Below are positions 1 through 64,000 of a DNA stretch of 64,000 nt, in pieces. Positions within the stretch are counted from its first letter, which is position 1; the number at the start of each line of letters is the position of its first letter. The translations under genes and the position numbers were made by a program. Source of the stretch: Aurantimonas manganoxydans SI85-9A1 (GTDB lineage Bacteria; Pseudomonadota; Alphaproteobacteria; Rhizobiales; Rhizobiaceae); NCBI RefSeq assembly GCF_000153465.1, contig NZ_CH672387.1:1806046-1870045 (forward strand), read 5' to 3'. The notes under the pieces are model-generated. The model was not told the origin of the DNA. It did no database searches and worked only from the letters and a program-made list of their open reading frames with translations.

Positions 1-243
1 CAGCTTGTCGGCGATCGGGTCCAGCATGCGGCCGATGGTCGAGGTCTGCTGCCAGGCGCGCGCCAGATAGCCGTCGAGGAAATCGGTGACACTGGCTGCC
101 AGGAAGATGATCAGCGCCGACCAGCGCGCATAGTCAGGGCTTCGCAGCGTCCCTTCCAGGAAGAAGCAGAGGACGACGAGCGGCACGCAGACGATGCGCG
201 CATATGTGAGGAGATTGGGTAGGCTGTAGGCGCGAGATGCCAT
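1..243 (-). CDS. pgsA: CDP-diacylglycerol--glycerol-3-phosphate 3-phosphatidyltransferase, partial
   Basis: This makes phosphatidylglycerol phosphate from CDP-diacylglycerol and glycerol 3-phosphate at the inner membrane. The first 81 codons are present and the gene runs off the left edge. The protein begins MASRAYSLPNLLTYARI, then a hydrophobic helix, then the CDP-alcohol phosphatidyltransferase signature (TDFLDGYLAR, spacer, G-x3-D-x3-D ending MLDPIADKL). It lies 91 bases downstream of uvrC on the same strand, a common rhizobial pairing, so the two are probably co-transcribed. The complete signature and pairing make the call firm. A second member of the superfamily lies at 12870-13475, but its N-terminus differs. 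Confidence 0.9.
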   Translation of the reverse strand, partial: MASRAYSLPNLLTYARIVCVPLVVLCFFLEGTLRSPDYARWSALIIFLAASVTDFLDGYLARAWQQTSTIGRMLDPIADKL

Positions 244-334
244 GGAAAGTCCGCTTCGGCTGTGCGTGTCAGTACAAGCCCGCAAGCCGGGCTTTCGTCA
301 ACCGCCATTGTCCGCATGACACATGACGGTCAGT

Positions 335-2401
335 TCATCCACGCTCGTGGAAGTGGTCGTAGATCGATTTCGCCATGGCCGCCGAGATGCCCTCGACTTC
401 GCGCAGATCGCTGAGGGCGGCCCGCGACACGGCCTTGGCCGTCCCGAAATGGTGGAGCAGGGCGCGCTTGCGCGACGGGCCGATGCCGCCGATCTCGTCG
501 AGCGGATTCTTCACCAGCTCCTTCTTGCGCCGTGCCCGATGGGTGCCGATGGCGAAGCGGTGTGCCTCGTCACGCAGCCGCTGCAGGAAGTACAGCACCG
601 GATCGCGCGGCGGCAGCGAGAAGGGCTCGCGCTCGCCGGTGACGAAGCGCTCGCGGCCGGCATCTCGGTCGACGCCCTTGGCGACGCCGATCGTGGTGAC
701 CCGGTCGGCGATGCCGAGCTCGTCGAGAATTTCGCGGACCGCGGAGATCTGCCCCTTGCCGCCGTCGATCAGGACGAGGTCCGGCCAGGCGGGCATGGAC
801 GAGTCGGACAGGGCGTCCTGCGGATCCTCCTCGTCTTCGGTCTGGGCAGACAGCGGGACGTCGCCGTGCTCCTTGATCAGCCGCGAGAAGCGCCGGCGCA
901 TGACCTCCTTCATCATGCCGAAATCGTCGCCGGGCGTGATGTCGTCGCCGCGGATATTGAACTTGCGGTAGTGATTCTTGGCGAAGCCCTGCGGGCCGGC
1001 GACGATCATGCCGCCGACGGCGGCGGTGCCCATGATGTGGGAGTTGTCGTAGACCTCGATCCGACGCGGCGTGCGCGCCAGTCCGAAGGTTTCGGCGACG
1101 CCCTTGAGGAGCCGCGCCTGCGACGAGGTCTCGGCCAGCCGGCGTCCCAGCGCCTCGCGGGCATTGGCCGTGGCATGGTCGACGAGGTCGCGCTTCAGGC
1201 CGCGTGCCGGTACGCCGATCTGCACCCGGTGCGAGGCCTTCAGGCTCAGCGCTTCGGCCAGAAGCGGGCCGTCGTCGACCATCAGCGGCAGCAGGACGAG
1301 GCGCGGCACCGGCTTGTCGTCGTAGAACTGGGCAAGGAATGCGCCGAGCACCTCGCTCGGCTCCAGCGAGGAATCGGCCTTCGGGAAATAGGCGCGGTTG
1401 CCCCAGTTCTGGCCGGTGCGGAAGAAGAACACCTGGATGCAGGTCATGCCGCCTTCCTGGTGGATGGCGAAGACGTCGGCCTCCTCGATCCCGGTCGGGT
1501 TGATGCCCTGATGGCTCTGGACGTGGGAGAGGGCCGCGAGACGGTCGCGGTAGATCGCGGCGCGCTCGAAATCGAGGTCGTCGGAGGCCTCCTGCATGGC
1601 CGCCGACATGCCATTCTTGATCTGGTTGGAGCGGCCGGACAGGAACGCCTTGGCCTCACGCACGAGGCCATCATAGTCGGCGATCGAAATCTCGCCGGTG
1701 CAGGGCGCCGAACAGCGCTTGATCTGGTGCAGCAGGCAGGGCCGGGTGCGGCTTTCGTAGACCGAATCCGTGCAGGTGCGCAGCAGGAAAGCGCGCTGCA
1801 GCGAATTGATCGTGCGCCCGACCGCCCCGGCCGAGGCGAAGGGGCCGAAATAGCTGCCCTTTCGCGAACGGGCACCGCGATGCTTCATGATCGCCGGCGC
1901 CTCGTGATCCTCGCTCACCAGGATGTAGGGGAAGGATTTGTCGTCGCGCAGCAGCACGTTGTAGCGCGGGCGCAGGCGCTTGATGAGGTTCGCCTCGAGC
2001 AGCAGCGCCTCGGTTTCCGTGCGCGTCGTCACGAATTCCATCTGCCGCGTCTCGCGGATCATCCGCGCGATGCGCTGGGTGTGGCCGCCCAGCCGCGTGT
2101 AATTGGCGACGCGCTTCTTCAGCGAGCGGGCCTTGCCGACATAGAGGACGTCGCCGTCCTTGCCGAACATGCGATAGACGCCCGGCTGGTTCGGCAGACG
2201 CTTGGCGAGCGCGGCAATGAGCTCGGCCCCGGTGAGGTCGCGCGCCAGCTGCTGACCGGCATCGTCCCAGTCGATCGAGGCCAGCAGCGCGGCACTCGCC
2301 GCGGCGGCCCTGCCGTCGGGAGCGTCGCTGCCCTCGTCCAACGGGTCGGACTCAGCGCCGTCGATCAAATCGTCGTCTGTCTCTTCAGGCTCGTCGATCA
2401 T
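335..2401 (-). CDS. uvrC: UvrABC system protein C (excinuclease subunit C)
   Basis: This is the nuclease subunit of nucleotide excision repair, making both incisions around a UvrB-bound lesion. The 688-residue protein starts with about 60 acidic, low-complexity residues. It then has the GIY-YIG nuclease domain (GVY at about 74, YVGKA at about 87), a UVR motif ([19 protein letters not shown]), the UvrC homology domain with YDNSHIMG and VLIDGGKGQ, and C-terminal helix-hairpin-helix motifs ([28 protein letters not shown]). The ATG follows AGGATAAA. Length is slightly above the usual 610-650 because of the acidic head. A 708-codon ORF opposite it is an artefact of high GC. pgsA follows downstream. 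Confidence 0.97.
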
Positions 2402-2768
2402 TTTATCCTGGCCGGAGAGGGGCTTGGCGCCGCTTCCGGATATCTATAATCAGGGTCCGCCATGCGTCGGCCAAGGGGATGCCGGTGCGGTTCGCCCCTT
2501 CTATATGATTCCGCACCGGCGAGAATGCAGGGGGTGGCGATCACTTCCGCGCATCCGGCGACAGCGCATCATGGCAGGTGTCGCGATTCGGCAACTATCG
2601 CCGGAAAACGTGCCGAAACGATGCAGCCATTCGCGATGTCGGCTGTTTCCTTTTGGAACGATCCCCACATCGGATTGAGAGCCATGTGGTGCCTCGCCCC
2701 GAACGGGCCCGCAGGCGCCACGATCGCCAGCCGGGACATTTGCCGGCGGGGTCGGAAGGAGAAGGCGC
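2402..2768. other. Intergenic region between divergent uvrC and outer-membrane barrel gene
   Basis: A 367-base gap separating two divergent genes, so promoters for both should lie here. On the minus strand, 45-60 bases upstream of uvrC, a TATAGAT-like -10 with a weak TTGG-type -35 is a possible uvrC promoter. CTATAT at about 2502 resembles an alphaproteobacterial -10 on the plus strand, but I see no convincing -35. A strong ribosome binding site (GGAAGGAGAAGG) lies just before 2769. I see no coding potential; the short ORFs here are Arg/Pro-rich shadows. Confidence 0.5.
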
Positions 2769-3440
2769 ATGCTGAACCTGCTTCGCAGTCTCGCGGTCGG
2801 AACCGCTGCGGCCGTTGCCCTGGTGCCTGCCGCGCGCGCAGCCGACGTGATCTATGAAGAGCCGCAGCCGCCGGTTGCGGCCCCGATTGCCCCGTCGACG
2901 CCGGTCTATGTCTGGTCGGGAGCGTATGCGGGCGCGTTTGTCGGCTACAACACCTCGAATTTCGACCAGTCCACCGGCGCGAGCTTCGACGGCGACGGCT
3001 TCGTCGGCGGCGTCTACACCGGCTACAACTGGCAGGCGGATCAGTTCGTCTTCGGTCTGGAAGCCGATCTCGGCGGCTCCGACGTCGATGCGAGCGGCAC
3101 CAATGCGGCCACCGGCGCGCAGCTCGATGCCGACAGCAACATCTTCGGCTCGTTCCGGGCCCGCGTCGGCGTCGCGGTCGATCCGTTTCTGGTGTTCGCG
3201 ACCGGCGGCTTGGCCGCGGCGCGCAACGAGCTCTCGCTCAACGGCTTTTCCGACAGCCAGACAAGCATCGGCTATACGCTCGGCGCCGGCGTCGAAGCGC
3301 GCGTCAGCGACGATGTGACGACGCGCCTCGAATATCGCTATTCGGATTTCGGCAGCGAGACCTACGATCTCGGCAATACCAGTGTGTCGTCGGGCTTCGA
3401 CGAGCATTCGATCCGGGCCGGCATCGCGCTGAAATTCTAG
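2769..3440 (+). CDS. Outer membrane beta-barrel protein (Omp25/Omp31-like porin family)
   Basis: A 223-residue outer-membrane protein. The signal peptide ends ARAADVIYEEP, the form typical of rhizobial Omp25/31 proteins. A Pro-rich linker follows, then WSGAYAGAFVGYN starts an eight-stranded barrel with alternating hydrophobic strands (FVGGVYTGYNWQ, FGSFRARVGVAVDPFLVFATGG, TTRLEYRYSDFG). It ends in IRAGIALKF, a terminal aromatic residue as expected for BAM recognition. A strong ribosome binding site, GGAAGGAGAAGGCGC, fixes the start. The gene at 9315-10136 is a second member sharing the ADVIYEEP mature N-terminus. The exact role (structural, adhesin or porin) cannot be told from sequence. Confidence 0.88.
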   Translation: MLNLLRSLAVGTAAAVALVPAARAADVIYEEPQPPVAAPIAPSTPVYVWSGAYAGAFVGYNTSNFDQSTGASFDGDGFVGGVYTGYNWQADQFVFGLEADLGGSDVDASGTNAATGAQLDADSNIFGSFRARVGVAVDPFLVFATGGLAAARNELSLNGFSDSQTSIGYTLGAGVEARVSDDVTTRLEYRYSDFGSETYDLGNTSVSSGFDEHSIRAGIALKF

Positions 3441-3458
3441 CGGCCGGCCCGGTCGGAA

Positions 3459-4064
3459 TCAGCTCGCCGGCATAGACGGCTTGAGATCGGCATAGGCCGG
3501 GAACTGCTGCTCGAAGCGCTGCAGCCAAGCCGCCAGCTGCGGCCTTTCGCCCTCGATCTTGCCCGGGAAGCGCATGGTGGCCCAGCCGAGCAGCGCCGCG
3601 ACGGCGAAATGGCCGATGGTCAGGTTTTCGGGAAGCTCCAGGATCTGCTGTTCGAGCGTTGCCAGGCCGCGGTCGGCTTTGCGCAGCTGCTTGTCCACCC
3701 AAGGCTGGTGACGCTTGTCCTCGGGCCGGTAGCGGACCTCGTAGACCGACAGGATCAGGGCATCGACGATGCCGTCGGCCGTCGCCTCGACGGTGGCGGC
3801 GATGCGCCACGGCTCGATCGCCTGCGGCACCATCTGGTTGCCGCTCAGGCGGTCGAACAGGGCGCAGATCACACGGCTGTCATAGACCGTGGCGCCGTCG
3901 TCCATGACCAGCACGGGGATCTTGCCGAGCGGATTGGCCGTGATCAGCTCATCGGGCTCGGCGGTGGTGTCGACCGGCACGGTCTCGATGGCGATGCCGC
4001 AATGGCTGGCGGCCATGCGGACCTTGGCGGCAAAGGGGGAGGGGGCGGAATAATAGAGACGCAT
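3459..4064 (-). CDS. Glutathione S-transferase family protein
   Basis: A 201-residue cytosolic GST. The N-terminal thioredoxin-fold domain starts MRLYYSAPSPFAAKVRM, with the SPFAAKVR segment at the glutathione-activating position and NPLGKIPVLVMDDG carrying the cis-proline. VYDSRVICALFDRL follows, then an all-helical C-terminal domain ending in LAAWLQRFEQQFPAY. The frame is open upstream to 4655, but that extension is Arg-rich and antisense-like, so I use the ATG at 4064. It converges on the barrel gene with an 18-base gap, and the secreted protein gene at 4079-4612 lies just upstream on the same strand. The substrate is unknown. Confidence 0.88.
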   Translation of the reverse strand: MRLYYSAPSPFAAKVRMAASHCGIAIETVPVDTTAEPDELITANPLGKIPVLVMDDGATVYDSRVICALFDRLSGNQMVPQAIEPWRIAATVEATADGIVDALILSVYEVRYRPEDKRHQPWVDKQLRKADRGLATLEQQILELPENLTIGHFAVAALLGWATMRFPGKIEGERPQLAAWLQRFEQQFPAYADLKPSMPAS

Positions 4065-4078
4065 GCTGTTCGACGATC

Positions 4079-4612
4079 CTATTTGGAGACGTAGCCATAC
4101 CCGGTGCGTCCCTCCTCCGGGAAGCGGCGCAGCGATTCGCAATTGGCACCATAGACGTGCCACTCGTCGAGACCCAGAACGCAGCCCTCGGCCCGCCAGG
4201 ACGCCACCGGCGAGAAGCCGCCGAGATATTCGCCGGCTGCCGCGAAGCCCATCGGATGCTCGATGACGTAGTAGACGGTGCGGCTGACATGGTCGGACAG
4301 AAGGGCGGTCGCCTGGCAGTAGCGGCGCTCGATCGGCGCTGCGGGCAGCGGTTCGTCGGCGCGCTGCGGGAAATAGGCCTTCTCGAACATGCCGCTGAAT
4401 TCGAGGATCTCCAGCTTCACGCCGACCATGGTCGGCGCGCCGTATTCGAACTGGTCCTCGACCTGCCCGAGGACGTCGGCATCGTCGCAGGCCGGGACCA
4501 GCGCGGCGCGCAAGGGGGCAGGCTCGCCGTAGCGCAGATCGGCCGCCTGGGCGGGCAGGGCCGCCACACCGGCGACGAACAGGGCAAGGGCGGCAGCGAT
4601 GGCACGATACAT
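4079..4612 (-). CDS. Secreted hypothetical protein
   Basis: A 177-residue protein I cannot assign to a named family. It has a clear Sec signal peptide (MYRAIAAALALFVAGVAALPAQA, cleavage before ADLRYGEP), so it is probably periplasmic. The mature part has four cysteines (ACDD, RYCQ, GCVL, NCESL), which could form two disulfides, and an aromatic-rich central region (EFSGMFEKAYFPQ, RTVYYVIEHPMGF). There are no membrane helices after the signal. It is 14 bases upstream of the GST gene and follows rlmJ by 62 bases on the same strand, so the three may be transcribed together. The start was chosen because it places the signal peptide at the N-terminus. Confidence 0.75.
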   Translation of the reverse strand: MYRAIAAALALFVAGVAALPAQAADLRYGEPAPLRAALVPACDDADVLGQVEDQFEYGAPTMVGVKLEILEFSGMFEKAYFPQRADEPLPAAPIERRYCQATALLSDHVSRTVYYVIEHPMGFAAAGEYLGGFSPVASWRAEGCVLGLDEWHVYGANCESLRRFPEEGRTGYGYVSK

Positions 4613-4674
4613 GGGACAGCCTTCCACGTCGGATCCGTTTGGGTTTCGGTAGCACGAAAACGCCGCGGGCGACC

Positions 4675-5520
4675 TCACGGGTGCGGCGACGACGACGTAA
4701 AAACCGAAAATGTTGCCGCCTCGCCGCTTCCCAGCAGCGGCGCGAGGGTCGTCAGCACCGCTTCGGCCTCGGCGGCGAAGACGAAGGGCGGGTTGATGAC
4801 GGTCAGGCCGGTGCCGACGAAGCGTTCGTCGGCCGTATAGGGCTCGCGGAAGAATTCCGCCGTCACGCGCTCGCTGACGGGCAGGGCATCAAGACGCTCG
4901 TGCAGGGCGGCAACAAGGGCCGGGCGCTTCAGTGGATACCAGACGGCATAGATTCCGCCGGCCCAGCGCTGCAGTGCCTTGGCGAGGCCTTCAGCGATGG
5001 CGTCGACCTCGTCGGTGCGCTCGAAGGGCGGGTCGATCAGGACGAGGCCACGCTTCTCCTTTGGCGGCACGTGGGAGCCGAGCGCCAGCCAGCCGTCGAG
5101 GGCGATCGCCTTGGTCTGGACGTCGCCGGCAAAGAGCGTCTTCAGCGCCGCGGCATCGGCGGGATGCAGCTCATAGGCGGAAAGGCGGTCCTGCGGACGC
5201 AGCAGGCGCCGCGCGATGAGCGGCGAGCCGGGATAGCGGTCTTCGGAGAGATCGGAGGCCAGCGCCCCGCGGTATTCGGCCAGGAGCGGATCGTCCATGA
5301 CGTCGGCCGCGGCCTGGACCAGCCGGCCGACGCCATCCGCATGCTCGCCGGTCCGCCGCGCTTCGTCCGATGTGAGCGAATAGCTGCCGCGGCCCGCATG
5401 GGTGTCGAAGACGCGGAACGGCTTCTCCTTGCGCTTCAGATAGGCGATCAGCCGGGTCAGCAGGGCGTGCTTGACCACGTCGGCGAAATTGCCCGCGTGA
5501 TAGGCATGGCGATAGTTCAT
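4675..5520 (-). CDS. rlmJ: 23S rRNA (adenine(2030)-N(6))-methyltransferase
   Basis: This SAM-dependent enzyme methylates N6 of A2030 in 23S rRNA. The 281-residue protein begins with the hallmark MNYRHAYHAGNFADVVKH, has the SAM-binding segment FDTHAGRGSY, and carries the N6-methyltransferase catalytic motif in VLIDPPFE (DPPF). YAVWYPLK and TGLTVINPPF near the C-terminus also match the family. Length equals the E. coli enzyme (about 280). An upstream in-frame extension to 5823 is rejected because the family N-terminus starts exactly at this ATG. The gene is divergent from the old-yellow-enzyme gene across a 184-base gap. Confidence 0.95.
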   Translation of the reverse strand: MNYRHAYHAGNFADVVKHALLTRLIAYLKRKEKPFRVFDTHAGRGSYSLTSDEARRTGEHADGVGRLVQAAADVMDDPLLAEYRGALASDLSEDRYPGSPLIARRLLRPQDRLSAYELHPADAAALKTLFAGDVQTKAIALDGWLALGSHVPPKEKRGLVLIDPPFERTDEVDAIAEGLAKALQRWAGGIYAVWYPLKRPALVAALHERLDALPVSERVTAEFFREPYTADERFVGTGLTVINPPFVFAAEAEAVLTTLAPLLGSGEAATFSVFTSSSPHP

Positions 5521-5704
5521 CGGACGTCGTGTTCCTTCGGTGCAGGTGCCCGCGCGCGAACACTCTCCAGCGGCGTGGGGCGATGCCGGATCGCAGCTGG
5601 CGAACGCTGTGTTCATCCGCCTTACCGCGCTGCGGCAAGTCCCCATCTCTCGCGGCAACGCCGGCACATGCCGGCCGTCTTTGCATCCGGAAGAGGACAC
5701 CGCA

Positions 5705-6817
5705 ATGGCTGACGAGAAACTGTTCGAGCCGCTCGATCTCGGCCCCACCCATCTGGCCAATCGCGTCGTCATGGCGCCGCTGACCCGAAGCCGCGCCACC
5801 GACGCCGGCGATCTGCGCGACATCCATGTCGAATATTACAGCCAGCGGGCCGGTGCCGGCCTGATCATCACCGAGGCGACGAACATCTCGGCGGAAGCCC
5901 GCGGGTACGCCTATACGCCGGGCATCTTCACCGACCGCCATGTGGCGGACTGGACGAAGGTGACCGATGCCGTCCACGCGAAGGGCGGCAAGATGTTCCT
6001 GCAGCTCTGGCATGTCGGCCGCATCTCGCACCCCGACCTGCAGCCGGGCGGCGCGCTGCCGGTGGCGCCCTCGGCGGTCAAGCCCGACATGAAGGCCTTC
6101 ACGGTCGACGGCTTCAAGGACATTCCGGCGCCGCGGGCGCTGGACAAGGACGAGTTGCCGCGTGTCGTCGCCGACTACGTCAAGGCGGCCGAGAACGCCA
6201 AGGCCGCCGGTTTCGACGGCGTCGAGGTGCATTCGGCGAATGGCTATCTTCTCGACCAGTTCCTGCGTGACGGCGCCAACCAGCGCACCGACGAATATGG
6301 CGGCTCCATCGAGAACCGCATCCGGTTCCCGCTCGCGGTCGTGGATGCCGTGGTCGGCGTCTGGGGCCCGGAGCGCGTCGGCATCCGCATCTCGCCGGTC
6401 AGCCCGGCCAACGACCTGACCGACAGCGATCCCGAGCCGCTGTTCAGCCGCTATGTGGAGGAGCTGGCGAAGCGCAAGCTGGTCTATCTCCACGTCGTCG
6501 AGGGCGAGACCGGCGGGGCCCGCGATCCGCAGGAGTTCAAGGCCTGGTCGCTGAAGGACAAGTTCGACGGTCTCTACATGGGCAACAACGCCTATGACCG
6601 GACGATGGCGATCGAGCGCGTGGCAAATGGCGAGACCGATCTCGCCTGCTTCGGCCGGCCGTTCATCTCCAACCCGGATCTCGTCGAGCGGCTGAAGCTC
6701 GACGCGTCGCTGGCCGAATGGGACCAGGCGACGATGTATGGCGGCGACGAGAAGGGGTATATCGACTACCCGGCATTGAGCGAGGACGAGCGTTCGCGAC
6801 TGGCCAAGGCGGCGTAG
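5705..6817 (+). CDS. Alkene reductase, old yellow enzyme family (NADH:flavin oxidoreductase)
   Basis: A 370-residue FMN-dependent TIM-barrel ene-reductase of the NemA/OYE type, reducing activated C=C bonds or nitro and nitrate-ester compounds with NAD(P)H. It begins KLFEPLDLGPTHLANRVVMAPLTRSRA, the flavin-binding first strand. It carries the substrate-binding HSANGY motif (His and Asn hold the substrate carbonyl, Tyr donates the proton) and the family signature RTDEYGGSIENR. The C-terminal FGRPFISNPDLVERL also fits. The ATG follows AAGAGGACACCGCA. A GC-rich stem-loop lies about 40 bases after the stop. The physiological substrate is unknown. Confidence 0.93.
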   Translation: MADEKLFEPLDLGPTHLANRVVMAPLTRSRATDAGDLRDIHVEYYSQRAGAGLIITEATNISAEARGYAYTPGIFTDRHVADWTKVTDAVHAKGGKMFLQLWHVGRISHPDLQPGGALPVAPSAVKPDMKAFTVDGFKDIPAPRALDKDELPRVVADYVKAAENAKAAGFDGVEVHSANGYLLDQFLRDGANQRTDEYGGSIENRIRFPLAVVDAVVGVWGPERVGIRISPVSPANDLTDSDPEPLFSRYVEELAKRKLVYLHVVEGETGGARDPQEFKAWSLKDKFDGLYMGNNAYDRTMAIERVANGETDLACFGRPFISNPDLVERLKLDASLAEWDQATMYGGDEKGYIDYPALSEDERSRLAKAA

Positions 6818-6854
6818 TCGAAGTCGAACACGACGCAGCCAATCTAGACAGGAG

Positions 6855-6882
6855 AAGGGTCGGGCCGTCGGGTCCGGCCCTT
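6855..6882 (+). terminator. Possible terminator after the ene-reductase
   Basis: A nine-pair stem (AAGGGTCGG with CCGGCCCTT, one G-U pair) around a loop of ten bases, followed by a short pyrimidine run rather than a true T tract. It lies about 38 bases after the OYE stop codon. The weak T tract keeps confidence low. Confidence 0.4.
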
Positions 6883-6975
6883 CCTTGCGTATGGGGTCAG
6901 CCGATCGCCGGGGTCGATGGTCTTGATCGCAAAAATGAATTGGGGCGCGTCCGGGAGTTGCGGTATCGTCGCGCC

Positions 6976-9090
6976 ATGAACAAACCGCTTCCCGTCGCCA
7001 TCGGGCATTCCGCCTGTCCGCATGATTGCCCTTCCACCTGCGCGCTCGACGTCGAGATCCTCGAGAACCGGACGATCGGCCGGGTGCGCGGGGCGGCGGC
7101 GAACGACTACACGGCCGGCGTCATCTGCGCCAAGGTCGCGCGCTATGCCGAGCGAATCCATCATCCCGACCGGCTGATAACGCCGCGGCAGCGGGTCGGC
7201 GCGAAGGGCGAGGGCGGCTGGCGCGAGATTGCCTGGGACGACGCGCTCGACCTCGTCGCCGAGCAGTTCGTGAAGGCCGAGGCGAGGCACGGAACGGAGG
7301 CGGTCTGGCCCTACCAGTATGCCGGCACGATGGGGCTGGTGCAGCGCGACGGCATTCACCGGCTGCGCCATGCCAAGCGCTATTCCGGCCAGTTCGATTC
7401 GATCTGCACCAACATGGCCTGGACCGGCTGGTTCGTCGGTGCCGGTGCCATGCGCGGCGCCGATCCGCGCGAATTGTCGAAGTCGGACTGCATCGTCATC
7501 TGGGGCACCAATGCGGTCGCCACCCAGGTCAATGTGATGACCCACGCTGCCAAGGCCCGCAAGGAGCGCGGCGCGAAGATCGTCGTCATCGACATCTACG
7601 ACAACGCCACGATGAAGCAGGCCGACATGGCCCTGAAGCTGCGGCCGGGGACCGACGCGGCGGTCGCCTGCGCGCTGATGCACATCGCGTTCCGGGACGG
7701 CACGGCGGACCGGGATTATCTCGCTCGCTACACCGACGATCCGGCCGGGCTGGAGGCGCATCTGGCCACACGGACGCCGGAATGGGCGGCCGCGATCACC
7801 GGCCTCGACGTCGCCGACATCGAAGCCTTTGCCGCGCTGGTCGGGCGGACACCGCGCAGCTATTTCCGCCTCGGCTACGGCTTCACCCGCCAGCGCAACG
7901 GCGCGGTGGCGATGCACGCCGCCATGTCGGTGCCGGCCGTCTACGGCCACTGGCGCCACGAAGGGGGCGGGGCGTTCCACTCCAACTCCGACATCTTCGG
8001 CCTCGACAAGTCCGAGATCATGGGGGCTGCCGATCGCGACCCGTCGATCCGCTATCTCGACCAGTCGCGCATCGGCGCCGTCCTGACCGGCGACGCCGAC
8101 GCGCTCGCCGGCGGTCCGCCGGTTGCAGCCATGCTGATCCAAAACACCAATCCCGCCAATGTCTGCCCTGAGCAGCGGTTGGTGCGGCAGGGCTTGCTGA
8201 GGAACGATCTCTTCACCTGCGTCCACGAGCAGTTCATGACCGATACGGCGCAGATCGCCGACCTGGTGCTGCCGGCGACGATGTTCCTGGAGCATGACGA
8301 TATCTATCGCGGCGGCGGGCAGAACCACATCGTTCTCGGGCCCAAGCTGGTCGATCCGCCGGAGACGGTGCGCACCAACCATTTCGTCATCGAGGAACTG
8401 GCCAAGCGCCTCGGCGTCGCCGACCATCCGGGCTTCGGCCTCGACGAGCGCACGCTGATCGACAACATGCTGAAGGCAGCGGGCGATACGGAGGGGTTCG
8501 AAGGCCTGCAGCGCGAGCGCTGGATCGACCGGCAGCCGCCCTTCGAGGAGGCGCATTTCCTGAACGGCTATGCCTGGCCGGACGGCAAGTTCCGCTTCAA
8601 GCCGGACTGGACCGGGGGGCAGGCACCGAACCGGCCCCCGGACAGCATGGGGCCGCAGGGGCCGGTCGCCGGTCTGCCGGAGTTTCCCGACCATGTCACG
8701 CTGATCGAAACCGTGGACGACGCGCATCCCTACCGGCTGGCGACCTCGCCGGCGCGGCAGTTCCTCAACTCGACCTTCGCGGAAACCCGCGGATCGCGTT
8801 CGCGCGAGGGGGCGCCGGAACTACTCGTCCATCCCGAGGATGCGCTGCGCGAGAGCCTCGGCGACGGCGAGATCGTCACCATCGGCAACAGCCGTGGCAG
8901 CGTCCGGCTGCCGGTCAAGGTCAGCGATACGGTCAAACCCGGGGTGCTGATCCACGAGGGCCTGTGGGCCAACGCGGACTTTCTCGACGGCGAGGGCATC
9001 AACGTCCTGACGGGAGCCGATCCTGTTGCCCCCTTCGGCGGCGCAGCGTTCCACGACAACCGGGTCTGGCTGCGCACGGCACGGGCATAG
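6976..9090 (+). CDS. Molybdopterin-containing oxidoreductase (DMSO reductase/formate dehydrogenase superfamily)
   Basis: A 704-residue catalytic subunit of the Mo/W-bis-MGD superfamily. The N-terminus has a [4Fe-4S] motif, Cys14-x3-Cys18-x3-Cys22 and Cys51 (GHSACPHDCPSTCALD, GVICAKV), followed by the large cofactor domain (DSICTNMAWTGW, VIWGTNAVATQ) and a C-terminal molydopterin-binding dinucleotide domain from about residue 580. There is no Tat signal, so it is predicted cytoplasmic. It stands alone, with no adjacent electron-transfer or membrane subunit. Uncharacterised alphaproteobacterial relatives are usually labelled only as molybdopterin oxidoreductases, and the substrate cannot be inferred. 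The ATG at 6976 is chosen over an upstream extension lacking homology. Confidence 0.88.
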   Translation: MNKPLPVAIGHSACPHDCPSTCALDVEILENRTIGRVRGAAANDYTAGVICAKVARYAERIHHPDRLITPRQRVGAKGEGGWREIAWDDALDLVAEQFVKAEARHGTEAVWPYQYAGTMGLVQRDGIHRLRHAKRYSGQFDSICTNMAWTGWFVGAGAMRGADPRELSKSDCIVIWGTNAVATQVNVMTHAAKARKERGAKIVVIDIYDNATMKQADMALKLRPGTDAAVACALMHIAFRDGTADRDYLARYTDDPAGLEAHLATRTPEWAAAITGLDVADIEAFAALVGRTPRSYFRLGYGFTRQRNGAVAMHAAMSVPAVYGHWRHEGGGAFHSNSDIFGLDKSEIMGAADRDPSIRYLDQSRIGAVLTGDADALAGGPPVAAMLIQNTNPANVCPEQRLVRQGLLRNDLFTCVHEQFMTDTAQIADLVLPATMFLEHDDIYRGGGQNHIVLGPKLVDPPETVRTNHFVIEELAKRLGVADHPGFGLDERTLIDNMLKAAGDTEGFEGLQRERWIDRQPPFEEAHFLNGYAWPDGKFRFKPDWTGGQAPNRPPDSMGPQGPVAGLPEFPDHVTLIETVDDAHPYRLATSPARQFLNSTFAETRGSRSREGAPELLVHPEDALRESLGDGEIVTIGNSRGSVRLPVKVSDTVKPGVLIHEGLWANADFLDGEGINVLTGADPVAPFGGAAFHDNRVWLRTARA

Positions 9091-9252
9091 CCGGCCGGGT
9101 CGTCGTGTGGCGTCGAGGTCGGGGTCTCAGGCCGTCTTCAGTCGCTTGGGCGGTGAAGCTGAGGTTCTGAATCAGAGTCCGCTCGCGCCCGTAAGGTGCT
9201 GAAAGGGCGGGCGGTTCGCGCGCTCTCGAAGCCGCAGGTTTGGCCTGAACAC

Positions 9253-9280
9253 AAAAAAGCCGGCGCGAAGAGCGCCGGCC
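9253..9280 (-). terminator. Rho-independent terminator of the outer-membrane barrel gene
   Basis: Read on the minus strand, a perfect eight-pair stem (GCCGGCGC at 9272-9279 and 9259-9266) with a five-base loop is followed directly by six T residues (9253-9258). It lies about 35 bases past the stop of the barrel gene at 9315-10136. Confidence 0.85.
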
Positions 9281-9314
9281 TTCCTGTTCGTACGGACCGG
9301 ACGGTCCGCCGAAA

Positions 9315-10136
9315 TCAGTTGAACTTGTAGGAGACCTTGGCGGTCACGGTGTGGAAGTCGAAATCGTCGTCGACGACGAAATCGGTCGAGCCGCCGACGC
9401 CACCGGAGAATGCCGGGCCGCCGTTCAGGCGCGTGTAACCCGAACCACCGAGGTTGGTGTAGAGATACTCGGCACCGAAGGACATGTTGTCGGTGAACTT
9501 CACCTCCATGCCGCCGCCGACGGTGTAGCCGAAGCTGTCCTCGTCCTCGGAAACGACGGCCGGCGTCGCGCCGGTCACGGCCGGGGAGTTCGTCGAGAAC
9601 GAATAGTCGACGTCGCCATAGGCCAGACCACCGGTGACATAGGCGAGGGCGTCCGGGGTCACCAGATAGCCGACGCGGGCGCGCACGGTGCCCAGATAGT
9701 TCAGCTCGCGGTCGGTCCGGTAATAGGCAGGCGCATTCGAATCGGCGTTGGACGAGCGGGTGAGGTCGATGGCGTTGATGTCGGCGAGGACACCGAAGAC
9801 GACGCTGTCCATCTGGTAGTCGTAACCGATATGCGCACCGCCGAGGAAGCTGGAGTCGACATTCGAGTCGAAGTTCGAGCCGAAGGCGGTCTGCACGGCC
9901 GAGCCGCCGAAGGCGAAGCCGTTGGTGCGCAGGTCGACATTATCGGGATCCTGCGGGTTGAACGCGCCGCCGCCCTGGACGCCGAGATAGATGCCGGTCC
10001 AGCCGGACGCAACCGGGCTGATCTCCATCGGGGCCGGAGCCATCGGCTCTTCGTAGATCACGTCGGCGGCCTGGGCGTAGGACGCGAAGGTCAGGGCGGT
10101 GGAGGCCGTCAGGATCGAGAGAAGGTAGGTGCGCAT
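9315..10136 (-). CDS. Outer membrane beta-barrel protein (Omp25/Omp31-like porin family)
   Basis: A 273-residue outer-membrane protein. The signal peptide is MRTYLLSILTASTALTFASY and cleavage is near AQAADVIYEEP. A short Pro-rich linker is followed by WTGIYLGVQGGGAFNP and a barrel of alternating strands (GAHIGYDYQMDSVVFGVLAD, LGTVRARVGYLVTPDALAYV, FGAEYLYTNLGG), ending TVTAKVSYKFN. The terminal Asn follows the expected aromatic. GAGGAATTCC before the ATG is a good ribosome binding site. It ends at a strong terminator and stands as a single gene. The upstream region contains an inverted repeat (10233-10252), so expression may be controlled. It is longer than, but related to, the barrel at 2769-3440. 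Confidence 0.9.
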   Translation of the reverse strand: MRTYLLSILTASTALTFASYAQAADVIYEEPMAPAPMEISPVASGWTGIYLGVQGGGAFNPQDPDNVDLRTNGFAFGGSAVQTAFGSNFDSNVDSSFLGGAHIGYDYQMDSVVFGVLADINAIDLTRSSNADSNAPAYYRTDRELNYLGTVRARVGYLVTPDALAYVTGGLAYGDVDYSFSTNSPAVTGATPAVVSEDEDSFGYTVGGGMEVKFTDNMSFGAEYLYTNLGGSGYTRLNGGPAFSGGVGGSTDFVVDDDFDFHTVTAKVSYKFN

Positions 10137-10232
10137 GGAATTCCTCGTTTGTTGATGTCCATGCTTATGCGGCGTTGTACTTGGTTCGCCTATGCCCGCT
10201 CTGCCACACCTGCGTATTCGCCAGCCGGGAAT

Positions 10233-10252
10233 TCATCACTGATGTGTGATGA
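10233..10252. promoter_or_regulatory. Inverted repeat upstream of the outer-membrane barrel gene, candidate operator
   Basis: A perfect 7-base inverted repeat, TCATCAC then six bases then GTGATGA, lies about 97 bases upstream of the barrel start codon. Its arm length and spacing suit a dimeric helix-turn-helix regulator. No T tract follows, so it is unlikely to be a terminator. Function is inferred only from symmetry and place. Confidence 0.4.
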
Positions 10253-10412
10253 GGAAATAAAGCGCTCGAATGGTGAGCCGTGCGCTGTGGCGGAAGACGG
10301 AAAAGAAAAGTAAACAGCGATCACATTCTTGCGAACAAGACGTGAGCCGAAGTGTTCCTGCCTGTGCAGTATTTGTGACGGTGCATAGCTCAGGCCACGC
10401 GGTCCGCGGCTC

Positions 10413-10850
10413 TCAGCCTTCGGCCGCCGCTTCCCGCCATTCGGGAAGCGGAAAGATCCGGTCATAGGCCCAGTTGAAGGCGAAGGCGTAGACCGCATAG
10501 AACGCCGCGAAGCTCGCATCCATCACGAACGCCTGCACGATGCCGATCTCCAGATACAGCGCGATCACGGGCAGCAGGAAGGCGAGCAGGCAGGCCTCGA
10601 ACACGATCGCATGGACGACCCGGATCAGCGGCGTCTTGCGGGTGGTGCCCCGCACGCGCTGCATCAGATGGTCGAAGCCCAGATTGTAGACGTAGTTCCA
10701 CAGCGTCGCGATGGTCGCGCCGATGACCGTGACGACGCCGATATCGGCGAAGGGTAAGTGGAAGAGCCATGCCCCGGCCGGGGTGACGAGGGCCAGCCCG
10801 ACGATCTCGAAGCTGACGGCATGACGGATACGATCGGGAGTTGAGCGCAT
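10413..10850 (-). CDS. PACE family efflux transporter (AceI-like, BTP domain)
   Basis: A 145-residue inner-membrane protein with four transmembrane segments in two similar halves (RIRHAVSFEIVGLALVTPAG... and VVHAIVFEACLLAFLLPVIA...), the pattern of the bacterial transmembrane pair family. Each half has the conserved acidic residue in helix 1 (FEIVG, FEACL), and the first ends with WNYVYNLGFDH, matching WN-x-x-[FY]N-x-x-FD. The second half ends in FNWAYDRIFP. AceI-type PACE proteins export biocides such as chlorhexidine, driven by protons; the natural substrate is probably a polyamine. It is a lone gene after purN on the same strand, 164 bases away. Confidence 0.9.
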   Translation of the reverse strand: MRSTPDRIRHAVSFEIVGLALVTPAGAWLFHLPFADIGVVTVIGATIATLWNYVYNLGFDHLMQRVRGTTRKTPLIRVVHAIVFEACLLAFLLPVIALYLEIGIVQAFVMDASFAAFYAVYAFAFNWAYDRIFPLPEWREAAAEG

Positions 10851-11014
10851 GGCGACCCTGCTTGTCCTGTGCCGGGTCGTCCCGGCGATATGATGGGAGG
10901 AAAGGAAGGTCGTCCTTCACGGCGCATATGGCACCGCGGAGCGCCGATCGCAACGAGCATGCCCGGCGCAAGCCGGGTCAGGCGGTCATCGGCACGGCGT
11001 TGCATCGCTCCGGA

Positions 11015-11716
11015 TCAGCCGTTGCGGCGGGCATCCGGCGACACGAGGATCGGGTCGCCATCGCCGAGGCGCATGGTCTCGTCTTCCACCGGCGGCGCCG
11101 GCTTGACGATGGCGCGTCCGTTGGACATGCGCACCGCGCCGTCCAGAACCAGCCTCAGGGCGTGCGGGTAAAGCCGGTGTTCGGCCCGCAACAGCCGCTC
11201 GGCGACGGTTTCCGGCGTGTCGCCCGGCACGAGGGCGATGGCCGCCTGCGCTATGATCGGGCCTTCGTCCATGCGGTCGGTGACGAAATGCACCGTGCAG
11301 CCATGGATGCGCATGCCGGCATTGATGGCGCGCTTGTGGGTGTCGAGGCCCGGAAACAGGGGCAGCAGGGACGGGTGGATGTTGATCAGCCGGCCCTCGA
11401 AGCGTCGGACGAAATCGGCCGACAGCAGCCGCATGTAGCCGGCCAGGCACACCACGTCCGGCGCCATCTCGTCGAGCGCCCGGATCAGCGCCGCCTCGTG
11501 GGCGGCCCGGTCCGCATAGGCGGTCTGGTCGATGGCGACGGCGGGGATGTCGTAGCGCCGCGCGGTGTCGAGCCCGGGCGCATCCGGCCGGTTCGACACG
11601 ACGCCGGCGATCTGGCCGGGATAGCCCGGGTCCATGCAGGCGGCGATCAGCGCACTCATGTTCGAGCCGCGGCCCGAAATGAGGACCGCGATCTTCTTGC
11701 GCCGCACCGCGTTCAT
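11015..11716 (-). CDS. purN: Phosphoribosylglycinamide formyltransferase
   Basis: The third step of purine synthesis: transfers a formyl group from 10-formyl-tetrahydrofolate to GAR. The 233-residue protein has the phosphate-binding [14 protein letters not shown] near the start, the catalytic segment [13 protein letters not shown] (Asn-His), and [18 protein letters not shown] containing the catalytic Asp. The C-terminus extends about 20 residues beyond E. coli PurN. Its ATG overlaps the purM stop as ATGA, so translation is coupled. Gene order purM-purN is the usual one. Confidence 0.97.
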
Positions 11717-12777
11717 GCCAGCGCCAGTGCGCCGTTGAAGGTCACCGCGGCGTCCTGGCGCGGGCGGATGCGGCCGAGCGGCACGACCGTCTCGCCAGCG
11801 CTCTGGAGAATGGCGCTGACGGCCGCGGCGTCCGCGTCGGAGACCACCACGATCATCCCGATGCCGCAGTTGAAGGTGCGCAGCATCTCGGCTTCGGCCA
11901 CGCCACCCGCCTGGGCGAGCCAGCCGAAGACCGGCGGCACGGGAACCGCGAAGAGGTCGATGTCGGCGCGCATCGTGTCGGGCAGGACGCGCGGAATGTT
12001 TTCCACGAAGCCGCCACCGGTGATGTGAGCGAGGGCCTTGATGCCACGGGTTTCGGCGAAGGCGGCGAGCAGCGGCTTCACATAGATGCGGGTCGGCGCG
12101 ATCAGCGTCTCGCCGAGGCTGCGGTCGGCATCGAAGGGCGCCAGATCGGAATAGGCGATCCCGGAGCGCTCGACGATGCGGCGGACCAGCGAGTAGCCGT
12201 TGGAATGGACGCCGGACGAGGTGAGGCCGAGGATCATGTCGCCGGACTCGATATTGCCGGCCGGCAGGAGGCGGTCGCGCTCGACCGCGCCGACGGCGAA
12301 GCCGGCCAGATCGTAGTCCTTGTCGGCGTAGAGCCCCGGCATCTCGGCGGTCTCGCCGCCGATCAGCGCGCAACCGGCCTGCCGGCAGCCCTCGGCGATG
12401 CCCTTGACGATGGCCTCGCCCTCGCTCGGATCGAGCTTCCCGGTGGCGTAATAGTCAAGGAAGAAGAGCGGTTCGGCGCCCTGCACGACGAGATCGTTGA
12501 CGCACATGGCAACGAGGTCGACGCCGATCGTGTCGTGCAGCCCTGTCTCGATGGCGATCCGGAGCTTGGTGCCGACGCCGTCATTGGCGGCGACCAGCAG
12601 CGGATCGACAAAGCCGGCGGCCTTCAGGTCGAACAGGCCGCCAAACCCGCCGATCTCGCCATCGGCGCCGCGCCGCGCCGTGGAGCGCACATGCGGCTTG
12701 ATGCGTTGCACGAGATCGTTGCCCGCGTCGATGTCGACGCCGGCGTCGCGATAGGTCAGTGGAGTCGTTTCGGCCAT
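11713..12777 (-). CDS. purM: Phosphoribosylformylglycinamidine cyclo-ligase (AIR synthetase)
   Basis: The fifth step of purine synthesis: ATP-dependent ring closure of FGAM to AIR. The 354-residue protein has the family markers [13 protein letters not shown] at the N-terminus, [10 protein letters not shown], the nucleotide-binding loop [26 protein letters not shown] and [13 protein letters not shown]. It starts divergently from the CDP-alcohol phosphatidyltransferase gene (93 bases between start codons) and overlaps purN by four bases at its end. Confidence 0.97.
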
Positions 12778-12869
12778 GGTCCCCGCACCGTTTTGGTCGA
12801 GTTGACATGATCGCCGGCTGTGAGCAAGACCCGGCTTCCAATGCTAAGGATTGTCGCCATGGTACGACA

Positions 12870-13475
12870 ATGACCGGCGATGGACCAAAACACGGCCCCG
12901 GGCACCCGCTGACCCTGCCGAACGTCATCACGATTGCCCGCCTTTGCGGCGTGCCGGTGCTGGTCTGGGCGCTGATCGAACGCGACTGGACGCTGGCCTT
13001 CGCGATCTTCGTCGTGGCCGGCCTCTCGGACGCGGTCGACGGCGTGATTGCGCGCCGCTGGAACCAGCAATCCGAACTTGGCCTCTATCTCGACCCCATC
13101 GCCGACAAGGTGCTGCTGGTCTCGGTCTTCGTCGGCCTGGCGCTGCTCGAGCGCTTGCCGGGCTGGCTGGCGATCGCGGTGGTCAGCCGCGACCTCCTGA
13201 TCGTCGCCGCGGTGCTCCTGTCCTACGTCATGAGGCGGCCGGTTACGGTGCGGCCGCTGCTCGTCTCCAAGCTCAATACCGTGTCGCAGATCGTGCTGGC
13301 CGGCGTGGCGCTCGGCGAGCCGGCCTTCGGCCTGTCGCTGACCGGAGAAATCGAATTTCTGGTGGCGGTCACCGTGGTCTTGACCGGTGTGTCGGCCGCC
13401 GCCTATCTCGTTGATTGGCTTCGACACATGAACCCCAACGACGATCCGTCCGACCGCAGAGGCGACCCCCAATGA
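12870..13475 (+). CDS. CDP-alcohol phosphatidyltransferase family protein
   Basis: A 201-residue integral-membrane enzyme with the complete superfamily motif D-x2-D-G-x2-A-R-x8-G-x3-D-x3-D (SDAVDGVIARR to LDPIADK), preceded by LTLPNVITIARL. It should join a CDP-lipid to an alcohol, but the product differs from that of pgsA at the left edge and cannot be deduced. The ATG at 12870 is preferred because it places the LPNVITIAR helix about 20 residues in; the open frame extends to 12759 without homology. The stop overlaps the next ATG as ATGA, coupling it to the AI-2E exporter. This gene order (CDP-alcohol transferase, AI-2E, hdaA, ppk) is common in rhizobia. Confidence 0.88.
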   Translation: MTGDGPKHGPGHPLTLPNVITIARLCGVPVLVWALIERDWTLAFAIFVVAGLSDAVDGVIARRWNQQSELGLYLDPIADKVLLVSVFVGLALLERLPGWLAIAVVSRDLLIVAAVLLSYVMRRPVTVRPLLVSKLNTVSQIVLAGVALGEPAFGLSLTGEIEFLVAVTVVLTGVSAAAYLVDWLRHMNPNDDPSDRRGDPQ

Positions 13476-14632
13476 CCGATCGAAGCGCGCTGATCCGGCG
13501 GCAGGTCCTGTTCTGGAGCGTGGCGGCGCTGGTCTCCATTCTCCTGCTGTGGGTGTTCTCCGGAATCCTCCTGCCGTTCCTGGTCGGCATGGTGATCGCC
13601 TATTTCCTCGATCCGGTCGCCGACTGGTTCGAGCGGCGCGGCTTCTCGCGGCTGATGGCGACCATCGTCATCCTGATCCTGTTCGTCTTGTTCTTCGCCG
13701 CGGCGATCCTCGTCGTCGTGCCCGTGGTCGGTTCGCAGATCGCCAGCTTCGTCGAGCGCATCCCCGATTATCTCGATCGCCTGCAGGCGATTGCGGTCTC
13801 GGCCCGCAGCGGCCCGCTGGCCTTCCTGTTCACCGGGGAGGAGATGAACTTCAAGCAGGACTTCGCCCAGTTCGCCAGCGAAGGCACCGGCATCGTCACA
13901 AGCTTCCTCGGCGGCCTGTGGTCGTCGTCGCTCGCCGTCGTCAATTTCGTCTCGCTGTTCATCGTCGCACCGGTGGTTGCCTTCTACCTGTTGCTCGACT
14001 GGGACCGGATGGTCGACAAGATCGATGCGTGGACGCCGCGCCAGCATGTCGACACGGTCCGGCGGCTGGCGCGGGAGATCGACCGGTCGGTGGCCGGTTT
14101 CGTGCGCGGGCAGGGCAGCGTCTGCCTGATCCTCGGCACGATCTATGGCGTCGGCCTGACGCTCACAGGATTGAATTTCGGACTGCTGATCGGCCTGTTC
14201 GCCGGGTTGATCTCGTTCATTCCCTATGTCGGCTCGGCGATCGGCCTCATCCTGGCGCTGGGCGTGGCGCTGGTGCAGTTCTGGCCGGACTGGGTTTCGA
14301 TCCTGATGGTCGCGGTGGTGTTCTTCGTCGGCCAGTTCTTCGAGGGCAACATCCTGCAGCCCAAGCTCGTCGGGGCGTCGGTCGGCCTGCATCCGGTCTG
14401 GCTGATGTTCGCCCTGTTTGCCTTCGGCGCCCTGTTCGGCTTCGTCGGCCTGCTGATTGCCGTTCCGGCCGCCGCCGCGGTCGGAGTGCTGGTGCGCTTT
14501 GCCCTGTCGCAATATCTGCAGAGCGAGATGTATTACGGCCGCACGCAGCCGCAGCGACCCGCCGTGCAGATCGAGACGCAATCGGCGCCGCCCGCCGTCG
14601 GCACCGTGCCGCGCGGCGAGGCGGGCGAGTAG
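13472..14632 (+). CDS. AI-2E family transporter (YdgG/TqsA-like permease)
   Basis: A 386-residue inner-membrane protein of the AI-2E exporter superfamily. Two N-terminal helices (VAALVSILLLWVFSGILL, LMATIVILILFVLFFAAAIL) are followed by a periplasmic-type amphipathic region (residues about 95-150) and five or six C-terminal helices. Family segments visible are GLISFIPYVGSAIG and FFEGNILQPKLVG. Members export autoinducer 2, sodium or other ions; with no luxS here the substrate is uncertain. It is translationally coupled to the upstream phosphatidyltransferase and lies 12 bases before hdaA. A paralogue lies at 48521-49684. Confidence 0.9.
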   Translation: MTDRSALIRRQVLFWSVAALVSILLLWVFSGILLPFLVGMVIAYFLDPVADWFERRGFSRLMATIVILILFVLFFAAAILVVVPVVGSQIASFVERIPDYLDRLQAIAVSARSGPLAFLFTGEEMNFKQDFAQFASEGTGIVTSFLGGLWSSSLAVVNFVSLFIVAPVVAFYLLLDWDRMVDKIDAWTPRQHVDTVRRLAREIDRSVAGFVRGQGSVCLILGTIYGVGLTLTGLNFGLLIGLFAGLISFIPYVGSAIGLILALGVALVQFWPDWVSILMVAVVFFVGQFFEGNILQPKLVGASVGLHPVWLMFALFAFGALFGFVGLLIAVPAAAAVGVLVRFALSQYLQSEMYYGRTQPQRPAVQIETQSAPPAVGTVPRGEAGE

Positions 14633-14644
14633 GACGCGATCGCG

Positions 14645-15337
14645 ATGCCGACCCAGATCCCGCTCGAACTGCCGCATGCGGCCTCGCTCGCCCGCGAGGA
14701 CCTGATCATGTCGCCATCGAACCGGCTCGCCGTGGAGGCGATCGATTCCTGGCCGCAGTGGCGGCATTCGGTGCTTCTGATCGTCGGGCCGCCCGGATCG
14801 GGCAAGACCCATCTGGCCAATGCGTGGAGCGAACGGGCAGGGGCGACGGTGGCGCGGCCCGACGCGACCGAGGCGAGCCTTGCGGCAGACGATTTTCGCG
14901 TGGTGGTCGACGATGCCGACCGGACGGCCCTGTCGGAGCGCGAGCTGTTCGGCCTCGTCAATGCGGCCCGGCTGGGCGGCGGCAGCCTTCTGTTGACGTC
15001 GCGGGTGATGCCGCAGGCGATGAATGTCGCGACGGCGGATCTGCGCTCGCGCCTCGCCGCGGCGACCATCGCCGAGCTCGGCGCGCCCGATGACCCGCTG
15101 CTGACCGGCGTGTTGATCAAGCTCTTCGCTGATCGCCAGATCGCCGTGTCGCCGCGGGCGGTGAACTATCTCGTGCAGCGCATGGAGCGCTCGCTCGATG
15201 CGGCGGGTTTCCTGGTGGCCGAGATCGACCGGGAAGCGCTGGCGACGCGCGAGCGGATCGGCACGCGATTGCTCAAACGGGTGCTTGACCGCGGCACCGC
15301 CGCGATGCGTCATGCGACTGTCGCATCCGGCCGCTAA
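14645..15337 (+). CDS. hdaA: DnaA-like regulatory protein HdaA (regulatory inactivation of DnaA)
   Basis: A 230-residue protein that resembles the AAA+ domain of DnaA but lacks its DNA-binding domain IV, as Hda does. The start [15 protein letters not shown] contains the clamp-binding QIPLELP (QxxLxLP) that docks Hda on the beta sliding clamp. The Walker A is GPPGSGKT (residues 48-55), the Walker B region is [10 protein letters not shown], and sensor 1 is LLLTSRVMP. In Caulobacter HdaA with the clamp promotes DnaA-ATP hydrolysis to prevent re-initiation. It is 23 bases upstream of ppk and probably shares its transcript. Confidence 0.92.
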
Positions 15338-15360
15338 CCGGCGGCGACGGAGGAGTTTGC

Positions 15361-17883
15361 ATGGACGACACCACACCGCCCCGACCGGAACGCAAGCCGC
15401 GCGCACCGCGGCGCCGTACGGCGACCTCGCGGAGCAATACCAGGGCATCCGCCGCGGCGGCGCCCGTTGAAAATACCGCGTCCGGCAATGGCGAGGCGAA
15501 GGATCTGGCGCGCACGCCGATCCGCCGCAGGCCTGCGAAGGCCCCGGCAAAGTCCGCGCTGACAGAGCAGCGGGTCGCCGCCAGCACGAAGCAGGCGGAT
15601 GCCGGCTCCGGCACGTACAAGCCCGAGGAGGGCGCCCCGGCCGCCGTCTCGACCGACACACGGGTCAGTGAAGCCTCGGTCATCCTCGAGGCCCCGACGG
15701 CCGAGGTCGAAGCCCGCACGGCGGCGCAGAACCTGGCGGCCGAGACCGAGCTGCCGGCGGACCGCTTCGTCAATCGCGAGATCTCCTGGCTGCAGTTCAA
15801 TCGCCGGGTGCTGGAGGAATCGCTCAATCCGGCGCATCCGCTGCTCGAGCGCGTCCGCTTCCTGTCGATCTCGGCCGACAATCTCGACGAGTTCTTCATG
15901 GTCCGTGTCGCCGGCCTCGCCGGTCAGGTGCGCGAGAAGATCTCGGTGCGCAGCATCGACGGGCTGACGCCGCAGGAACAGCTCAACCAGATCCTGGTCG
16001 ACGTTCACAATCTGCAGGAAGAGCAGCAGGCCTCGCTCGCCGAACTGGTGAAGACGCTGCGCGAGGAGCGTATCCAGATCGTCGGCGCCGGCGATCTCAA
16101 GCGCGAGGACCGCGCCTGGCTGGAGAATCATTTCAACGAGACGATCTTTCCGGTGCTGACGCCGCTGTCGGTCGATCCGGCGCATCCGTTCCCCTTCATC
16201 CCCAATCTCGGCTTCTCGATCGCCCTGGCTCTGGTCCGCGAGCGCGATTCGCAGAAGATGAACGCTCTGCTGCGGCTGCCCGTGGCGCTGCAGCGCTTCA
16301 TCCAGATGGAGCCGAACGCGGCGGGCATGACGCGCTTCGTGCCGCTGGAAAGCGTCGTCGCCCTGTTCATCGGCAAGCTCTTCCCCGGCTACAGGGTCAG
16401 CGGCGCTGGCACGTTCCGGATCATCCGCGACTCCGATATCGAGGTCGAGGAAGAGGCCGAGGACTTGGTGCGGCTGTTCGAGAGCGCGCTGAAGCGGCGC
16501 CGGCGCGGCTCGGTGATCCGCATCGAGTTCGATTCGGTGATGCCGGAATCGCTTCGCAACTTCGTCGCCAACGAACTCGAAGTGCCCGATTCCCGCGTCT
16601 CGGTGCTCGACGGCATGCTGGCGCTCGATTCGGTGTCGCAGCTCTGCAAGCTGCCGCGCGACGACCTGAAGTTCACGCCCTACATCCCGCGCTTTCCCGA
16701 GCGCATTCGCGAACACAACGGCGACTGCTTCGCCGCGATCCGCGAGAAGGACATCATCGTCCACCACCCGTACGAATCCTTCGACGTGGTGGTGCAGTTC
16801 TTGCGCCAGGCGGCGCAGGACCCCAATGTCATCGCCATCAAGCAGACGCTCTACCGGACCTCGAACGATTCCCCGATCGTGCGGGCGCTCATCGACGCGG
16901 CCGAATCCGGCAAGTCGGTGACGGCGCTGGTCGAGCTGAAGGCCCGCTTCGACGAGGAGGCCAATATCCGCTGGGCGCGCGACCTGGAACGGGCCGGCGT
17001 GCAGGTGGTGTTTGGCTTCATCGAGAAGAAGACCCACGCCAAGCTGTCGCTGGTGGTACGACGCGAAGAGGGCAAGCTCGTCAACTTCGTCCATATCGGC
17101 ACGGGCAACTACCACCCGATCACCGCGCGGATCTACACCGACCTGTCCTACTTCACGGCGGATCCGGCGATCGCCCACGACGTGCAACTCGTGTTCAACT
17201 ACATCACCGGCTATGCCGAGCCGACCGAAGTCAAGAAGCTGGCGATCTCGCCGCTGACGATGCGCAACCGCATCGTCGACCTGATCCGGGCCGAAGCCGA
17301 GCATGCGAAGGCCGGGCGTCCCGGGCAGATCTGGATGAAGATGAACTCGCTGGTCGATCCGGCGATCATCGACGCCCTGTACCGCGCCAGCCAGGTGGGC
17401 GTGGAGATCGATCTCATCGTGCGCGGCATTTGCTGCCTGCGGCCGCGCGTCACCGGCCTGTCCGACAACATCCGGGTGAAATCCATCGTTGGCCGTTTCC
17501 TCGAGCACAGCCGCATTTTCTGCTTCGGCAACGGCCAGGGGCTGCCCTCGGAGGGGGCGATCGTGTATCTGGGCTCGGCCGACATGATGCCGCGCAATCT
17601 CGACCGGCGGGTCGAGACGCTGGTGCCGATTTCCACGCCGACGGTCCACAGTCAGATCCTGTCCCAGATCATGCTGGGGAATATTCTGGACAATCAGCAG
17701 AGCTGGTCGGTAGCCGCGGACGGTACATCGCGCCATATCGTACCCTCGCCGGGCGAACAGCCGTTCAATGCCCAACGCTATTTCATGACAAATCCGAGTC
17801 TGTCGGGGCGCGGTAAAGCACTGAAGACGGATGCTCCAAAACTCATTGCAAGACAGCGGGCAGAACATTCCCGGTTTGACTGA
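15361..17883 (+). CDS. ppk1: Polyphosphate kinase 1
   Basis: Reversibly polymerises the terminal phosphate of ATP into polyphosphate. At 840 residues it is longer than usual (about 690-740) because of about 130 N-terminal residues rich in Arg, Ala, Pro and Thr before the conserved [30 protein letters not shown] directly before the ATG supports this start. The two catalytic-site histidines are His559 (KKTHAKL, the phosphorylated one) and His578 (VHIGTGNYH), 19 apart as in E. coli (435 and 454). The core ends [17 protein letters not shown] followed by a basic tail. It overlaps ppx by 53 bases in another frame, so the two are coupled. Confidence 0.96.
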
Positions 17884-19390
17884 GCCGATCGCGCAGGGAC
17901 GGCTGCAGGACCGTCAGCCGGTCGCGGTCGTCGATATCGGGTCGAACTCGGTTCGACTGGTCATCTACGAAGGCAATTGCCGTTCGCTGACGGTGCTCTT
18001 CAACGAGAAGGTCCTGAGCGGTCTCGGCAAGGGGCTGGCGCGCACCAACCGGCTCGACCCGAAGGCCATCGACAGTGCGCTCGCCGCGCTGTCGCGCTTT
18101 CGCCGGCTCGCCGCGCAGGCCAATGTTCGCGAGATTCACCCCATCGCGACGGCCGCTGCCCGCGAGGCCCAGAACGGGCCGGACTTCATCGCGGCGGCGG
18201 AAGCTGCGATCGGCTGCGAGATCGTCATCCTGTCGGGCGAGGACGAGGCCCGCTACGCGGCCGAGGGCGTGCTGTCGGGGTTCCACAATCCAAGCGGGAT
18301 CGGCGGGGATCTCGGCGGCGGCAGCCTGGAACTGGTGGATATCGACGCAGGCGGCTTTCAGGGCGGGCTGACCCTGCCGCTGGGCGGTCTGCGCCTGCGC
18401 GACCTGTCGGAAGGCGATCTGACGCGTGCCCAAGCGGTGGCCGAGAGCCATCTGTCGGCCTGCGCTCTGGCCGGCAAGGGCGAGGGGCGGCCGTTCTTCG
18501 CCGTCGGCGGCACCTGGCGCAACCTCGCCAAGCTGCACATGGAGCAGGAGAAATATCCCCTGCATGTGATGCACGGCTATGAGATCGATGCCGCCGGCAT
18601 CGACGGTTTCCTCGACATGGTCGTGCGCACGCCGGCCGACAAGCTGCCGGGCATCGGCGCGGTCTCCAAGTCGCGCCGACCGCTGCTTGCCTATGGCGCG
18701 GTGACGCTGAAGAGCATCATCCGGCACCTGAAGCCGTCGAAGATCGTCCTGTCGGCGCTCGGGGTGCGCGAGGGCTATCTGCACGCGCTGCTGTCGCCGG
18801 AAGAGCGGGCGAAGGACCCGCTGCTGGAATCGGCCCGCGAACTGTCGATCCTGCGCTCGCGCTCGCCCGATCATGCCCGGGAACTGGTGGAATGGAGCCG
18901 GCGCACCTTCGAGGCCTTCGGCATCGACGAGACGCCGGCGGAGGAACGGCTGCGGCAGGCCGCCTGCCTTCTCGCCGACATCGGCTGGCGGGCGCATCCC
19001 GACTATCGCGGCAAGCAGTCGCTGTCGATCATCGCCCATGCCGCGTTCCCGGCGGTCGACCATCGCGGGCGCGTCTATCTCGGGCTGACCAACTATTACC
19101 GCCACGAAGGCAGCTTCGAGCAGGTGCACCTGCCGGAGATCGAACGCCTCGTGGACGACCGCCTGATGCGCCGGGCGCGCATTCTCGGCTCGCTGTTCCG
19201 GGTGGCCTATCTGCTGACCGCCTCGATGCCCGGCGTCCTCGACCAGATCAAATGGGCGCAGGACCCGCGCGGCGGCTTCACGCTGGTGATCCCGCAGCAC
19301 CTGGCCGACCTCGTCGGCGAGCGCCCGGAAGGGCGCCTGCAGCAATTTGCCAAGGTCGTGGAAAAGACCCTGCGCATGGAAGTGCGCTGA
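17831..19390 (+). CDS. ppx: Exopolyphosphatase (Ppx/GppA family)
   Basis: Releases phosphate from polyphosphate ends, opposing Ppk1. The 519-residue protein has the ASKHA phosphate-1 motif [16 protein letters not shown] near residue 32 and the phosphate-2 motif [14 protein letters not shown], then an HD-like helical C-terminal domain (about 320-510) as in long Ppx proteins. The gene begins inside the end of ppk1 (53-base overlap, different frame), so the two opposing enzymes are made together. It ends 16 bases from the convergent rnd stop. Confidence 0.95.
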
Positions 19391-19406
19391 GGGACGGATC
19401 GCCGCG

Positions 19407-20564
19407 TCAGAGCGCGACGATCTCCACCTTGCGGTTGCGATAGACGAGGGCGGTTTCGCCCTTCAGAAGGTTCAGCGCACGGTCGCCGAAGATTTCGCGG
19501 CGCCAGCCGTCCATCGCGGCGATCGGCGCCTCATCGCCCTTCCAGGCGAGCTTTTCCAGATCGTCGCCCGAGGCGATCATCTTGGCGGCGACGCCGTTTT
19601 CCTCGACGACGATCTTCAGGAGCACCTTGAGGAACTCGACGGCTGCCGCCGTGCCTTCGGGAAGCTGCGGCGGGCGCGGGATCGACGGCAGGTCGGCGCG
19701 CGGCACGGCCTGTGCGCGCTGCACGGCGGCGACGATCTCGCGGCCGGCATTGCTGCGCTCGAAGCCCCGCGGGATGGTCCGCAGCCGCGAAAGCGACTGT
19801 TCGTCGGTCGGCGCCTGCTGGGCGATCTCGTAGATCGCGTCGTCCTTGAGGATGCGACCGCGCGGCTTGTCGGCCTCGCGCGCCTCGCGCTCGCGCCAGG
19901 CGGCGACTTCCTTGAGGATCTGCAGCTCGATGGGCTTGCGCACCCGCAGCTTCAGGCGCCGCCAGGCGTCGTCGGGATGCAGATCGTAGGTGGCCGGATC
20001 GGTGAGGACCGCCATCTCCTCGTCCACCCAGCGCGTGCGACCCTTTTCGGCGAGCTGCGCGGAGAGGAAGCGGTAGACGTCGCGCAGATAGGTCACGTCG
20101 GCCAGCGCGTAGGCGAGCTGCTGGTCGCTCAGCGGACGCCGGCGCCAGTCGGTGAAGCGCGAGGTCTTGTCGATGCGGCCGTCGGTGGTGCGCGCCACGA
20201 GCTGGTCGTAGGCGATCGACTCGCCGAAGCCGCAGACCATGGCGGCGACCTGGGTGTCGAAAAGCGGCACCGGGATGATGTCGCCGAGCTTGTGAATGAT
20301 CTCGACGTCCTGCCGGGCGGCGTGGAAGACCTTCACGATGCGCTCGTCGCGCATCAGATCGAAGAACGGCGCCAGGTCGAGGCCGTCCGCCAGCGGATCG
20401 ACCAGCACGGCCAGATCGTCCGACGCCATCTGGATGAGGCAGAGCTCGGGCCAGAAGGTGGTCTCGCGGATGAATTCGGTGTCCACGGTGACGAATTCGG
20501 CGGCGGCGAGCCGCGAACAGGCTTCGGACAATTCGGCGGTGGTGGTGATCGTATGCATGGCCAT
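19407..20564 (-). CDS. rnd: Ribonuclease D
   Basis: A 3'-5' exoribonuclease that trims tRNA and other small RNA precursors. The 385-residue protein has the DEDDy exonuclease motifs: Exo I FVTVDTEFIRE, Exo II KVFHAARQDVEI, and Exo III with Tyr and Asp in YALADVTYLRDVY. An HRDC domain (REREAREADKPRGRILKD) follows, and a C-terminal helical region. Length and order match RNase D. It converges on ppx and diverges from aspS across 173 bases. Confidence 0.95.
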   Translation of the reverse strand: MAMHTITTTAELSEACSRLAAAEFVTVDTEFIRETTFWPELCLIQMASDDLAVLVDPLADGLDLAPFFDLMRDERIVKVFHAARQDVEIIHKLGDIIPVPLFDTQVAAMVCGFGESIAYDQLVARTTDGRIDKTSRFTDWRRRPLSDQQLAYALADVTYLRDVYRFLSAQLAEKGRTRWVDEEMAVLTDPATYDLHPDDAWRRLKLRVRKPIELQILKEVAAWREREAREADKPRGRILKDDAIYEIAQQAPTDEQSLSRLRTIPRGFERSNAGREIVAAVQRAQAVPRADLPSIPRPPQLPEGTAAAVEFLKVLLKIVVEENGVAAKMIASGDDLEKLAWKGDEAPIAAMDGWRREIFGDRALNLLKGETALVYRNRKVEIVAL

Positions 20565-20737
20565 CCTTTAGACCGATCCGCGGCGCGGGCGAAACCCGGA
20601 AGCGTCGCGCGCGGACGGAATCTTGACATGGGGCATGACGCATGCGCTTGTCCGCGGCGATTCCGCCGATCGAGAACGACCCGCCTGCGCGCGCATCGAC
20701 GCAGCGTCGGCGCGGACCAGCCATTAGGAAGAACGCC

Positions 20738-22525
20738 ATGCATCGCTATCGCAGTCACAGCTGCGCCGCCCTTCGCAAGGAGGATGTCGGCAACACGGTT
20801 CGCCTGTCGGGCTGGGCCCATCGCATTCGTGACCACGGCGGCCTGCTGTTCATCGATCTGCGCGACCATTACGGCCTGACCCAGGTGGTCGTGGATCCCG
20901 ATTCCCCGGCCTTCGCCATTGCCGAGACGGTGCGCGGCGAGTGGGTGATCCGGGTCGATGGCGAGGTGAAGGCGCGCTCGGCCGAAACGGTCAACCCGAA
21001 GCTGCCGACCGGCGCGATCGAGGTCTTCGCCAAGGAGATCGAGGTGCTGTCGGCCGCCAAGGAGCTGCCGCTGCCGGTCTTCGGCGAGCCGGACTATCCG
21101 GAGGACATCCGCCTCAAGTACCGCTTCCTGGATCTGCGCCGCGAGACGCTGCACAAGAACATGATGCGGCGCACGCAGATCGTCTCGAAGATGCGCACGC
21201 TGATGGGCGATGCCGGCTTCTTCGAGTTCCAGACGCCGATCCTGACCGCGTCGTCGCCCGAGGGCGCCCGCGACTTCCTGGTGCCGTCGCGGCTGCACAA
21301 CGGCATGTTCTACGCGCTGCCGCAGGCCCCGCAGCAGTACAAGCAGCTGATCATGATGTCCGGCTTCGACCGATACTTCCAGATCGCGCCGTGCTTCCGC
21401 GACGAGGATCCGCGCGCCGACCGCTTCTATGGCGAGTTCTACCAGCTCGACGTGGAGATGAGCTTCGTCGAGCAGGAGGACATCCTGTCGACCATGGAGC
21501 CGGTCATCCGCGACGTGTTCGAGGCGTTTGCCGACGGCAAGCCGGTGAGCCAGAGCTTCCGCCGCATTCCCTACGCCGAATCCATGCGCAAATACGGCTC
21601 CGACAAGCCCGACCTGCGCAACCCGATCGAGATGCAGGCGGTGACCGAGCATTTCGCCGGCTCGGGCTTCAAGGTCTTCGCCAACATGATCGCCGGTGAT
21701 CCGGCGGTCGAAGTCTGGGCGATCCCGGCCAAGACCGGCGGCAGCCGCGCCTTCTGCGACCGGATGAATTCCTGGGCGCAGGGCGAGGGCCAGCCGGGCC
21801 TCGGCTACATCTTCTGGCGCGAGGAGGCGGGTGCCGTCTCCGGCGCCGGGCCGCTGGCCAAGAACATCGGCGAGGAGCGCACCGAGGCGGTCCGCACCCA
21901 GCTCGGCCTCGAAGCGGGCGATGCCTGCTTCTTCGTCGCCGGCCGTCCGGAGGCCTTCACGGCCTTCGCCGGTGCGGCCCGCACGCGGGTCGGCGAGGAA
22001 CTGAACCTCGTTGATCGCGACCGGTTCGAGCTGGCCTGGATCATCGATTTCCCCTTCTACGAATGGCAGGAAGAGGAAAAGAAGATCGACTTCGCCCACA
22101 ATCCGTTCTCGATGCCGCAGGGCGGCATGGAGGCGCTTGAGGGCGAGGAGCCGCTGAAGCTGAAGGCGTTCCAGTACGACATCGTCTGCAACGGCTTCGA
22201 GATCGCCTCGGGCGGCATCCGCAACCATCTTCCCGAGACGATGGTGAAGGCGTTCGAGATCGCCGGCTATTCGAAGGAAACGGTCGAGGAGCGCTTCGGC
22301 GGGCTCTACCGCGCCTTCCAGTACGGCGCGCCGCCACATGGCGGCATGGCCGCCGGCGTCGACCGCATCGTGATGCTGCTCTGCGGGGCGAAGAACCTGC
22401 GCGAGATCGCCATGTTCCCGATGAACCAGCAGGCGCACGACCTCCTGATGGGTGCGCCGAACGAGGCCTCGCCGGCGCAGCTGCGCGACCTCGGCCTGCG
22501 CATCGCGCCGCAGACCAAGGCCTGA
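20738..22525 (+). CDS. aspS: Aspartate--tRNA ligase
   Basis: A 595-residue class IIb synthetase. The N-terminal OB-fold anticodon-binding domain starts [13 protein letters not shown] and includes [20 protein letters not shown]. The catalytic core has motif 1 ([17 protein letters not shown]), motif 2 ([16 protein letters not shown]) and motif 3 ([15 protein letters not shown]), with the bacterial GAD insertion between. Alphaproteobacteria usually have a non-discriminating AspRS that also charges tRNA-Asn; whether this one does needs the gatCAB context, absent here. A strong terminator follows. The longer upstream frame to 20642 has no homology. Confidence 0.97.
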
Positions 22526-22576
22526 GGACGCCGCCGGACGGGCACTCCGTTCGGCACATCTTCAGACTGGCATGAA

Positions 22577-22607
22577 AAAGGCCCCGTGCGTCCAGCACGG
22601 GGCCTTT
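22577..22607. terminator. Bidirectional terminator between aspS and the convergent periplasmic-protein gene
   Basis: A perfect 13-pair stem (AAAGGCCCCGTGC, five-base loop, GCACGGGGCCTTT) with A residues on the left and T residues on the right. It can act for aspS on the plus strand and for the gene ending at 22634 on the minus strand, where five T residues follow. Confidence 0.85.
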
Positions 22608-22633
22608 GTCGTTCGAACCGCCGGGATCGCGGG

Positions 22634-23815
22634 CTACTTCGCGTCCGTGTTGGCATCGACGGTGAGCGAGAGAACCTTCGGCAGGGTCTGCGGGGCGCCC
22701 ATCGCGGCGCCCATGATCTGGGTGGCGGCGATCGGGTTCTCCGGCGCGATGGTGATCGACAGGGCCTGCGGGTCGTTGAGGAACGTCGTCACGGCGCCGG
22801 TGACCTCTTCCTGGAACTCCGGGTTCTGCAGATAGCCGAGCACCGCCGGCAGCATCGCCGTCAGGTTCTGCACCAGTTCCTCGCGGCTCTGGCCGTTCTC
22901 CTTGGCGTAATAGTCGAGCAGCTTGCCGGTGAGGGATTCGTCGGTGAAGGTGATGTCGGCCGAGTTCAGCGAGAGCTGCGAGATCAGCCCCATCACCGCC
23001 ATGCCGGTGGCCTGCTGGTTGTCGGGATTGCTCGCCATCTGCTCCTGCAGCTGCGACAGCGAATCCGCGAAGGCGGTCGTGTAGCCCGAGATCGCGTAGG
23101 TGAAGGACAACTCGCCCGCGTCCTCGACCGACAGCAGGAAGGGATCGAGCTCCAGAAGACCGCTCTCGGGCTCCCAGTTCGCCGACCCGTTCAGCGAGCC
23201 GCTGATGGTCTCGTAGCCGACGTCGCGGATGGCCTGGGTCGCCTCGGGCGAGTCGCCCGTCGTCAGGTCGGCGGTGAAGGCACCGACATTGATCTCGGTG
23301 GCCAGGCTGCCGCTGTCGCCGATCTCGTTCTCCATCGAGGCGTCGGACAATTCGAATACGGTCTTGCCGTCCCTCGCGAGGTTGATGCTGCCGATCGTCG
23401 CCTTGTCGAAGAAGAAGTTGGAGAGCTTCATGGCGGCGGGGGCGGCAGCCGTATCGGTGCCGGCGAGCATCAGGCCCTCGATGCTGACGTCGCTGATCTG
23501 GGCGCGCTTGCCGTCTTCCGTCTGGTCGAGCTCGGGGAAGGCGAGGCGCTCGACCGTCCAGCCCTCGGGCGTCGATCCGGCGACGTTCTCGAAGGTCAGG
23601 TCACCGACATCGGAGTCCTCGCCGAAGGAGACGTCCTTCAGGATGACGTTCTCGCCGTCGGCTTCGGCGCTCGAATAGGACATCGAATGATCGCCGTTCT
23701 GCACGAGCGTCTTCAGGCGCTCGCCGAAGGCCTGCGCATCGACCGCGAAGGCCGAGGTCGAGGAGAGAAGCAGCACGGCTGTCGCGGCTGCGGAAATGCC
23801 TGTCGTGGCGCGCAT
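22634..23815 (-). CDS. Periplasmic hypothetical protein
   Basis: A 393-residue secreted protein I cannot place in a named family. A Sec signal peptide (MRATTGISAAATAVLLLSST, cleavage near SAFAVDAQ) is followed by repeating beta-type segments such as ILKDVSFGEDSDVGDLTFENV, KLSNFFFDKATIGSINLARDG and SGSLNGSANWEPESGLLELD. These resemble AsmA or DUF945-type lipid-transfer or scaffold folds, but I cannot confirm this. There is no cysteine and no transmembrane segment after the signal. The frame stays open to 25996 opposite parC, which is an artefact; the ATG at 23815 places the signal peptide correctly. Confidence 0.8.
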   Translation of the reverse strand: MRATTGISAAATAVLLLSSTSAFAVDAQAFGERLKTLVQNGDHSMSYSSAEADGENVILKDVSFGEDSDVGDLTFENVAGSTPEGWTVERLAFPELDQTEDGKRAQISDVSIEGLMLAGTDTAAAPAAMKLSNFFFDKATIGSINLARDGKTVFELSDASMENEIGDSGSLATEINVGAFTADLTTGDSPEATQAIRDVGYETISGSLNGSANWEPESGLLELDPFLLSVEDAGELSFTYAISGYTTAFADSLSQLQEQMASNPDNQQATGMAVMGLISQLSLNSADITFTDESLTGKLLDYYAKENGQSREELVQNLTAMLPAVLGYLQNPEFQEEVTGAVTTFLNDPQALSITIAPENPIAATQIMGAAMGAPQTLPKVLSLTVDANTDAK

Positions 23816-24022
23816 GGGAAAACCTTTCGCTGGAAGCCGGTGAGCCGATCGGTCCGGTGCCCGGTCGTCGTGCCCTGCGCGACACATATGGCCAAGTCGG
23901 TTCGCCGTTAAAGGGGGGCGCGGCGGCATGCGGCATTTGCCCGTCGGGCCGGCGCCGACAAAGTTCGGGATAAGCCCGTTCCGGTGTTGTTCCCATTCGG
24001 TGCATGGCCTAGAGGAAACGGC

Positions 24023-26275
24023 ATGGGCAAGGCTACCGAACCGCCGGCTGGTGGCGGCGACATCGAACCGATCGATCTGAAGGCAGCGCTGGAAGAGCGC
24101 TACCTTGCCTATGCGCTGTCGACCATCATGGGCCGGGCGCTGCCGGACGTGCGCGACGGCCTGAAGCCGGTGCATCGGCGCATCGTCCATGCCATGCGCA
24201 TCCTGCGGCTCGACCCTGGCCAGGGCTACAAGAAATGCGCCCGCATCGTCGGCGACGTGATGGGCAAGTTCCATCCGCATGGGGACGCGTCGATCTACGA
24301 CGCCCTGGTCCGGCTTTCGCAGGATTTCGCCATCCGCTACCCGCTGATCGACGGGCAGGGCAATTTCGGCAATGTCGACGGCGATAGCCCGGCGGCGATG
24401 CGCTACACCGAAGCGCGGATGACCGATGTCGCGACGCTGCTTCTGCGCGGCATCGACGAGGACGCGGTCGATTTCAAGAAGACCTACAACGAGGAGGAAG
24501 AGGAACCGATCGTCCTGCCGGGCGCGTTCCCGAACCTTCTCGCCAACGGCTCGTCCGGCATTGCCGTCGGCATGGCCACGTCGATCCCGCCGCACAACGC
24601 GGCCGAGCTCTGCGACGCGGCGCTCAAGCTGATCGAGAACCCGGACGCCACAACGGACGCGCTGCTGCGCTTCGTGCAGGGGCCGGATCTGCCGACCGGC
24701 GGCGTCATCGTCGACAACCAGGCGCAGATCCGCGAGGCCTACGACACCGGACGCGGCTCGTTCCGGGTGCGGGCGCGATGGGAGACCGAGGACCAGGGCC
24801 GCGGCGGCTACGTGGTCGTCGTCACCGAGATTCCGTATCAGGTCCAGAAATCGCGGCTGATCGAGAAGATCGCCGAGCTGCTTCTGGCGCGCAAGCTGCC
24901 GCTCCTCGGCGACATCCGCGATGAATCGGCCGAGGACGTACGCATCGTCATCGAGCCGAAGAGCCGCACGGTCGATCCCGAACTCCTGATGGAATCGCTG
25001 TTCCGGCTGACCGATCTGGAATCGCGCATTCCGCTCAACATGAACGTCCTGTCCGGCGGCAAGGTGCCGCGGGTCATGTCGCTCAAGGACGTTCTGGCCG
25101 AGTGGCTGGCGCATCAGCGCGATGTGCTGGTGCGCCGCTCGCGCTTCCGGCTGGCCCAGATCGAGCGGCGGCTGGAGATCCTCTCCGGCTATCTGATCGC
25201 CTTCCTGAACCTCGACGAGGTGATCCGGATCATCCGCGAGGAGGACGAGCCGAAGACCGAACTGATGCGGACCTTCGAGCTGACCGACACCCAGGCCGAA
25301 GCGATCCTCAACATGCGGCTGCGCTCCCTGCGCAAGCTGGAGGAATTCGAGCTCAAGCGCGAGTTCGACACGCTGACCGGGGAGAAGGCCGAGAAGGAAG
25401 CGCTGCTGGCTTCGGACGAACGCCAGTGGGCGGGCATCGCCGCCGAAGTGCGCGAGGTTCGCGAGACCTATTCGAAGAAGACCAAGATCGGCCGTCGCCG
25501 CACCATGTTCGCCGACGCGCCGAACCGGGCGCTCGACGACATCACGGTGGCGCTGATCGAGAAGGAGCCGATCACCGTCGTCCTGTCGAAGAAGGGCTTC
25601 CTGCGCGGCATGAAGGGCCATCTGGCCGACTTCTCGTCGCTGGCTTTCCGCGAGGGCGACGGGCTGCAGCTCGCCTTCCACGCTATGACCACCGACAAGC
25701 TTCTGTTTCTGTCGACCGGCGGCCGCGCTTTTACCCATGGCGCCGACAAGCTGCCGGGTGGACGCGGGCAGGGCGAGCCGATCCGCCTCGCCTTCGAGCT
25801 CGAGGACGATCAGGACATCGCGCTGGCCTTCGTTGCCGATCCCGAGCGCCGCCGCCTGCTGGTCTCCTCCGACGGCAATGGCTTCGTCGCCAGCGAGGCC
25901 GACATGCTGGCCAACACCCGCAAGGGCAAGCAGCTGATGAATGTTGCCGGCAAGACCAAGCTCGCGCTGGCCGCGCCGGTCGGCGCGGGCGACCATGTCG
26001 CGATCGTCGGCGAGAACCGCAAGCTGCTGGTCTTCCCGCTGGTGCAGGTGCCGCAGATGACCCGCGGCAAGGGCGTACGGCTGCAGCGCTATAAGGATGG
26101 CGGCCTGTCGGATGCCCGCGTCTTCGCCATGGCGGACGGGCTGACCTGGACCGATTCCGCCGGCCGCAGCTTCACCCGTTCGGAGACCGAACTGCTGGAA
26201 TGGCGCGGCGACCGCGCCCAGGCTGGCCGTCTGGTGCCGAAGGGCTTTCCCAAGACAAACCGCTTCGACGGCTAG
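24023..26275 (+). CDS. parC: DNA topoisomerase IV subunit A
   Basis: The 750-residue breakage-reunion subunit of topoisomerase IV, which with ParE decatenates daughter chromosomes. It has [18 protein letters not shown], the helix-turn-helix with [13 protein letters not shown], and the catalytic tyrosine in MRYTEARMT. The C-terminal half is a reduced beta-pinwheel of GyrA-type blades ([52 protein letters not shown]). Length fits ParC rather than GyrA (about 900). At the quinolone-determining site the residue equivalent to E. coli Ser80 is Ala89, and that equivalent to Glu84 is Asp93. parE is not in the window. Confidence 0.94.
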
Positions 26276-26335
26276 GCATCGGCCATGCCCGACATGCGGG
26301 CGAGGTGACGCACGAAGCGTGGGGCTCGCGGCGCG

Positions 26336-27265
26336 TCAGACGCCGCCGCTCTGCTCCGCAAGCCGCCGCCGCTGACCGCGCACGCGTCGCAACTCGGCGA
26401 CCGAATGGACGACCAGCGTCGCGATCACCACCCCGCCGCCCGCCATTGCCAGATCGACCGGACGCTCGCCGAAGATCAGCCAGACCCAGACCGGCGCCAG
26501 CACGGTTTCGATCAGGAAGGCCATGGAGACGACCGGGGCGGGCACGAACATCGGTCCGATCGCCAGGCAGATCATCGCGACGGGGATCAGCACGCCGCCA
26601 TTCAGGATCAGCCAGATGATCGCCTCGGAATGGAGCCCTTCGCCGGCGACGAAGGGCAGGGCGATCAATGCCGGCAGAAGACCGCCCAGCGCCGCAGTGT
26701 AGCGCATGTCGGTGCGCGAGCGCCGCGACAGGGTCAACGCGAGGGCGATCAGAAAGGCGGTCGCCAGCGCCGAGAGGTCACCCGTCCAGTTGCCGGTCTC
26801 GAAGCCCGCGCCGATGATCAGGAGGACGCCGAAGAGCGTCGCCGGGATCGCCAGCACCGTGGCCAAGGGCGGACTCTCGCCGATCAGCCACCGGGACAGG
26901 ATCGCCGCGAACATCGGATTGAAGGCGAGGATGAAGACGACATTCGCCGCGCTGGTGTTGAAGACGGCGAAGACGAAAGTGGTGGCCGCCATCGAGAAGA
27001 TGGCGACGATCAAAAGGCCGGTCCAGCCGGCGATCAGCTTCTGGCCGCGCGGATTGCGAATCCGGTCGACCTGCCAGATCAGGAGAACGGCGAGGCCGGT
27101 CAGCAGGCCGCGGACCGCTAGCACGGTCCAGAAGGCGCTCTCCGACATGCGGATCAGCGGAATGTCGAAGGACAGGACCAGTCCGCCGATGCCGACGATG
27201 GCAAGGCCCTGACCATAGGACTGGGCCGAAGCGGCGGCTTCGGTCTGGGACGATACGACGGACAT
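26336..27265 (-). CDS. EamA/DMT-superfamily transporter
   Basis: A 309-residue inner-membrane protein with ten predicted helices arranged as two five-helix EamA repeats (first from GLAIVGIGGLVLSFDIPLIR, second from NWTGDLSALATAFLIALAL). The end of each repeat shows the usual Pro-containing helix (NPMFAAILSRWLIGE, APVVSMAFLIETVLAPVWVW). DMT exporters handle amino acids, nucleosides or other metabolites, and the substrate here is unknown. It converges on parC and lies 80 bases downstream of bpt's end region on the opposite side; no operon partner is obvious. Confidence 0.88.
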   Translation of the reverse strand: MSVVSSQTEAAASAQSYGQGLAIVGIGGLVLSFDIPLIRMSESAFWTVLAVRGLLTGLAVLLIWQVDRIRNPRGQKLIAGWTGLLIVAIFSMAATTFVFAVFNTSAANVVFILAFNPMFAAILSRWLIGESPPLATVLAIPATLFGVLLIIGAGFETGNWTGDLSALATAFLIALALTLSRRSRTDMRYTAALGGLLPALIALPFVAGEGLHSEAIIWLILNGGVLIPVAMICLAIGPMFVPAPVVSMAFLIETVLAPVWVWLIFGERPVDLAMAGGGVVIATLVVHSVAELRRVRGQRRRLAEQSGGV

Positions 27266-27345
27266 GGGAACCTGCGAACGGTAAGTTACCCTGACCGGCT
27301 ATCGTGCCGCGCGCAGCATGGCAACCGGCAGGGCGATGACCGGCG

Positions 27346-28095
27346 TCAGCCCTCGTAGCGTTCCCATCCCTTGGGCATCAGGTGCTCCTGCGGGCGGAAG
27401 CGGATCTTGTAGTCCATCTTGCGCGAGCCGTTCACCCAATAGCCAAGATAGAGATAGGGCAGGCCCAGCTTCCGCGCGCGCTCGATATGGTCGAGGATCA
27501 TGAAGGTGCCGAGACTGCGCTCGCTCTCGTCGGGTTCGAAGAACGAATAGACCATCGACACGCCGTCGGCCATGACGTCGCTGAGCGCGACCGCGACAAG
27601 TTCTCCGTCGGAATGCGGGCTGAACGCCGAATCCGCACCGCGTCGGCGGTACTGCACCAACCGCGTATCCACCTGGCTGTCCTCGACCATCATGGCGTAG
27701 TCGAGAACGCTCATCTCGGCCATGCCGCCCTCGGCGTGGCGATGGTCGAGATAGCGCCGGAACAGCGAATATTGCTCGCTCGACGGTTCGGCCTGGTCCA
27801 TCCGGCCGATCAGGTCGCGATTGCGCGTTGCCACGCGGCGCATGGAGCGCGTCGGCTGGAACTCGTCCACCAGGATGCGCACCGACACACAGGCGCGGCA
27901 GCGCTCGCAGGCGGGCCGGTAGGCGATGTTCTGGCTGCGGCGGAAACCACCCTGACTCAGGAGATCGAGCAGCGAGGGCGCGCGCTCGCCGGTCAGATGG
28001 GTGAACACCTTCCGCTCGGACTGCCCCGGCAGATAGGGGCAGGGCGAGGGCGACGTGAGGAAGAATTGCGGCGTCTGCGGATGATGAACCGTCAA
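27346..28095 (-). CDS. bpt: Aspartate/glutamate leucyltransferase (Bpt; arginyl-tRNA transferase family)
   Basis: Transfers leucine from Leu-tRNA to N-terminal Asp or Glu, marking proteins for ClpAP in the N-degron pathway. The 249-residue protein has the ATE N-terminal domain with [14 protein letters not shown] and the cysteine-rich [16 protein letters not shown], and the ATE C-terminal domain with [19 protein letters not shown] and [17 protein letters not shown]. Length matches bacterial Bpt rather than eukaryotic ATE1. It sits between an EamA transporter and an SLC13 permease on the same strand, with short gaps. Confidence 0.93.
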
Positions 28096-28111
28096 GACCG
28101 AGCCTCCCGTC

Positions 28112-29932
28112 TCACAACGAATAATACCATGGGCCCACGATCGAAAATGTTAACCACACCAGAATTACCAGGGGAACACCGGCCTTGGCGAAGTCGACGA
28201 AACGATAGCGGCCGGGTCCCATGACCATGAGGTTCGTCTGGTAGCCGATCGGTGTGGCGAAGGATGCGTTGGCGGCGAAGATGACGCAGGCGAGAAAGGC
28301 CTGCGGCGGTGCGCCCAGCCGGTTGGCGATGTCGAGTGCGATGGGCGTGAACAGCACGGCGGTGGCGTTGTTCGACAGGAAGTTCGTCATGATCGCGATG
28401 ACGATGAACAGGGCCGAGAGAATGATCGCCGGCGACTGGCCGTCCAGCGCGGCGACCGTGCCTTCGGCGATCATGGCGGCGCCGCCGGTGCGCTCCAGCG
28501 CCGTCGCCGCGGCGATCGCCGCGCCCACCAGCATGAAGATCGAGCGGTCGACCGAGCGGGCGGCTTCGCCCACCGTGAGGCACCCCGTCGCGACCATCAG
28601 CACTGCGCCGGTCACGGCGAGGACGTCGATGGGCAACAGGCCGGTCGCGGAGCCGGCGATGATGCCGAGGAAGATCGCGACGGCGAGCTTGGCCTTGGTG
28701 CTCTGCGGGATCGCCTGGGCGCTGTATTCCAGGAGCAGCAGATCGTGGTTGCCCTTGAGCGACGAGATCGCCGCCTCGCGGCCGCACAGCAGCAGCGTGT
28801 CGCCGGGCTCGAGCCGAATTTCCGAGAGGGCCGAGCGGGCCATGCGGCTCTTGCGCTGCAGGCCGAAGAGGGTGATCCCGAACTGGGTGCGCAGGCCCGA
28901 GAACTGCATCGTGCGGCCGGCATAGCGCGAGCCCGGTGCCACCACCGCCTCGGCCATCACCATGTCCGGCCCGATCTTGCGCTGTTCGGCCGAGTCGCCG
29001 GACGGATCGAGGGTCTTGATGGTCAGATTGCCGGCTGCCAGCGCCTTGGAGAAGGCCCGGCGCGTCGCCGTGACGATCAGCCGGTCGCCGGGCTGCAGCG
29101 AGACGCCGTCGAAGGGCGGCAGGAAGGTCTCGTCGTCGCGCAGGATCATCCGCGGCATCAGATCGCCGAGATCGGTGAACAGGCCGGCCCGCGCCGTGCT
29201 GCCGACGAAGGCATGCTCCTCGGTGATGTCGATCTCGCCGAGGAACTGCTTGCCGCCGGCATCGACGACGCGGCCCTGCGGGCCTTCGCGCGGGGTGAGG
29301 ATGCGCGGCATCACCTTGATCACGTAGATGCCGCCGACCACCGCGATGGCGAGGCCCGGAATGGTGAAGTCGAAGAAGTCGAGGGTGATGCCCGAGCGGG
29401 CTGCGACGCCCGCCACGAGGAGGTTGGTGGACGAGCCGATCAGCGTCGTGACGCCGCCGAGGATCGACAGGAATGACAGGGGCATGAACACCCGCGAGGG
29501 TGAGATGCCGCGCTGGGTCGCCAGCATGGTGAGGATGGGGATGAAGATCACCACCACCGGCGTGTTGTTGAGGAAGGCCGACAGGACCGCGGCTGTCAAC
29601 AGAACCACGGCGATCGCGCCGGCACCGGCCGTGCCGCCGATCCGCGACAGCAATTGCGTCGGCTGCGCCATGGCATCGGTGGCGAAGAGGCCCTGGCCGA
29701 CGATCAACAGCGCCAGGACGGTAATCAGCGCCGGATTGGCGAAGCCGGCGAGCAGGTCGCCGCTGGTGACCGCGAAGCCGGCCGCGTCCCGATAGGGGAA
29801 CAGCGCGAAGAGCAGCAGAAATGCACTCAGAGATGCCGCGGCGACGGCCTCGATCGGCCAGCGCTCCAGCGAATACCCGATCACACTCACCAGGATGAAA
29901 AGGTAAGTGACCCAGACGTGTAGCGAATCCAT
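28112..29932 (-). CDS. SLC13/DASS family permease with RCK_C domains
   Basis: A 606-residue inner-membrane transporter. The N-terminal half has the citrate/divalent-anion helices ([54 protein letters not shown]). A soluble insert (about residues 210-390) holds two TrkA-C/RCK_C domains ([32 protein letters not shown]), and the second helix bundle contains [17 protein letters not shown] and [17 protein letters not shown]-type motifs in both halves bind sodium and anion. Proteins of this layout carry sulfate, silicate or dicarboxylates. The ligand is not determinable from sequence. Confidence 0.9.
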
Positions 29933-30093
29933 AAACCGCCGCGTTCCGTTGTCCGCCTGACCTTATCCGTGTCGGGGGGGCGAATGGCAACCCGTGGGGT
30001 CGATCGAACAGGATCGGCGGAAGCGGAGTTCAGCGCGATCAGCGACGGGAAGAGGGCGGACGGCGGTGGCGTCCGCCAGGGAAACCGTCGGGT

Positions 30094-30567
30094 TCAGCGG
30101 TCGCGGACGACCGCGGTTCCGAGCAACAGGTCGTGCAGCAACTGCTTGCGGCGCGTGAACAGGGCAACCAGCAGGACAAAGGGCGTCAGCACCGAGACGG
30201 AGGCCCAGAACAGGACGCCATGCAGGACCGCCAGCGTCGGGTCGACCCCTGCGCCGTCGAGGCGCGCGACACGCAGGCCGGCCACCCGCATGCCCGGCGT
30301 GGCCTGCTTGGCGCCGCCCATGGTGAAGGCGATGTAGACGATGGCGATCACCGGCAGGAGGATCGCGTAGAGGCCCCAGGCGAGGCCGAAGGAGACGATG
30401 CCGAGGATGAAGACGAGGATCGCCGCCGGCACCGACAGAAGCAGCACCAGCGCATAATCGACCACGAAGGACATCATCCGCCGGGTGCGCACGCCATCAT
30501 AGAGCCGCGGCGCGTCGAGATCCGTCGCGCGTGCTTCGGCCGTCCGGGTCATGGTGTCGTCGTACAC
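30094..30567 (-). CDS. RDD family membrane protein
   Basis: A 157-residue protein with the RDD domain: RLYDGVRTRRMMSFVVDYALVL (Arg and Asp in helix 1), a hydrophobic pair (VPAAILVFILGIVSFGLAWG and AILLPVIAIVYIAFTM), then GGAKQATPGMRVAGLRVARLDG and a final helix pair with KQLLHDLLLGTAVV. Function is poorly known; some members are Na+/H+ antiporters. I place the start at a GTG (30567) because GAAGGA lies six bases upstream; the ATG at 30552 has no ribosome binding site. It is followed on the same strand by the SLC13 gene. Confidence 0.85.
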   Translation of the reverse strand: MYDDTMTRTAEARATDLDAPRLYDGVRTRRMMSFVVDYALVLLLSVPAAILVFILGIVSFGLAWGLYAILLPVIAIVYIAFTMGGAKQATPGMRVAGLRVARLDGAGVDPTLAVLHGVLFWASVSVLTPFVLLVALFTRRKQLLHDLLLGTAVVRDR

Positions 30568-30676
30568 GGGCTGTCCTTCGTCGCAGTTTCCTGTCGTCCT
30601 CCAGATGGTGACGATCACGGCCGCGTGCAACGCCGGTGCCGCAGTGACGGCTGCCATGCGAGGCGCGAGCGGCCCG

Positions 30677-31711
30677 TCAGCGGCGGGGCATGCGCGCGGC
30701 GATGGTCGGCGAGAAGTAGCTGAGGATGCCGGAGGCGCCGGCCCGCTTGAACGCGGTCAGGCTCTCGATCATCGCCCGCTCGCCGTCGAGCCAGCCATTG
30801 CCGGCCGCCGCCATGATCATCGCGTACTCCCCGGAGGTCTGGTAGGCGAAGGTCGGGACGCCGAATTCGCGCGACAGGCGCGAGACGATGTCGAGATAGG
30901 GCATGCCGGGCTTGACCATGATCATGTCGGCGCCCTCGGCGATGTCCTGCGCGGCCTCGCGCACAGCCTCGTCGCTGTTGCCGTAGTCCATCTGATAGGT
31001 GCGCTTGTCGCCCTTCAGCATGCCGCCCGAGCCGACCGCGTCGCGGAACGGGCCGTAGAAGGCCGATGCGTATTTCGCCGCATAGGACATGATCAGCGTG
31101 TCGCGATGGCCGACCTCGTCGAGCGCCTGCCGAATGCAGGCGACGCGCCCGTCCATCATGTCGGACGGCCCGATGATGTCGCAGCCGGCCTCGGCCTGCA
31201 CGACGGCCTGGCGGCAGAGCGCCTCGACGGTCTCGTCGTTGAGGATCCGGTCGCCCTCCATGATGCCGTCGTGGCCGTGGGAGGTATAGGGATCGAGCGC
31301 GACGTCGCAGAGGATGCCGACCTCGGGCACGGCGGCCTTGATCGCCCGGCTTGCCCGGCAGACGAGATTGCCCTCGTTGAAGGCCTCGCTGCCGCGCTCG
31401 TCGCGCTTGTCGGCATCGGTATAGGGAAACAGCGCGACGACCGGGATACCCAGATCCCGCGCGCGCCTGGCGGCTTCGACGCAGCCCTCGACCGAGAGGC
31501 GGAAGACCTCCGGCATGGAGGGCACCGGTTCCGGCGCGCCGCCGCCTTCGCGCACGAAGATCGGCCAGATCAGATCGTCGGCGGTCAGACTGGTCTCGCG
31601 CACCAGCCGGCGCGACCAGTCGGACTGGCGCAGCCGCCGCATCCGCAGGCCTGCCGTCGCCGCATCGATCCGCGTGGTGATCGAAACTCCAGAATCGCCG
31701 GTCCGTGTCAT
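30677..31711 (-). CDS. hemB: Delta-aminolevulinic acid dehydratase (porphobilinogen synthase)
   Basis: Condenses two 5-aminolevulinate molecules into porphobilinogen in haem and corrin synthesis. The 344-residue TIM barrel has the metal-site region VGILCDVALDPYTSHGHDG, where the Cys-rich zinc site of other HemBs is replaced by Asp, implying a Mg-dependent enzyme. The Schiff-base lysines are in YAAKYASAFYGPF and MVKPGMPYLDI. GPSDMMDGRVACIR and PTFAYQTSGEYAM also match. Length is typical. It is divergent from the DUF6163-ldtR genes. Confidence 0.96.
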   Translation of the reverse strand: MTRTGDSGVSITTRIDAATAGLRMRRLRQSDWSRRLVRETSLTADDLIWPIFVREGGGAPEPVPSMPEVFRLSVEGCVEAARRARDLGIPVVALFPYTDADKRDERGSEAFNEGNLVCRASRAIKAAVPEVGILCDVALDPYTSHGHDGIMEGDRILNDETVEALCRQAVVQAEAGCDIIGPSDMMDGRVACIRQALDEVGHRDTLIMSYAAKYASAFYGPFRDAVGSGGMLKGDKRTYQMDYGNSDEAVREAAQDIAEGADMIMVKPGMPYLDIVSRLSREFGVPTFAYQTSGEYAMIMAAAGNGWLDGERAMIESLTAFKRAGASGILSYFSPTIAARMPRR

Positions 31712-31992
31712 GCGGCAGCATCCTATCTGTCTGTCGGGCGCATCCGTCCCGCGCCTTTCATGGAGAAGCGAGAACGGCGTCCATCATGCGCGGGGCCGAT
31801 CGCCGCGCGGTCGGCTTCTGCGTATGCCCTCGGCGCCGCGACTTCAAGATTGACGCGCTCTTCGCGTCCACCGTAGGTTCCGGCGCGTCGGGCGCTCGCC
31901 CGGCCCGCATGCGGTCATCCGCACGCCGTGTCTTCCCGCGCGACCGCATGCAAGGCGGCAAGGGCGCCGAACGGTCCGGAAGGTGGAGCCTC

Positions 31993-32415
31993 GTGATCAA
32001 GGGATTTGCCCAGCGCGCCAAGGCCGAAGCGTTCAATCGTGCGCTGGCGGTCTGGCTCTATCGCCTGGCGGCCATCGTGATGTTCGTCGCCGGCGTCGGC
32101 TACTGGATCCGTCTCGTCGGCATCGACGAGGGGCCGCTCAACCGCTTCGACCTGATGCCGCTGTGGTGGAAGATCGCCGCGCCGGCGCTGGCGGTGCTCT
32201 ACCCGGTGGCCGGAATCGGCCTGTGGCTGACGGTCGGCTGGGGCGCTGTCGTCTGGGTGCTGATCGCCCTGATCGAAGCAGTCATGCATCTCGGCTTTCC
32301 CGAGTTGTTCGGCGCCAACCTCCTGTGGCTCGGCTTCCATCTGTGGGGTCTGGGCATGCTGGCGGTGATCCGCGCCGTCGGGCTGTACGAGCGGCGGCGC
32401 CTGCGCGGCTATTGA
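31993..32415 (+). CDS. DUF6163 family membrane protein
   Basis: A 140-residue protein with four predicted transmembrane helices (LYRLAAIVMFVAGVGYWIRL, PALAVLYPVAGIGLWL, GAVVWVLIALIEAVMHLG, LWLGFHLWGLGMLAVIRAV) and basic ends. It resembles the rhizobial DUF6163 proteins encoded next to ldtR. Function is unknown. GGTGGAG just upstream of a GTG at 31993 decides the start; the open frame reaches 31705, but that part is low-complexity. It is followed 212 bases later by ldtR in the same direction, and the gap holds a strong palindrome. Confidence 0.75.
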   Translation: MIKGFAQRAKAEAFNRALAVWLYRLAAIVMFVAGVGYWIRLVGIDEGPLNRFDLMPLWWKIAAPALAVLYPVAGIGLWLTVGWGAVVWVLIALIEAVMHLGFPELFGANLLWLGFHLWGLGMLAVIRAVGLYERRRLRGY

Positions 32416-32483
32416 GGCGGCGGCCGTACCGGGCTCTGGCGGCCTGCCGGGACGCCGAAAGGAATTGTTCAGATCGGGGATAG

Positions 32484-32500
32484 GTCTTGTTAATCAAGAC
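32484..32500. promoter_or_regulatory. 17-base palindrome upstream of ldtR, candidate operator
   Basis: GTCTTG, five bases (TTAAT), CAAGAC: a perfect inverted repeat about 128 bases upstream of the ldtR start, in an AT-rich island. MarR-family dimers bind sites of this size. Further downstream, ATTAAG and TTTAAG segments (about 32526 and 32539) add more AT-rich symmetric sequence. Autoregulation by LdtR is a plausible inference. It has no T tract, so a terminator is unlikely. Confidence 0.45.
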
Positions 32501-32627
32501 TTTGGATGCGCAAGTGTAAGGGCGCATTAAGCCTGCGGTTTAAGTCGAATTTTAGATGCGCTGCCTATGTTGGGTCTCAAGATGGGGTCGATAGAGAACA
32601 TCCATCAGCTCAACAGCGGAGACTACT

Positions 32628-33137
32628 ATGAACGCTCAGATGAAGGCAGACGCCGCCCCGCAGGTCGGTCCGAAGGATGAACTGAAGTCGCTTTACCTGG
32701 AGACCCTGCAGCTGGTCGAGCGGCTGCACCGCCGCCTGCTGGACGTCATCAAGGACGAGTTCGACCGCAACAGCCGCACCGACATCAACGCGGTCCAGGC
32801 GCTGCTGCTCTTCAACATCGGCGACTCGGTGCTGACCGCCGGCGAGCTGCGCACCCGCGGCTTCTATCTCGGCTCCAACGTCTCCTACAATCTGAAGAAG
32901 CTCGTCGATCTCGGCTTCATCAACCACCAGAAGTCGCGGGTCGACCGCCGCGCGGTGAAGGTGTCGCTGACCGATACGGGCCGCGAAGTCGCCGCGATCG
33001 TCGCCGAGCTCTATGACCGTCATATCGGCTCGATCGACAAGGTCGGTGGCCTCGACGAGCAGGAATTCCAGAAGATGAACCGTTCGCTGCAGCGGCTGGA
33101 CCGCTTCTGGAACGACCAGATCCTGTACCGCCTCTAG
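32628..33137 (+). CDS. ldtR: MarR family transcriptional regulator LdtR
   Basis: A 169-residue winged-helix regulator resembling LdtR of Liberibacter and Sinorhizobium, which activates an L,D-transpeptidase gene and affects osmotic tolerance. The dimerising N-terminal helices (DELKSLYLETLQLVERLHRRLLDVIKDEFDR) are followed by the helix-turn-helix (LTAGELRTRGFYLGSNVSYNLKKLVDLGFI) and the wing (HQKSRVDRRAVKVSLTDTGREV). The C-terminus RFWNDQILYRL is also characteristic. The ATG follows a GGAG sequence with 8-base spacing. The target ldtP gene is not visible here. Confidence 0.85.
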   Translation: MNAQMKADAAPQVGPKDELKSLYLETLQLVERLHRRLLDVIKDEFDRNSRTDINAVQALLLFNIGDSVLTAGELRTRGFYLGSNVSYNLKKLVDLGFINHQKSRVDRRAVKVSLTDTGREVAAIVAELYDRHIGSIDKVGGLDEQEFQKMNRSLQRLDRFWNDQILYRL

Positions 33138-33751
33138 ACCCAGTCCTACAGACCTCCGCGCATTTGCCTCGCGACCCTCGGGTCAGCGGGGCCTTTGCCG
33201 TTCGGACACCGCGGGGCGAGGTGCTCGGGATCGCGCAGGGCAGGGGATCGCCGTTCCCGCCACAGCCCGGCGCCTGAGTTCGCAGCCGGTTCCGGGACCG
33301 GGCCGCCGATTCTGTCGTTGTGCGAACCGCTCAAGAGTGGTCAGGATGGGCGGCAGGAACTCGGATCGTGAGCCATGCCGGTGTATCTGGACCGCCTCGT
33401 GACCACGCTGGACGCCGCCGCCATGACGGACCGCGGCTCGGCGCCTGTCCGGGTTCAGGGAGCGAATTCTCCGCCACGCGCCGCGATCTTCCAGCCGTTG
33501 CAGCTTTTCGCAGATCGCCGGCGGCTCCTCGAGCCGGGCACAGACGCGCATCGCCTGACCGCCGCGCATCGGTTCCACGCCTTACGGCATCGCAGATCCC
33601 TCGGCGGCGTATCGAACACGCTTTTCCCAAGGGACAGGGCCGCAGTTCGGCGCGGCAACATCATCCATTCGCGGGATCGGAATCTCCCGTTCTCGAAGCG
33701 GACGCAAGCATAGGGACGCGCATCACCACGCCAGAGCCAAGGGAGGAATTC
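33138..33751. other. 614-base intergenic region before the methanethiol oxidase gene
   Basis: Between ldtR and the SBP56 gene. ORFs of 62-131 codons exist on both strands, but all are Arg/Pro-rich and overlap each other in different frames, and none resembles a known protein. I see no repeat, tRNA or clear terminator. The last 15 bases carry a strong GGGAGG ribosome binding site for the gene at 33752. It could hold a decayed gene on the minus strand (33183-33578), but I cannot support this. Confidence 0.45.
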
Positions 33752-35116
33752 ATGTCCAAGACCAATGGGAGCTGCTGCGCAGGTCCGGGCTATGCATCGC
33801 CGCAGGAGGCGATGAAGGCGCCGCGCGAGACCGTCGTCTACACGATCTGCATCTACACCGGGACCGGGATCGAGAAGCCCGACTACCTGGCCACCATCGA
33901 TGTCGATCCGGACAGTGCGACCTATGGCGAGGTGATCCACCGGACCGAAATGCCGAATGTCGGGGACGAACTCCACCACATGGGCTGGAATGCCTGCTCC
34001 TCCTGCAACACCGACGGCAGCATGGAGCGCAAGTACCTGATCATTCCGGGCGTGCGCACGACGAACTTCTACATCGTCGACACCGCCACCGATCCGCGCC
34101 GGCCGACGCTGTTCAAGACGATTGACGGAAACGAGATCAAGGCGAAGACGAACCTCTCGGCGCCGCACACGGTACATTGCCTCGGCGCCGACATCATCGT
34201 GTCGATGCTGGGCGACGCCGAGGGCAACGGCCCCGGCGGCTTCCTGCATCTGGACAAGGATTTCAACATCATCGGGCGCTGGGAGGAGGATCTCGGCGCG
34301 ATGCGGTACAATTACGACTTCTGGTACCAGCCGCGCCATAACATGATGATCTCGACCGAATGGGCGTCGCCCAACACCTTCATGCCGGGGTTCGATCTGG
34401 AGGATGTGGCGCGCGGCAAATACGGCCAGCATGTTCATTTCTGGGATTTCGCGAATCGAAGGGTCGAGCAGAGCATCGATCTGGGCGCGGAGGGCATGAT
34501 CCCGCTGGAGGCCCGGTTCCACCACAACCCCGACAGCACGCATGGCTTCGTCGGGGCGGCGCTGGCCTCGAACATCTTCCACTACCACAAGGACAACGGC
34601 ACGATCGAGATCGAGAAAATCATCGACGTGCCCACCGTGGATGTCGAAGGCTTCCCGGTTCCCATGCCCAGCCTGATCACCGACATCCTGGTGTCGATGG
34701 ACGACCGCTTCCTCTATTTCTCGAACTGGCTGCATGGCGACCTCAGGCAGTACGACGTGTCCGACCCGGCGAACCCGAAACTGACCGGCCAGGTCTGGAT
34801 CGGCGGGATGCTGGGCAAGGCACCGGAGGTGAACGGCCACACGGTCGACGGCGCGCCGCAGATGATCCAGCTGTCGCTGGACGGCAAGCGGCTCTACGTG
34901 ACGACGTCGCTCTTCTCGACCTGGGACAACCAGTTCTATCCGTCGATGAAGGAGAAGGGCGGGATCATGCTGATCGTGGACTGCGACACCGAGGAGCGCG
35001 GCATGACGATCCGCGATGATTTCATCATCGATTTCAACGACGAACCGCATGGACCGGCGCGGGCCCATGAAACCCGCTATCCCGGCGGCGACTGCTCGTC
35101 GGATATCTGGGTCTGA
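33752..35116 (+). CDS. mtoX: Selenium-binding protein/methanethiol oxidase (SBP56, SELENBP1-like)
   Basis: A 454-residue beta-propeller of the SBP56 family. Characterised members oxidise methanethiol to H2S, formaldehyde and H2O2 using copper. It has the selenium-binding CSSC motif (Cys82-Ser-Ser-Cys85), FWYQPRHNMMISTEW, FLYFSNWLHGDLRQYD and the family terminus RYPGGDCSSDIW. Metal-ligand histidines lie in HTVHCLG and RFHHNPD. Unlike the periplasmic Hyphomicrobium enzyme it has no signal peptide; it starts CCAGPGYASPQEAMKAPRE, like animal SELENBP1, so it should be cytoplasmic. The ATG follows GGGAGGAATTC. A 2Fe-2S ferredoxin gene follows 58 bases later. No SCO or mauG maturation genes are adjacent. 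Confidence 0.9.
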   Translation: MSKTNGSCCAGPGYASPQEAMKAPRETVVYTICIYTGTGIEKPDYLATIDVDPDSATYGEVIHRTEMPNVGDELHHMGWNACSSCNTDGSMERKYLIIPGVRTTNFYIVDTATDPRRPTLFKTIDGNEIKAKTNLSAPHTVHCLGADIIVSMLGDAEGNGPGGFLHLDKDFNIIGRWEEDLGAMRYNYDFWYQPRHNMMISTEWASPNTFMPGFDLEDVARGKYGQHVHFWDFANRRVEQSIDLGAEGMIPLEARFHHNPDSTHGFVGAALASNIFHYHKDNGTIEIEKIIDVPTVDVEGFPVPMPSLITDILVSMDDRFLYFSNWLHGDLRQYDVSDPANPKLTGQVWIGGMLGKAPEVNGHTVDGAPQMIQLSLDGKRLYVTTSLFSTWDNQFYPSMKEKGGIMLIVDCDTEERGMTIRDDFIIDFNDEPHGPARAHETRYPGGDCSSDIWV

Positions 35117-35174
35117 CGGGCGACGGTCAGCCGCATCCGGCGAGGCCGGATGCAGCCTTTGGAGAGACGCCGGC

Positions 35175-35546
35175 ATGCGCAGGCACAGCGTCACATTGCG
35201 CAATCGCGGCGGGTTGGTCCTTTCCGTGGGCGAGGATGAGCCGATCATCCACGCCGTCGAGGCGGCCGGCCATGTCCTGCCGATCGGCTGCCGCTATGGC
35301 GGCTGCATCACCTGCGCCGCCCGGCTGGTTTCCGGCTCGGTCCGCCAGCCGAATGGCACGGCGCTGAACCGCCGCCAGTCGGAGGCCGGCTACGTGCTGC
35401 TCTGCGTGGCGCGCCCGAAGGAGGATTGTGTCCTCGATGTCGGCGTGGAGAGCCATGACAGGCTCTACGTCAATCCGTTCGCCAGCGCCGCGGCAGCGGA
35501 CCAGTTGGCGCGCGCAAAGGGCAGGTCAGGACGGCGCTGTGCGTGA
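35175..35546 (+). CDS. 2Fe-2S plant-type ferredoxin
   Basis: A 123-residue ferredoxin with the cluster motif Cys39-x4-Cys44-x2-Cys47 and Cys77 (GCRYGGCITCAARL, VLLCVARP), typical of plant-type [2Fe-2S] ferredoxins and of the ferredoxin domains of multicomponent oxygenases. It starts with GGAGAG upstream of the ATG and has a basic tail after residue 105. It follows the methanethiol oxidase gene on the same strand, 58 bases away, suggesting shared expression and perhaps electron transfer to or from that enzyme or its metal centre. That partnership is inference. No reductase gene is adjacent. Confidence 0.88.
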   Translation: MRRHSVTLRNRGGLVLSVGEDEPIIHAVEAAGHVLPIGCRYGGCITCAARLVSGSVRQPNGTALNRRQSEAGYVLLCVARPKEDCVLDVGVESHDRLYVNPFASAAAADQLARAKGRSGRRCA

Positions 35547-35786
35547 GTCGGAAGGCGGGGTGCCGGTCGCGCTGCGCGATAGGGTAGCGCGGAGGACGAT
35601 GGCCGGCTGGTCACGGCGAGCTCGTCACGTTTCCTGCCGGGCAAACGCCATGGCGTGGTGCAGCCGGATCGCGAGCACGTTCGTTGCGATGCGCAGGCCA
35701 ACCGTCAGCGGCCTGACTTCGCATCGCGAAAACAAGCCGGGGCGCTCGATATGTCTTGCCATACGGCAGGCGATTCAAAGGGGGAA

Positions 35787-35861
35787 TGGTACGCCCAAGG
35801 GGAATCGAACCCCTCTCTCCACCGTGAAAGGGTGGCGTCCTAACCGATAGACGATGGGCGC
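35787..35861 (-). tRNA. tRNA-Glu (TTC)
   Basis: A 75-base tRNA on the minus strand with encoded CCA. The anticodon stem-loop reads CACCC-TTTCACG-GTGG with anticodon TTC. The T arm GGGG-TTCGATT-CCCC is perfect, and the acceptor stem starts GCGCCCA with a G-U pair at position 1-72. A plausible promoter lies just upstream (35873-35901). Confidence 0.95.
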
Positions 35862-35872
35862 AGCGACGGCGT

Positions 35873-35901
35873 GTATACGGTGAGTCTCCGGCGACCGCAA
35901 G
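35873..35901 (-). promoter_or_regulatory. Candidate promoter of tRNA-Glu
   Basis: On the minus strand, CTTGCG (-35), a 17-base spacer and GTATAC (-10) lie with the -10 ending about 11 bases before the tRNA. The CTTG-type -35 with 17-base spacing matches the alphaproteobacterial housekeeping promoter form. Confidence 0.5.
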
Positions 35902-36044
35902 AGCCGGAAAAGGGGTTTTTCGCCGTTGCGAGAAGTTTTTGCGACAGTCCGGAATTTTGCCTTTTGCCGGTCGGCGACGGCCGGAACGCTGGCCACGCCA
36001 GCCTTGGCCGGGGCGCCGATCCACCTAAGGAATCAGAGGGTTGG

Positions 36045-37076
36045 CTATTTGCGACCGCGGCAGGACCAGTTCCAGTCGCGCTTGTGCCCGACATCGACGT
36101 GGATCGCCTTGGTGTGACAATAGGTGCCGACGCCGCCGCGGCCCGGCAGCGACCGCACATAGGCGGCAACGGCCATGTTGTCGGCGCCGGGGATGATGAT
36201 GTCGGCAGCCTTGCAGCCCATGTGCTGGGAGCGGCGCGCGCCGTTGACCCGCTTGTTGTGGGTCGGGCTGCGATAGCCGGAGGTGACGATCACCTTGGTG
36301 CCGTAGCGCCGCTCGACGGTACGCAGGATCCGCACGAGATCCGACGGGAAGCAGGAGGTCTCGACGCTCTCGCGCTGAACCATCAGGCCGTTCGGCGCCA
36401 GGCGAGCCATGCCGGTCGACAGGGAGGCGACCCGGTAGGAGCTCTCGACGTCCTCGATCATGTCTTCGTCGGCCGAGGCGCGCTGGCCGATCTCGAACAG
36501 CGAGGAGGGGTCGACGCCGGGAAGGGCCTCGGTGCCGGCCGCCGCGCCCTCGCGTTGCAGGACGACACGGCGCGACTTGCCCTTGTCGACATTGGCGATG
36601 GGCGTGCGGGCCTCCGAGCGGGCGAAGAGCGAGGAAAACAGCGAACGGTCGGAGGAGCGGCCTGCCGCGCCACTCGTGGATGCCTCGGTCGCATAGGCGA
36701 CCATGGCCTTGTTCTCGCTGCCGGTCGGAATCAGCGGGGTGGTGGCCGGCATGTCGGCAATGGCGCGCGGCGGCGTCTGTGCTTCGGCCGTCTCGGTCGC
36801 CGGCGCACTGGTGTCGGCCGCTGCACTCGCAGCCTCCGTGCCCAGCGCTTCGCCGGTCGCCGACGTCCCGGCGTCCGCTTCGGATGCAGCCGCGACATCG
36901 ACGGCAGCCGCGTCCTCGGTTCCGGGCGCCGTAGCGGTCCCCGCAAATCCGAAGGCCGAGGTATCGTCGATGGCGGAGACGCATCCCGACAGGATCGGCG
37001 CGGTCGACAGAAGCGCCAGCATCAGGAGATGCGGCGTCATCGCAAGGCGGCGGTGGCCCGGGCGGTCAGTTTTCAA
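36045..37076 (-). CDS. Lipoprotein with M15/YcbK-like (DUF882) peptidase domain
   Basis: A 343-residue envelope protein. A lipobox (TAPILSGC) ends the signal peptide, so the mature protein should be acylated. A long Ala/Thr/Ser-rich stretch (about residues 50-230) is followed by the peptidase M15A-like domain: VTSGYRSPTHNKRVNGARRSQHMGCKAADI and GTYCHTKAIHVDVGHKRDWNW, with the His and Asp zinc ligands of D-Ala-D-Ala carboxypeptidase-like enzymes (SQHMGCKAAD, HVDVG). It probably trims peptidoglycan. A TTG at 37076 with AGAGGGG seven bases upstream is the best start; the ATG at 37040 lacks a ribosome binding site but would also keep the lipobox. Confidence 0.83.
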   Translation of the reverse strand: MKTDRPGHRRLAMTPHLLMLALLSTAPILSGCVSAIDDTSAFGFAGTATAPGTEDAAAVDVAAASEADAGTSATGEALGTEAASAAADTSAPATETAEAQTPPRAIADMPATTPLIPTGSENKAMVAYATEASTSGAAGRSSDRSLFSSLFARSEARTPIANVDKGKSRRVVLQREGAAAGTEALPGVDPSSLFEIGQRASADEDMIEDVESSYRVASLSTGMARLAPNGLMVQRESVETSCFPSDLVRILRTVERRYGTKVIVTSGYRSPTHNKRVNGARRSQHMGCKAADIIIPGADNMAVAAYVRSLPGRGGVGTYCHTKAIHVDVGHKRDWNWSCRGRK

Positions 37077-37303
37077 TCGTTTCCCCTCTCGGCAGCGTGT
37101 TCGCGAACCCGCCACGTCAGTCCTGCAACGACCCGGCCATCCTGCCGCGTCTCATGGTCCCCACCATGTGTCGCCACTGACAGTCTCGATGGTCTTACCA
37201 AGCGTCAGGTCGTGCACGGCGAAAGCATTGTCTCTCAATAACGCTCTGCCGTCTATGGTGGGAATGCGGCGGCACGATGGTCGCCGCATGTCCCGGTGGA
37301 AGC

Positions 37304-37744
37304 TTACCAGCTTCCGGTGTTCTGCATCGAGGCCCACGGCTCCGCGGGCTCCTTGGCCTCGCCCTTCTGCAGCAACTCGATCGAGATGTTGTCGGGCGAC
37401 TTGATGAAGGCCATGTAACCGTCGCGGGGCGGACGGTTGATGGTGACGCCTTTGTCCATCAGGTCCTGGCAGGTGGCGTAGATGTCGTCGACCTCATAGG
37501 CGAGGTGGCCGAAATTGCGCCCGCCGGAATATTCCTCGGGGTCCCAGTTGTGGGTGAGCTCCAGAAGCGGCGCGCGGGTTTCCTTGGCGCCCGGCATGTC
37601 GTCCTGCCCGGCGAGGAAGATCAGGGTGAAGCGACCCTTTTCGCTCTCGACACGGCGGGTTTCCACCATTCCCAGCTTGTTGCAGTAGAAGTCGAGCGAC
37701 GCGTCCACGTCGCTGACGCGAACCATCGTGTGCAGATAGCGCAT
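37304..37744 (-). CDS. gloA: Lactoylglutathione lyase (glyoxalase I)
   Basis: Converts the hemithioacetal of methylglyoxal and glutathione to S-lactoylglutathione. The 146-residue protein starts MRYLHTMVRVSDVDASLDFY, has the metal-binding His near the start, LLELTHNWDPEEY, NFGHLAYEVDDIYATC and IELLQKG with the Glu ligand. Length and motifs match nickel-type GloA. The N-terminal extension in the longer frame (to 37804) is not family-like. The M15-like lipoprotein gene lies downstream on the same strand, and the cold-shock gene is divergent. Confidence 0.93.
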   Translation of the reverse strand: MRYLHTMVRVSDVDASLDFYCNKLGMVETRRVESEKGRFTLIFLAGQDDMPGAKETRAPLLELTHNWDPEEYSGGRNFGHLAYEVDDIYATCQDLMDKGVTINRPPRDGYMAFIKSPDNISIELLQKGEAKEPAEPWASMQNTGSW

Positions 37745-38101
37745 TCGGTCTTGCCTTTCTTGTGGTGATGGCGCCGATGGTAGCGTGTTTGACCGGTGAG
37801 CCAACCCTTGCGGCGCAGAAAAAGCAACGACGGGACATGGGGCCGGCCCCGGATCGGGCAGGGCGCTGCCGGTCGTCCCTGGCCGCGGCCCATTTACTGG
37901 AGCGGCAACGCAGACGACGTCAGTTGGCGGCTGCAGTCAGCGCCATCGTTGCTGTCGTCGCGCCAATAGAACGCCGCCATGTCCGGGCGACAACCGGCAT
38001 ATCCTTGGAAAAGCCCGTCGGTGGCCTTGCCCCGATCGGGCTCATTGATGCTAAGTTCGGCCATTGCGATTCGGATGGTGGAAGTACAGGCGGAACCCCG
38101 A
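37745..38101. other. Intergenic region between divergent gloA and the double cold-shock gene
   Basis: A 357-base gap. Promoters for both directions should lie here but I cannot identify a convincing -35/-10 pair. A 119-codon ORF on the plus strand is Arg/Ala-rich and ends inside the downstream gene in another frame; I treat it as a shadow. In-frame ATGs upstream of 38102 (37979, 38075) lack ribosome binding sites. Confidence 0.4.
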
Positions 38102-38680
38102 ATGCCGGACAGAATCTCTGAAAACGCCGAGGACCGGGCCGGTCTGTCCGACACCGCGGATGTCGGCCTGTCCGTCATCTCGGGCCATATCAAATGGTTC
38201 GACGTCTCCAAGGGCTTCGGCTTCATCGTGCCCGACGACGGGGGCGCGGATATTCTCCTTCATGTCACCTGCCTGCGGCGCGACGGCCATGCGACGGCGC
38301 TCGAGGGCGCGCGGGTCGTCTGCGAGGTGCAGCAGGGCGAGCGCGGCCTGCAGGCTTTCCGGGTGCTGTCGATGGACCAGTCCACCGCGGTCCATCCCTC
38401 GCAGCTGCCGGCCCCGCGCACCCATTCGGTGGTCACCGCCAGCAGCGACCTCGTCTCGGCCGTGGTGAAATGGTTCAACCGGACCAAGGGCTACGGTTTC
38501 CTGACGACCGGCGAGGGGACCGAGGACATTTTCATTCACATGGAAACCCTGCGCCGGTTCGGCATGACCGAGCTGCGGCCCGGCCAGGACGTGCTGGTGC
38601 GTTTCGGGCAGGGCGACAAGGGACGCATGGCGGCGGAGATCCATCCTGGGACGGGTCCCGTTCAGCCGCCGTCCCACTGA
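38102..38680 (+). CDS. Cold-shock protein with two CSD domains
   Basis: A 192-residue protein carrying two cold-shock domains: residues about 25-95 ([19 protein letters not shown], with DILLHV) and about 118-185 ([19 protein letters not shown], with DIFIHMETL). The RNA-binding RNP1 (KGFGFI, KGYGFL) and RNP2 (ILLHV, IFIHM) motifs are intact in both. They are joined by a Pro/Thr/Ser linker. Double-CSD proteins of this kind are common in rhizobia and probably act as RNA chaperones. DUF192 follows 15 bases later and is likely co-transcribed. The start is not certain. Confidence 0.9.
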
Positions 38681-38695
38681 GTTGAGGCAGATCCG

Positions 38696-39160
38696 ATGGC
38701 AATGAGACGCGCGATCCTGGCGGCCGGTTTTGCGGCGGTGGCCGTCGTCGGGGCAGCCTACTACGCGGTGGCGGGCAACGGCCTGTCGACGGCGATGCTG
38801 GAGACGGCGACCGGCAGCCATGCCATCAAGGTCGAACTGGCGCAGACACCGGAGACGCGTGCCACCGGCCTGATGAACCGCGAATCGATGCCGGCGGACC
38901 AGGGCATGCTGTTCGAGTTCGACGAGACCCGTCCGGTCGCGATGTGGATGAAGAACACGCTGATTCCCCTCGACATGCTGTTCATCGATCCGGACGGGGT
39001 GGTGAAGCGGGTGAAGACCAATGCCCGGCCGCTGTCGCTGGATACGATCCCGTCCGGGGCACCGGTAAAATACGTTCTGGAGCTGAATGGCGGCGCCGCG
39101 GCCCGCTTCGGAGTGGCCGCCGGCGACCGACTTCGTCACCCGATCATTCCGCAGCCTTGA
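38696..39160 (+). CDS. DUF192 family protein, exported
   Basis: A 154-residue protein with an N-terminal signal or anchor (MRRAILAAGFAAVAVVGAAYYA) and a DUF192 domain: IKVELAQTPETRATGLMNRESM, GMLFEFDE, AMWMKNTLIPLDMLFID and YVLELNGGAAARFGVAAGD. The fold is a small beta barrel and the cellular role is unknown. GAGG upstream of the ATG supports the start, and it follows the double cold-shock gene by 15 bases. tRNA-Pro begins 53 bases downstream. Confidence 0.9.
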   Translation: MAMRRAILAAGFAAVAVVGAAYYAVAGNGLSTAMLETATGSHAIKVELAQTPETRATGLMNRESMPADQGMLFEFDETRPVAMWMKNTLIPLDMLFIDPDGVVKRVKTNARPLSLDTIPSGAPVKYVLELNGGAAARFGVAAGDRLRHPIIPQP

Positions 39161-39213
39161 CTTCCCGACCATTGCCCGCCAAACCCCGCATCGACAGGCA
39201 CGTCACCAGTGTC

Positions 39214-39290
<77 letters not shown>

Positions 39291-39356
39291 ATGGTCGACG
39301 GACACCGGTTTTTGACACGGGCGTGGCGAAGCCGCGCCGCCGCCGACGAGGCCCAG

Positions 39357-39662
39357 ATGGTTGCGAGAATCTATCGTCCGACCCGTACCGCCATGCAGTC
39401 GGGCAAGGCGAAGACGCGCGATTGGATGCTGGTCTACGAACCCGAGCAGCCCAAGCGCGTCGAGCCCCTGATGGGCTATACCTCGTCCGGCGACATGCTC
39501 TCCCAGCTCAGACTCTCCTTCGAGACCCGCGAGCAGGCCGTCGAATACGCCGAGCGCAACGACATCCCGTACCGGGTCGAGGAGCCGAAGGAAACGCGGC
39601 GCCCGAAGATCGCCTATGCGGACAATTTCCGCTATGACCGGCGCCAGCCCTGGACGCACTGA
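39357..39662 (+). CDS. NDUFS4-like complex I accessory subunit
   Basis: A 101-residue protein of the ETC complex I subunit family (NDUFS4/18 kDa), found in alphaproteobacteria and mitochondria. It has RIYRPTRTAMQSGKAKTRDWML, the central GYTSSGDMLSQLRLSFETREQAVEYAERND, and the terminal RPKIAYADNFRYDRRQPWTH. In mitochondria this subunit stabilises the NADH-dehydrogenase module of complex I. The gene is isolated from the nuo operon, between two tRNA genes. The ATG at 39357 begins the family homology; longer in-frame starts are doubtful. Confidence 0.92.
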   Translation: MVARIYRPTRTAMQSGKAKTRDWMLVYEPEQPKRVEPLMGYTSSGDMLSQLRLSFETREQAVEYAERNDIPYRVEEPKETRRPKIAYADNFRYDRRQPWTH

Positions 39663-39697
39663 CGGTCGACCGTCTGTTCCGGTGCCAGGCCGCCTAC

Positions 39698-39773
39698 GGC
39701 CCCGTAGCTCAGAGGATAGAGCACCGGCCTTCTAAGCCGATGGTCGCAGGTTCGAATCCTGCCGGGGTCGCCA
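39698..39773 (+). tRNA. tRNA-Arg (TCT)
   Basis: A 76-base tRNA with encoded CCA. Acceptor GGCCCCG pairs with CGGGGTC (one G-U). The anticodon loop CTTCTAA gives anticodon TCT, and the T arm is CAGG-TTCGAAT-CCTG. A lower-GC sulfotransferase gene begins about 210 bases downstream, consistent with insertion next to a tRNA, although I see no repeated tRNA end beyond it. Confidence 0.96.
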
Positions 39774-39983
39774 GCCGGTTCTCGATCGGGGCATGCGCCC
39801 AAAAGCGACGCGGGCCGCGCGTTCATGGTCGTTTTTTCACAATACCCTGAGCTCGGTCTAAACTAGGCGTTCTGCAACGGGCCGCAGATCCGCGCTCCGA
39901 ATGGCGGCGCAGTGTGCTGCAGCGCCGGGCAACGGAACAGGACGCCAGCCGTTGCAACAATCAGTCGACCGCGAGCAACTTTG

Positions 39984-41036
39984 ATGAACAACGAGTCTCT
40001 TCCCGGTTCCGAAAGCGATCAGAGCGGCGTCAACGACGGGGCGAGCGATGTCGACGCGCTGGCGCGCGAGCGCGTTGCGCTGCGGCGCGAACGTGACGGC
40101 TACAAGAACGCGTATGAGGAACTCAGCGCGGAGGTCGGAACGCTGCGGTCCGAGCGGGATGGCTACAAGGGTGCCTACGAACAGCTCGCCTCCGAAGTCG
40201 GAATGCTACGATCGGAGCGCGACGGGTACAAGGGCGCTTATGAGCAAGTGGAGCCGCGGTTCAACTACCTTCGTATGGTTGCGGGACCGGTAACTCGTGA
40301 GGAGGTCGCCCCTACGCTGGTTGGGAAGCCAAGCATCTTCATCGTGACGCTCCCTAAGAGCGGGACGGTGTATATTGCACACACGCTACGCCAGTCGCTT
40401 GAGTATGATTTCACATCTGTGATGGTCACTCCAACCTTCCCAAAGAACATTGTCTGGGAATCGATGGCGGTTGATTTCGTCAAAGGTGGAATGGTTTCGG
40501 CATCCCATATGGCACCTGACGCAATCAACCTCGCCGCTTTGAAAGATGCCGGGATTAGGAAAGCGGTGTTGCATTTCCGAGATCCCAGAGCCGCTCTCGC
40601 AAGTTGGTTTCATTTCCGAACGGCTTATGGCCAGTTCCCCTCGGAAAGAGAACGTCTTAGCCGCGTCGCCGTGGAGTTGCCCGAGTCGTTCCTTGCGCTT
40701 TCGAAACCGGAGCAGATGGATCACTTCATCGAGTCATTCTACCGTCCATGTATCGATTGGATGGTGGGTTGGCTCGATGTCATCGATCGAGACCCGGAAT
40801 TCGAAGTGCTTCTGAAGACACACGACGACCTGAAAGGACAGGAGACCGCGTATCTCCAGTCAATTCTAGATTTCTACGAAATCGACGCTTCGTCGAAGCT
40901 GGTCGAAAAATCGGAAGCGACCCACTTTCGCAAAGGCGACAGCACCAGTTGGAAGGCGGATGTGACCGAGGCACAAGCCAAACGGCTGGCAGATATGATC
41001 CCCGAAGTTCTACGGCTGCGCTTCGGCTGGAACTAG
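39984..41036 (+). CDS. Sulfotransferase domain protein with N-terminal coiled-coil repeats
   Basis: A 350-residue protein. Residues 33-89 are three near-identical 21-residue repeats (LRSERDGYKGAYEQLASEVGM type) predicted to form a coiled coil. From about residue 118 a sulfotransferase fold begins, with the 5'-phosphosulfate loop VTLPKSGTVY (121-130) and the 3'-phosphate motif LHFRDPRAALASW (196-208). It should transfer sulfate from PAPS to an unknown acceptor, perhaps a surface polysaccharide. There is no signal peptide. The catalytic half is clearly less GC-rich than its neighbours (about 50% in 40381-40440) and lies after tRNA-Arg, suggesting acquisition. The stop is 10 bases from the convergent APS kinase, which makes PAPS. 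Confidence 0.87.
   Translation: MNNESLPGSESDQSGVNDGASDVDALARERVALRRERDGYKNAYEELSAEVGTLRSERDGYKGAYEQLASEVGMLRSERDGYKGAYEQVEPRFNYLRMVAGPVTREEVAPTLVGKPSIFIVTLPKSGTVYIAHTLRQSLEYDFTSVMVTPTFPKNIVWESMAVDFVKGGMVSASHMAPDAINLAALKDAGIRKAVLHFRDPRAALASWFHFRTAYGQFPSERERLSRVAVELPESFLALSKPEQMDHFIESFYRPCIDWMVGWLDVIDRDPEFEVLLKTHDDLKGQETAYLQSILDFYEIDASSKLVEKSEATHFRKGDSTSWKADVTEAQAKRLADMIPEVLRLRFGWN
40080..40250 (+). repeat. Tandem 63-base repeats in the sulfotransferase gene
   Basis: Two full units and one shorter copy (40080-40142, 40143-40205, 40206-40250) encode the 21-residue coiled-coil repeat beginning LRSERDGYKGAYEQ. The DNA copies are nearly identical (CGGGATGGCTACAAGG against CGCGACGGGTACAAGG), implying recent expansion and possible copy-number change. 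Confidence 0.85.
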
Positions 41037-41046
41037 GGAAACATCA

Positions 41047-41673
41047 TCACGACATCGGCTCGAAATACTGGCCGCGACAGAGATAGCGCATGATCTGGTT
41101 GGCCAGAACGTCCGGTTCCTGTGTTCCCGCCTCCAGCCGGATTTCCGCCTGCTCGGGTGCCTCATAGGGGCTGTCGATGCCGGTGAAGTCCTTGATCAGC
41201 CCGGCGCGGGCGCGCTTGTAGAGGCCTTTCGGGTCCCGCTGCTCGGCGATCTCCAGCGGGGTGTCGACGAAGACCTCGATGAATTCGCCATCCTCGAACA
41301 GGCTGCGCGCCATCCTGCGGTCCGACCGATAGGGCGAGATGAAGGAGGCGAGCACGATCAGGCCGGCATCGACGAACAGGCGTGCCGCCTCCGCCACGCG
41401 GCGAATGTTCTCGACACGATCGGCTTCGGAGAAGCCCAGGTCGCGGTTGAGGCCGTGGCGCAGATTGTCGCCGTCGAGAAGATAGGTGTGCCGGCCGCGC
41501 GCAAAGAGGCTCTTCTCCACCAGATTGGCGATCGTCGACTTGCCGGCGCCTGAGAGCCCCGTGAACCAGATCACCGCCGGCTTTTGCCCCATGGCGGTCG
41601 CACGGCGCTGCTTGTCGAGATCGAAGGTCTGCCATCGCACATTCGGCGCATGGGAGCGTTCGGTTTCGGCCAT
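41047..41673 (-). CDS. cysC: Adenylyl-sulfate kinase
   Basis: Phosphorylates adenosine 5'-phosphosulfate (APS) to PAPS, the sulfate donor of sulfotransferases. The 208-residue protein has the P-loop GLSGAGKST (39-47), [23 protein letters not shown], the substrate-binding [11 protein letters not shown], and [25 protein letters not shown]. It is a stand-alone CysC, not fused to CysN as in NodQ. It converges on the neighbouring sulfotransferase gene with a 10-base gap. No sulfate-activation genes (cysD, cysN) are adjacent. The ATG at 41673 lies about 30 residues before the P-loop strand, as in other CysC proteins. Confidence 0.95.
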
Positions 41674-42042
41674 GTCGGCACCATCAATGTCGGCAGGCCG
41701 TGACCCGCAGGAAGGGCGATGCAGAGCGCGCACCCCGCAGGGCCGGCTCTTTCCGTTCGCCGGGCAATGCCCGGTTTCGGACGCGTCGTCGTGGCATCAT
41801 CGAGTGCCGGATGGTTGCTGTCCGGTCAAGGAAATGCAGGACGCCCATGGCCCGTGCAGCGGCGTTTGCCCGCGCCTCGGGACGGTTTTCGCGCGGGTTG
41901 CGGCGGGAAGGGCACAGCCGCAAAGCGGATCCGGGCGTAGGATTGTTTTCGCACCTTTCACACTCCAGCCACCAACAATCTTCATCGGCTAGTGAGGCGG
42001 GTGTGGGCATCATCGACAGGCAGACACGCTTGGAGGCAGACG
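41674..42042. other. Intergenic region between divergent cysC and a small ORF
   Basis: A 369-base gap that must hold the cysC promoter. Overlapping ORFs on both strands (up to 212 codons) are Arg/Gly-rich and I regard them as artefacts. I see no repeats or RNA genes. TTGGAGGCAGACG at the right end is a ribosome binding site for the 67-residue ORF. Confidence 0.4.
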
Positions 42043-42246
42043 ATGTTACAGGCACGCTCGACGATCCTGGTGGATCATTGCAAGGCGGCCATGGCGGGCG
42101 ACTTTCGCCATCCGGCCAGTGTGATGAACATGCTGGGGATCGACTACGAATACGCGCAGGACGATCCGCGCGTGGACGTTCGCGTCTTCCATGGATGCAC
42201 GAACGTCCCGCGGGGACTGCCGTCCTACGTCCGCGCCATCGGCTGA
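42043..42246 (+). CDS. Small hypothetical protein (67 aa)
   Basis: A 67-residue protein I do not recognise. It begins MLQARSTILVDHCKAAMAG, with DFRHPASVMNMLGIDYEYAQ in the middle and a basic end, VPRGLPSYVRAIG. It has no membrane segment and two cysteines. TTGGAGG with six bases before the ATG is a near-perfect ribosome binding site, and the composition (His, Met, Tyr, Cys and Asp present) is unlike the Arg/Pro-rich shadows around it, so I think it is real. It lies alone, converging on metC. Confidence 0.6.
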   Translation: MLQARSTILVDHCKAAMAGDFRHPASVMNMLGIDYEYAQDDPRVDVRVFHGCTNVPRGLPSYVRAIG

Positions 42247-42288
42247 GCCGCGCCGCGGCCAGCCCGCAGGCCCGGGTTTCAGCCAGGC

Positions 42289-42318
42289 GGCCCCGCATCG
42301 GCATCGCGACGCGGGGCC
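42289..42318. terminator. GC stem-loop between convergent genes
   Basis: GGCCCCGC pairs with GCGGGGCC around a 14-base loop, between the small ORF and the metC stop. No T tract follows on either strand, so it may be only a weak terminator or a 3' mRNA stabiliser. Confidence 0.3.
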
Positions 42319-42325
42319 CTGACGA

Positions 42326-43510
42326 TCAGCGGCCGTGAACGGCGGCGAAGCCCGCTTCCATGTCCGCCTGCAGATCGACCACATCCTCGAGCCCGATCTG
42401 CAACCGGATCAGGCTGCCCGCGGCCGGTCCCTTCGCGATGGTCCGGTCGCCCAGCGACGCCGGCACGGCGAGACTTTCGTGTCCGCCCCAGGAATAGCCC
42501 AGGCCGAAGACGCGCAGCGCGTCGAGAAAGCGCTCGGCCGCATCCGCATCCCCGTCGAGAACAAAGCCGAACAGGCCGCTCGCGCCGCTGAACTGACGCT
42601 GCCACAGGGCATGGTCGGGGAAGGATGGCAGGGCCGGGTGCAGCACGTCGAGGACGTCGTCGCGACCCTCCAGCCATTGCGCCAGCGCCAGGGCGGACGC
42701 CTGGTGCCGCTCCAGCCGCACGCCCATGGTCTTCAGGCCGCGCAGGACGAGATAGGTATCGTCGGGCGCGCCGTTGACGCCGAGCTGCATCTGCGTGTCG
42801 CGCAACTGGGCAAGGGTCGCCGCGTTCGCCGACACGCTGCCCATCATCAGGTCGGAATGGCCGCCCGGATATTTGGTCAGCGCATGGATCGACAGATCGA
42901 CGCCATGCTCGAGCGGCCGGAAGAACAGCGGCGTCGCCCAGGTGTTGTCCAGCATCGTCACGGCGCCGCCGGCATGGGCCGCGTCGCAGACCGCAGCCAC
43001 GTCCATGATCTCGAAGGTGTTGGAGCCGGGCGCCTCGAGGAAGACGACCTTCGTCTCCGGCCGCATCAGCCCGGCGATGTCCGCGCCGATATGCGGATCG
43101 TAATATTCGACGTCGACGCCCATGCGCCGCAGCGTGCCGTCGCAGAAGCGGCGGGTGGGGAAATAGACCGAATCGACCACCAGGCAGTGATCGCCGGCGG
43201 ACAGGAACGCCAGCAGCGGCACGGTGACGGCGGCGAGCCCCGACGGCACGAGGATCGTGCCTGCGGCGCCCTCGAGTTCGCTCAGTGCATCTTCGAGGAC
43301 CTTGGTCGTGGGGGTTCCGGACAGGGCGTAGCTGAACGGTGCCTTGGCCCGGTTCTTCAACTCCCTGGCGGTCGGAAACAGCACGGTGGAGCCGTGCACG
43401 ACGGCCGGATTGACGAAACCATGCTGCGTGGACGGGTCGAACGGGCCGTGCGCGAGTTGCGTATTCATCCCCAGACGCGTGTCACCGGGCTGCGTGGATC
43501 GAGTGCTCAA
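42326..43510 (-). CDS. metC: Cystathionine beta-lyase
   Basis: A 394-residue PLP enzyme of the Cys/Met metabolism family, cleaving cystathionine to homocysteine, pyruvate and ammonia. The PLP lysine lies in LSIHALTKYPGGHSDLMMG. FSYALSGTPTTKVLEDALSELEGAAG, VVDSVYFPTRRFCDGTL and SWGGHESLAVPA also match MetC. Members of this family often act on several cysteine derivatives. The start is a TTG at 43510 with AGGAAG nine bases upstream; the ATG at 43468 has no ribosome binding site. It is divergent from the aap operon across 215 bases, which may hold shared control. Confidence 0.9.
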   Translation of the reverse strand: MSTRSTQPGDTRLGMNTQLAHGPFDPSTQHGFVNPAVVHGSTVLFPTARELKNRAKAPFSYALSGTPTTKVLEDALSELEGAAGTILVPSGLAAVTVPLLAFLSAGDHCLVVDSVYFPTRRFCDGTLRRMGVDVEYYDPHIGADIAGLMRPETKVVFLEAPGSNTFEIMDVAAVCDAAHAGGAVTMLDNTWATPLFFRPLEHGVDLSIHALTKYPGGHSDLMMGSVSANAATLAQLRDTQMQLGVNGAPDDTYLVLRGLKTMGVRLERHQASALALAQWLEGRDDVLDVLHPALPSFPDHALWQRQFSGASGLFGFVLDGDADAAERFLDALRVFGLGYSWGGHESLAVPASLGDRTIAKGPAAGSLIRLQIGLEDVVDLQADMEAGFAAVHGR

Positions 43511-43725
43511 TTGTTGGGCTTCCTGATTGTTTGCGAGACGTGGATTGCCGTAATCGTCAAAATCGGCGGGAGAAAAGCGTCACATGCTTGACCTGCACAA
43601 ATTTATGACATGAGATCAAGCCGCCTCGTGAAGATGCGTTTGCGATGCGGCTGCGGCTGTATGTGTGCGTCTCTCAACGATAAAGAAAAGCATGAACTGA
43701 AATCCATGCCTGGAAAGGTTTCCTG

Positions 43726-44745
43726 ATGAAATTGAGACTTTTGACTGCCGTGCTGGGTCTGACCGTCGCCGGAGTGGCCGTCAGCGGTGCGTCCGCCCAG
43801 ACGCTGCAAACGGTCAAGGATCGCGGCGTCCTGCGCTGCGGTGTCAACACCGGTCTGCCGGGCTTCGCCTCGCAGAACGATCAGGGTGCCTGGCAGGGTC
43901 TCGACATCGACTACTGCAAGGCAATCGCCGCCGCCGTGTTCGGCGACCCGTCCAAGGTCGAATACTCGCCGCTGTCGGCCGTTCAGCGCTTCCCGGCGCT
44001 GCAGAACAACGAAGTCGACGTTCTGGCCCGCAACACCACCTGGACGATGGACCGCGACACCACGCTGGGCCTGACCTTCGCCGGCGTGAACTACTATGAC
44101 GGCCAGGGCTTCATGGTGAAGAAGGACCTCGGCGTGAACTCCGCGCTCGAACTGTCCGGCGCGACGGTCTGCGTGCAGAGCGGCACGACCACCGAGCTGA
44201 ACCTGGCGGATTATTTCCGCACCAACAACATGGAATACAACCCGGTCGTCATCGAATCCCAGTCGGACGTGAACTCGGCCTATGACAGCGGTCGCTGCGA
44301 CGTGCTGACCACCGATGCCTCGGGTCTGGCGGCCTCGCGCCTCGAGATGGGCAATGCCGACGAGCACACCATCCTGCCGGAGATCATCTCCAAGGAGCCG
44401 CTCGGACCTGCCGTGCGCCAAGGCGACACCGAATGGTTCAACGTCGTCAAGTGGACGCACAACGCGCTGCTGAACGCCGAAGAGCTGGGCGTCACCCAGG
44501 AGAACGTCGAAGACATGAAGACCTCGGAGAATCCCGAGATCCGGCGTCTGCTCGGCGAAGACAAGAACTTCGGCGAGTCCATCGGCCTGTCGCAGGACTG
44601 GGCCGTGAACATCATCAAGGCCGTCGGCAATTACGGCGAGATCTTCGAGCGCAACATCGGTGTCGATACGCCGCTGGAAATCGCTCGTGGCCAGAACGCC
44701 CTGTGGACCAAGGGCGGCCTGCAGTACGGCATGCCGATCCGCTGA
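43726..44745 (+). CDS. aapJ: General L-amino acid ABC transporter, substrate-binding protein AapJ
   Basis: A 339-residue periplasmic binding protein of SBP family 3. The signal peptide is MKLRLLTAVLGLTVAGVAVSG with cleavage near ASAQ. QTVKDRGVLRCGVNTGLPGFA, the segment VEYSPLSAVQRFPALQNNEVDVLARNTTWTMDRD (positions about 85-115) and GATVCVQSGTTTELNLADYF match AapJ of Rhizobium. It feeds a broad range of L-amino acids to AapQM. GGAAAGG before the ATG is a good ribosome binding site. A strong stem-loop sits after the stop, in the gap before aapQ. Confidence 0.95.
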   Translation: MKLRLLTAVLGLTVAGVAVSGASAQTLQTVKDRGVLRCGVNTGLPGFASQNDQGAWQGLDIDYCKAIAAAVFGDPSKVEYSPLSAVQRFPALQNNEVDVLARNTTWTMDRDTTLGLTFAGVNYYDGQGFMVKKDLGVNSALELSGATVCVQSGTTTELNLADYFRTNNMEYNPVVIESQSDVNSAYDSGRCDVLTTDASGLAASRLEMGNADEHTILPEIISKEPLGPAVRQGDTEWFNVVKWTHNALLNAEELGVTQENVEDMKTSENPEIRRLLGEDKNFGESIGLSQDWAVNIIKAVGNYGEIFERNIGVDTPLEIARGQNALWTKGGLQYGMPIR

Positions 44746-44757
44746 GCTGATCAAGCC

Positions 44758-44786
44758 GGGCCGGGCGCGTCTGTCGCGTCCGGCCC
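44758..44786 (+). promoter_or_regulatory. Stem-loop in the aapJ-aapQ gap
   Basis: A twelve-pair GC-rich stem (GGGCCGGGCGCG with CGCGTCCGGCCC, one G-U pair) and a five-base loop, 13 bases after the aapJ stop and without a T tract. Such hairpins after binding-protein genes commonly protect the upstream mRNA and lower expression of downstream permeases; that role is inferred here. Confidence 0.6.
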
Positions 44787-44856
44787 GCCCGGCATGGCCC
44801 GTTTGCCCCTTGCGGCCGCCGGGGATCGTCAACTTCCGCAACGCCCGGGAGCGTAG

Positions 44857-46047
44857 ATGACCGTCGAAACCCATTCCGTGCCGCGTCAGGGCGGCGGGGC
44901 CAGTTTCCTGAACAATCCAACGGTCCGCAGCATCGTCATCCAGGTCGCCCTGGTGGTCGGTCTCGCGCTTTTCACGTGGTGGATCGTCGACAACACGGCG
45001 CGGAACCTCGCAGCCGCCAATATCGCGTCCGGCTTCGGCTTCCTCGCCGAGCGGGCGGGCTTCGACATCGCCATTACGCCCTTCACCTATTCGAGCAACG
45101 CCACCTATGGGCACGCGATCCTCATCGGGATCGCGAACACGCTGGTCGTGGCGATCAGCGGCATCATCCTGGCGACCATCGTCGGCTTTCTCGTCGGCAT
45201 CGGGCGCCTGTCGCGCAATTTCCTCGTCCGCTCGATCTCGACCGTCTATGTCGAGACCTTCCGCAACATTCCGCCGCTGCTGGTCATCCTCTTCTGGTAC
45301 TTCGGCGTGCTGTCGGTTCTGAGCGGGCCGCGCGGCATCGACGAGAGCCCGGTCGGCGTCTACCTGACCAATCGCGGCCTGCAGATCCCGGCCATCCTGT
45401 TCGAGCCGGTCGCCTGGGCCACGCTTGCGGCCCTTGCCGTGGGAACCGCCGCCACAATCCTCTACGCGCGGCGCAGCAAGAAGCATCAGATGGCCACCGG
45501 CGAGCGCCGGCCGGTGCTGTGGCCGGCCATCGGCATGATCGTCGGCCTGCCGCTGCTGGTCTTCGTCGCCACCGGTATCCCGGCGACGCTGGAGTTTCCC
45601 ACCGCGACGCGCTTCAACCTCGCCGGCGGCATCCAGATACGACCTGAATTCATCGCCCTGTGGCTGGCCCTGTCGATCTACACCGCGGCCTTCGTGGCGG
45701 AGATCGTGCGCGCCGGCATCCTGTCCGTCTCGAAGGGACAGACCGAGGCCGCCTCGGCGCTCGGACTGACGCGCGGCAAGCTGCTGCGGCTGGTCGTCGT
45801 GCCCCAGGCGTTCCGGGTGATCATTCCGCCCCTGACCAGCCAGTATCTCAACCTGACCAAGAACTCGTCCCTCGGACTGGCGATCGGCTATCCCGAACTC
45901 GTCGCCGTCGGCTCGACCGTCCTGAACCAGTCCGGCCAGTCGATCGAGGTCGTGGTGATCTGGATGACGGTGTATCTCGGCCTCTCCATTACGGTGTCGC
46001 TCATCATGAACTGGTTCAACGCCAAAATGGCGCTCGTCGAGCGATGA
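44857..46047 (+). CDS. aapQ: General L-amino acid ABC transporter, permease AapQ
   Basis: A 396-residue inner-membrane permease. A long N-terminal helical region includes SIVIQVALVVGLALFTWWIV. The HisM-type core has ILIGIANTLVVAISGIILATIVGF and VETFRNIPPLLVILFWYFGVL, and the ATPase-contact EAA loop EAASALGLTRGKLLRLVVVPQAFRVIIPP (about 305-335). Heterodimer partner of AapM. It lies 111 bases after aapJ and 17 before aapM. CGGGAG before the ATG supports the start. Confidence 0.95.
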   Translation: MTVETHSVPRQGGGASFLNNPTVRSIVIQVALVVGLALFTWWIVDNTARNLAAANIASGFGFLAERAGFDIAITPFTYSSNATYGHAILIGIANTLVVAISGIILATIVGFLVGIGRLSRNFLVRSISTVYVETFRNIPPLLVILFWYFGVLSVLSGPRGIDESPVGVYLTNRGLQIPAILFEPVAWATLAALAVGTAATILYARRSKKHQMATGERRPVLWPAIGMIVGLPLLVFVATGIPATLEFPTATRFNLAGGIQIRPEFIALWLALSIYTAAFVAEIVRAGILSVSKGQTEAASALGLTRGKLLRLVVVPQAFRVIIPPLTSQYLNLTKNSSLGLAIGYPELVAVGSTVLNQSGQSIEVVVIWMTVYLGLSITVSLIMNWFNAKMALVER

Positions 46048-46064
46048 TCGGGGGCGAATAGATC

Positions 46065-47564
46065 ATGGAAGAACAAGTCGCCCGTTTCGTTTCCACCGAG
46101 GAAAAGCTGCCGCTGCCGCCCCCGCCCAGCGAGGTCGGGTTCATCGGCAATGTCCGCCGCAACCTCTTCGCGACGCCGCTCGACAGCGTCCTCAGCGTGA
46201 TCGCCGGCGCATTCATCGTCTGGGCCGCGATGAACATCTTCAACTGGGCGTGGCTCGATGCTGTCTTCACCGGCAGCGATCGCACCGCGTGCCTCGTCGA
46301 GGATGGCGGCCATGGCGGCGCCTGCTGGGCCTTCGTCAGCGCCAAATTCGGCCAGTTCATGTACGGCGTCTATCCGTTCGGCGAACGCTGGCGCATCGAC
46401 GTCACGGTGGTGCTTCTGGCGCTGCTGGTGGCCGGCCTCGCGATCCCGCGGATGCCCCACAAGCGCCTGAATGCGATCCTGCTGTTCGCGGTGTTCCCGT
46501 TCGTGGCGCTGGTGCTCCTGACCGGCGGCGAGTTCCGCTTCGCCGGCGGCACGGTGGCGCTGGTCTTCCTGGTTGCGGCCGTCGCCACGCTGAGCAGCGT
46601 CCTGGCCAAGCCCGACGTCGACATCTCGCAGAGGCCGGTCAAGATCGCCGCCGGTTTCGCCGGTCTGGCGCTCCTGCTGTTGCTGGTTTCGGCAGCGGTG
46701 GATGCGGATCTGTTCCGCTTCCTCGGCTACCGGTTCTCGATCCTCTCGGTCGCCGCATTCGTCGCGTCGCTGGCGGCGATCGCGCTCGCGGTCTGGGCCG
46801 GCTTCCATGCCGGGTCCGAGGGGGCGGGCGTCTTCGGGCTGCTGGTTCCGACCCTCGCGGCGCTGGCCTTCATCGTGCTGATGACCGGCGACTTCGGGCT
46901 CCGGCCGGTTCCCACCAATTTGTGGGGCGGCCTGATGGTGACCCTGGTCGTGGCGGTCAGCGGTATCGCAGCGTCGCTGCCGCTGGGTATCCTGCTGGCG
47001 CTCGGCCGGCGGTCGTCGATGCCGGCGGTGCGCCTGTTCTGCATCGTGTTCATCGAGTTCTGGCGTGGTGTGCCGCTGATCACCGTGCTGTTCATGGCAA
47101 ACTTCATGCTGCCGCTGTTCCTGCCGGAGGGCGTGACGTTCAACCAGCTCCTGCGGGCGCTGGTCGGCGTGGCGCTGTTTTCGGCCGCCTACATGGCCGA
47201 GGTCATCCGCGGCGGCCTGCAGGCGATTCCGAAGGGGCAGTATGAGGGCGCCGACGCCATGGCGCTCACCTATTGGCAGAAGATGCGGATGATCATCCTG
47301 CCGCAGGCGCTGACGCTGGTGATCCCGGGGATCGTCAACACCTTCATCGGGCTCTTCAAGGACACCAGCCTCGTCTACATCATCGGCCTGGCCGACCTTC
47401 TGGGCACGGTCCGGCGCGGCTTCAACGATCCCGACTGGATCACCCCCACCACACCAGCGACCGGCCTGGTCTTCGCCGCGTTCATCTACTGGCTGTTCTG
47501 CTTCTCCATGTCGCGCTACTCGATCTACACCGAGCGGCGACTGGATACCGGACACAAAAGCTGA
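46065..47564 (+). CDS. aapM: General L-amino acid ABC transporter, permease AapM (enlarged)
   Basis: The second permease of the Aap transporter. The N-terminal region ([20 protein letters not shown]) and C-terminal core ([53 protein letters not shown]-like [23 protein letters not shown]) are typical. At 499 residues it is about 115 longer than the usual 384. The extra block lies between LTGGEF (about 153) and TGDFGL (about 274) and has about four more hydrophobic helices ([63 protein letters not shown]). The frame is uninterrupted, so this looks like a real insertion or variant subfamily. Confidence 0.92.
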
Positions 47565-47575
47565 AGGAATCTCCC

Positions 47576-48364
47576 ATGGCCGTCGACATCGACACCAAGC
47601 CGGGCAATGCAGACCGCATGGCTATCTCCGACGAGATCGCGGTCGAGCTTCTGGGCGTCAACAAGTGGTACGGGGAATTCCACGTGCTGCGTGACATCAA
47701 CCTGACCGTGCGCCGCGGCGAGCGGATTGTCATCTGCGGGCCGTCGGGCTCCGGCAAGTCGACGATGATCCGCTGCATCAACCGGCTGGAGGAACACCAG
47801 AAGGGCACCATCACCGTCGACGGGATCGAACTGACCAACGATCTGAAGAAGATCGACGAGGTGCGCCGCGAGGTCGGCATGGTGTTCCAGCACTTCAACC
47901 TCTTCCCGCATCTGACGATCCTGGAAAACTGCACGCTGGCGCCGATCTGGGTCCGCAAGACGCCCAAGAAGAAGGCCGAGGAGGTGGCGATGCACTACCT
48001 CTCGCGGGTCAAGATCCCCGAGCAGGCCCACAAATATCCGGGCCAGCTCTCCGGCGGCCAGCAACAACGCGTCGCCATTGCCCGCTCGCTGTGCATGAGC
48101 CCGAAGATCATGCTGTTCGACGAGCCGACCTCGGCACTCGATCCCGAGATGATCAAGGAAGTGCTCGACGTCATGGTCGGGCTGGCGGAAGAGGGCATGA
48201 CGATGCTGTGCGTCACCCACGAGATGGGCTTCGCGCGGCAGGTGGCCAATCGCGTCATCTTCATGGATGCCGGCCAGATCGTCGAGCAGAACGAGCCGGA
48301 GGCGTTCTTCACCAATCCCGAGCACGAGCGCACCAAGCTCTTCCTGTCGCAGATCCTGCACTAG
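47576..48364 (+). CDS. aapP: General L-amino acid ABC transporter, ATP-binding protein AapP
   Basis: A 262-residue ABC ATPase driving amino-acid uptake through AapQM. Walker A is [10 protein letters not shown], the Q-loop lies in [13 protein letters not shown], the signature is LSGGQQQR, Walker B is [12 protein letters not shown] and the H-loop is [25 protein letters not shown] is typical of polar amino-acid importers. The start ATG (47576) follows AAGGAATCTCC, 11 bases after the aapM stop. It completes the operon aapJ-aapQ-aapM-aapP. Confidence 0.96.
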
Positions 48365-48520
48365 CACGCCGCCTGACACTCGCGCGGCGGACATCGGCCG
48401 CAGCGGGCCGATGGAGCAGGGCGGACGGCGCCGGATTGCCTGATGCCGTTCCTTCGTGACGGCAAGGGAACCTCATTGTGATCAGGCCGTTGGTGCATAT
48501 CTGACCGAGGGGATGCGCCA

Positions 48521-49684
48521 TTGTCTGAACGATCGAGCGAGGGGCGTGAAGACAAGCGCTCCACCACCCTGTCCCCGACGATCGGCCTCGTCACCAACCA
48601 GCATATTGAAGCCGGCCCGCGCTGGGCGGTGATCGGCATCTTCTTCATCCTGCTGTTCGGGGCGCTGTATCTGACGGCGAGCTTCGTCCTGCCGGTCATC
48701 ATCGCGCTGCTCTTCGCGCTGGTCATGAGCCCGGTGGTGCGGTTTCTGCGGCGGCGCTTGAAGATCTGGGAGCCGATCTCGGCCTTCTTTCTCGTCGTCG
48801 GCGCGCTGGTGACGATGGTGCTCGGCTTCTACATGCTGAGCGATCCGATCACGAACATCGTCAACGACGCGCCGCGTTACGCCGCCGCCGTGGATCAGGA
48901 ACTGCGCTCGGTGCAGGAGCGGTTCGCCCGGCTGGAGGCGGCACAGCAGAATGTCGAGCAGGCCGCGGCGCGGAACGCGCCCAATGACGGCCAGCCCGAC
49001 GAGGTCGTCGTCAAGAACCCCGGGCTTCTGGACAATGTGACGACCGCAGCGCCGCAGATCGTCGCCTCGGTGGGCTTCTCGCTTGTCTTCCTGTTCTTCC
49101 TCCTGGCATCGGGCGACCTCTTCTACCAGAAGCTCGTCCGTGCCATGCCGACCCTGTCGGACAAGAAGCGGGCGCTCAACATCGCCCACGAGATCGAGCG
49201 CGAACTGTCGCGCTACCTGTTCACGATCACGCTGATCAACGTCACCCTCGGCCTGACCATCGGCACGCTGCTCTGGTGGGTCGGCATGCCGACGCCGATC
49301 ATCTTCGGCGCACTGGCGACGCTGTTGAACTTCATCCCCTATATCGGCGCGCTGATCGGCATGTTCCTCGTCGGCGTCATCGCGCTGGCCGAGTTCGGCA
49401 GCCTGTCCAACGCGCTGGCGCCTGTGCTGGTCTATCTTGCCTGCACGACGGTGGAGGGTCAGCTCGTGACACCGATGATCGTCGGCCGCCGGCTGGAGAT
49501 GAACGCGGCCGCGGTCTTCCTGTCGGTGGCGTTCTGGGGCTGGATCTGGGGCGTCGTCGGCATGTTCCTGGCCGTGCCCGTGATGGTCGCTCTCAAGGTG
49601 CTGGCGAGCTATGTCGAGCCGCTCGGACCGTTCGGCGATTTCCTGTCGGTCGGTTCGAAACGCCCTACGAACGACGACGACTGA
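48521..49684 (+). CDS. AI-2E family transporter (second paralogue)
   Basis: A 387-residue inner-membrane protein of the AI-2E exporter superfamily. An N-terminal helix pair (WAVIGIFFILLFGALYLTAS, VLPVIIALLFALVMSPVV), a long amphipathic region (about 110-175) and C-terminal helices with ATLLNFIPYIGALIGMFLVGVIAL and VEGQLVTPMIVGRRLEM fit the family. The start is a TTG with GAGGGG upstream. Only distantly similar to the paralogue at 13472-14632. Its cargo is unknown. A strong terminator follows at 49736. It lies after aapP with a 156-base gap, so it is probably separate from the aap operon. Confidence 0.88.
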   Translation: MSERSSEGREDKRSTTLSPTIGLVTNQHIEAGPRWAVIGIFFILLFGALYLTASFVLPVIIALLFALVMSPVVRFLRRRLKIWEPISAFFLVVGALVTMVLGFYMLSDPITNIVNDAPRYAAAVDQELRSVQERFARLEAAQQNVEQAAARNAPNDGQPDEVVVKNPGLLDNVTTAAPQIVASVGFSLVFLFFLLASGDLFYQKLVRAMPTLSDKKRALNIAHEIERELSRYLFTITLINVTLGLTIGTLLWWVGMPTPIIFGALATLLNFIPYIGALIGMFLVGVIALAEFGSLSNALAPVLVYLACTTVEGQLVTPMIVGRRLEMNAAAVFLSVAFWGWIWGVVGMFLAVPVMVALKVLASYVEPLGPFGDFLSVGSKRPTNDDD

Positions 49685-49735
49685 CGGGCTCCGGGGCGGG
49701 GTGTCCTGATCTCATCCTATGATCGTGGAGAATCG

Positions 49736-49763
49736 AAAAGGGCGGTCCAAGCGCCGCCCTTTT
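49736..49763 (+). terminator. Rho-independent terminator after the AI-2E transporter
   Basis: A perfect ten-pair stem (AAAAGGGCGG with CCGCCCTTTT) around an eight-base loop, 52 bases after the stop codon, with the T run formed by the end of the stem. It can work on either strand. Confidence 0.8.
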
Positions 49764-50021
49764 GCGTCCGGATATCGCCATCCAGCCTGCGCTGCGGCAT
49801 ATGGCTCGACCTGACCTGCAAAGTGGTTCGGCGACAGGCCAGTTATCGCAGCTATCATGTGCGTATCGGACTTCAGGTTCGGCTCGCGGTTTCACAGATG
49901 ATGCAGGCGCTCTGCGATGTGTCGGACAGGTCATCGCCACCGTTCCTCCGCGGTGTAGTGCCGCGGACCTGGATTGGCGCTCCGCCTGGAGCCACATCGA
50001 CGAGGCTGCATCCCGGAAACG

Positions 50022-50049
50022 AAAAAGGGCGGCCCGAGGGCCGCCCTTT
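50022..50049 (-). terminator. Rho-independent terminator after the OmpA-family gene
   Basis: Read on the minus strand, a perfect twelve-pair stem (AAAGGGCGGCCC with its complement) and tiny loop followed by TTTTT (50022-50026), 25 bases past the OmpA gene stop at 50075. Confidence 0.85.
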
Positions 50050-50074
50050 CCTTGTTCGGGTGTGACCGTCCGGC

Positions 50075-52096
50075 CTAACGCTGGGCGGTGTTGACCGGCT
50101 TGACCAGCGGGGTGATGCGCCGGACGGTGACCCGCCGGTTCTCGCGGTTCTCCGCCTGCGTATCGACCTTCAGGTCCTGCTCGCCATAGCCCTGGGTGAC
50201 GAGGTTCTCCGGCGGCACGTCGAAATACTGGGTCAGTGCCGTGGCGACGCCGTCGGCGCGCCGGTCGGAAAGGGCGAGATTGGCCCGCTCGCTGCCCACC
50301 GCGTCCGTATGGCCTTCGATCAGGAAGGTCTCGTCCGGGTTCTCGGCAATGACCCGTGCGATGGCATCGGCCAGGGCCCGCAGGTCGCCGACCTCCTCCT
50401 GGGTGATCTCCGCCGATCCGAAGTTGAAGTTGATCGTGCTGAGATCGATGCGGCGCACCTTGTCGCGCACGCGCTCCGACCGGCGGACCTCGTTGAGGGA
50501 GTAGATGCGGTCGACGGTCTCGACGGGCGGGGCGACGATGGTCCGGTAGTAGAGCTCCTCGTCGGGATCCGTCACGTCGACGATGTAGTCCTCGCGCGGG
50601 ATGCGCAGGTCGAGCGGCGGCAGGTCGGCGCCGACGTCGCTGTAGTAATAGTCGTCCTGACGCTCGTCGTCCTGATACGGATCGTAGAACAGCACGACTT
50701 CGCTTCCGTCCGGCATGATGCGCGAGCGGCGCACCACATCGCCGTAACGGTTGGTGATCGTCACCACCTGGACGCCGTTCGGCCGGACCACCGTCTCGCG
50801 GGTGCGATCGCCGCGCAGGCGGTCGTAATAACGCTCCTGCGCATCGACCGCGATGCGGTCGTCGTCATTGCCGCGGATGAAATAGGCCGCGGCTCCGCCG
50901 GCGAGCGCGCCGACGGCGCCGGCACCGACGATCGACAGGATGTCGCGATTGCCGACGCGGTCGACGACCTCGACGCCCGGCGGCAGCGGCGCCTGCTGGT
51001 TGACGGTGGTGTTGTTCACGACGGTGTTGTTGGTCGTCGTGCTGTTGTTGATTACCGTGTTGTTCGTCGTGGTGCTGCCGGCACTGCCGTCCGCCGCCGC
51101 GGCGTTCGGCGCCTCGATCCGTTCGCCTTCCTCGGCGGTGATCGGAGTCACCTCCACCGGCTCGGCGAGCTGCTGGACGCGGGCGTCGCTCGCGGCGACG
51201 CCGCCTTCCGGCACGGCCTCGGTCTGGACGGATTCGTCCACCGCTTCCGGCTGCGATTCCGGAGCGGTCGGCTCGGGCTGCGCGGTGGCCTCGGCGGCGG
51301 GCTGCTGGTCGGCTGCAGGCTGCTCCCCGGTTGCTGGGTCGGCCGGCTGTTCAGGCGACGTTCCCGCCGGCTGTTCGGCGGTGTCAGCCGCGGGCGCAGC
51401 GCCGTCGGTGCTCTCCGGCTCCGCTGCTTCGGCAGGGGCGTCCGGCTGCGGCTCGGCGGCCGGCTCGGCCGTCTGCGCTTCCGCATCCTCTGCCGCAGGC
51501 GCTGCGGGTGCGACATCCTGGGGCGCGGCTTCCGCCGCAGGCTCGGACGGGGCTTCGGGTTCGGCGGCCGGCTCCTCTACCGGCGTCTCGGCTGCCGGTT
51601 CGCCGGCCTCCGGCTCGGCTGCTGGAGCCGCTTCCTCGACGGGTTCCGCCGGGGCTTCGGCCTCGGTCGGGGCCGCTTCCTCGGCAGCCGGCTCAGGCTC
51701 GACCTCCGGTGCTTCAGCCTGGGGCTCTTCAGCCTGGGGTTCCTCAGCGGGGGCTTCGGCTGCCGGCTCCGGCTCAGGCGCGACGGTTTCTGCCGGGGCT
51801 TCGGCCGGCGGTGCCTCGGGTTCCGGTGCCGGCTCAGGCTGCGGCTCCTCGACGGGAGCGGGCTGCGGCTCGGCGGCGGGCTCCTCGACCGGTGCGGCTT
51901 CCTCTACCGGGGCGGGCTCCTGCGCAGCCGGAGCTTCCGGCTCAGGGGCCGCATCCTGCGGCAACAATTCCTCGGCCTGCGCGACGCGGATAGTCGCCGC
52001 CTCCTGCGCGTAAGCGGCGATGGGCCCTGAGAGGGCTGTCGAGGCCGCCAGCGCGGCGACACCGACGAACCTGCCGGTCCTGTTACTTTTCGGCAT
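50075..52096 (-). CDS. OmpA family protein with long Pro/Glu/Ala-rich region
   Basis: A 673-residue envelope protein. A signal peptide (RFVGVAALAASTALSGPIAA, cleavage near YAQ) is followed by about 390 residues of Pro-Glu-Ala repeats (AEPEAPAEEPQ type), an Asn/Thr-rich stretch (TTTNNTVINNSTTTNN), a glycine-zipper-like segment (VGAGAVGALAGGAAAYFI), and a C-terminal OmpA peptidoglycan-binding domain (INFNFGSAEITQEEV, FLIEGHTDAVGSERANLALSDRRA, NLVTQGYGEQD). The acidic stalk may span the periplasm or surface. The ATG at 52096 has AAGG nine bases upstream; the open frame continues to 52702 without meaning. It ends at a strong terminator. Confidence 0.9.
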   Translation of the reverse strand: MPKSNRTGRFVGVAALAASTALSGPIAAYAQEAATIRVAQAEELLPQDAAPEPEAPAAQEPAPVEEAAPVEEPAAEPQPAPVEEPQPEPAPEPEAPPAEAPAETVAPEPEPAAEAPAEEPQAEEPQAEAPEVEPEPAAEEAAPTEAEAPAEPVEEAAPAAEPEAGEPAAETPVEEPAAEPEAPSEPAAEAAPQDVAPAAPAAEDAEAQTAEPAAEPQPDAPAEAAEPESTDGAAPAADTAEQPAGTSPEQPADPATGEQPAADQQPAAEATAQPEPTAPESQPEAVDESVQTEAVPEGGVAASDARVQQLAEPVEVTPITAEEGERIEAPNAAAADGSAGSTTTNNTVINNSTTTNNTVVNNTTVNQQAPLPPGVEVVDRVGNRDILSIVGAGAVGALAGGAAAYFIRGNDDDRIAVDAQERYYDRLRGDRTRETVVRPNGVQVVTITNRYGDVVRRSRIMPDGSEVVLFYDPYQDDERQDDYYYSDVGADLPPLDLRIPREDYIVDVTDPDEELYYRTIVAPPVETVDRIYSLNEVRRSERVRDKVRRIDLSTINFNFGSAEITQEEVGDLRALADAIARVIAENPDETFLIEGHTDAVGSERANLALSDRRADGVATALTQYFDVPPENLVTQGYGEQDLKVDTQAENRENRRVTVRRITPLVKPVNTAQR

Positions 52097-52278
52097 GTAA
52101 ATGACCTTTTCGAAACCGTCCCTTGCAGCATTGAGAGGTCGCACGGCCGGTTTCGCGGTCCGGTGCCAGTCCTCCCGCCCGCCATGGCTGCCGGCCGGCT
52201 GGCCGGTGCACCCATGTCGAGGCGAGGCAGGAACGTTCCACCGGTGCCGCTGTTCCGCGAAAGGCGGTGTCCGGCTGA

Positions 52279-53436
52279 TTAATCCTTGGGCGGGCGCCAG
52301 TCGTAGAGCCAGGCGAGATCGCCGGCGAGGCTGGCCGCCGAGCGCGATGCCAGCACCGCATTGCGGCCGAGGCTGAGCGGAAACGGCAGGTGGTAGACGA
52401 AGCGGTGAAAACCGACCCGCGACCGGACCTTGTCGATCCGTGGCCGCCGCTCTGTCTCGTAGGCCCGCAATGCATTGCTCAAGTCGGCGGCGCGATCGAG
52501 ATGGTTGGCCAGCACCGCCGCATCCTCGATTGCCATGGCCGCGCCCTGCGCCGCATAGGGCAGCATGGCGTGCGCCGCATCGCCGATCAGGATCAGGCGG
52601 TCGCCCAGATGCCGCCAGGGCCGCGCGCCGGGCACGGCTTTCAGCGGCCAGGCGGTGAAGGCGCCCACCGCCGCGATCATCGCGCCGAGCCGTCGGTCCC
52701 ACTTCGAAAAGCGCGCCGGAAGGTCTGCCGGGTCCACCGAACCGCTCGCAGGCTCGATGAGGACGAGATTCGTCTCCCTTCCGCCGGCGATGGGGTAGGC
52801 GACCGCATGACGCCGCGGGCCCAGCCAGGCTTCGATACCGCCAGCCGGCATGGGGCCGCCGGTGACGCGGCCGCGCCAGGCAAGGGCGCCCGTCGCCGCC
52901 GGTCCTTCCAGGCCAAGCCGTTGGGCCGTGGGCGAGTTCACGCCGTCCGCGGCAATGACGAGCGTCGTCTGCAGGATCTCGGTGCCGTCAGGGCTGATGG
53001 CTTCGACGCGCAGATCGCCGCCGTCCCGTGCGACGACGCCGATGTCCCGGCCGAGCCGAAGATCGATCCGGCTTGAGGCCGCGGCGGTACGTGCGAGCCA
53101 GGACTGGAGATCGGCCCGGTGAATGGAGAGGTAGGGCGTTCCGTCGGCCGAACTGACCGGCACCGATGCGATCGGACGGCCGGTCCGGGCGGCATGCAGG
53201 GTCACCGTTTCGGCGACCGTGCCGCGGGCCTTCAGATCGTTCAGATCGCCGAGACGGGCGAGAACGCGCAACGCGTTGGGCGACAATTGCAGGCCGGCCC
53301 CGACCTCTTCCAGCCGGGGCGCGCGCTCGACGACGATGCAGGGACGATCGCGGCGCGCCAGTTCCAGCGCCATCGTCAGGCCGGCCATGCCGGCGCCGAT
53401 GATGACGACCGGCCGCGTCCGGTCGATGGCGCCTAT
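52279..53436 (-). CDS. FAD-dependent monooxygenase (UbiH/salicylate hydroxylase type), no standard start codon
   Basis: A flavoprotein hydroxylase of about 385 residues. The dinucleotide-binding motif is RPVVIIGAGMAGLTMALEL, GD motif 2 is LILIGDAAHAMLPYAAQGAAMAIEDA, and the DG motif is VIAADGVNSP. The first ATG (53388) lies inside GAGMAG and would destroy the FAD site. Between the upstream in-frame stop and that ATG there is no ATG, GTG or TTG. The likely start is ATA at 53436, which lies one base past the zinc-finger gene's stop and has AGAAGG nine bases upstream, or ATC at 53427. This could be a rare initiation codon, an ATG-to-ATA mutation or a sequence error. Substrate unknown. Confidence 0.8.
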   Translation of the reverse strand: MGAIDRTRPVVIIGAGMAGLTMALELARRDRPCIVVERAPRLEEVGAGLQLSPNALRVLARLGDLNDLKARGTVAETVTLHAARTGRPIASVPVSSADGTPYLSIHRADLQSWLARTAAASSRIDLRLGRDIGVVARDGGDLRVEAISPDGTEILQTTLVIAADGVNSPTAQRLGLEGPAATGALAWRGRVTGGPMPAGGIEAWLGPRRHAVAYPIAGGRETNLVLIEPASGSVDPADLPARFSKWDRRLGAMIAAVGAFTAWPLKAVPGARPWRHLGDRLILIGDAAHAMLPYAAQGAAMAIEDAAVLANHLDRAADLSNALRAYETERRPRIDKVRSRVGFHRFVYHLPFPLSLGRNAVLASRSAASLAGDLAWLYDWRPPKD

Positions 53437-53437
53437 G

Positions 53438-53683
53438 TCAGGCGGCCTTCTCTTCGAACTGGCAGCCGGGAGGAATCGTGTCCCAGCCCTTCAGCGAGGA
53501 ATTGTAGCGGTAGAGGGTCGAGCAGTAGCTGCAGACCATCTCGCCCTCGTCGCCCATGTCGAGATAGACATGCGGATGGTCGTGCGGCGGGTTGGCGCCG
53601 CAGCACATGAATTCGTTGACGCCGACCTCGATCAGATCATGTCCGGCATCGTTCTGGAAATGGGGGATCGTGTGCCCGGCCAT
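53438..53683 (-). CDS. CHCC-type zinc-finger domain protein (NDUFS6-like)
   Basis: An 81-residue protein with the zf-CHCC pattern: EFMCCGANPPHDHPHVYLDMG (Cys27/28, histidines 34-38) then EMVCSYCSTLYRY (Cys51-x2-Cys54). This is the zinc domain of the complex I subunit NDUFS6 and of many small alphaproteobacterial proteins. The ATG at 53683 places homology at the start; a longer frame begins at 53725. The stop is one base before the ATA that probably begins the FAD monooxygenase, so the two are an operon. Confidence 0.88.
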   Translation of the reverse strand: MAGHTIPHFQNDAGHDLIEVGVNEFMCCGANPPHDHPHVYLDMGDEGEMVCSYCSTLYRYNSSLKGWDTIPPGCQFEEKAA

Positions 53684-53814
53684 TGCGGCTCGCCCTCGGC
53701 TCGGTTGCGCTATGGCGCGGACCATAATGGCGCCGGTCGCGAATGAACAGGGGGTGGCGAAACCTCCGTCATGGCTCTAATGCGCCTGTGACGTCTGATC
53801 GGAAAAGCACGGGA

Positions 53815-54582
53815 ATGGCAGCCATGGACACCTTCACCAGCGACGGTCTGCAACTGGCCTTCACCGATACCGGCGAGCGCGACCGGCCCGCCGTGCTGCT
53901 CGTCCACGGCTTCGCCTCGTCGATGCGGGTGAACTGGATCGACACGGGCTGGGTGAAGACGCTCAACGAGGCCGGCTACCGCGTCGTCGCCTTCGACCAT
54001 CGCGGCCATGGCCAGAGTGCCAAGCCGCAGGACGAGGCGGCCTACACGCCGCAGAAGATGGCCGGCGACGTGGTCAATCTGCTCGATCATCTCGAGATCG
54101 GCGAGACCGTGATCTTCGGCTATTCCATGGGCGCGCGCGTATCGGCCTTCACCGCACTGGCGGCGCCGGGGCGGATCTCGAGGATCGTCTTCGGCGGTCT
54201 CGGCATCGGCCTCGTCGAGGGCGTCGGCGATTGGGACCCGATCGCCGCGGCGCTGCTGGCACCGTCGCTCGACGACGTGACGGATCCGCGCGGCCGCATG
54301 TTCCGGGCCTTTGCCGACCGCACCCGCAGCGACCGGCATGCGCTGGCCGCCTGCATCTCGACCTCGCGGCAGGAACTGACCGAGGCGGAGGTTGGGCGGA
54401 TCGCCCAGCCGACATTGATCGGCGTCGGCACTACCGACGACATCGCCGGTTCGCCCGACGCGCTCGCTGCACTGATGCCGAATGCCCGGGTCTTCGCGAT
54501 AGAGGGTCGGGACCACATGCTTTCGGTCGGCGACCGCACCTTCAAGGCGGAGGTCCTGCGCTTCCTGGGCGAGGCCGCGTGA
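53815..54582 (+). CDS. Alpha/beta fold hydrolase
   Basis: A 255-residue alpha/beta hydrolase. The oxyanion region is VLLVHGFASSM, the nucleophile elbow is GYSMGAR (Ser104), and the catalytic His is in IEGRDHMLSV near the end. A cap region (GIGLVEGVGDWDPIAAALLAPS) lies between. FDHRGHGQSAK is typical of esterases and C-C hydrolases. No substrate can be named. It overlaps the next hydrolase by four bases (GTGA). Starts at 53815 or 53824 are both possible. The divergent neighbour is the CHCC zinc-finger gene. Confidence 0.88.
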   Translation: MAAMDTFTSDGLQLAFTDTGERDRPAVLLVHGFASSMRVNWIDTGWVKTLNEAGYRVVAFDHRGHGQSAKPQDEAAYTPQKMAGDVVNLLDHLEIGETVIFGYSMGARVSAFTALAAPGRISRIVFGGLGIGLVEGVGDWDPIAAALLAPSLDDVTDPRGRMFRAFADRTRSDRHALAACISTSRQELTEAEVGRIAQPTLIGVGTTDDIAGSPDALAALMPNARVFAIEGRDHMLSVGDRTFKAEVLRFLGEAA

Positions 54583-55454
54583 CCACGCGCCCTGTGGAAT
54601 GGATGGGGGCCGGCGGACATCGTCTCGTCGCCGACCGTCCGGTAGCGGACGGTCATCCGGTGCTGCTGCTGCATGGCGGCGGGCAGACACGGCAGGCCTG
54701 GTCGCATGTCGCCGGCCGGATGGCCGGGCGCGGCCTGTCGCCGATCGCCGTCGATCAGCGCGGCCATGGCGACAGCGAATGGATCGCCGGCGGCGGCTAC
54801 AGCTTCTTCGATTTCGGCGCGGATGCCGGCGCGCTGGCGGATGCGATCGCCCTGGAGTCCGGGGCGAAGCCCGTGGCGGTCGGTGCTTCGCTGGGCGGCA
54901 TCGCCAGCCTGCTGGCGCAGGGCGAGGCTGACCGCTTCGCCGCGCTGATCCTCGTCGACGTGACGCCGAGTCTCAACGAGGACGGTGTCGCCCGTGTCCA
55001 TCGCTTCATGACCGACCGGCTGGCCGACGGCTTCGCCAGCCTCGAGGAAGCGGCGGAGGCGGTTGCCGCCTATCTGCCCAACCGGCGACCTTCGGGATCG
55101 TCGAAGGGCCTGGCCAAGAACCTGCGCCGTTCCGCCGATGGCCGCTATCGCTGGCACTGGGACCCGGCATTCATCGACGGGCCGAACAGCGTCGCCATGC
55201 GCCGGGACGCGGCGCGCACGGCAATGATCACTGCCGCGCAGGCCTTGACCATTCCGACGCTTCTGGTGCGCGGTGGCCGCTCGGACATGGTCACGAGTGC
55301 CGAGATCGACGAATTCCGCGTCCTCGTCCCTGCGGCCGAGTTCGTCGACATCGCCGGTGCGGGGCATATGGTTGCGGGCGACCGCAACGACGTTTTCGGC
55401 GATGCGATCCTCGAATTTCTCGCCCGGCACGGATTTGCAACGCTTGCTGGCTGA
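54579..55454 (+). CDS. Alpha/beta fold hydrolase (second, coupled)
   Basis: A 291-residue alpha/beta hydrolase with VLLLHGGGQTRQAWS at the oxyanion site, VDQRGHGDSEW, the nucleophile elbow GASLGGIAS, an acid in LLVRGGRSDMV and the His in IAGAGHMVAGD. The GTG start overlaps the previous stop as GTGA, so translation is coupled, and the two hydrolases may act in sequence. Similarity to the first is only at fold level. It precedes cysE by 141 bases, a gap that may hold a separate promoter. Confidence 0.88.
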   Translation: MTTRPVEWMGAGGHRLVADRPVADGHPVLLLHGGGQTRQAWSHVAGRMAGRGLSPIAVDQRGHGDSEWIAGGGYSFFDFGADAGALADAIALESGAKPVAVGASLGGIASLLAQGEADRFAALILVDVTPSLNEDGVARVHRFMTDRLADGFASLEEAAEAVAAYLPNRRPSGSSKGLAKNLRRSADGRYRWHWDPAFIDGPNSVAMRRDAARTAMITAAQALTIPTLLVRGGRSDMVTSAEIDEFRVLVPAAEFVDIAGAGHMVAGDRNDVFGDAILEFLARHGFATLAG

Positions 55455-55595
55455 GGCGCGCACCGAACCTCGCGCGGGCCGATCGCGGCGGCGGAACGCA
55501 GCGTTCCGCCGCCGCGGCTTCCCCTGATGGCCTCGCGCGCCTATCTTTGACAGTGAGCAGGCGCCGTTTCGGCGCATCCCGACCGGGAGACTTCC

Positions 55596-56420
55596 ATGAG
55601 CAGCATGAGCTCGCATTCCCACGAGACCCTTCAGGCCGTCGATCCGATATGGGCCCAGGTCCGGCTGGAGGCAGAGGACGTCGCGGCGCGTGAACCGGTT
55701 CTGTCCGGCTTCGTCTATCCGACGATCATCAACCAGCGCAGCCTGGAAGCGGCGCTGATTCATCGCGTGTCGCAGCGGTTGGACCATCCGGATCTGCCGG
55801 CGGTCACCATCGCCCAGGCCTTCGCCGACTTGCTGGATGCCGACGACAGCTTCCGTGCGACGCTGCGCACCGACATTCAGGCGGTCTATGACCGCGACCC
55901 GGCGTGCGAGCGCTATCTGGAGCCGCTGCTTTACTTCAAGGGCTTCCACGCCATCCAGACGCACCGGCTGGCCCACTGGCTGTGGAACGCCGGGCGGCGC
56001 GACTTCGCACTCTATCTGCAGGCGCGCTCCTCGGTGGTCTTCCAGACCGACATCCACCCGGCCTCGCGCATGGGACGCGGGATCTTCCTCGATCACGCGA
56101 CGGGGCTGGTCGTCGGCTTCACCGCCGTGATAGGCGACAACGTCTCGATTCTTCAGGACGTCACGCTCGGTGGCACCGGCAAGGAATTCGGCGACCGCCA
56201 TCCGAAGATCGGCAGCGGCGTCCTGATCGGGGCAGGTGCGAAGATCCTCGGCAATATCCGCGTCGGCGAATGCTCGAAGATCGCGTCGGGTTCGGTGGTG
56301 CTGAAGGAAGTGCCGCCGCATACCACCGTGGCCGGCATTCCCGCGCGGGTCATCGGATCGGCCGGCGATTGCGACGAGCCGGCCCGGGCGATGGACCAGT
56401 GCTTCGAACGGAACGACTGA
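55596..56420 (+). CDS. cysE: Serine O-acetyltransferase
   Basis: Acetylates serine to O-acetylserine, the first step of cysteine synthesis. The 274-residue protein has the N-terminal helical domain (DPIWAQVRLEAEDVAAREPVL) and a left-handed beta helix of hexapeptide repeats (FQTDIHPASRMGRGIFLDHATG, VIGDNVSILQDVTLGGTGKE, DRHPKIGSGVLIGAGAKILG). The catalytic His is in LDHATG and the C-terminal AGIPARVIG ends the core. GGGAGA before the ATG is a good ribosome binding site. DUF3126 follows, as commonly seen in rhizobia. Confidence 0.96.
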   Translation: MSSMSSHSHETLQAVDPIWAQVRLEAEDVAAREPVLSGFVYPTIINQRSLEAALIHRVSQRLDHPDLPAVTIAQAFADLLDADDSFRATLRTDIQAVYDRDPACERYLEPLLYFKGFHAIQTHRLAHWLWNAGRRDFALYLQARSSVVFQTDIHPASRMGRGIFLDHATGLVVGFTAVIGDNVSILQDVTLGGTGKEFGDRHPKIGSGVLIGAGAKILGNIRVGECSKIASGSVVLKEVPPHTTVAGIPARVIGSAGDCDEPARAMDQCFERND

Positions 56421-56491
56421 GCGGCGTCCGAGGATTGAAACGAGTGACCGGCGCCTAGCTACAGGCGCCCCAGACGATCCAGGAGAATGCT

Positions 56492-56701
56492 GTGAAGCCC
56501 GACGAAATCCGCAAGCTCGAAGCCTACCTCAGGAGCAGCTTCAAGACCGCCGACATCAAGGTCCGCGCGCTGCCGAAGAGTGCCGACTCGGCGGAAGTCT
56601 ATCTCAACGACGAGTTTGTCGGACTGCTCGCGAAGGATACCGAGGAGGGCGAATTGTCCTACCACCTCACCATGACGATCCTGGACATCGACCTCGAGTA
56701 G
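56492..56701 (+). CDS. DUF3126 family protein
   Basis: A 69-residue protein matching the DUF3126 family of alphaproteobacteria (MKPDEIRKLEAYLRSSF, NDEFVGLLAKDTEEGELSYHL, TILDIDL). Function unknown. The start is a GTG with AGGAG six bases upstream; an overlapping ATG three bases earlier is out of frame. It lies 71 bases after cysE in the same direction and ends before a perfect terminator, so cysE-DUF3126 is probably one transcript. Confidence 0.9.
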   Translation: MKPDEIRKLEAYLRSSFKTADIKVRALPKSADSAEVYLNDEFVGLLAKDTEEGELSYHLTMTILDIDLE

Positions 56702-56729
56702 ACGCACCGACGATTCGACCCGGCAAACA

Positions 56730-56763
56730 AAAGAGCCGGCCGTGAAAACGGCCGGCTCTTTTT
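56730..56763. terminator. Bidirectional terminator between DUF3126 and the transglutaminase-like gene
   Basis: A perfect 14-pair stem (AAAGAGCCGGCCGT with ACGGCCGGCTCTTT) and GAAA tetraloop, followed by more T residues on the plus strand and with A residues on the left for the convergent minus-strand gene. Confidence 0.9.
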
Positions 56764-56793
56764 GTGTCTGCCTGATCCTTCGACCGGCTCGCC

Positions 56794-57396
56794 TTAGCGA
56801 ACGCTGCCGACCAGGAGGTTGCGGTCGTCGGCGATGGCCATCCACTTGCCGGCGTTCCGCTCGGACTGGCGCTTGAGATACTGGTAGTCGGTGTCGGTCC
56901 ACGCCAGGACGCGGTCGTCGAGGTTGTCGAGAACGTAGTCGCCCTGGTCGGTGCGCACCGTCAGCACGGCATGACCTTCGCCGTTCGGCTGGCGCACCAC
57001 GGTGATCAGCACTGCCGAGGCCGGAATGCCGGCCCGCTCCAGCATGTACTGCTTGAGCAGAACGAAGTCCTCGCAATCGCCCTGGACGGTCGGATATGAC
57101 CAGAGCTCCGGCACGCCGTGCATCTCCGCGTCGGTGCGCGGGAAGATGTTGGTGTTGACCGCCGTGTTGATCTCGACGATCTGAGCCCAGACTTCGCGGG
57201 TCAGCTTGACCACGGCGACCGAGGCGTTGCGGGTACAGGTGCTGGGGTAGCTCTTGCAGAACTCGTAATGACCGACCGGCTGGGAGGTCTGGCTGGTCGT
57301 GGCCATGGCAGGGGCCGCCGCGGCGCTCGTCGTCCCCGCGCCCATGGCGAGGAGGAACCCTGCTGCGATCGCGACCTGCTTGATGACGTTCTGCAT
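56794..57396 (-). CDS. Bacterial transglutaminase-like cysteine peptidase (BTLCP)
   Basis: A 200-residue secreted protein of the BTLCP/DUF920 family. A signal peptide (VAIAAGFLLAMGAGTTSAAAA) is followed by the papain-like domain with catalytic Cys108 (TVQGDCEDFVLLK), His142 (GEGHAVLTVRT) and Asp157 (YVLDNLDDRV). Cys47 and Cys54 may form a disulfide. In other alphaproteobacteria BTLCP genes sit beside type I secretion or cyclic-di-GMP genes (LapG-like); here none is adjacent, so the target is unknown. GAGGAGAAAGCAC before the ATG is a strong ribosome binding site. Confidence 0.9.
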   Translation of the reverse strand: MQNVIKQVAIAAGFLLAMGAGTTSAAAAPAMATTSQTSQPVGHYEFCKSYPSTCTRNASVAVVKLTREVWAQIVEINTAVNTNIFPRTDAEMHGVPELWSYPTVQGDCEDFVLLKQYMLERAGIPASAVLITVVRQPNGEGHAVLTVRTDQGDYVLDNLDDRVLAWTDTDYQYLKRQSERNAGKWMAIADDRNLLVGSVR

Positions 57397-58007
57397 GTGC
57401 TTTCTCCTCGTTCGTGAGGAGACAATGCGCGTTCCATTTTACTTTGAAGCGAAATGTAGTCACCGCATTTGCATCGAATTTTAGGCGGTTTGTTACCAGC
57501 TATACTTTCGCGATGTTGAAGGCGTCCGGCCAAATTGCAGCGTCGTCGTTTGCCTTTCGGCAACCACGCTGGCGGGGCCGGCAATTCGCGAGGGTGGCCG
57601 AGAGGTATCGGACAGCGCTGTGACGGCGCCCGGGACGGGCAGCCAGGCGCCGGCTCCGTCGGGGCTTTCGATCGTGGGATCTGCACGGGAAAGCCAGTAT
57701 CCGAGGGGATTGCGGGCGGAGCAGCACTGGCCGCGAGCTGCCACGCCGACGCCGCGCTGTGGGTGACGGCAGGGCCGCCGGACGTGGTCACCGCGCCGGT
57801 GCGTGCCTGTTCGCGACGACCCTGAAGCGGAGGCAGCAGGCCGTTCGCTGGCGCCTCGGTGCCTTCGAGCGCGGTCTCAGCTCTTAACGGAGCGCGGCAT
57901 GGCGCCTTCGCCCCGCCAAAAAACTTCGGCCACGGACGAAAAAAATCGTCCGTGGCCGAGGATGTGCCGGGAGCAGCCGCCGGATGGCGGCCGCCTGTTC
58001 GCCTGGA
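57397..58007. other. Intergenic region between the peptidase gene and the GPR-like gene
   Basis: A 611-base gap between two minus-strand genes. The part at about 57430-57530 is AT-rich for this genome and should carry the peptidase promoter. The stem-loop at 57918-57959 ends the GPR-like gene. ORFs in between are short, overlap in several frames and lack homology, so I call none. Confidence 0.45.
57918..57959 (-). terminator. Rho-independent terminator of the GPR-like gene
   Basis: Read on the minus strand, a perfect 14-pair stem (TCGGCCACGGACGA and its complement) encloses a loop of six T residues, and after the stem come AGT and six T residues (57918-57923). It lies about 50 bases after the stop at 58008. 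The long stem makes it a strong terminator. Confidence 0.85.
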
Positions 58008-61000
58008 TCAGGCGTCGAAGCGGCCCGAGGCATGGGCCAGCATCGTGTAGACCTTGCCGGTGTCCGAGGTGAGGTAGGTCCGGCTGCGGGCATTGTCCGG
58101 GTCGCTCTTGGCGATGTCGGCCAGAAGCGTCTCGAAATCGCCGATATAGCGATCGACCGCGGCACGGAACTCGGTGTCCCGCTGATATTTGCGCCGGATC
58201 TCGTCGAAGGTCTGCTGCCCCTTCATCGTGTAGAGGCGGCGGGTGAAGACGTTGCGCTCACCCTTGCGATAGCGCTCCCACAATTCGATCGACGCCTTGT
58301 GGTCGATCGCCCGGGCGATATCCACCGACAGCGAGTTCAGGGATTCCACCACATGGTCCGGCGAACGGCCTTCCGGCGCCGTCGGGTTGCGGCCCTGGCC
58401 CGCGGCAGGCGCCGCCGGCTGGACGGGAGCGTTGTCGTCCTCATCCTGCGACGCGCGACGCAGGAGGTCGGAGACCCAGCCGCCCGGCTCGCTGGTTCCG
58501 CGATCGGCGGCCGGCTCGCTGCGCGCAGCGCTCGGTGCCGATGCGGCGGGACGGGCCGGAGCACGCAGCGGTGCCGTGGGCGTGCGCTGCTGCGCCGATG
58601 CCGGTGCAGGACGGGCCGGGGCCTCGCTCCGCGGCGCGGCGGCCGGGGCCTGTGCACGGCGGCCGGCCGTGTCGTAGTTCGAGCCACGCAGATCATGCGC
58701 CAGATGCCGTCGGTCATGAAGGACGCTGCGATCTGGTCCTCCACATCTGTTCTCTCGGCGGTGAACACCGGCGTCTCGGGCTGGGGCGCCACGGCGGCCG
58801 CTGCCGACTGCCGCGGTGCGGACTGCGTGTAGCTCGGCGCCGCGGTCCGGGCCTGCGGCTCGGCGGGTGCCTGGCTCCGCTCGGGGCCACGGCTCGACAC
58901 GTCGAAAGCACGGCCCGAATGCGAGACGACATCCGACAGGTCGCGCAGGGCGCGGATCTGGTCGGCGACGGCACGGCGCATGGCCTCGGTGCTCTCGCGC
59001 GCCTCGTCCGGCAGCTCGAACACGCCGCGCTTGATGTCGGCGCGCGCCGTTTCCAGCTCCTGGCGGATTTCCTCGGCAGTGCGACGGATCTCCGCGGTCG
59101 CGCCGTCGAAGCGCGCGCTGGCGTCCTCGATGACCGACTGGATCGCCTGGCGCATCGCCTCGGCGGTGGCGCGCGAACGCTCCTCGGTGGTCTGCAGCTG
59201 ACGGTCCGCCTCCACCAGCGTCTCGCCCATCTCGGTCGACAGACGCGAGGAGATGAGGCGCGAACGCTGTTCGGTGCGATCGAACAGGCCGCCCATCAGT
59301 TCCTCGAAGGAATGGAGCAGCGAGCCGATCTCCTCGGAGCGCTTGACCAGGCCTGCCGACAATTCCTCGATTCCGCCATGGCCGGCTTCCAGGGTCGCGC
59401 GGAGGTTGGCTTCGCCGGTCTCGATGAGGCGAACCGCCTCGCCGAGGACGGTTCCGTGATCCTGGAAGCGGTCGGCGATCGCCGAGACCTTGGAGAAGGC
59501 CGTCATGGACAGCTTGTCCAGGCGTTCGACATTGCTCTCCAGGAGGCGCGACGACAGCGAGATCGAGTTGGACGCTTCCTCCGTCTCCTGGCTGAAGCGG
59601 GCGCCGGATTCACGCAGCGTCTGATCGATCGCGCCGAGGTTCTCGACGGCCTCGTCGACCAGCCCGCGCAGCGAACCGCTGGTCTGGGACAGACGTCCGA
59701 CCAGCGAACCGATCTCCTGCTGCAGGCTGTCGCGGATGTCGGACACGGCGCCGACGGCGCTGGCGGTCTTCTCCTCGAAGCTGCCGATGATGTCGCCGGA
59801 CGAGCGGTTGAGGGTTTCCACGACTTCGCTTGCACGGCGGCCGAGGGCCGAGACCAGCGCCGCATTTTCGCTGCGCAGCTTGTCGGACGCGTCGCGCGTC
59901 GTCGTCTCGATCATCCGGGCGAGTTCGGTGCCGTTCTCGCCGAGGCGCTCGAACACCGGCCGGGCTTCCTCGTCGAGGATGCGGCTGATCTCGGCGCTGC
60001 GCGAGCTGAGCAGGGTCGCAAGGGTGCGGGTCCGCTCGTCGATATCCTCGCCCATGACCCGGGCCCGTGTCGCGATGATGCGGTCGGCTTCGCCCATGCG
60101 GGTCGACAGGTCCTGGCCCAGCGAGCCGGCACTGTCGAGAAGCTCCTGGCGGGCCCGCTCGGTCTCGAGCTGGATCGCGGCGGAGATCGACGCGAACTGG
60201 CTGGCCAGTTCACCGCCCTGGGCGAGCATCAGCTCGCGCGCGCTCTCGGCGTCGCGGCTGAGGGTCTGGGAGGCGTTGTCGACATCGCCGCGCAGCTGCG
60301 TGGCCACGGCGTAGACGCCGTCGCGCATCGACTGCGAGGCATTGGCTAGCTCGTCGCGGATGAGGCGGGTCGCCTCTTCGAGTTCGCCGCGCAGGGCGTT
60401 GCTTGCCAGCATCTCCGAGAGCTGTGTCGTGACGCCCCCAAGCTCCTCGCTGAAGCGCTCGGCACGCTCTTCCAGGGTCGCGGCGACCCGTTCGGTCTCG
60501 CCGCGGATCTGGTAGGAGGCGCCCGAGAGGCGACGGGTGAAGCCTTCGGTGTTCTCGCGCAGCGCGACTTCGGCCGCTTCGGTCATCTCACGCATGCGCG
60601 CCGTGGCGGCCTCGACCTGCTCGGCGATCGCGCTGGCATCGGAGACGAAGCGCTGGCGGCTTTCGTCGCCGGCCGAGCGGATCTGCTCACTGGCCTCGCC
60701 GAACTGGGCGGCGAAGTCGCGGGTGTTGCGCTCGAACTCGCTGGCGATGGTGGTGGTGATGCCGGAGAGGCTGTCGGCGAGTGCGACGCGCTGCCCGGCC
60801 AGGCTCTCGCGGACCTCTTCGGTCTCGCTGCGCAGGGTGCCCGAGATCTCGTTGATCGAGCGGGCGAGCTCCTCGGCCTCGGTGGCGAAGCGCGAACGCG
60901 ACTGCTCCGACAGGGAGCGGATGACCTCGGCGGCGCCGCTGATGTTCTCGGCGATCCGGCCACCTTCGCCGACCAGCGTGGTGCTGGCCTCCGCTGCGCG

Positions 61001-64000
61001 GCCCGCAAGATCGTCGGCGAGCGACGCCAGCCGTTCGGCCAGACGATCAGCCTCGCCGGCGATGCGCAGACGGGCTTCCTCGCCGGAGGCCTGGAACAGG
61101 CGGTCGATGCCGGAGACGCTCTCGGCGATCTTCGCGGTCTCGCCTTCGAGGCCTTCGCGGGCCTGCCTGGCTTCGAGGCTCATGGCCGTGGTCGCCTCGG
61201 CGATCGCATGGCGCAGCGAGTCGGCGATCTTGGCCGTCGACGTGTTGAGGGTGCGCTCGACATTGCCGAGGCCGCGCTCCAGTGCCGACGAGATGGCGTC
61301 GGAGCGCTGATCGATGGCGCCGGTCAGGTTGCTGGAACCCGATTCCAGCGCGCTGAGCAGGTCGTCGCGGCGCGCTTCCAGCGAGGTCGAAACGTCGCCG
61401 ACGCTCTGCTCGATGGCCCGGCGGACGTCGTCGGCGCGGTCGCCCAGGGTCGCGGAAGCCGAGCGTGCGGCCTCCTCGACGATCGAAGCGAGGCTGTCGC
61501 GCCGCTCTTCGAGGGCTGCCGACAGCCGCATGTCGGCTTCGAACAGCGCTTCGGTCATGCCGTTGACGCGCTCTTCGATCGCCGCGGCGATCGAGGTGCG
61601 GCCGGCTTCGAATTCCTGGCTGATCCGCGCGGTGCGCTCGTCGAGGCCGTCGAGAATCGAGTTCTGCGAGCCGTCGACCATGCCGTGGATGGCGGCCATC
61701 CGCTCGTCGAGCCCGTCGATGAGAACGGTGCGGGCTTCCTCCAGCAATCCGCGCATGGCGGCGGTGCGGGCATCGAGGCCCTCGGTGACGCGCATGACGC
61801 GCTCGTTGACTTCCTCGTTCAGCGTGGAGGTGCGGCCGTCGAGTTCGCCGATCAGGCTGTCGCGGCCCTCCTGCATGACGGTGCGGATCCGGTCGAAACG
61901 GCCGTCCAGGCTCTGGCCCAGCGACGCCTCGACGGATTCGGCCGCGCTGCGCAGATGGCTGGTGCGCTCTTCGAGCCCTTCCACGACCATGGACAGGGCG
62001 TTCTCGATCGCCACGAGCTGCGCGCCGGCATTGATGGCGATGTCGTCGCCGAAGGACTGGGTCCGATCGGCCATTTCCTGGCGCAGGCGCTCGGTCTGGC
62101 TGTCGACGTCGCCGACGATCGCGGAACGCGAATCCTCGACCACGCTGCGCAGGGCCTGAACCCGCTCCGACAGGTCGTCGGCGACCTGGCGGACGGCGTC
62201 GTCAAACCCGCCGGTGATACCCGCGATGCGCTCGTCGAGCGCCGAAAGCAGGGCGCTGTGGGTTTCCTCCGACAGCGAGCGCAGGACGCTGGTGCGCTCG
62301 TCGAGGGTGGTGCGGATGGCGGCGTGGCGGTCGTCGAGACCGGCAAGCAGGGCATCCTGTGCGCTGGCCATCTGGGTCTGGTTGGCAGCAATGCGATCGG
62401 CGAGGCCGGCGGTCAAATTGCCGGTCCGGGCGTCGATGTCGCCGATGAGGCGGCCGCCCTGTTCCTCCAGCCCGCTGATGAAGCGGACGGATTCCGATTG
62501 CAGCGACTGGTGGAAGCGGCCGACCCGGTCGGCCAGAAGGCTGGCGATGGCGTCGATGCGCTGGTCGAGCCCGTTGACCAGGCCGTCACGACTGTCGGCT
62601 ACGAGGGTCTCAATGGCCTCGCGGCGCTCGTCGAGAAGACGGGCCATTTCGCGGGTTTTCTCGTCGACGCCCTCGGCCATGGCGCCCTGGGCGTTGCCGA
62701 CGAGGCTTTCCAGCTTGGCGACGGTCGCCTCGATGGCCTGGGTGAGTGAGGCTCCGCGATCGTCCAGGCTGCCGATGAGGCTCTGCTGGGAGAAGGCGAA
62801 GGCGGCTTCGATGTCCTCGCTGTGGTCCGCGATGCTCTTCTCGATGGCGCCGACGCGCCCGTCGAGGGCGGCGCGCAGGCCTTCGGCGCTGCGTTCGACC
62901 ATGGCCTCGATCTCTTCGCGGCGCTGCCCGAGCAGTTCTTCGAGGCGCGCGGCGGTCCGCTCGAGCGCGGCATCCATTTCGCCGGTCCGCGCCTGGATGT
63001 TCTCGACGCGGCTGTCGCTGGCGAGATCGAAGGCGAGAAGGCGATCGTCGAGCGTTCCGGCAAGCATGCCGGCGCGCTCGTCCATGATGGCTTTGAGGCC
63101 CGCAATGCGCTCGTCGAAGAGGGTGCGGAGATGGCCGGTGCGCTCCTCCAGCGCCGACTGGCTCAGCGTCACGGCGTCGCCGGCGCGCATCGTCAGTTCG
63201 GTATGGCCGCGCTCGAAGGCGTCCATGATCTCGCGCGAGCGCTCGGCGAGGGCGCCGGCAAACTCCTGCGAGCGTTCGGCCAGCACCTGCGACACGCGGT
63301 CGGTCGACCGGTCGACGGCCTCGGCCCGCGCCTCGATGGTGGCAACCAGCGAACCGCCGGTCTCGGTCAGCGTGTGATCGATCGCCGCCAAGCGGCTGTC
63401 GAGGTCGCCGAGAGTGCGGCTGGACGTGTCGGACAGCATCCGCGCGGCCTGTTCCGTGCGCTCGCCGAGGCTGGATTCCAAGGTCTGCAGGAAACGGCCG
63501 GATTCCTCTTCGAGTCGGTTGCGGCGGCTGTCGATGTCCTCGGTCAGGCTGGACAGGAAGAGACCGTTCTTCTCGCCGATCTCGCGCATGCGGGTCTCGA
63601 ACGCCTCGTCGAGGCTCGACAGGAAGGTCTGGCTGTCCATCGCGAGACCGAGCGAACGGTCGTCGAGGATGCTGGTGAGATCGGCGAGGAACTTCTCGCT
63701 TTCGCCGGCAACCGCTTCGCCGCGGGCCTTGAGGAGGCCGCTGACCGCATCGCCCGAGGCGGAGAGGCGGGCAGTGATGTCGTTGCCGACGTCGGACAGG
63801 CGGCCGACGAAGCCGTTCGAGCGCTCGTCGATCTCGCGCAGGCGTTCCTCGAACGCGCCGTCGAGGCTCGACAGGAAGGTCTCGCCGTTCATGGCGATGC
63901 CGATGGCGCGGTCGTCGAGAACGCCGGTGAGGTCGGCGAGGAACTTTTCGCTCTCGCCGGCGACCGCGTCGCCCTGCGCCTTGAGGAGGCCGGTGACCGC
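58008..64000 (-). CDS. Giant apolipoprotein-like coiled-coil protein, GPR (growth pole ring)-like; 5' partial, frameshifted near the 3' end
   Basis: About 1,997 codons are visible and the gene continues off the right edge. The protein is almost wholly helical, with weak repeats of the type LDERxxxI and LxxRxxEIxxx, rich in Ser, Ala, Glu, Arg and Leu and nearly free of Cys and Trp. Size, order and composition resemble GPR of Agrobacterium, an approximately 226-kDa apolipoprotein-domain protein forming a ring at the growing pole. Near the right edge, 84-residue units repeat. The first frame stops at 58337 after an Arg/Pro-rich tail; the other frame continues the real C-terminus (GGWVSDLLRRASQDEDDN, then SLSVDIARAIDHKASIELWE) to 58008. 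One base appears missing at about 58690-58715. A pseudogene is possible, but sequence error is as likely. A strong terminator follows. Confidence 0.75.
58690..58715 (-). other. Frameshift site in the GPR-like gene
   Basis: The upstream frame reads a plausible protein to FMTDGIWR, then turns into TTTRPAAVHRPRPP, an Arg/Pro-rich antisense-like string ending at 58337. The alternative frame reads HDLRGSNYDTAGRRAQAP, then an Ala/Pro linker and a well-formed C-terminal helical domain. The switch equals loss of one base. No classical slippery heptamer is visible here, so programmed frameshifting looks unlikely. Confidence 0.8.
63580..64000 (-). repeat. 252-base tandem repeat in the GPR-like gene
   Basis: Sequence at about 63580-63748 recurs at 63832-64000, exactly 252 bases (84 codons) away, over roughly 165 bases with high identity. 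The units encode MDSQTFLSSLDEAF / MNGETFLSSLDGAF and GLLKARGEAVAGESEKFLAD / GLLKAQGDAVAGESEKFLAD. More copies may lie beyond the window; below 63580 the pattern becomes degenerate. Confidence 0.85.

Follow-up and report, generated by a model that had tools for sequence, protein, structure and literature searches.

A flavoprotein monooxygenase gene without a canonical start codon behind an NDUFS6-like gene in Aurantimonas manganoxydans

The window analyzed here, a stretch of 64,000 nucleotides from Aurantimonas manganoxydans SI85-9A1 (contig NZ_CH672387.1, positions 1,806,046 to 1,870,045), carries on its minus strand an NDUFS6-like gene of the zf-CHCC family (PF10276; Pfam E 8.8e-12) at 53438–53683 and, directly behind it, the gene of an FAD-dependent monooxygenase at 52279–53436. 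The upstream protein matches Bartonella 2jz8 with an E value of 2e-29. A longer zf-CHCC frame runs from ATG 53725, and because residue 1 of 2jz8 aligns to residue 15 of this longer frame, the gene probably starts at ATG 53683. Similarity to the mitochondrial NDUFS6 chains is weak (E 0.004 and 0.007), and no second zf-CHCC match was found in the genome. A homologue of NDUFS6 is described as a subunit of Paracoccus complex I (PMC11522691), and by analogy the zf-CHCC protein of the window would be a complex I subunit as well. The product of the next gene downstream of the pair, at 50078–52095 on the minus strand, is long, has a stretch rich in Pro, Glu and Ala and, by eye, resembles OmpA at one end; the repeat is overlain by long antisense open frames.

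The monooxygenase frame ends with its stop at 52279 and encodes 385 residues when read from ATA 53436, an assignment that draws on the translation, the orthologues and a match to Pfam FAD_binding_3 (PF01494; E 1.2e-26, 94.2 bits against a cut-off of 22). It combines this domain with the GxGxxG and GD motifs by which group A flavoprotein monooxygenases are recognized, and by sequence it belongs to that group. The nearest PDB chains are, by deposited title, a decarboxylative vanillate 1-hydroxylase (8x38), a 4-hydroxybenzoate decarboxylase (8gsm) and a probable salicylate monooxygenase (4bjy); with these and with family NF005062 the protein shares nearly full-length similarity and the GxGxxG and GDAxHA motifs. 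None of the best 25 of 57 NCBIfam families reaches its cut-off for a named-enzyme (equivalog) assignment, the best among the matches listed being NF005062 with 257.9 of 524 bits. An AlphaFold2 model of the protein read from ATA (mean pLDDT 85.8, pTM 0.89) places the first strand at residues 10–13 and the first helix at residues 17–28. The FAD-binding motif GAGMAG occupies residues 14–19 (53380–53397), as located by direct reading, alignment and the structure model, and residues G14, G16, G19, G285 and D286 are invariant in 12 aligned orthologues.

The junction of the two genes reads, on the minus strand, ...GAAGAGAAGGCCGCC TGA C ATA GGC GCC ATC GAC CGG ACG CGG CCG GTC GTC ATC ATC GGC GCC GGC ATG GCC GGC. 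The open monooxygenase frame begins at 53490, and its first ATG, GTG or TTG is met 34 codons in, at the ATG of 53386–53388, which is residue 17 and lies inside the FAD-binding motif. Direct reading of the frame thus bears out the original prediction that no ATG, GTG or TTG precedes this motif, and the gene shares with other genes of conserved non-canonical start the lack of a canonical codon ahead of an essential N-terminal motif. The TGA stop of the zf-CHCC gene (53438–53440) stands one base ahead of the ATA at 53434–53436, which is codon -13 relative to GxGxxG, and the ATC at 53425–53427 is codon -10. As had also been noted, a Shine-Dalgarno-like AGAAGG (53446–53451) ends nine nucleotides ahead of the ATA.

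To place this junction among its orthologues, we drew on 60 relatives, a species-genome collection, 394 genomes drawn from the family and five genera of the family. The search of the 60 genomes gave loci for 30 matches; from the species-genome collection 80 of 387 relatives were kept, among the matches listed; the family draw listed 35 with E <= 1e-75; and of the 42 genomes from the five genera, 40 had a match at the same threshold. The resulting 157 loci collapse to 145 distinct ones after removal of duplicates, with L034 left out since the motif pattern was not found in it. In all 145, which were chosen by the monooxygenase and span many Hyphomicrobiales genera, a zf-CHCC frame, recognized by a short cysteine pattern and not by HMM, ends upstream, so the pairing seen at 52279–53725 in the window recurs throughout. 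When the homologues' codons are compared, as the original prediction had proposed, the canonical codon in the expected stretch is ATG in 109 distinct loci, GTG in 19 and TTG in 11, leaving six with none: the window, its nearest relative among the genomes compared, G007, A. aggregata (G003), G001, Aurantimonas sp. CSK15Z-1 (L040) and G082 (L141). With a canonical codon in the expected stretch of 139 of the 145 orthologous loci, its lack in the window appears to be more than a chance oddity. The count depends on how deep inside the zf-CHCC gene a start is allowed, being six at 20 nt, five at 35 or 60 nt and three (the window, G007 and A. aggregata) without limit. In G082 an ATG occurs 28 nt into the upstream gene, and in G001 and CSK15Z-1 the nearest canonical codons are more than 110 nt into it; by these sequences the strict count is three and the reasonable count five.

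Similarity upstream of the first canonical start proves nothing by itself: in a protein-alignment control of window ORFs against G001, five of the 18 ORFs kept align 10–39 residues upstream of that codon, one of them (54123–56528) being antisense to other frames, and the monooxygenase itself was dropped by the overlap filter. The argument rests instead on the Rossmann motif, the orthologues and the ratio of nonsynonymous to synonymous divergence (dN/dS). G007 has 89% identity in the monooxygenase protein and 94–96% nucleotide identity in the flanks, and its junction is identical from the upstream stop to the motif (TGA-c-ATA-ggcgcc-ATC). Between the window and G007 the monooxygenase has a dN of 0.057 and a dS of 0.231, that is a dN/dS of 0.25, and six other close pairs in the genus, species with canonical starts among them, give 0.20–0.28. 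The frame is open over 385 codons in both genomes, and the sole indel in their 2.5 kb alignment is of three bases. By these measures the gene has been maintained as protein-coding despite its missing canonical start, and the same absence occurs, under purifying selection, in A. aggregata, G001, CSK15Z-1 and possibly G082. The divergence between the window and G007 is uneven: the monooxygenase (52282–53436) has a dS of 0.23 and the zf-CHCC gene two differences in 288 nt, and the first and last 35 codons of the monooxygenase are nearly identical, a pattern suggestive of a recombination event within the monooxygenase gene that brought in part of another allele.

These data bear directly on the readings in which the gene is not translated from ATA or ATC. 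A base-call or assembly error, which the original prediction had allowed, has only the oddity itself in its favor and is refuted by the same bases at the junction of a separate genome with flanks 94–96% identical; unless both assemblies share the error, it is ruled out, and we consider its probability negligible. The same prediction had also offered that an ATG mutated to ATA and silenced the gene. A lost start codon in a silent or nearly silent gene heading to decay would fit the missing canonical start and the weak ribosome-binding site, and the distant pairs, at dN/dS 0.39 (window/A. aggregata), 0.27 (window/G006) and 0.36 (window/G034), leave room for a mildly relaxed lineage, although with dS near 1 these are poor estimates. 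The window/G007 value nevertheless sits within the range of close pairs, the 385-codon frame is intact in both genomes with the single three-base indel, and other lineages likewise do without a canonical start; the dN/dS values disfavor a pseudogene, and we judge silencing unlikely. Nor does a shorter working protein begun at ATG 53388 seem credible, even though this is the first canonical codon of the frame. Counted in the structure model, the internal Met is number 17 in the chain, and initiation on it would delete the first Rossmann strand together with glycines G14 and G16 of GxGxxG; the position is Ile in most orthologues, and the start lies at least five codons ahead of the motif in 139 of 145 loci. 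Of the three readings originally offered, low-efficiency initiation at ATA or ATC is therefore the one these comparisons best support.

The relatives also suggest which of the two codons would be used. Codon -13 is ATA in the window and G007, GTG in G005 and G006, and CTG in A. aggregata, G001, G002 and G004, of which G002 and G004 additionally carry ATG at -11 and -9. Since it is initiator-like in all eight genus genomes compared, -13 is likely the shared start position in the genus, and ATA 53436 appears favored over ATC 53427 by roughly two to one. The same mechanism with its start at codon -10, an infC-like AUC/AUU start that would make the ATA incidental, holds a smaller but real share of the best explanation. 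The four genus genomes that lack a canonical start have ATC, ATC, ATC and ATT as codon -10, the four that have one GCC, GTC, GTC and ACC, and the infC gene of the genus appears to begin with ATT. Against this stand the initiator-like -13 codon of all eight genomes (GTG in two), the distance of ATC from the upstream stop (10 nt, as opposed to 1 nt for ATA) and the lack of Shine-Dalgarno pairing ahead of -10 in A. aggregata and G001, where its predicted value is about nil. Another way to bypass the start, +1 frameshifting at GCC TGA C in the manner of prfB, would fuse the zf-CHCC protein to the monooxygenase; the relative frame of the latter, +1, and the prfB-type stop context TGA C would suit such an event. 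GCC is, however, not known as a slippery codon, the corresponding bases in A. aggregata and G001 are TAA G, the monooxygenase of CSK15Z-1 and G082 lies in the other frame, and the frame relation of the two genes is spread 50/36/23 among 109 loci. Instead of the conserved frame relation and stop context of a prfB-like site, the loci that lack a canonical start show differing stops, next bases and frames, and we reject the frameshift fusion as very improbable.

Ahead of ATA the best predicted pairing reaches -4.2 kcal/mol, a value that falls between the -3.2 median of 400 positions taken at random from the window and the -5.1 of their best quarter. The AGAAGG proposed as a ribosome-binding site therefore stands as to position and gains little support as to strength, and pairing prediction found no strong Shine-Dalgarno site at the junction in the window. 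A search for special RNA structure at the junction was likewise unconvincing (z scores of -1.57 and -1.50; 13 and 18 of 200 shuffled sequences fold equally well). What the candidates do share is closeness to the upstream stop, overlapping it or lying very near it as in termination-reinitiation pairs: +1 (ATA) and +10 (ATC) in the window, +4, +13 and -8 in A. aggregata and G001 (the relatives' CTG at +4 and an extra CTG 8 nt inside the upstream gene), and -4 nt in CSK15Z-1 and G082. In these last two, CTG and stop share bases in the form CTGA, preceded by GAGG and GGAG, with a best pairing of -5.9 in CSK15Z-1; CTGA stems from a common Ala-stop ending in that frame and is present too where an ATG or GTG exists (L043, L172). 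In Escherichia coli gene pairs a distance of +14 nt is reported to cost 40–80% of reinitiation and +38 nt almost all of it (PMC10666635), and this restriction to short distances places all monooxygenase candidates (+1 to +13, -4, -8) within range. Among the orthologues, the median distance of the assigned start from the upstream stop is 22 nt for ATG (109 loci), 10 for GTG (19) and 4 for TTG (11), where the assigned start is, by rule and not by mapping, the last ATG, otherwise the last GTG, otherwise the last TTG. The difference between ATG and GTG plus TTG has a Mann-Whitney p of 2e-7, uncorrected for ancestry and for the start-picking rule. Weaker codons thus tend to go with closeness to the stop, a trend that ATA and CTG would fit.

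We propose, with a probability of roughly 0.75, that the monooxygenase gene is intact and translated from a near-cognate codon just behind the upstream stop by reinitiation, with low, coupled output. Some ribosomes would finish the zf-CHCC frame at TGA 53440–53438 and reinitiate at once with initiator tRNA, preferentially at ATA 53436, yielding the complete FAD monooxygenase in small amounts coupled to the upstream gene. We infer from the comparison of genomes that the gene is translated, by this route and from this codon, and that low coupled output may be of benefit. How often the canonical start was lost can be gauged from a 21-row protein tree with five of the loci without one (G082 left out), which requires three state changes, two of them forced by well-supported branches. 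The window and G007, near-identical around the junction, count as one event. As few changes were needed in 31 of 500 label shuffles, and the recurrence is thus only loosely clustered on the tree. An ancestral reconstruction reports two switches to CUG and one to AUU among 61,358 AUG starts, and one of each among 5,080 GUG starts (PMC5622118). By this rough comparison, with a reference study that rests on annotated starts, a single gene family with two or three losses seems to exceed the usual rate by far.

Bacterial genes with a known AUA, AUC or CUG start are few, and annotation programs limited to ATG, GTG and TTG would shorten such genes or drop them. A gene pair that keeps its order while the start of its second member runs through ATG, GTG, TTG, CTG and ATA offers a natural experiment on reinitiation replacing the start-codon requirement. 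More tentatively, and at somewhat less than even odds, we suggest that in Aurantimonas and related genera the coupled monooxygenase has been freed in part from the start-codon rule by reinitiation directly behind a gene of complex I accessory type, so that its start codon drifts among ATG, GTG, TTG, CTG and ATA (or ATC/ATT) and can be weaker the nearer it lies to the stop. If true, a single device would set the ratio of the two proteins, and within it the strength of the codon and its distance from the stop could stand in for each other. A coupled gene with a repeatedly non-canonical start in related species and such a trend of codon strength with distance was not found described in the literature searched, and among the papers listed for Aurantimonas and start codons none is, by its title, on this gene.

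Non-canonical starts as such are an established, rare kind in bacteria. In E. coli, infC, which encodes IF3, starts on AUU and is autoregulated. The genus seems to use an AUU start in infC as well: the gene reads as an ATT start, by position and not by mapping, in the five genus genomes searched (G000–G004), with pairing of -5.9 to -7.4. The infC ATT of L121–L125 sits behind a GGAG or AGGAG stretch; no canonical codon precedes it in frame in L121 and L124, and some occur further upstream in L122, L123 and L125. Of three infC loci from outside the genus, L126 offers no start candidates other than ATT/ATA ahead of the conserved part, L119 has ATC along with canonical codons in frame, and L120 was not parsed. 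The monooxygenase resembles infC in that a near-cognate start would keep output low, and differs from it in that the Shine-Dalgarno pairing of infC is clear and its codon identical in the five genus genomes, whereas the monooxygenase start varies between species. With the termination-reinitiation pairs described in PMC6728339 and PMC10666635 it shares a start that overlaps the upstream stop or lies within a few nucleotides of it and genes that stay together; the available text of these reports treats canonical starts and names ATT as no more than a rare option. PMC4648390 describes ribosomes that reinitiate on non-canonical codons once they have terminated, there as an artefact of an expression system and here, as we propose, in a natural gene pair. 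The strength of such codons differs between hosts: in one context AUU, AUA, CUG and AUC are reported to give 0.1–0.3% of AUG output in E. coli and 5–20% in clostridia (PMC9680021). Further parallels are the conserved, working AUA starts of ccpN and citZ and AUU start of cvfC1 in Staphylococcus aureus, where AUU and AUA are given as yielding about 10% of AUG output and, for ccpN grown in rich medium, as much as 30% (PMC13009471). According to the available text of that report the S. aureus starts are directed by extended Shine-Dalgarno motifs, whereas in the window the pairing is weak and the start lies behind an upstream stop; common to both would be a non-canonical AUA or AUU-type codon and a lower output.
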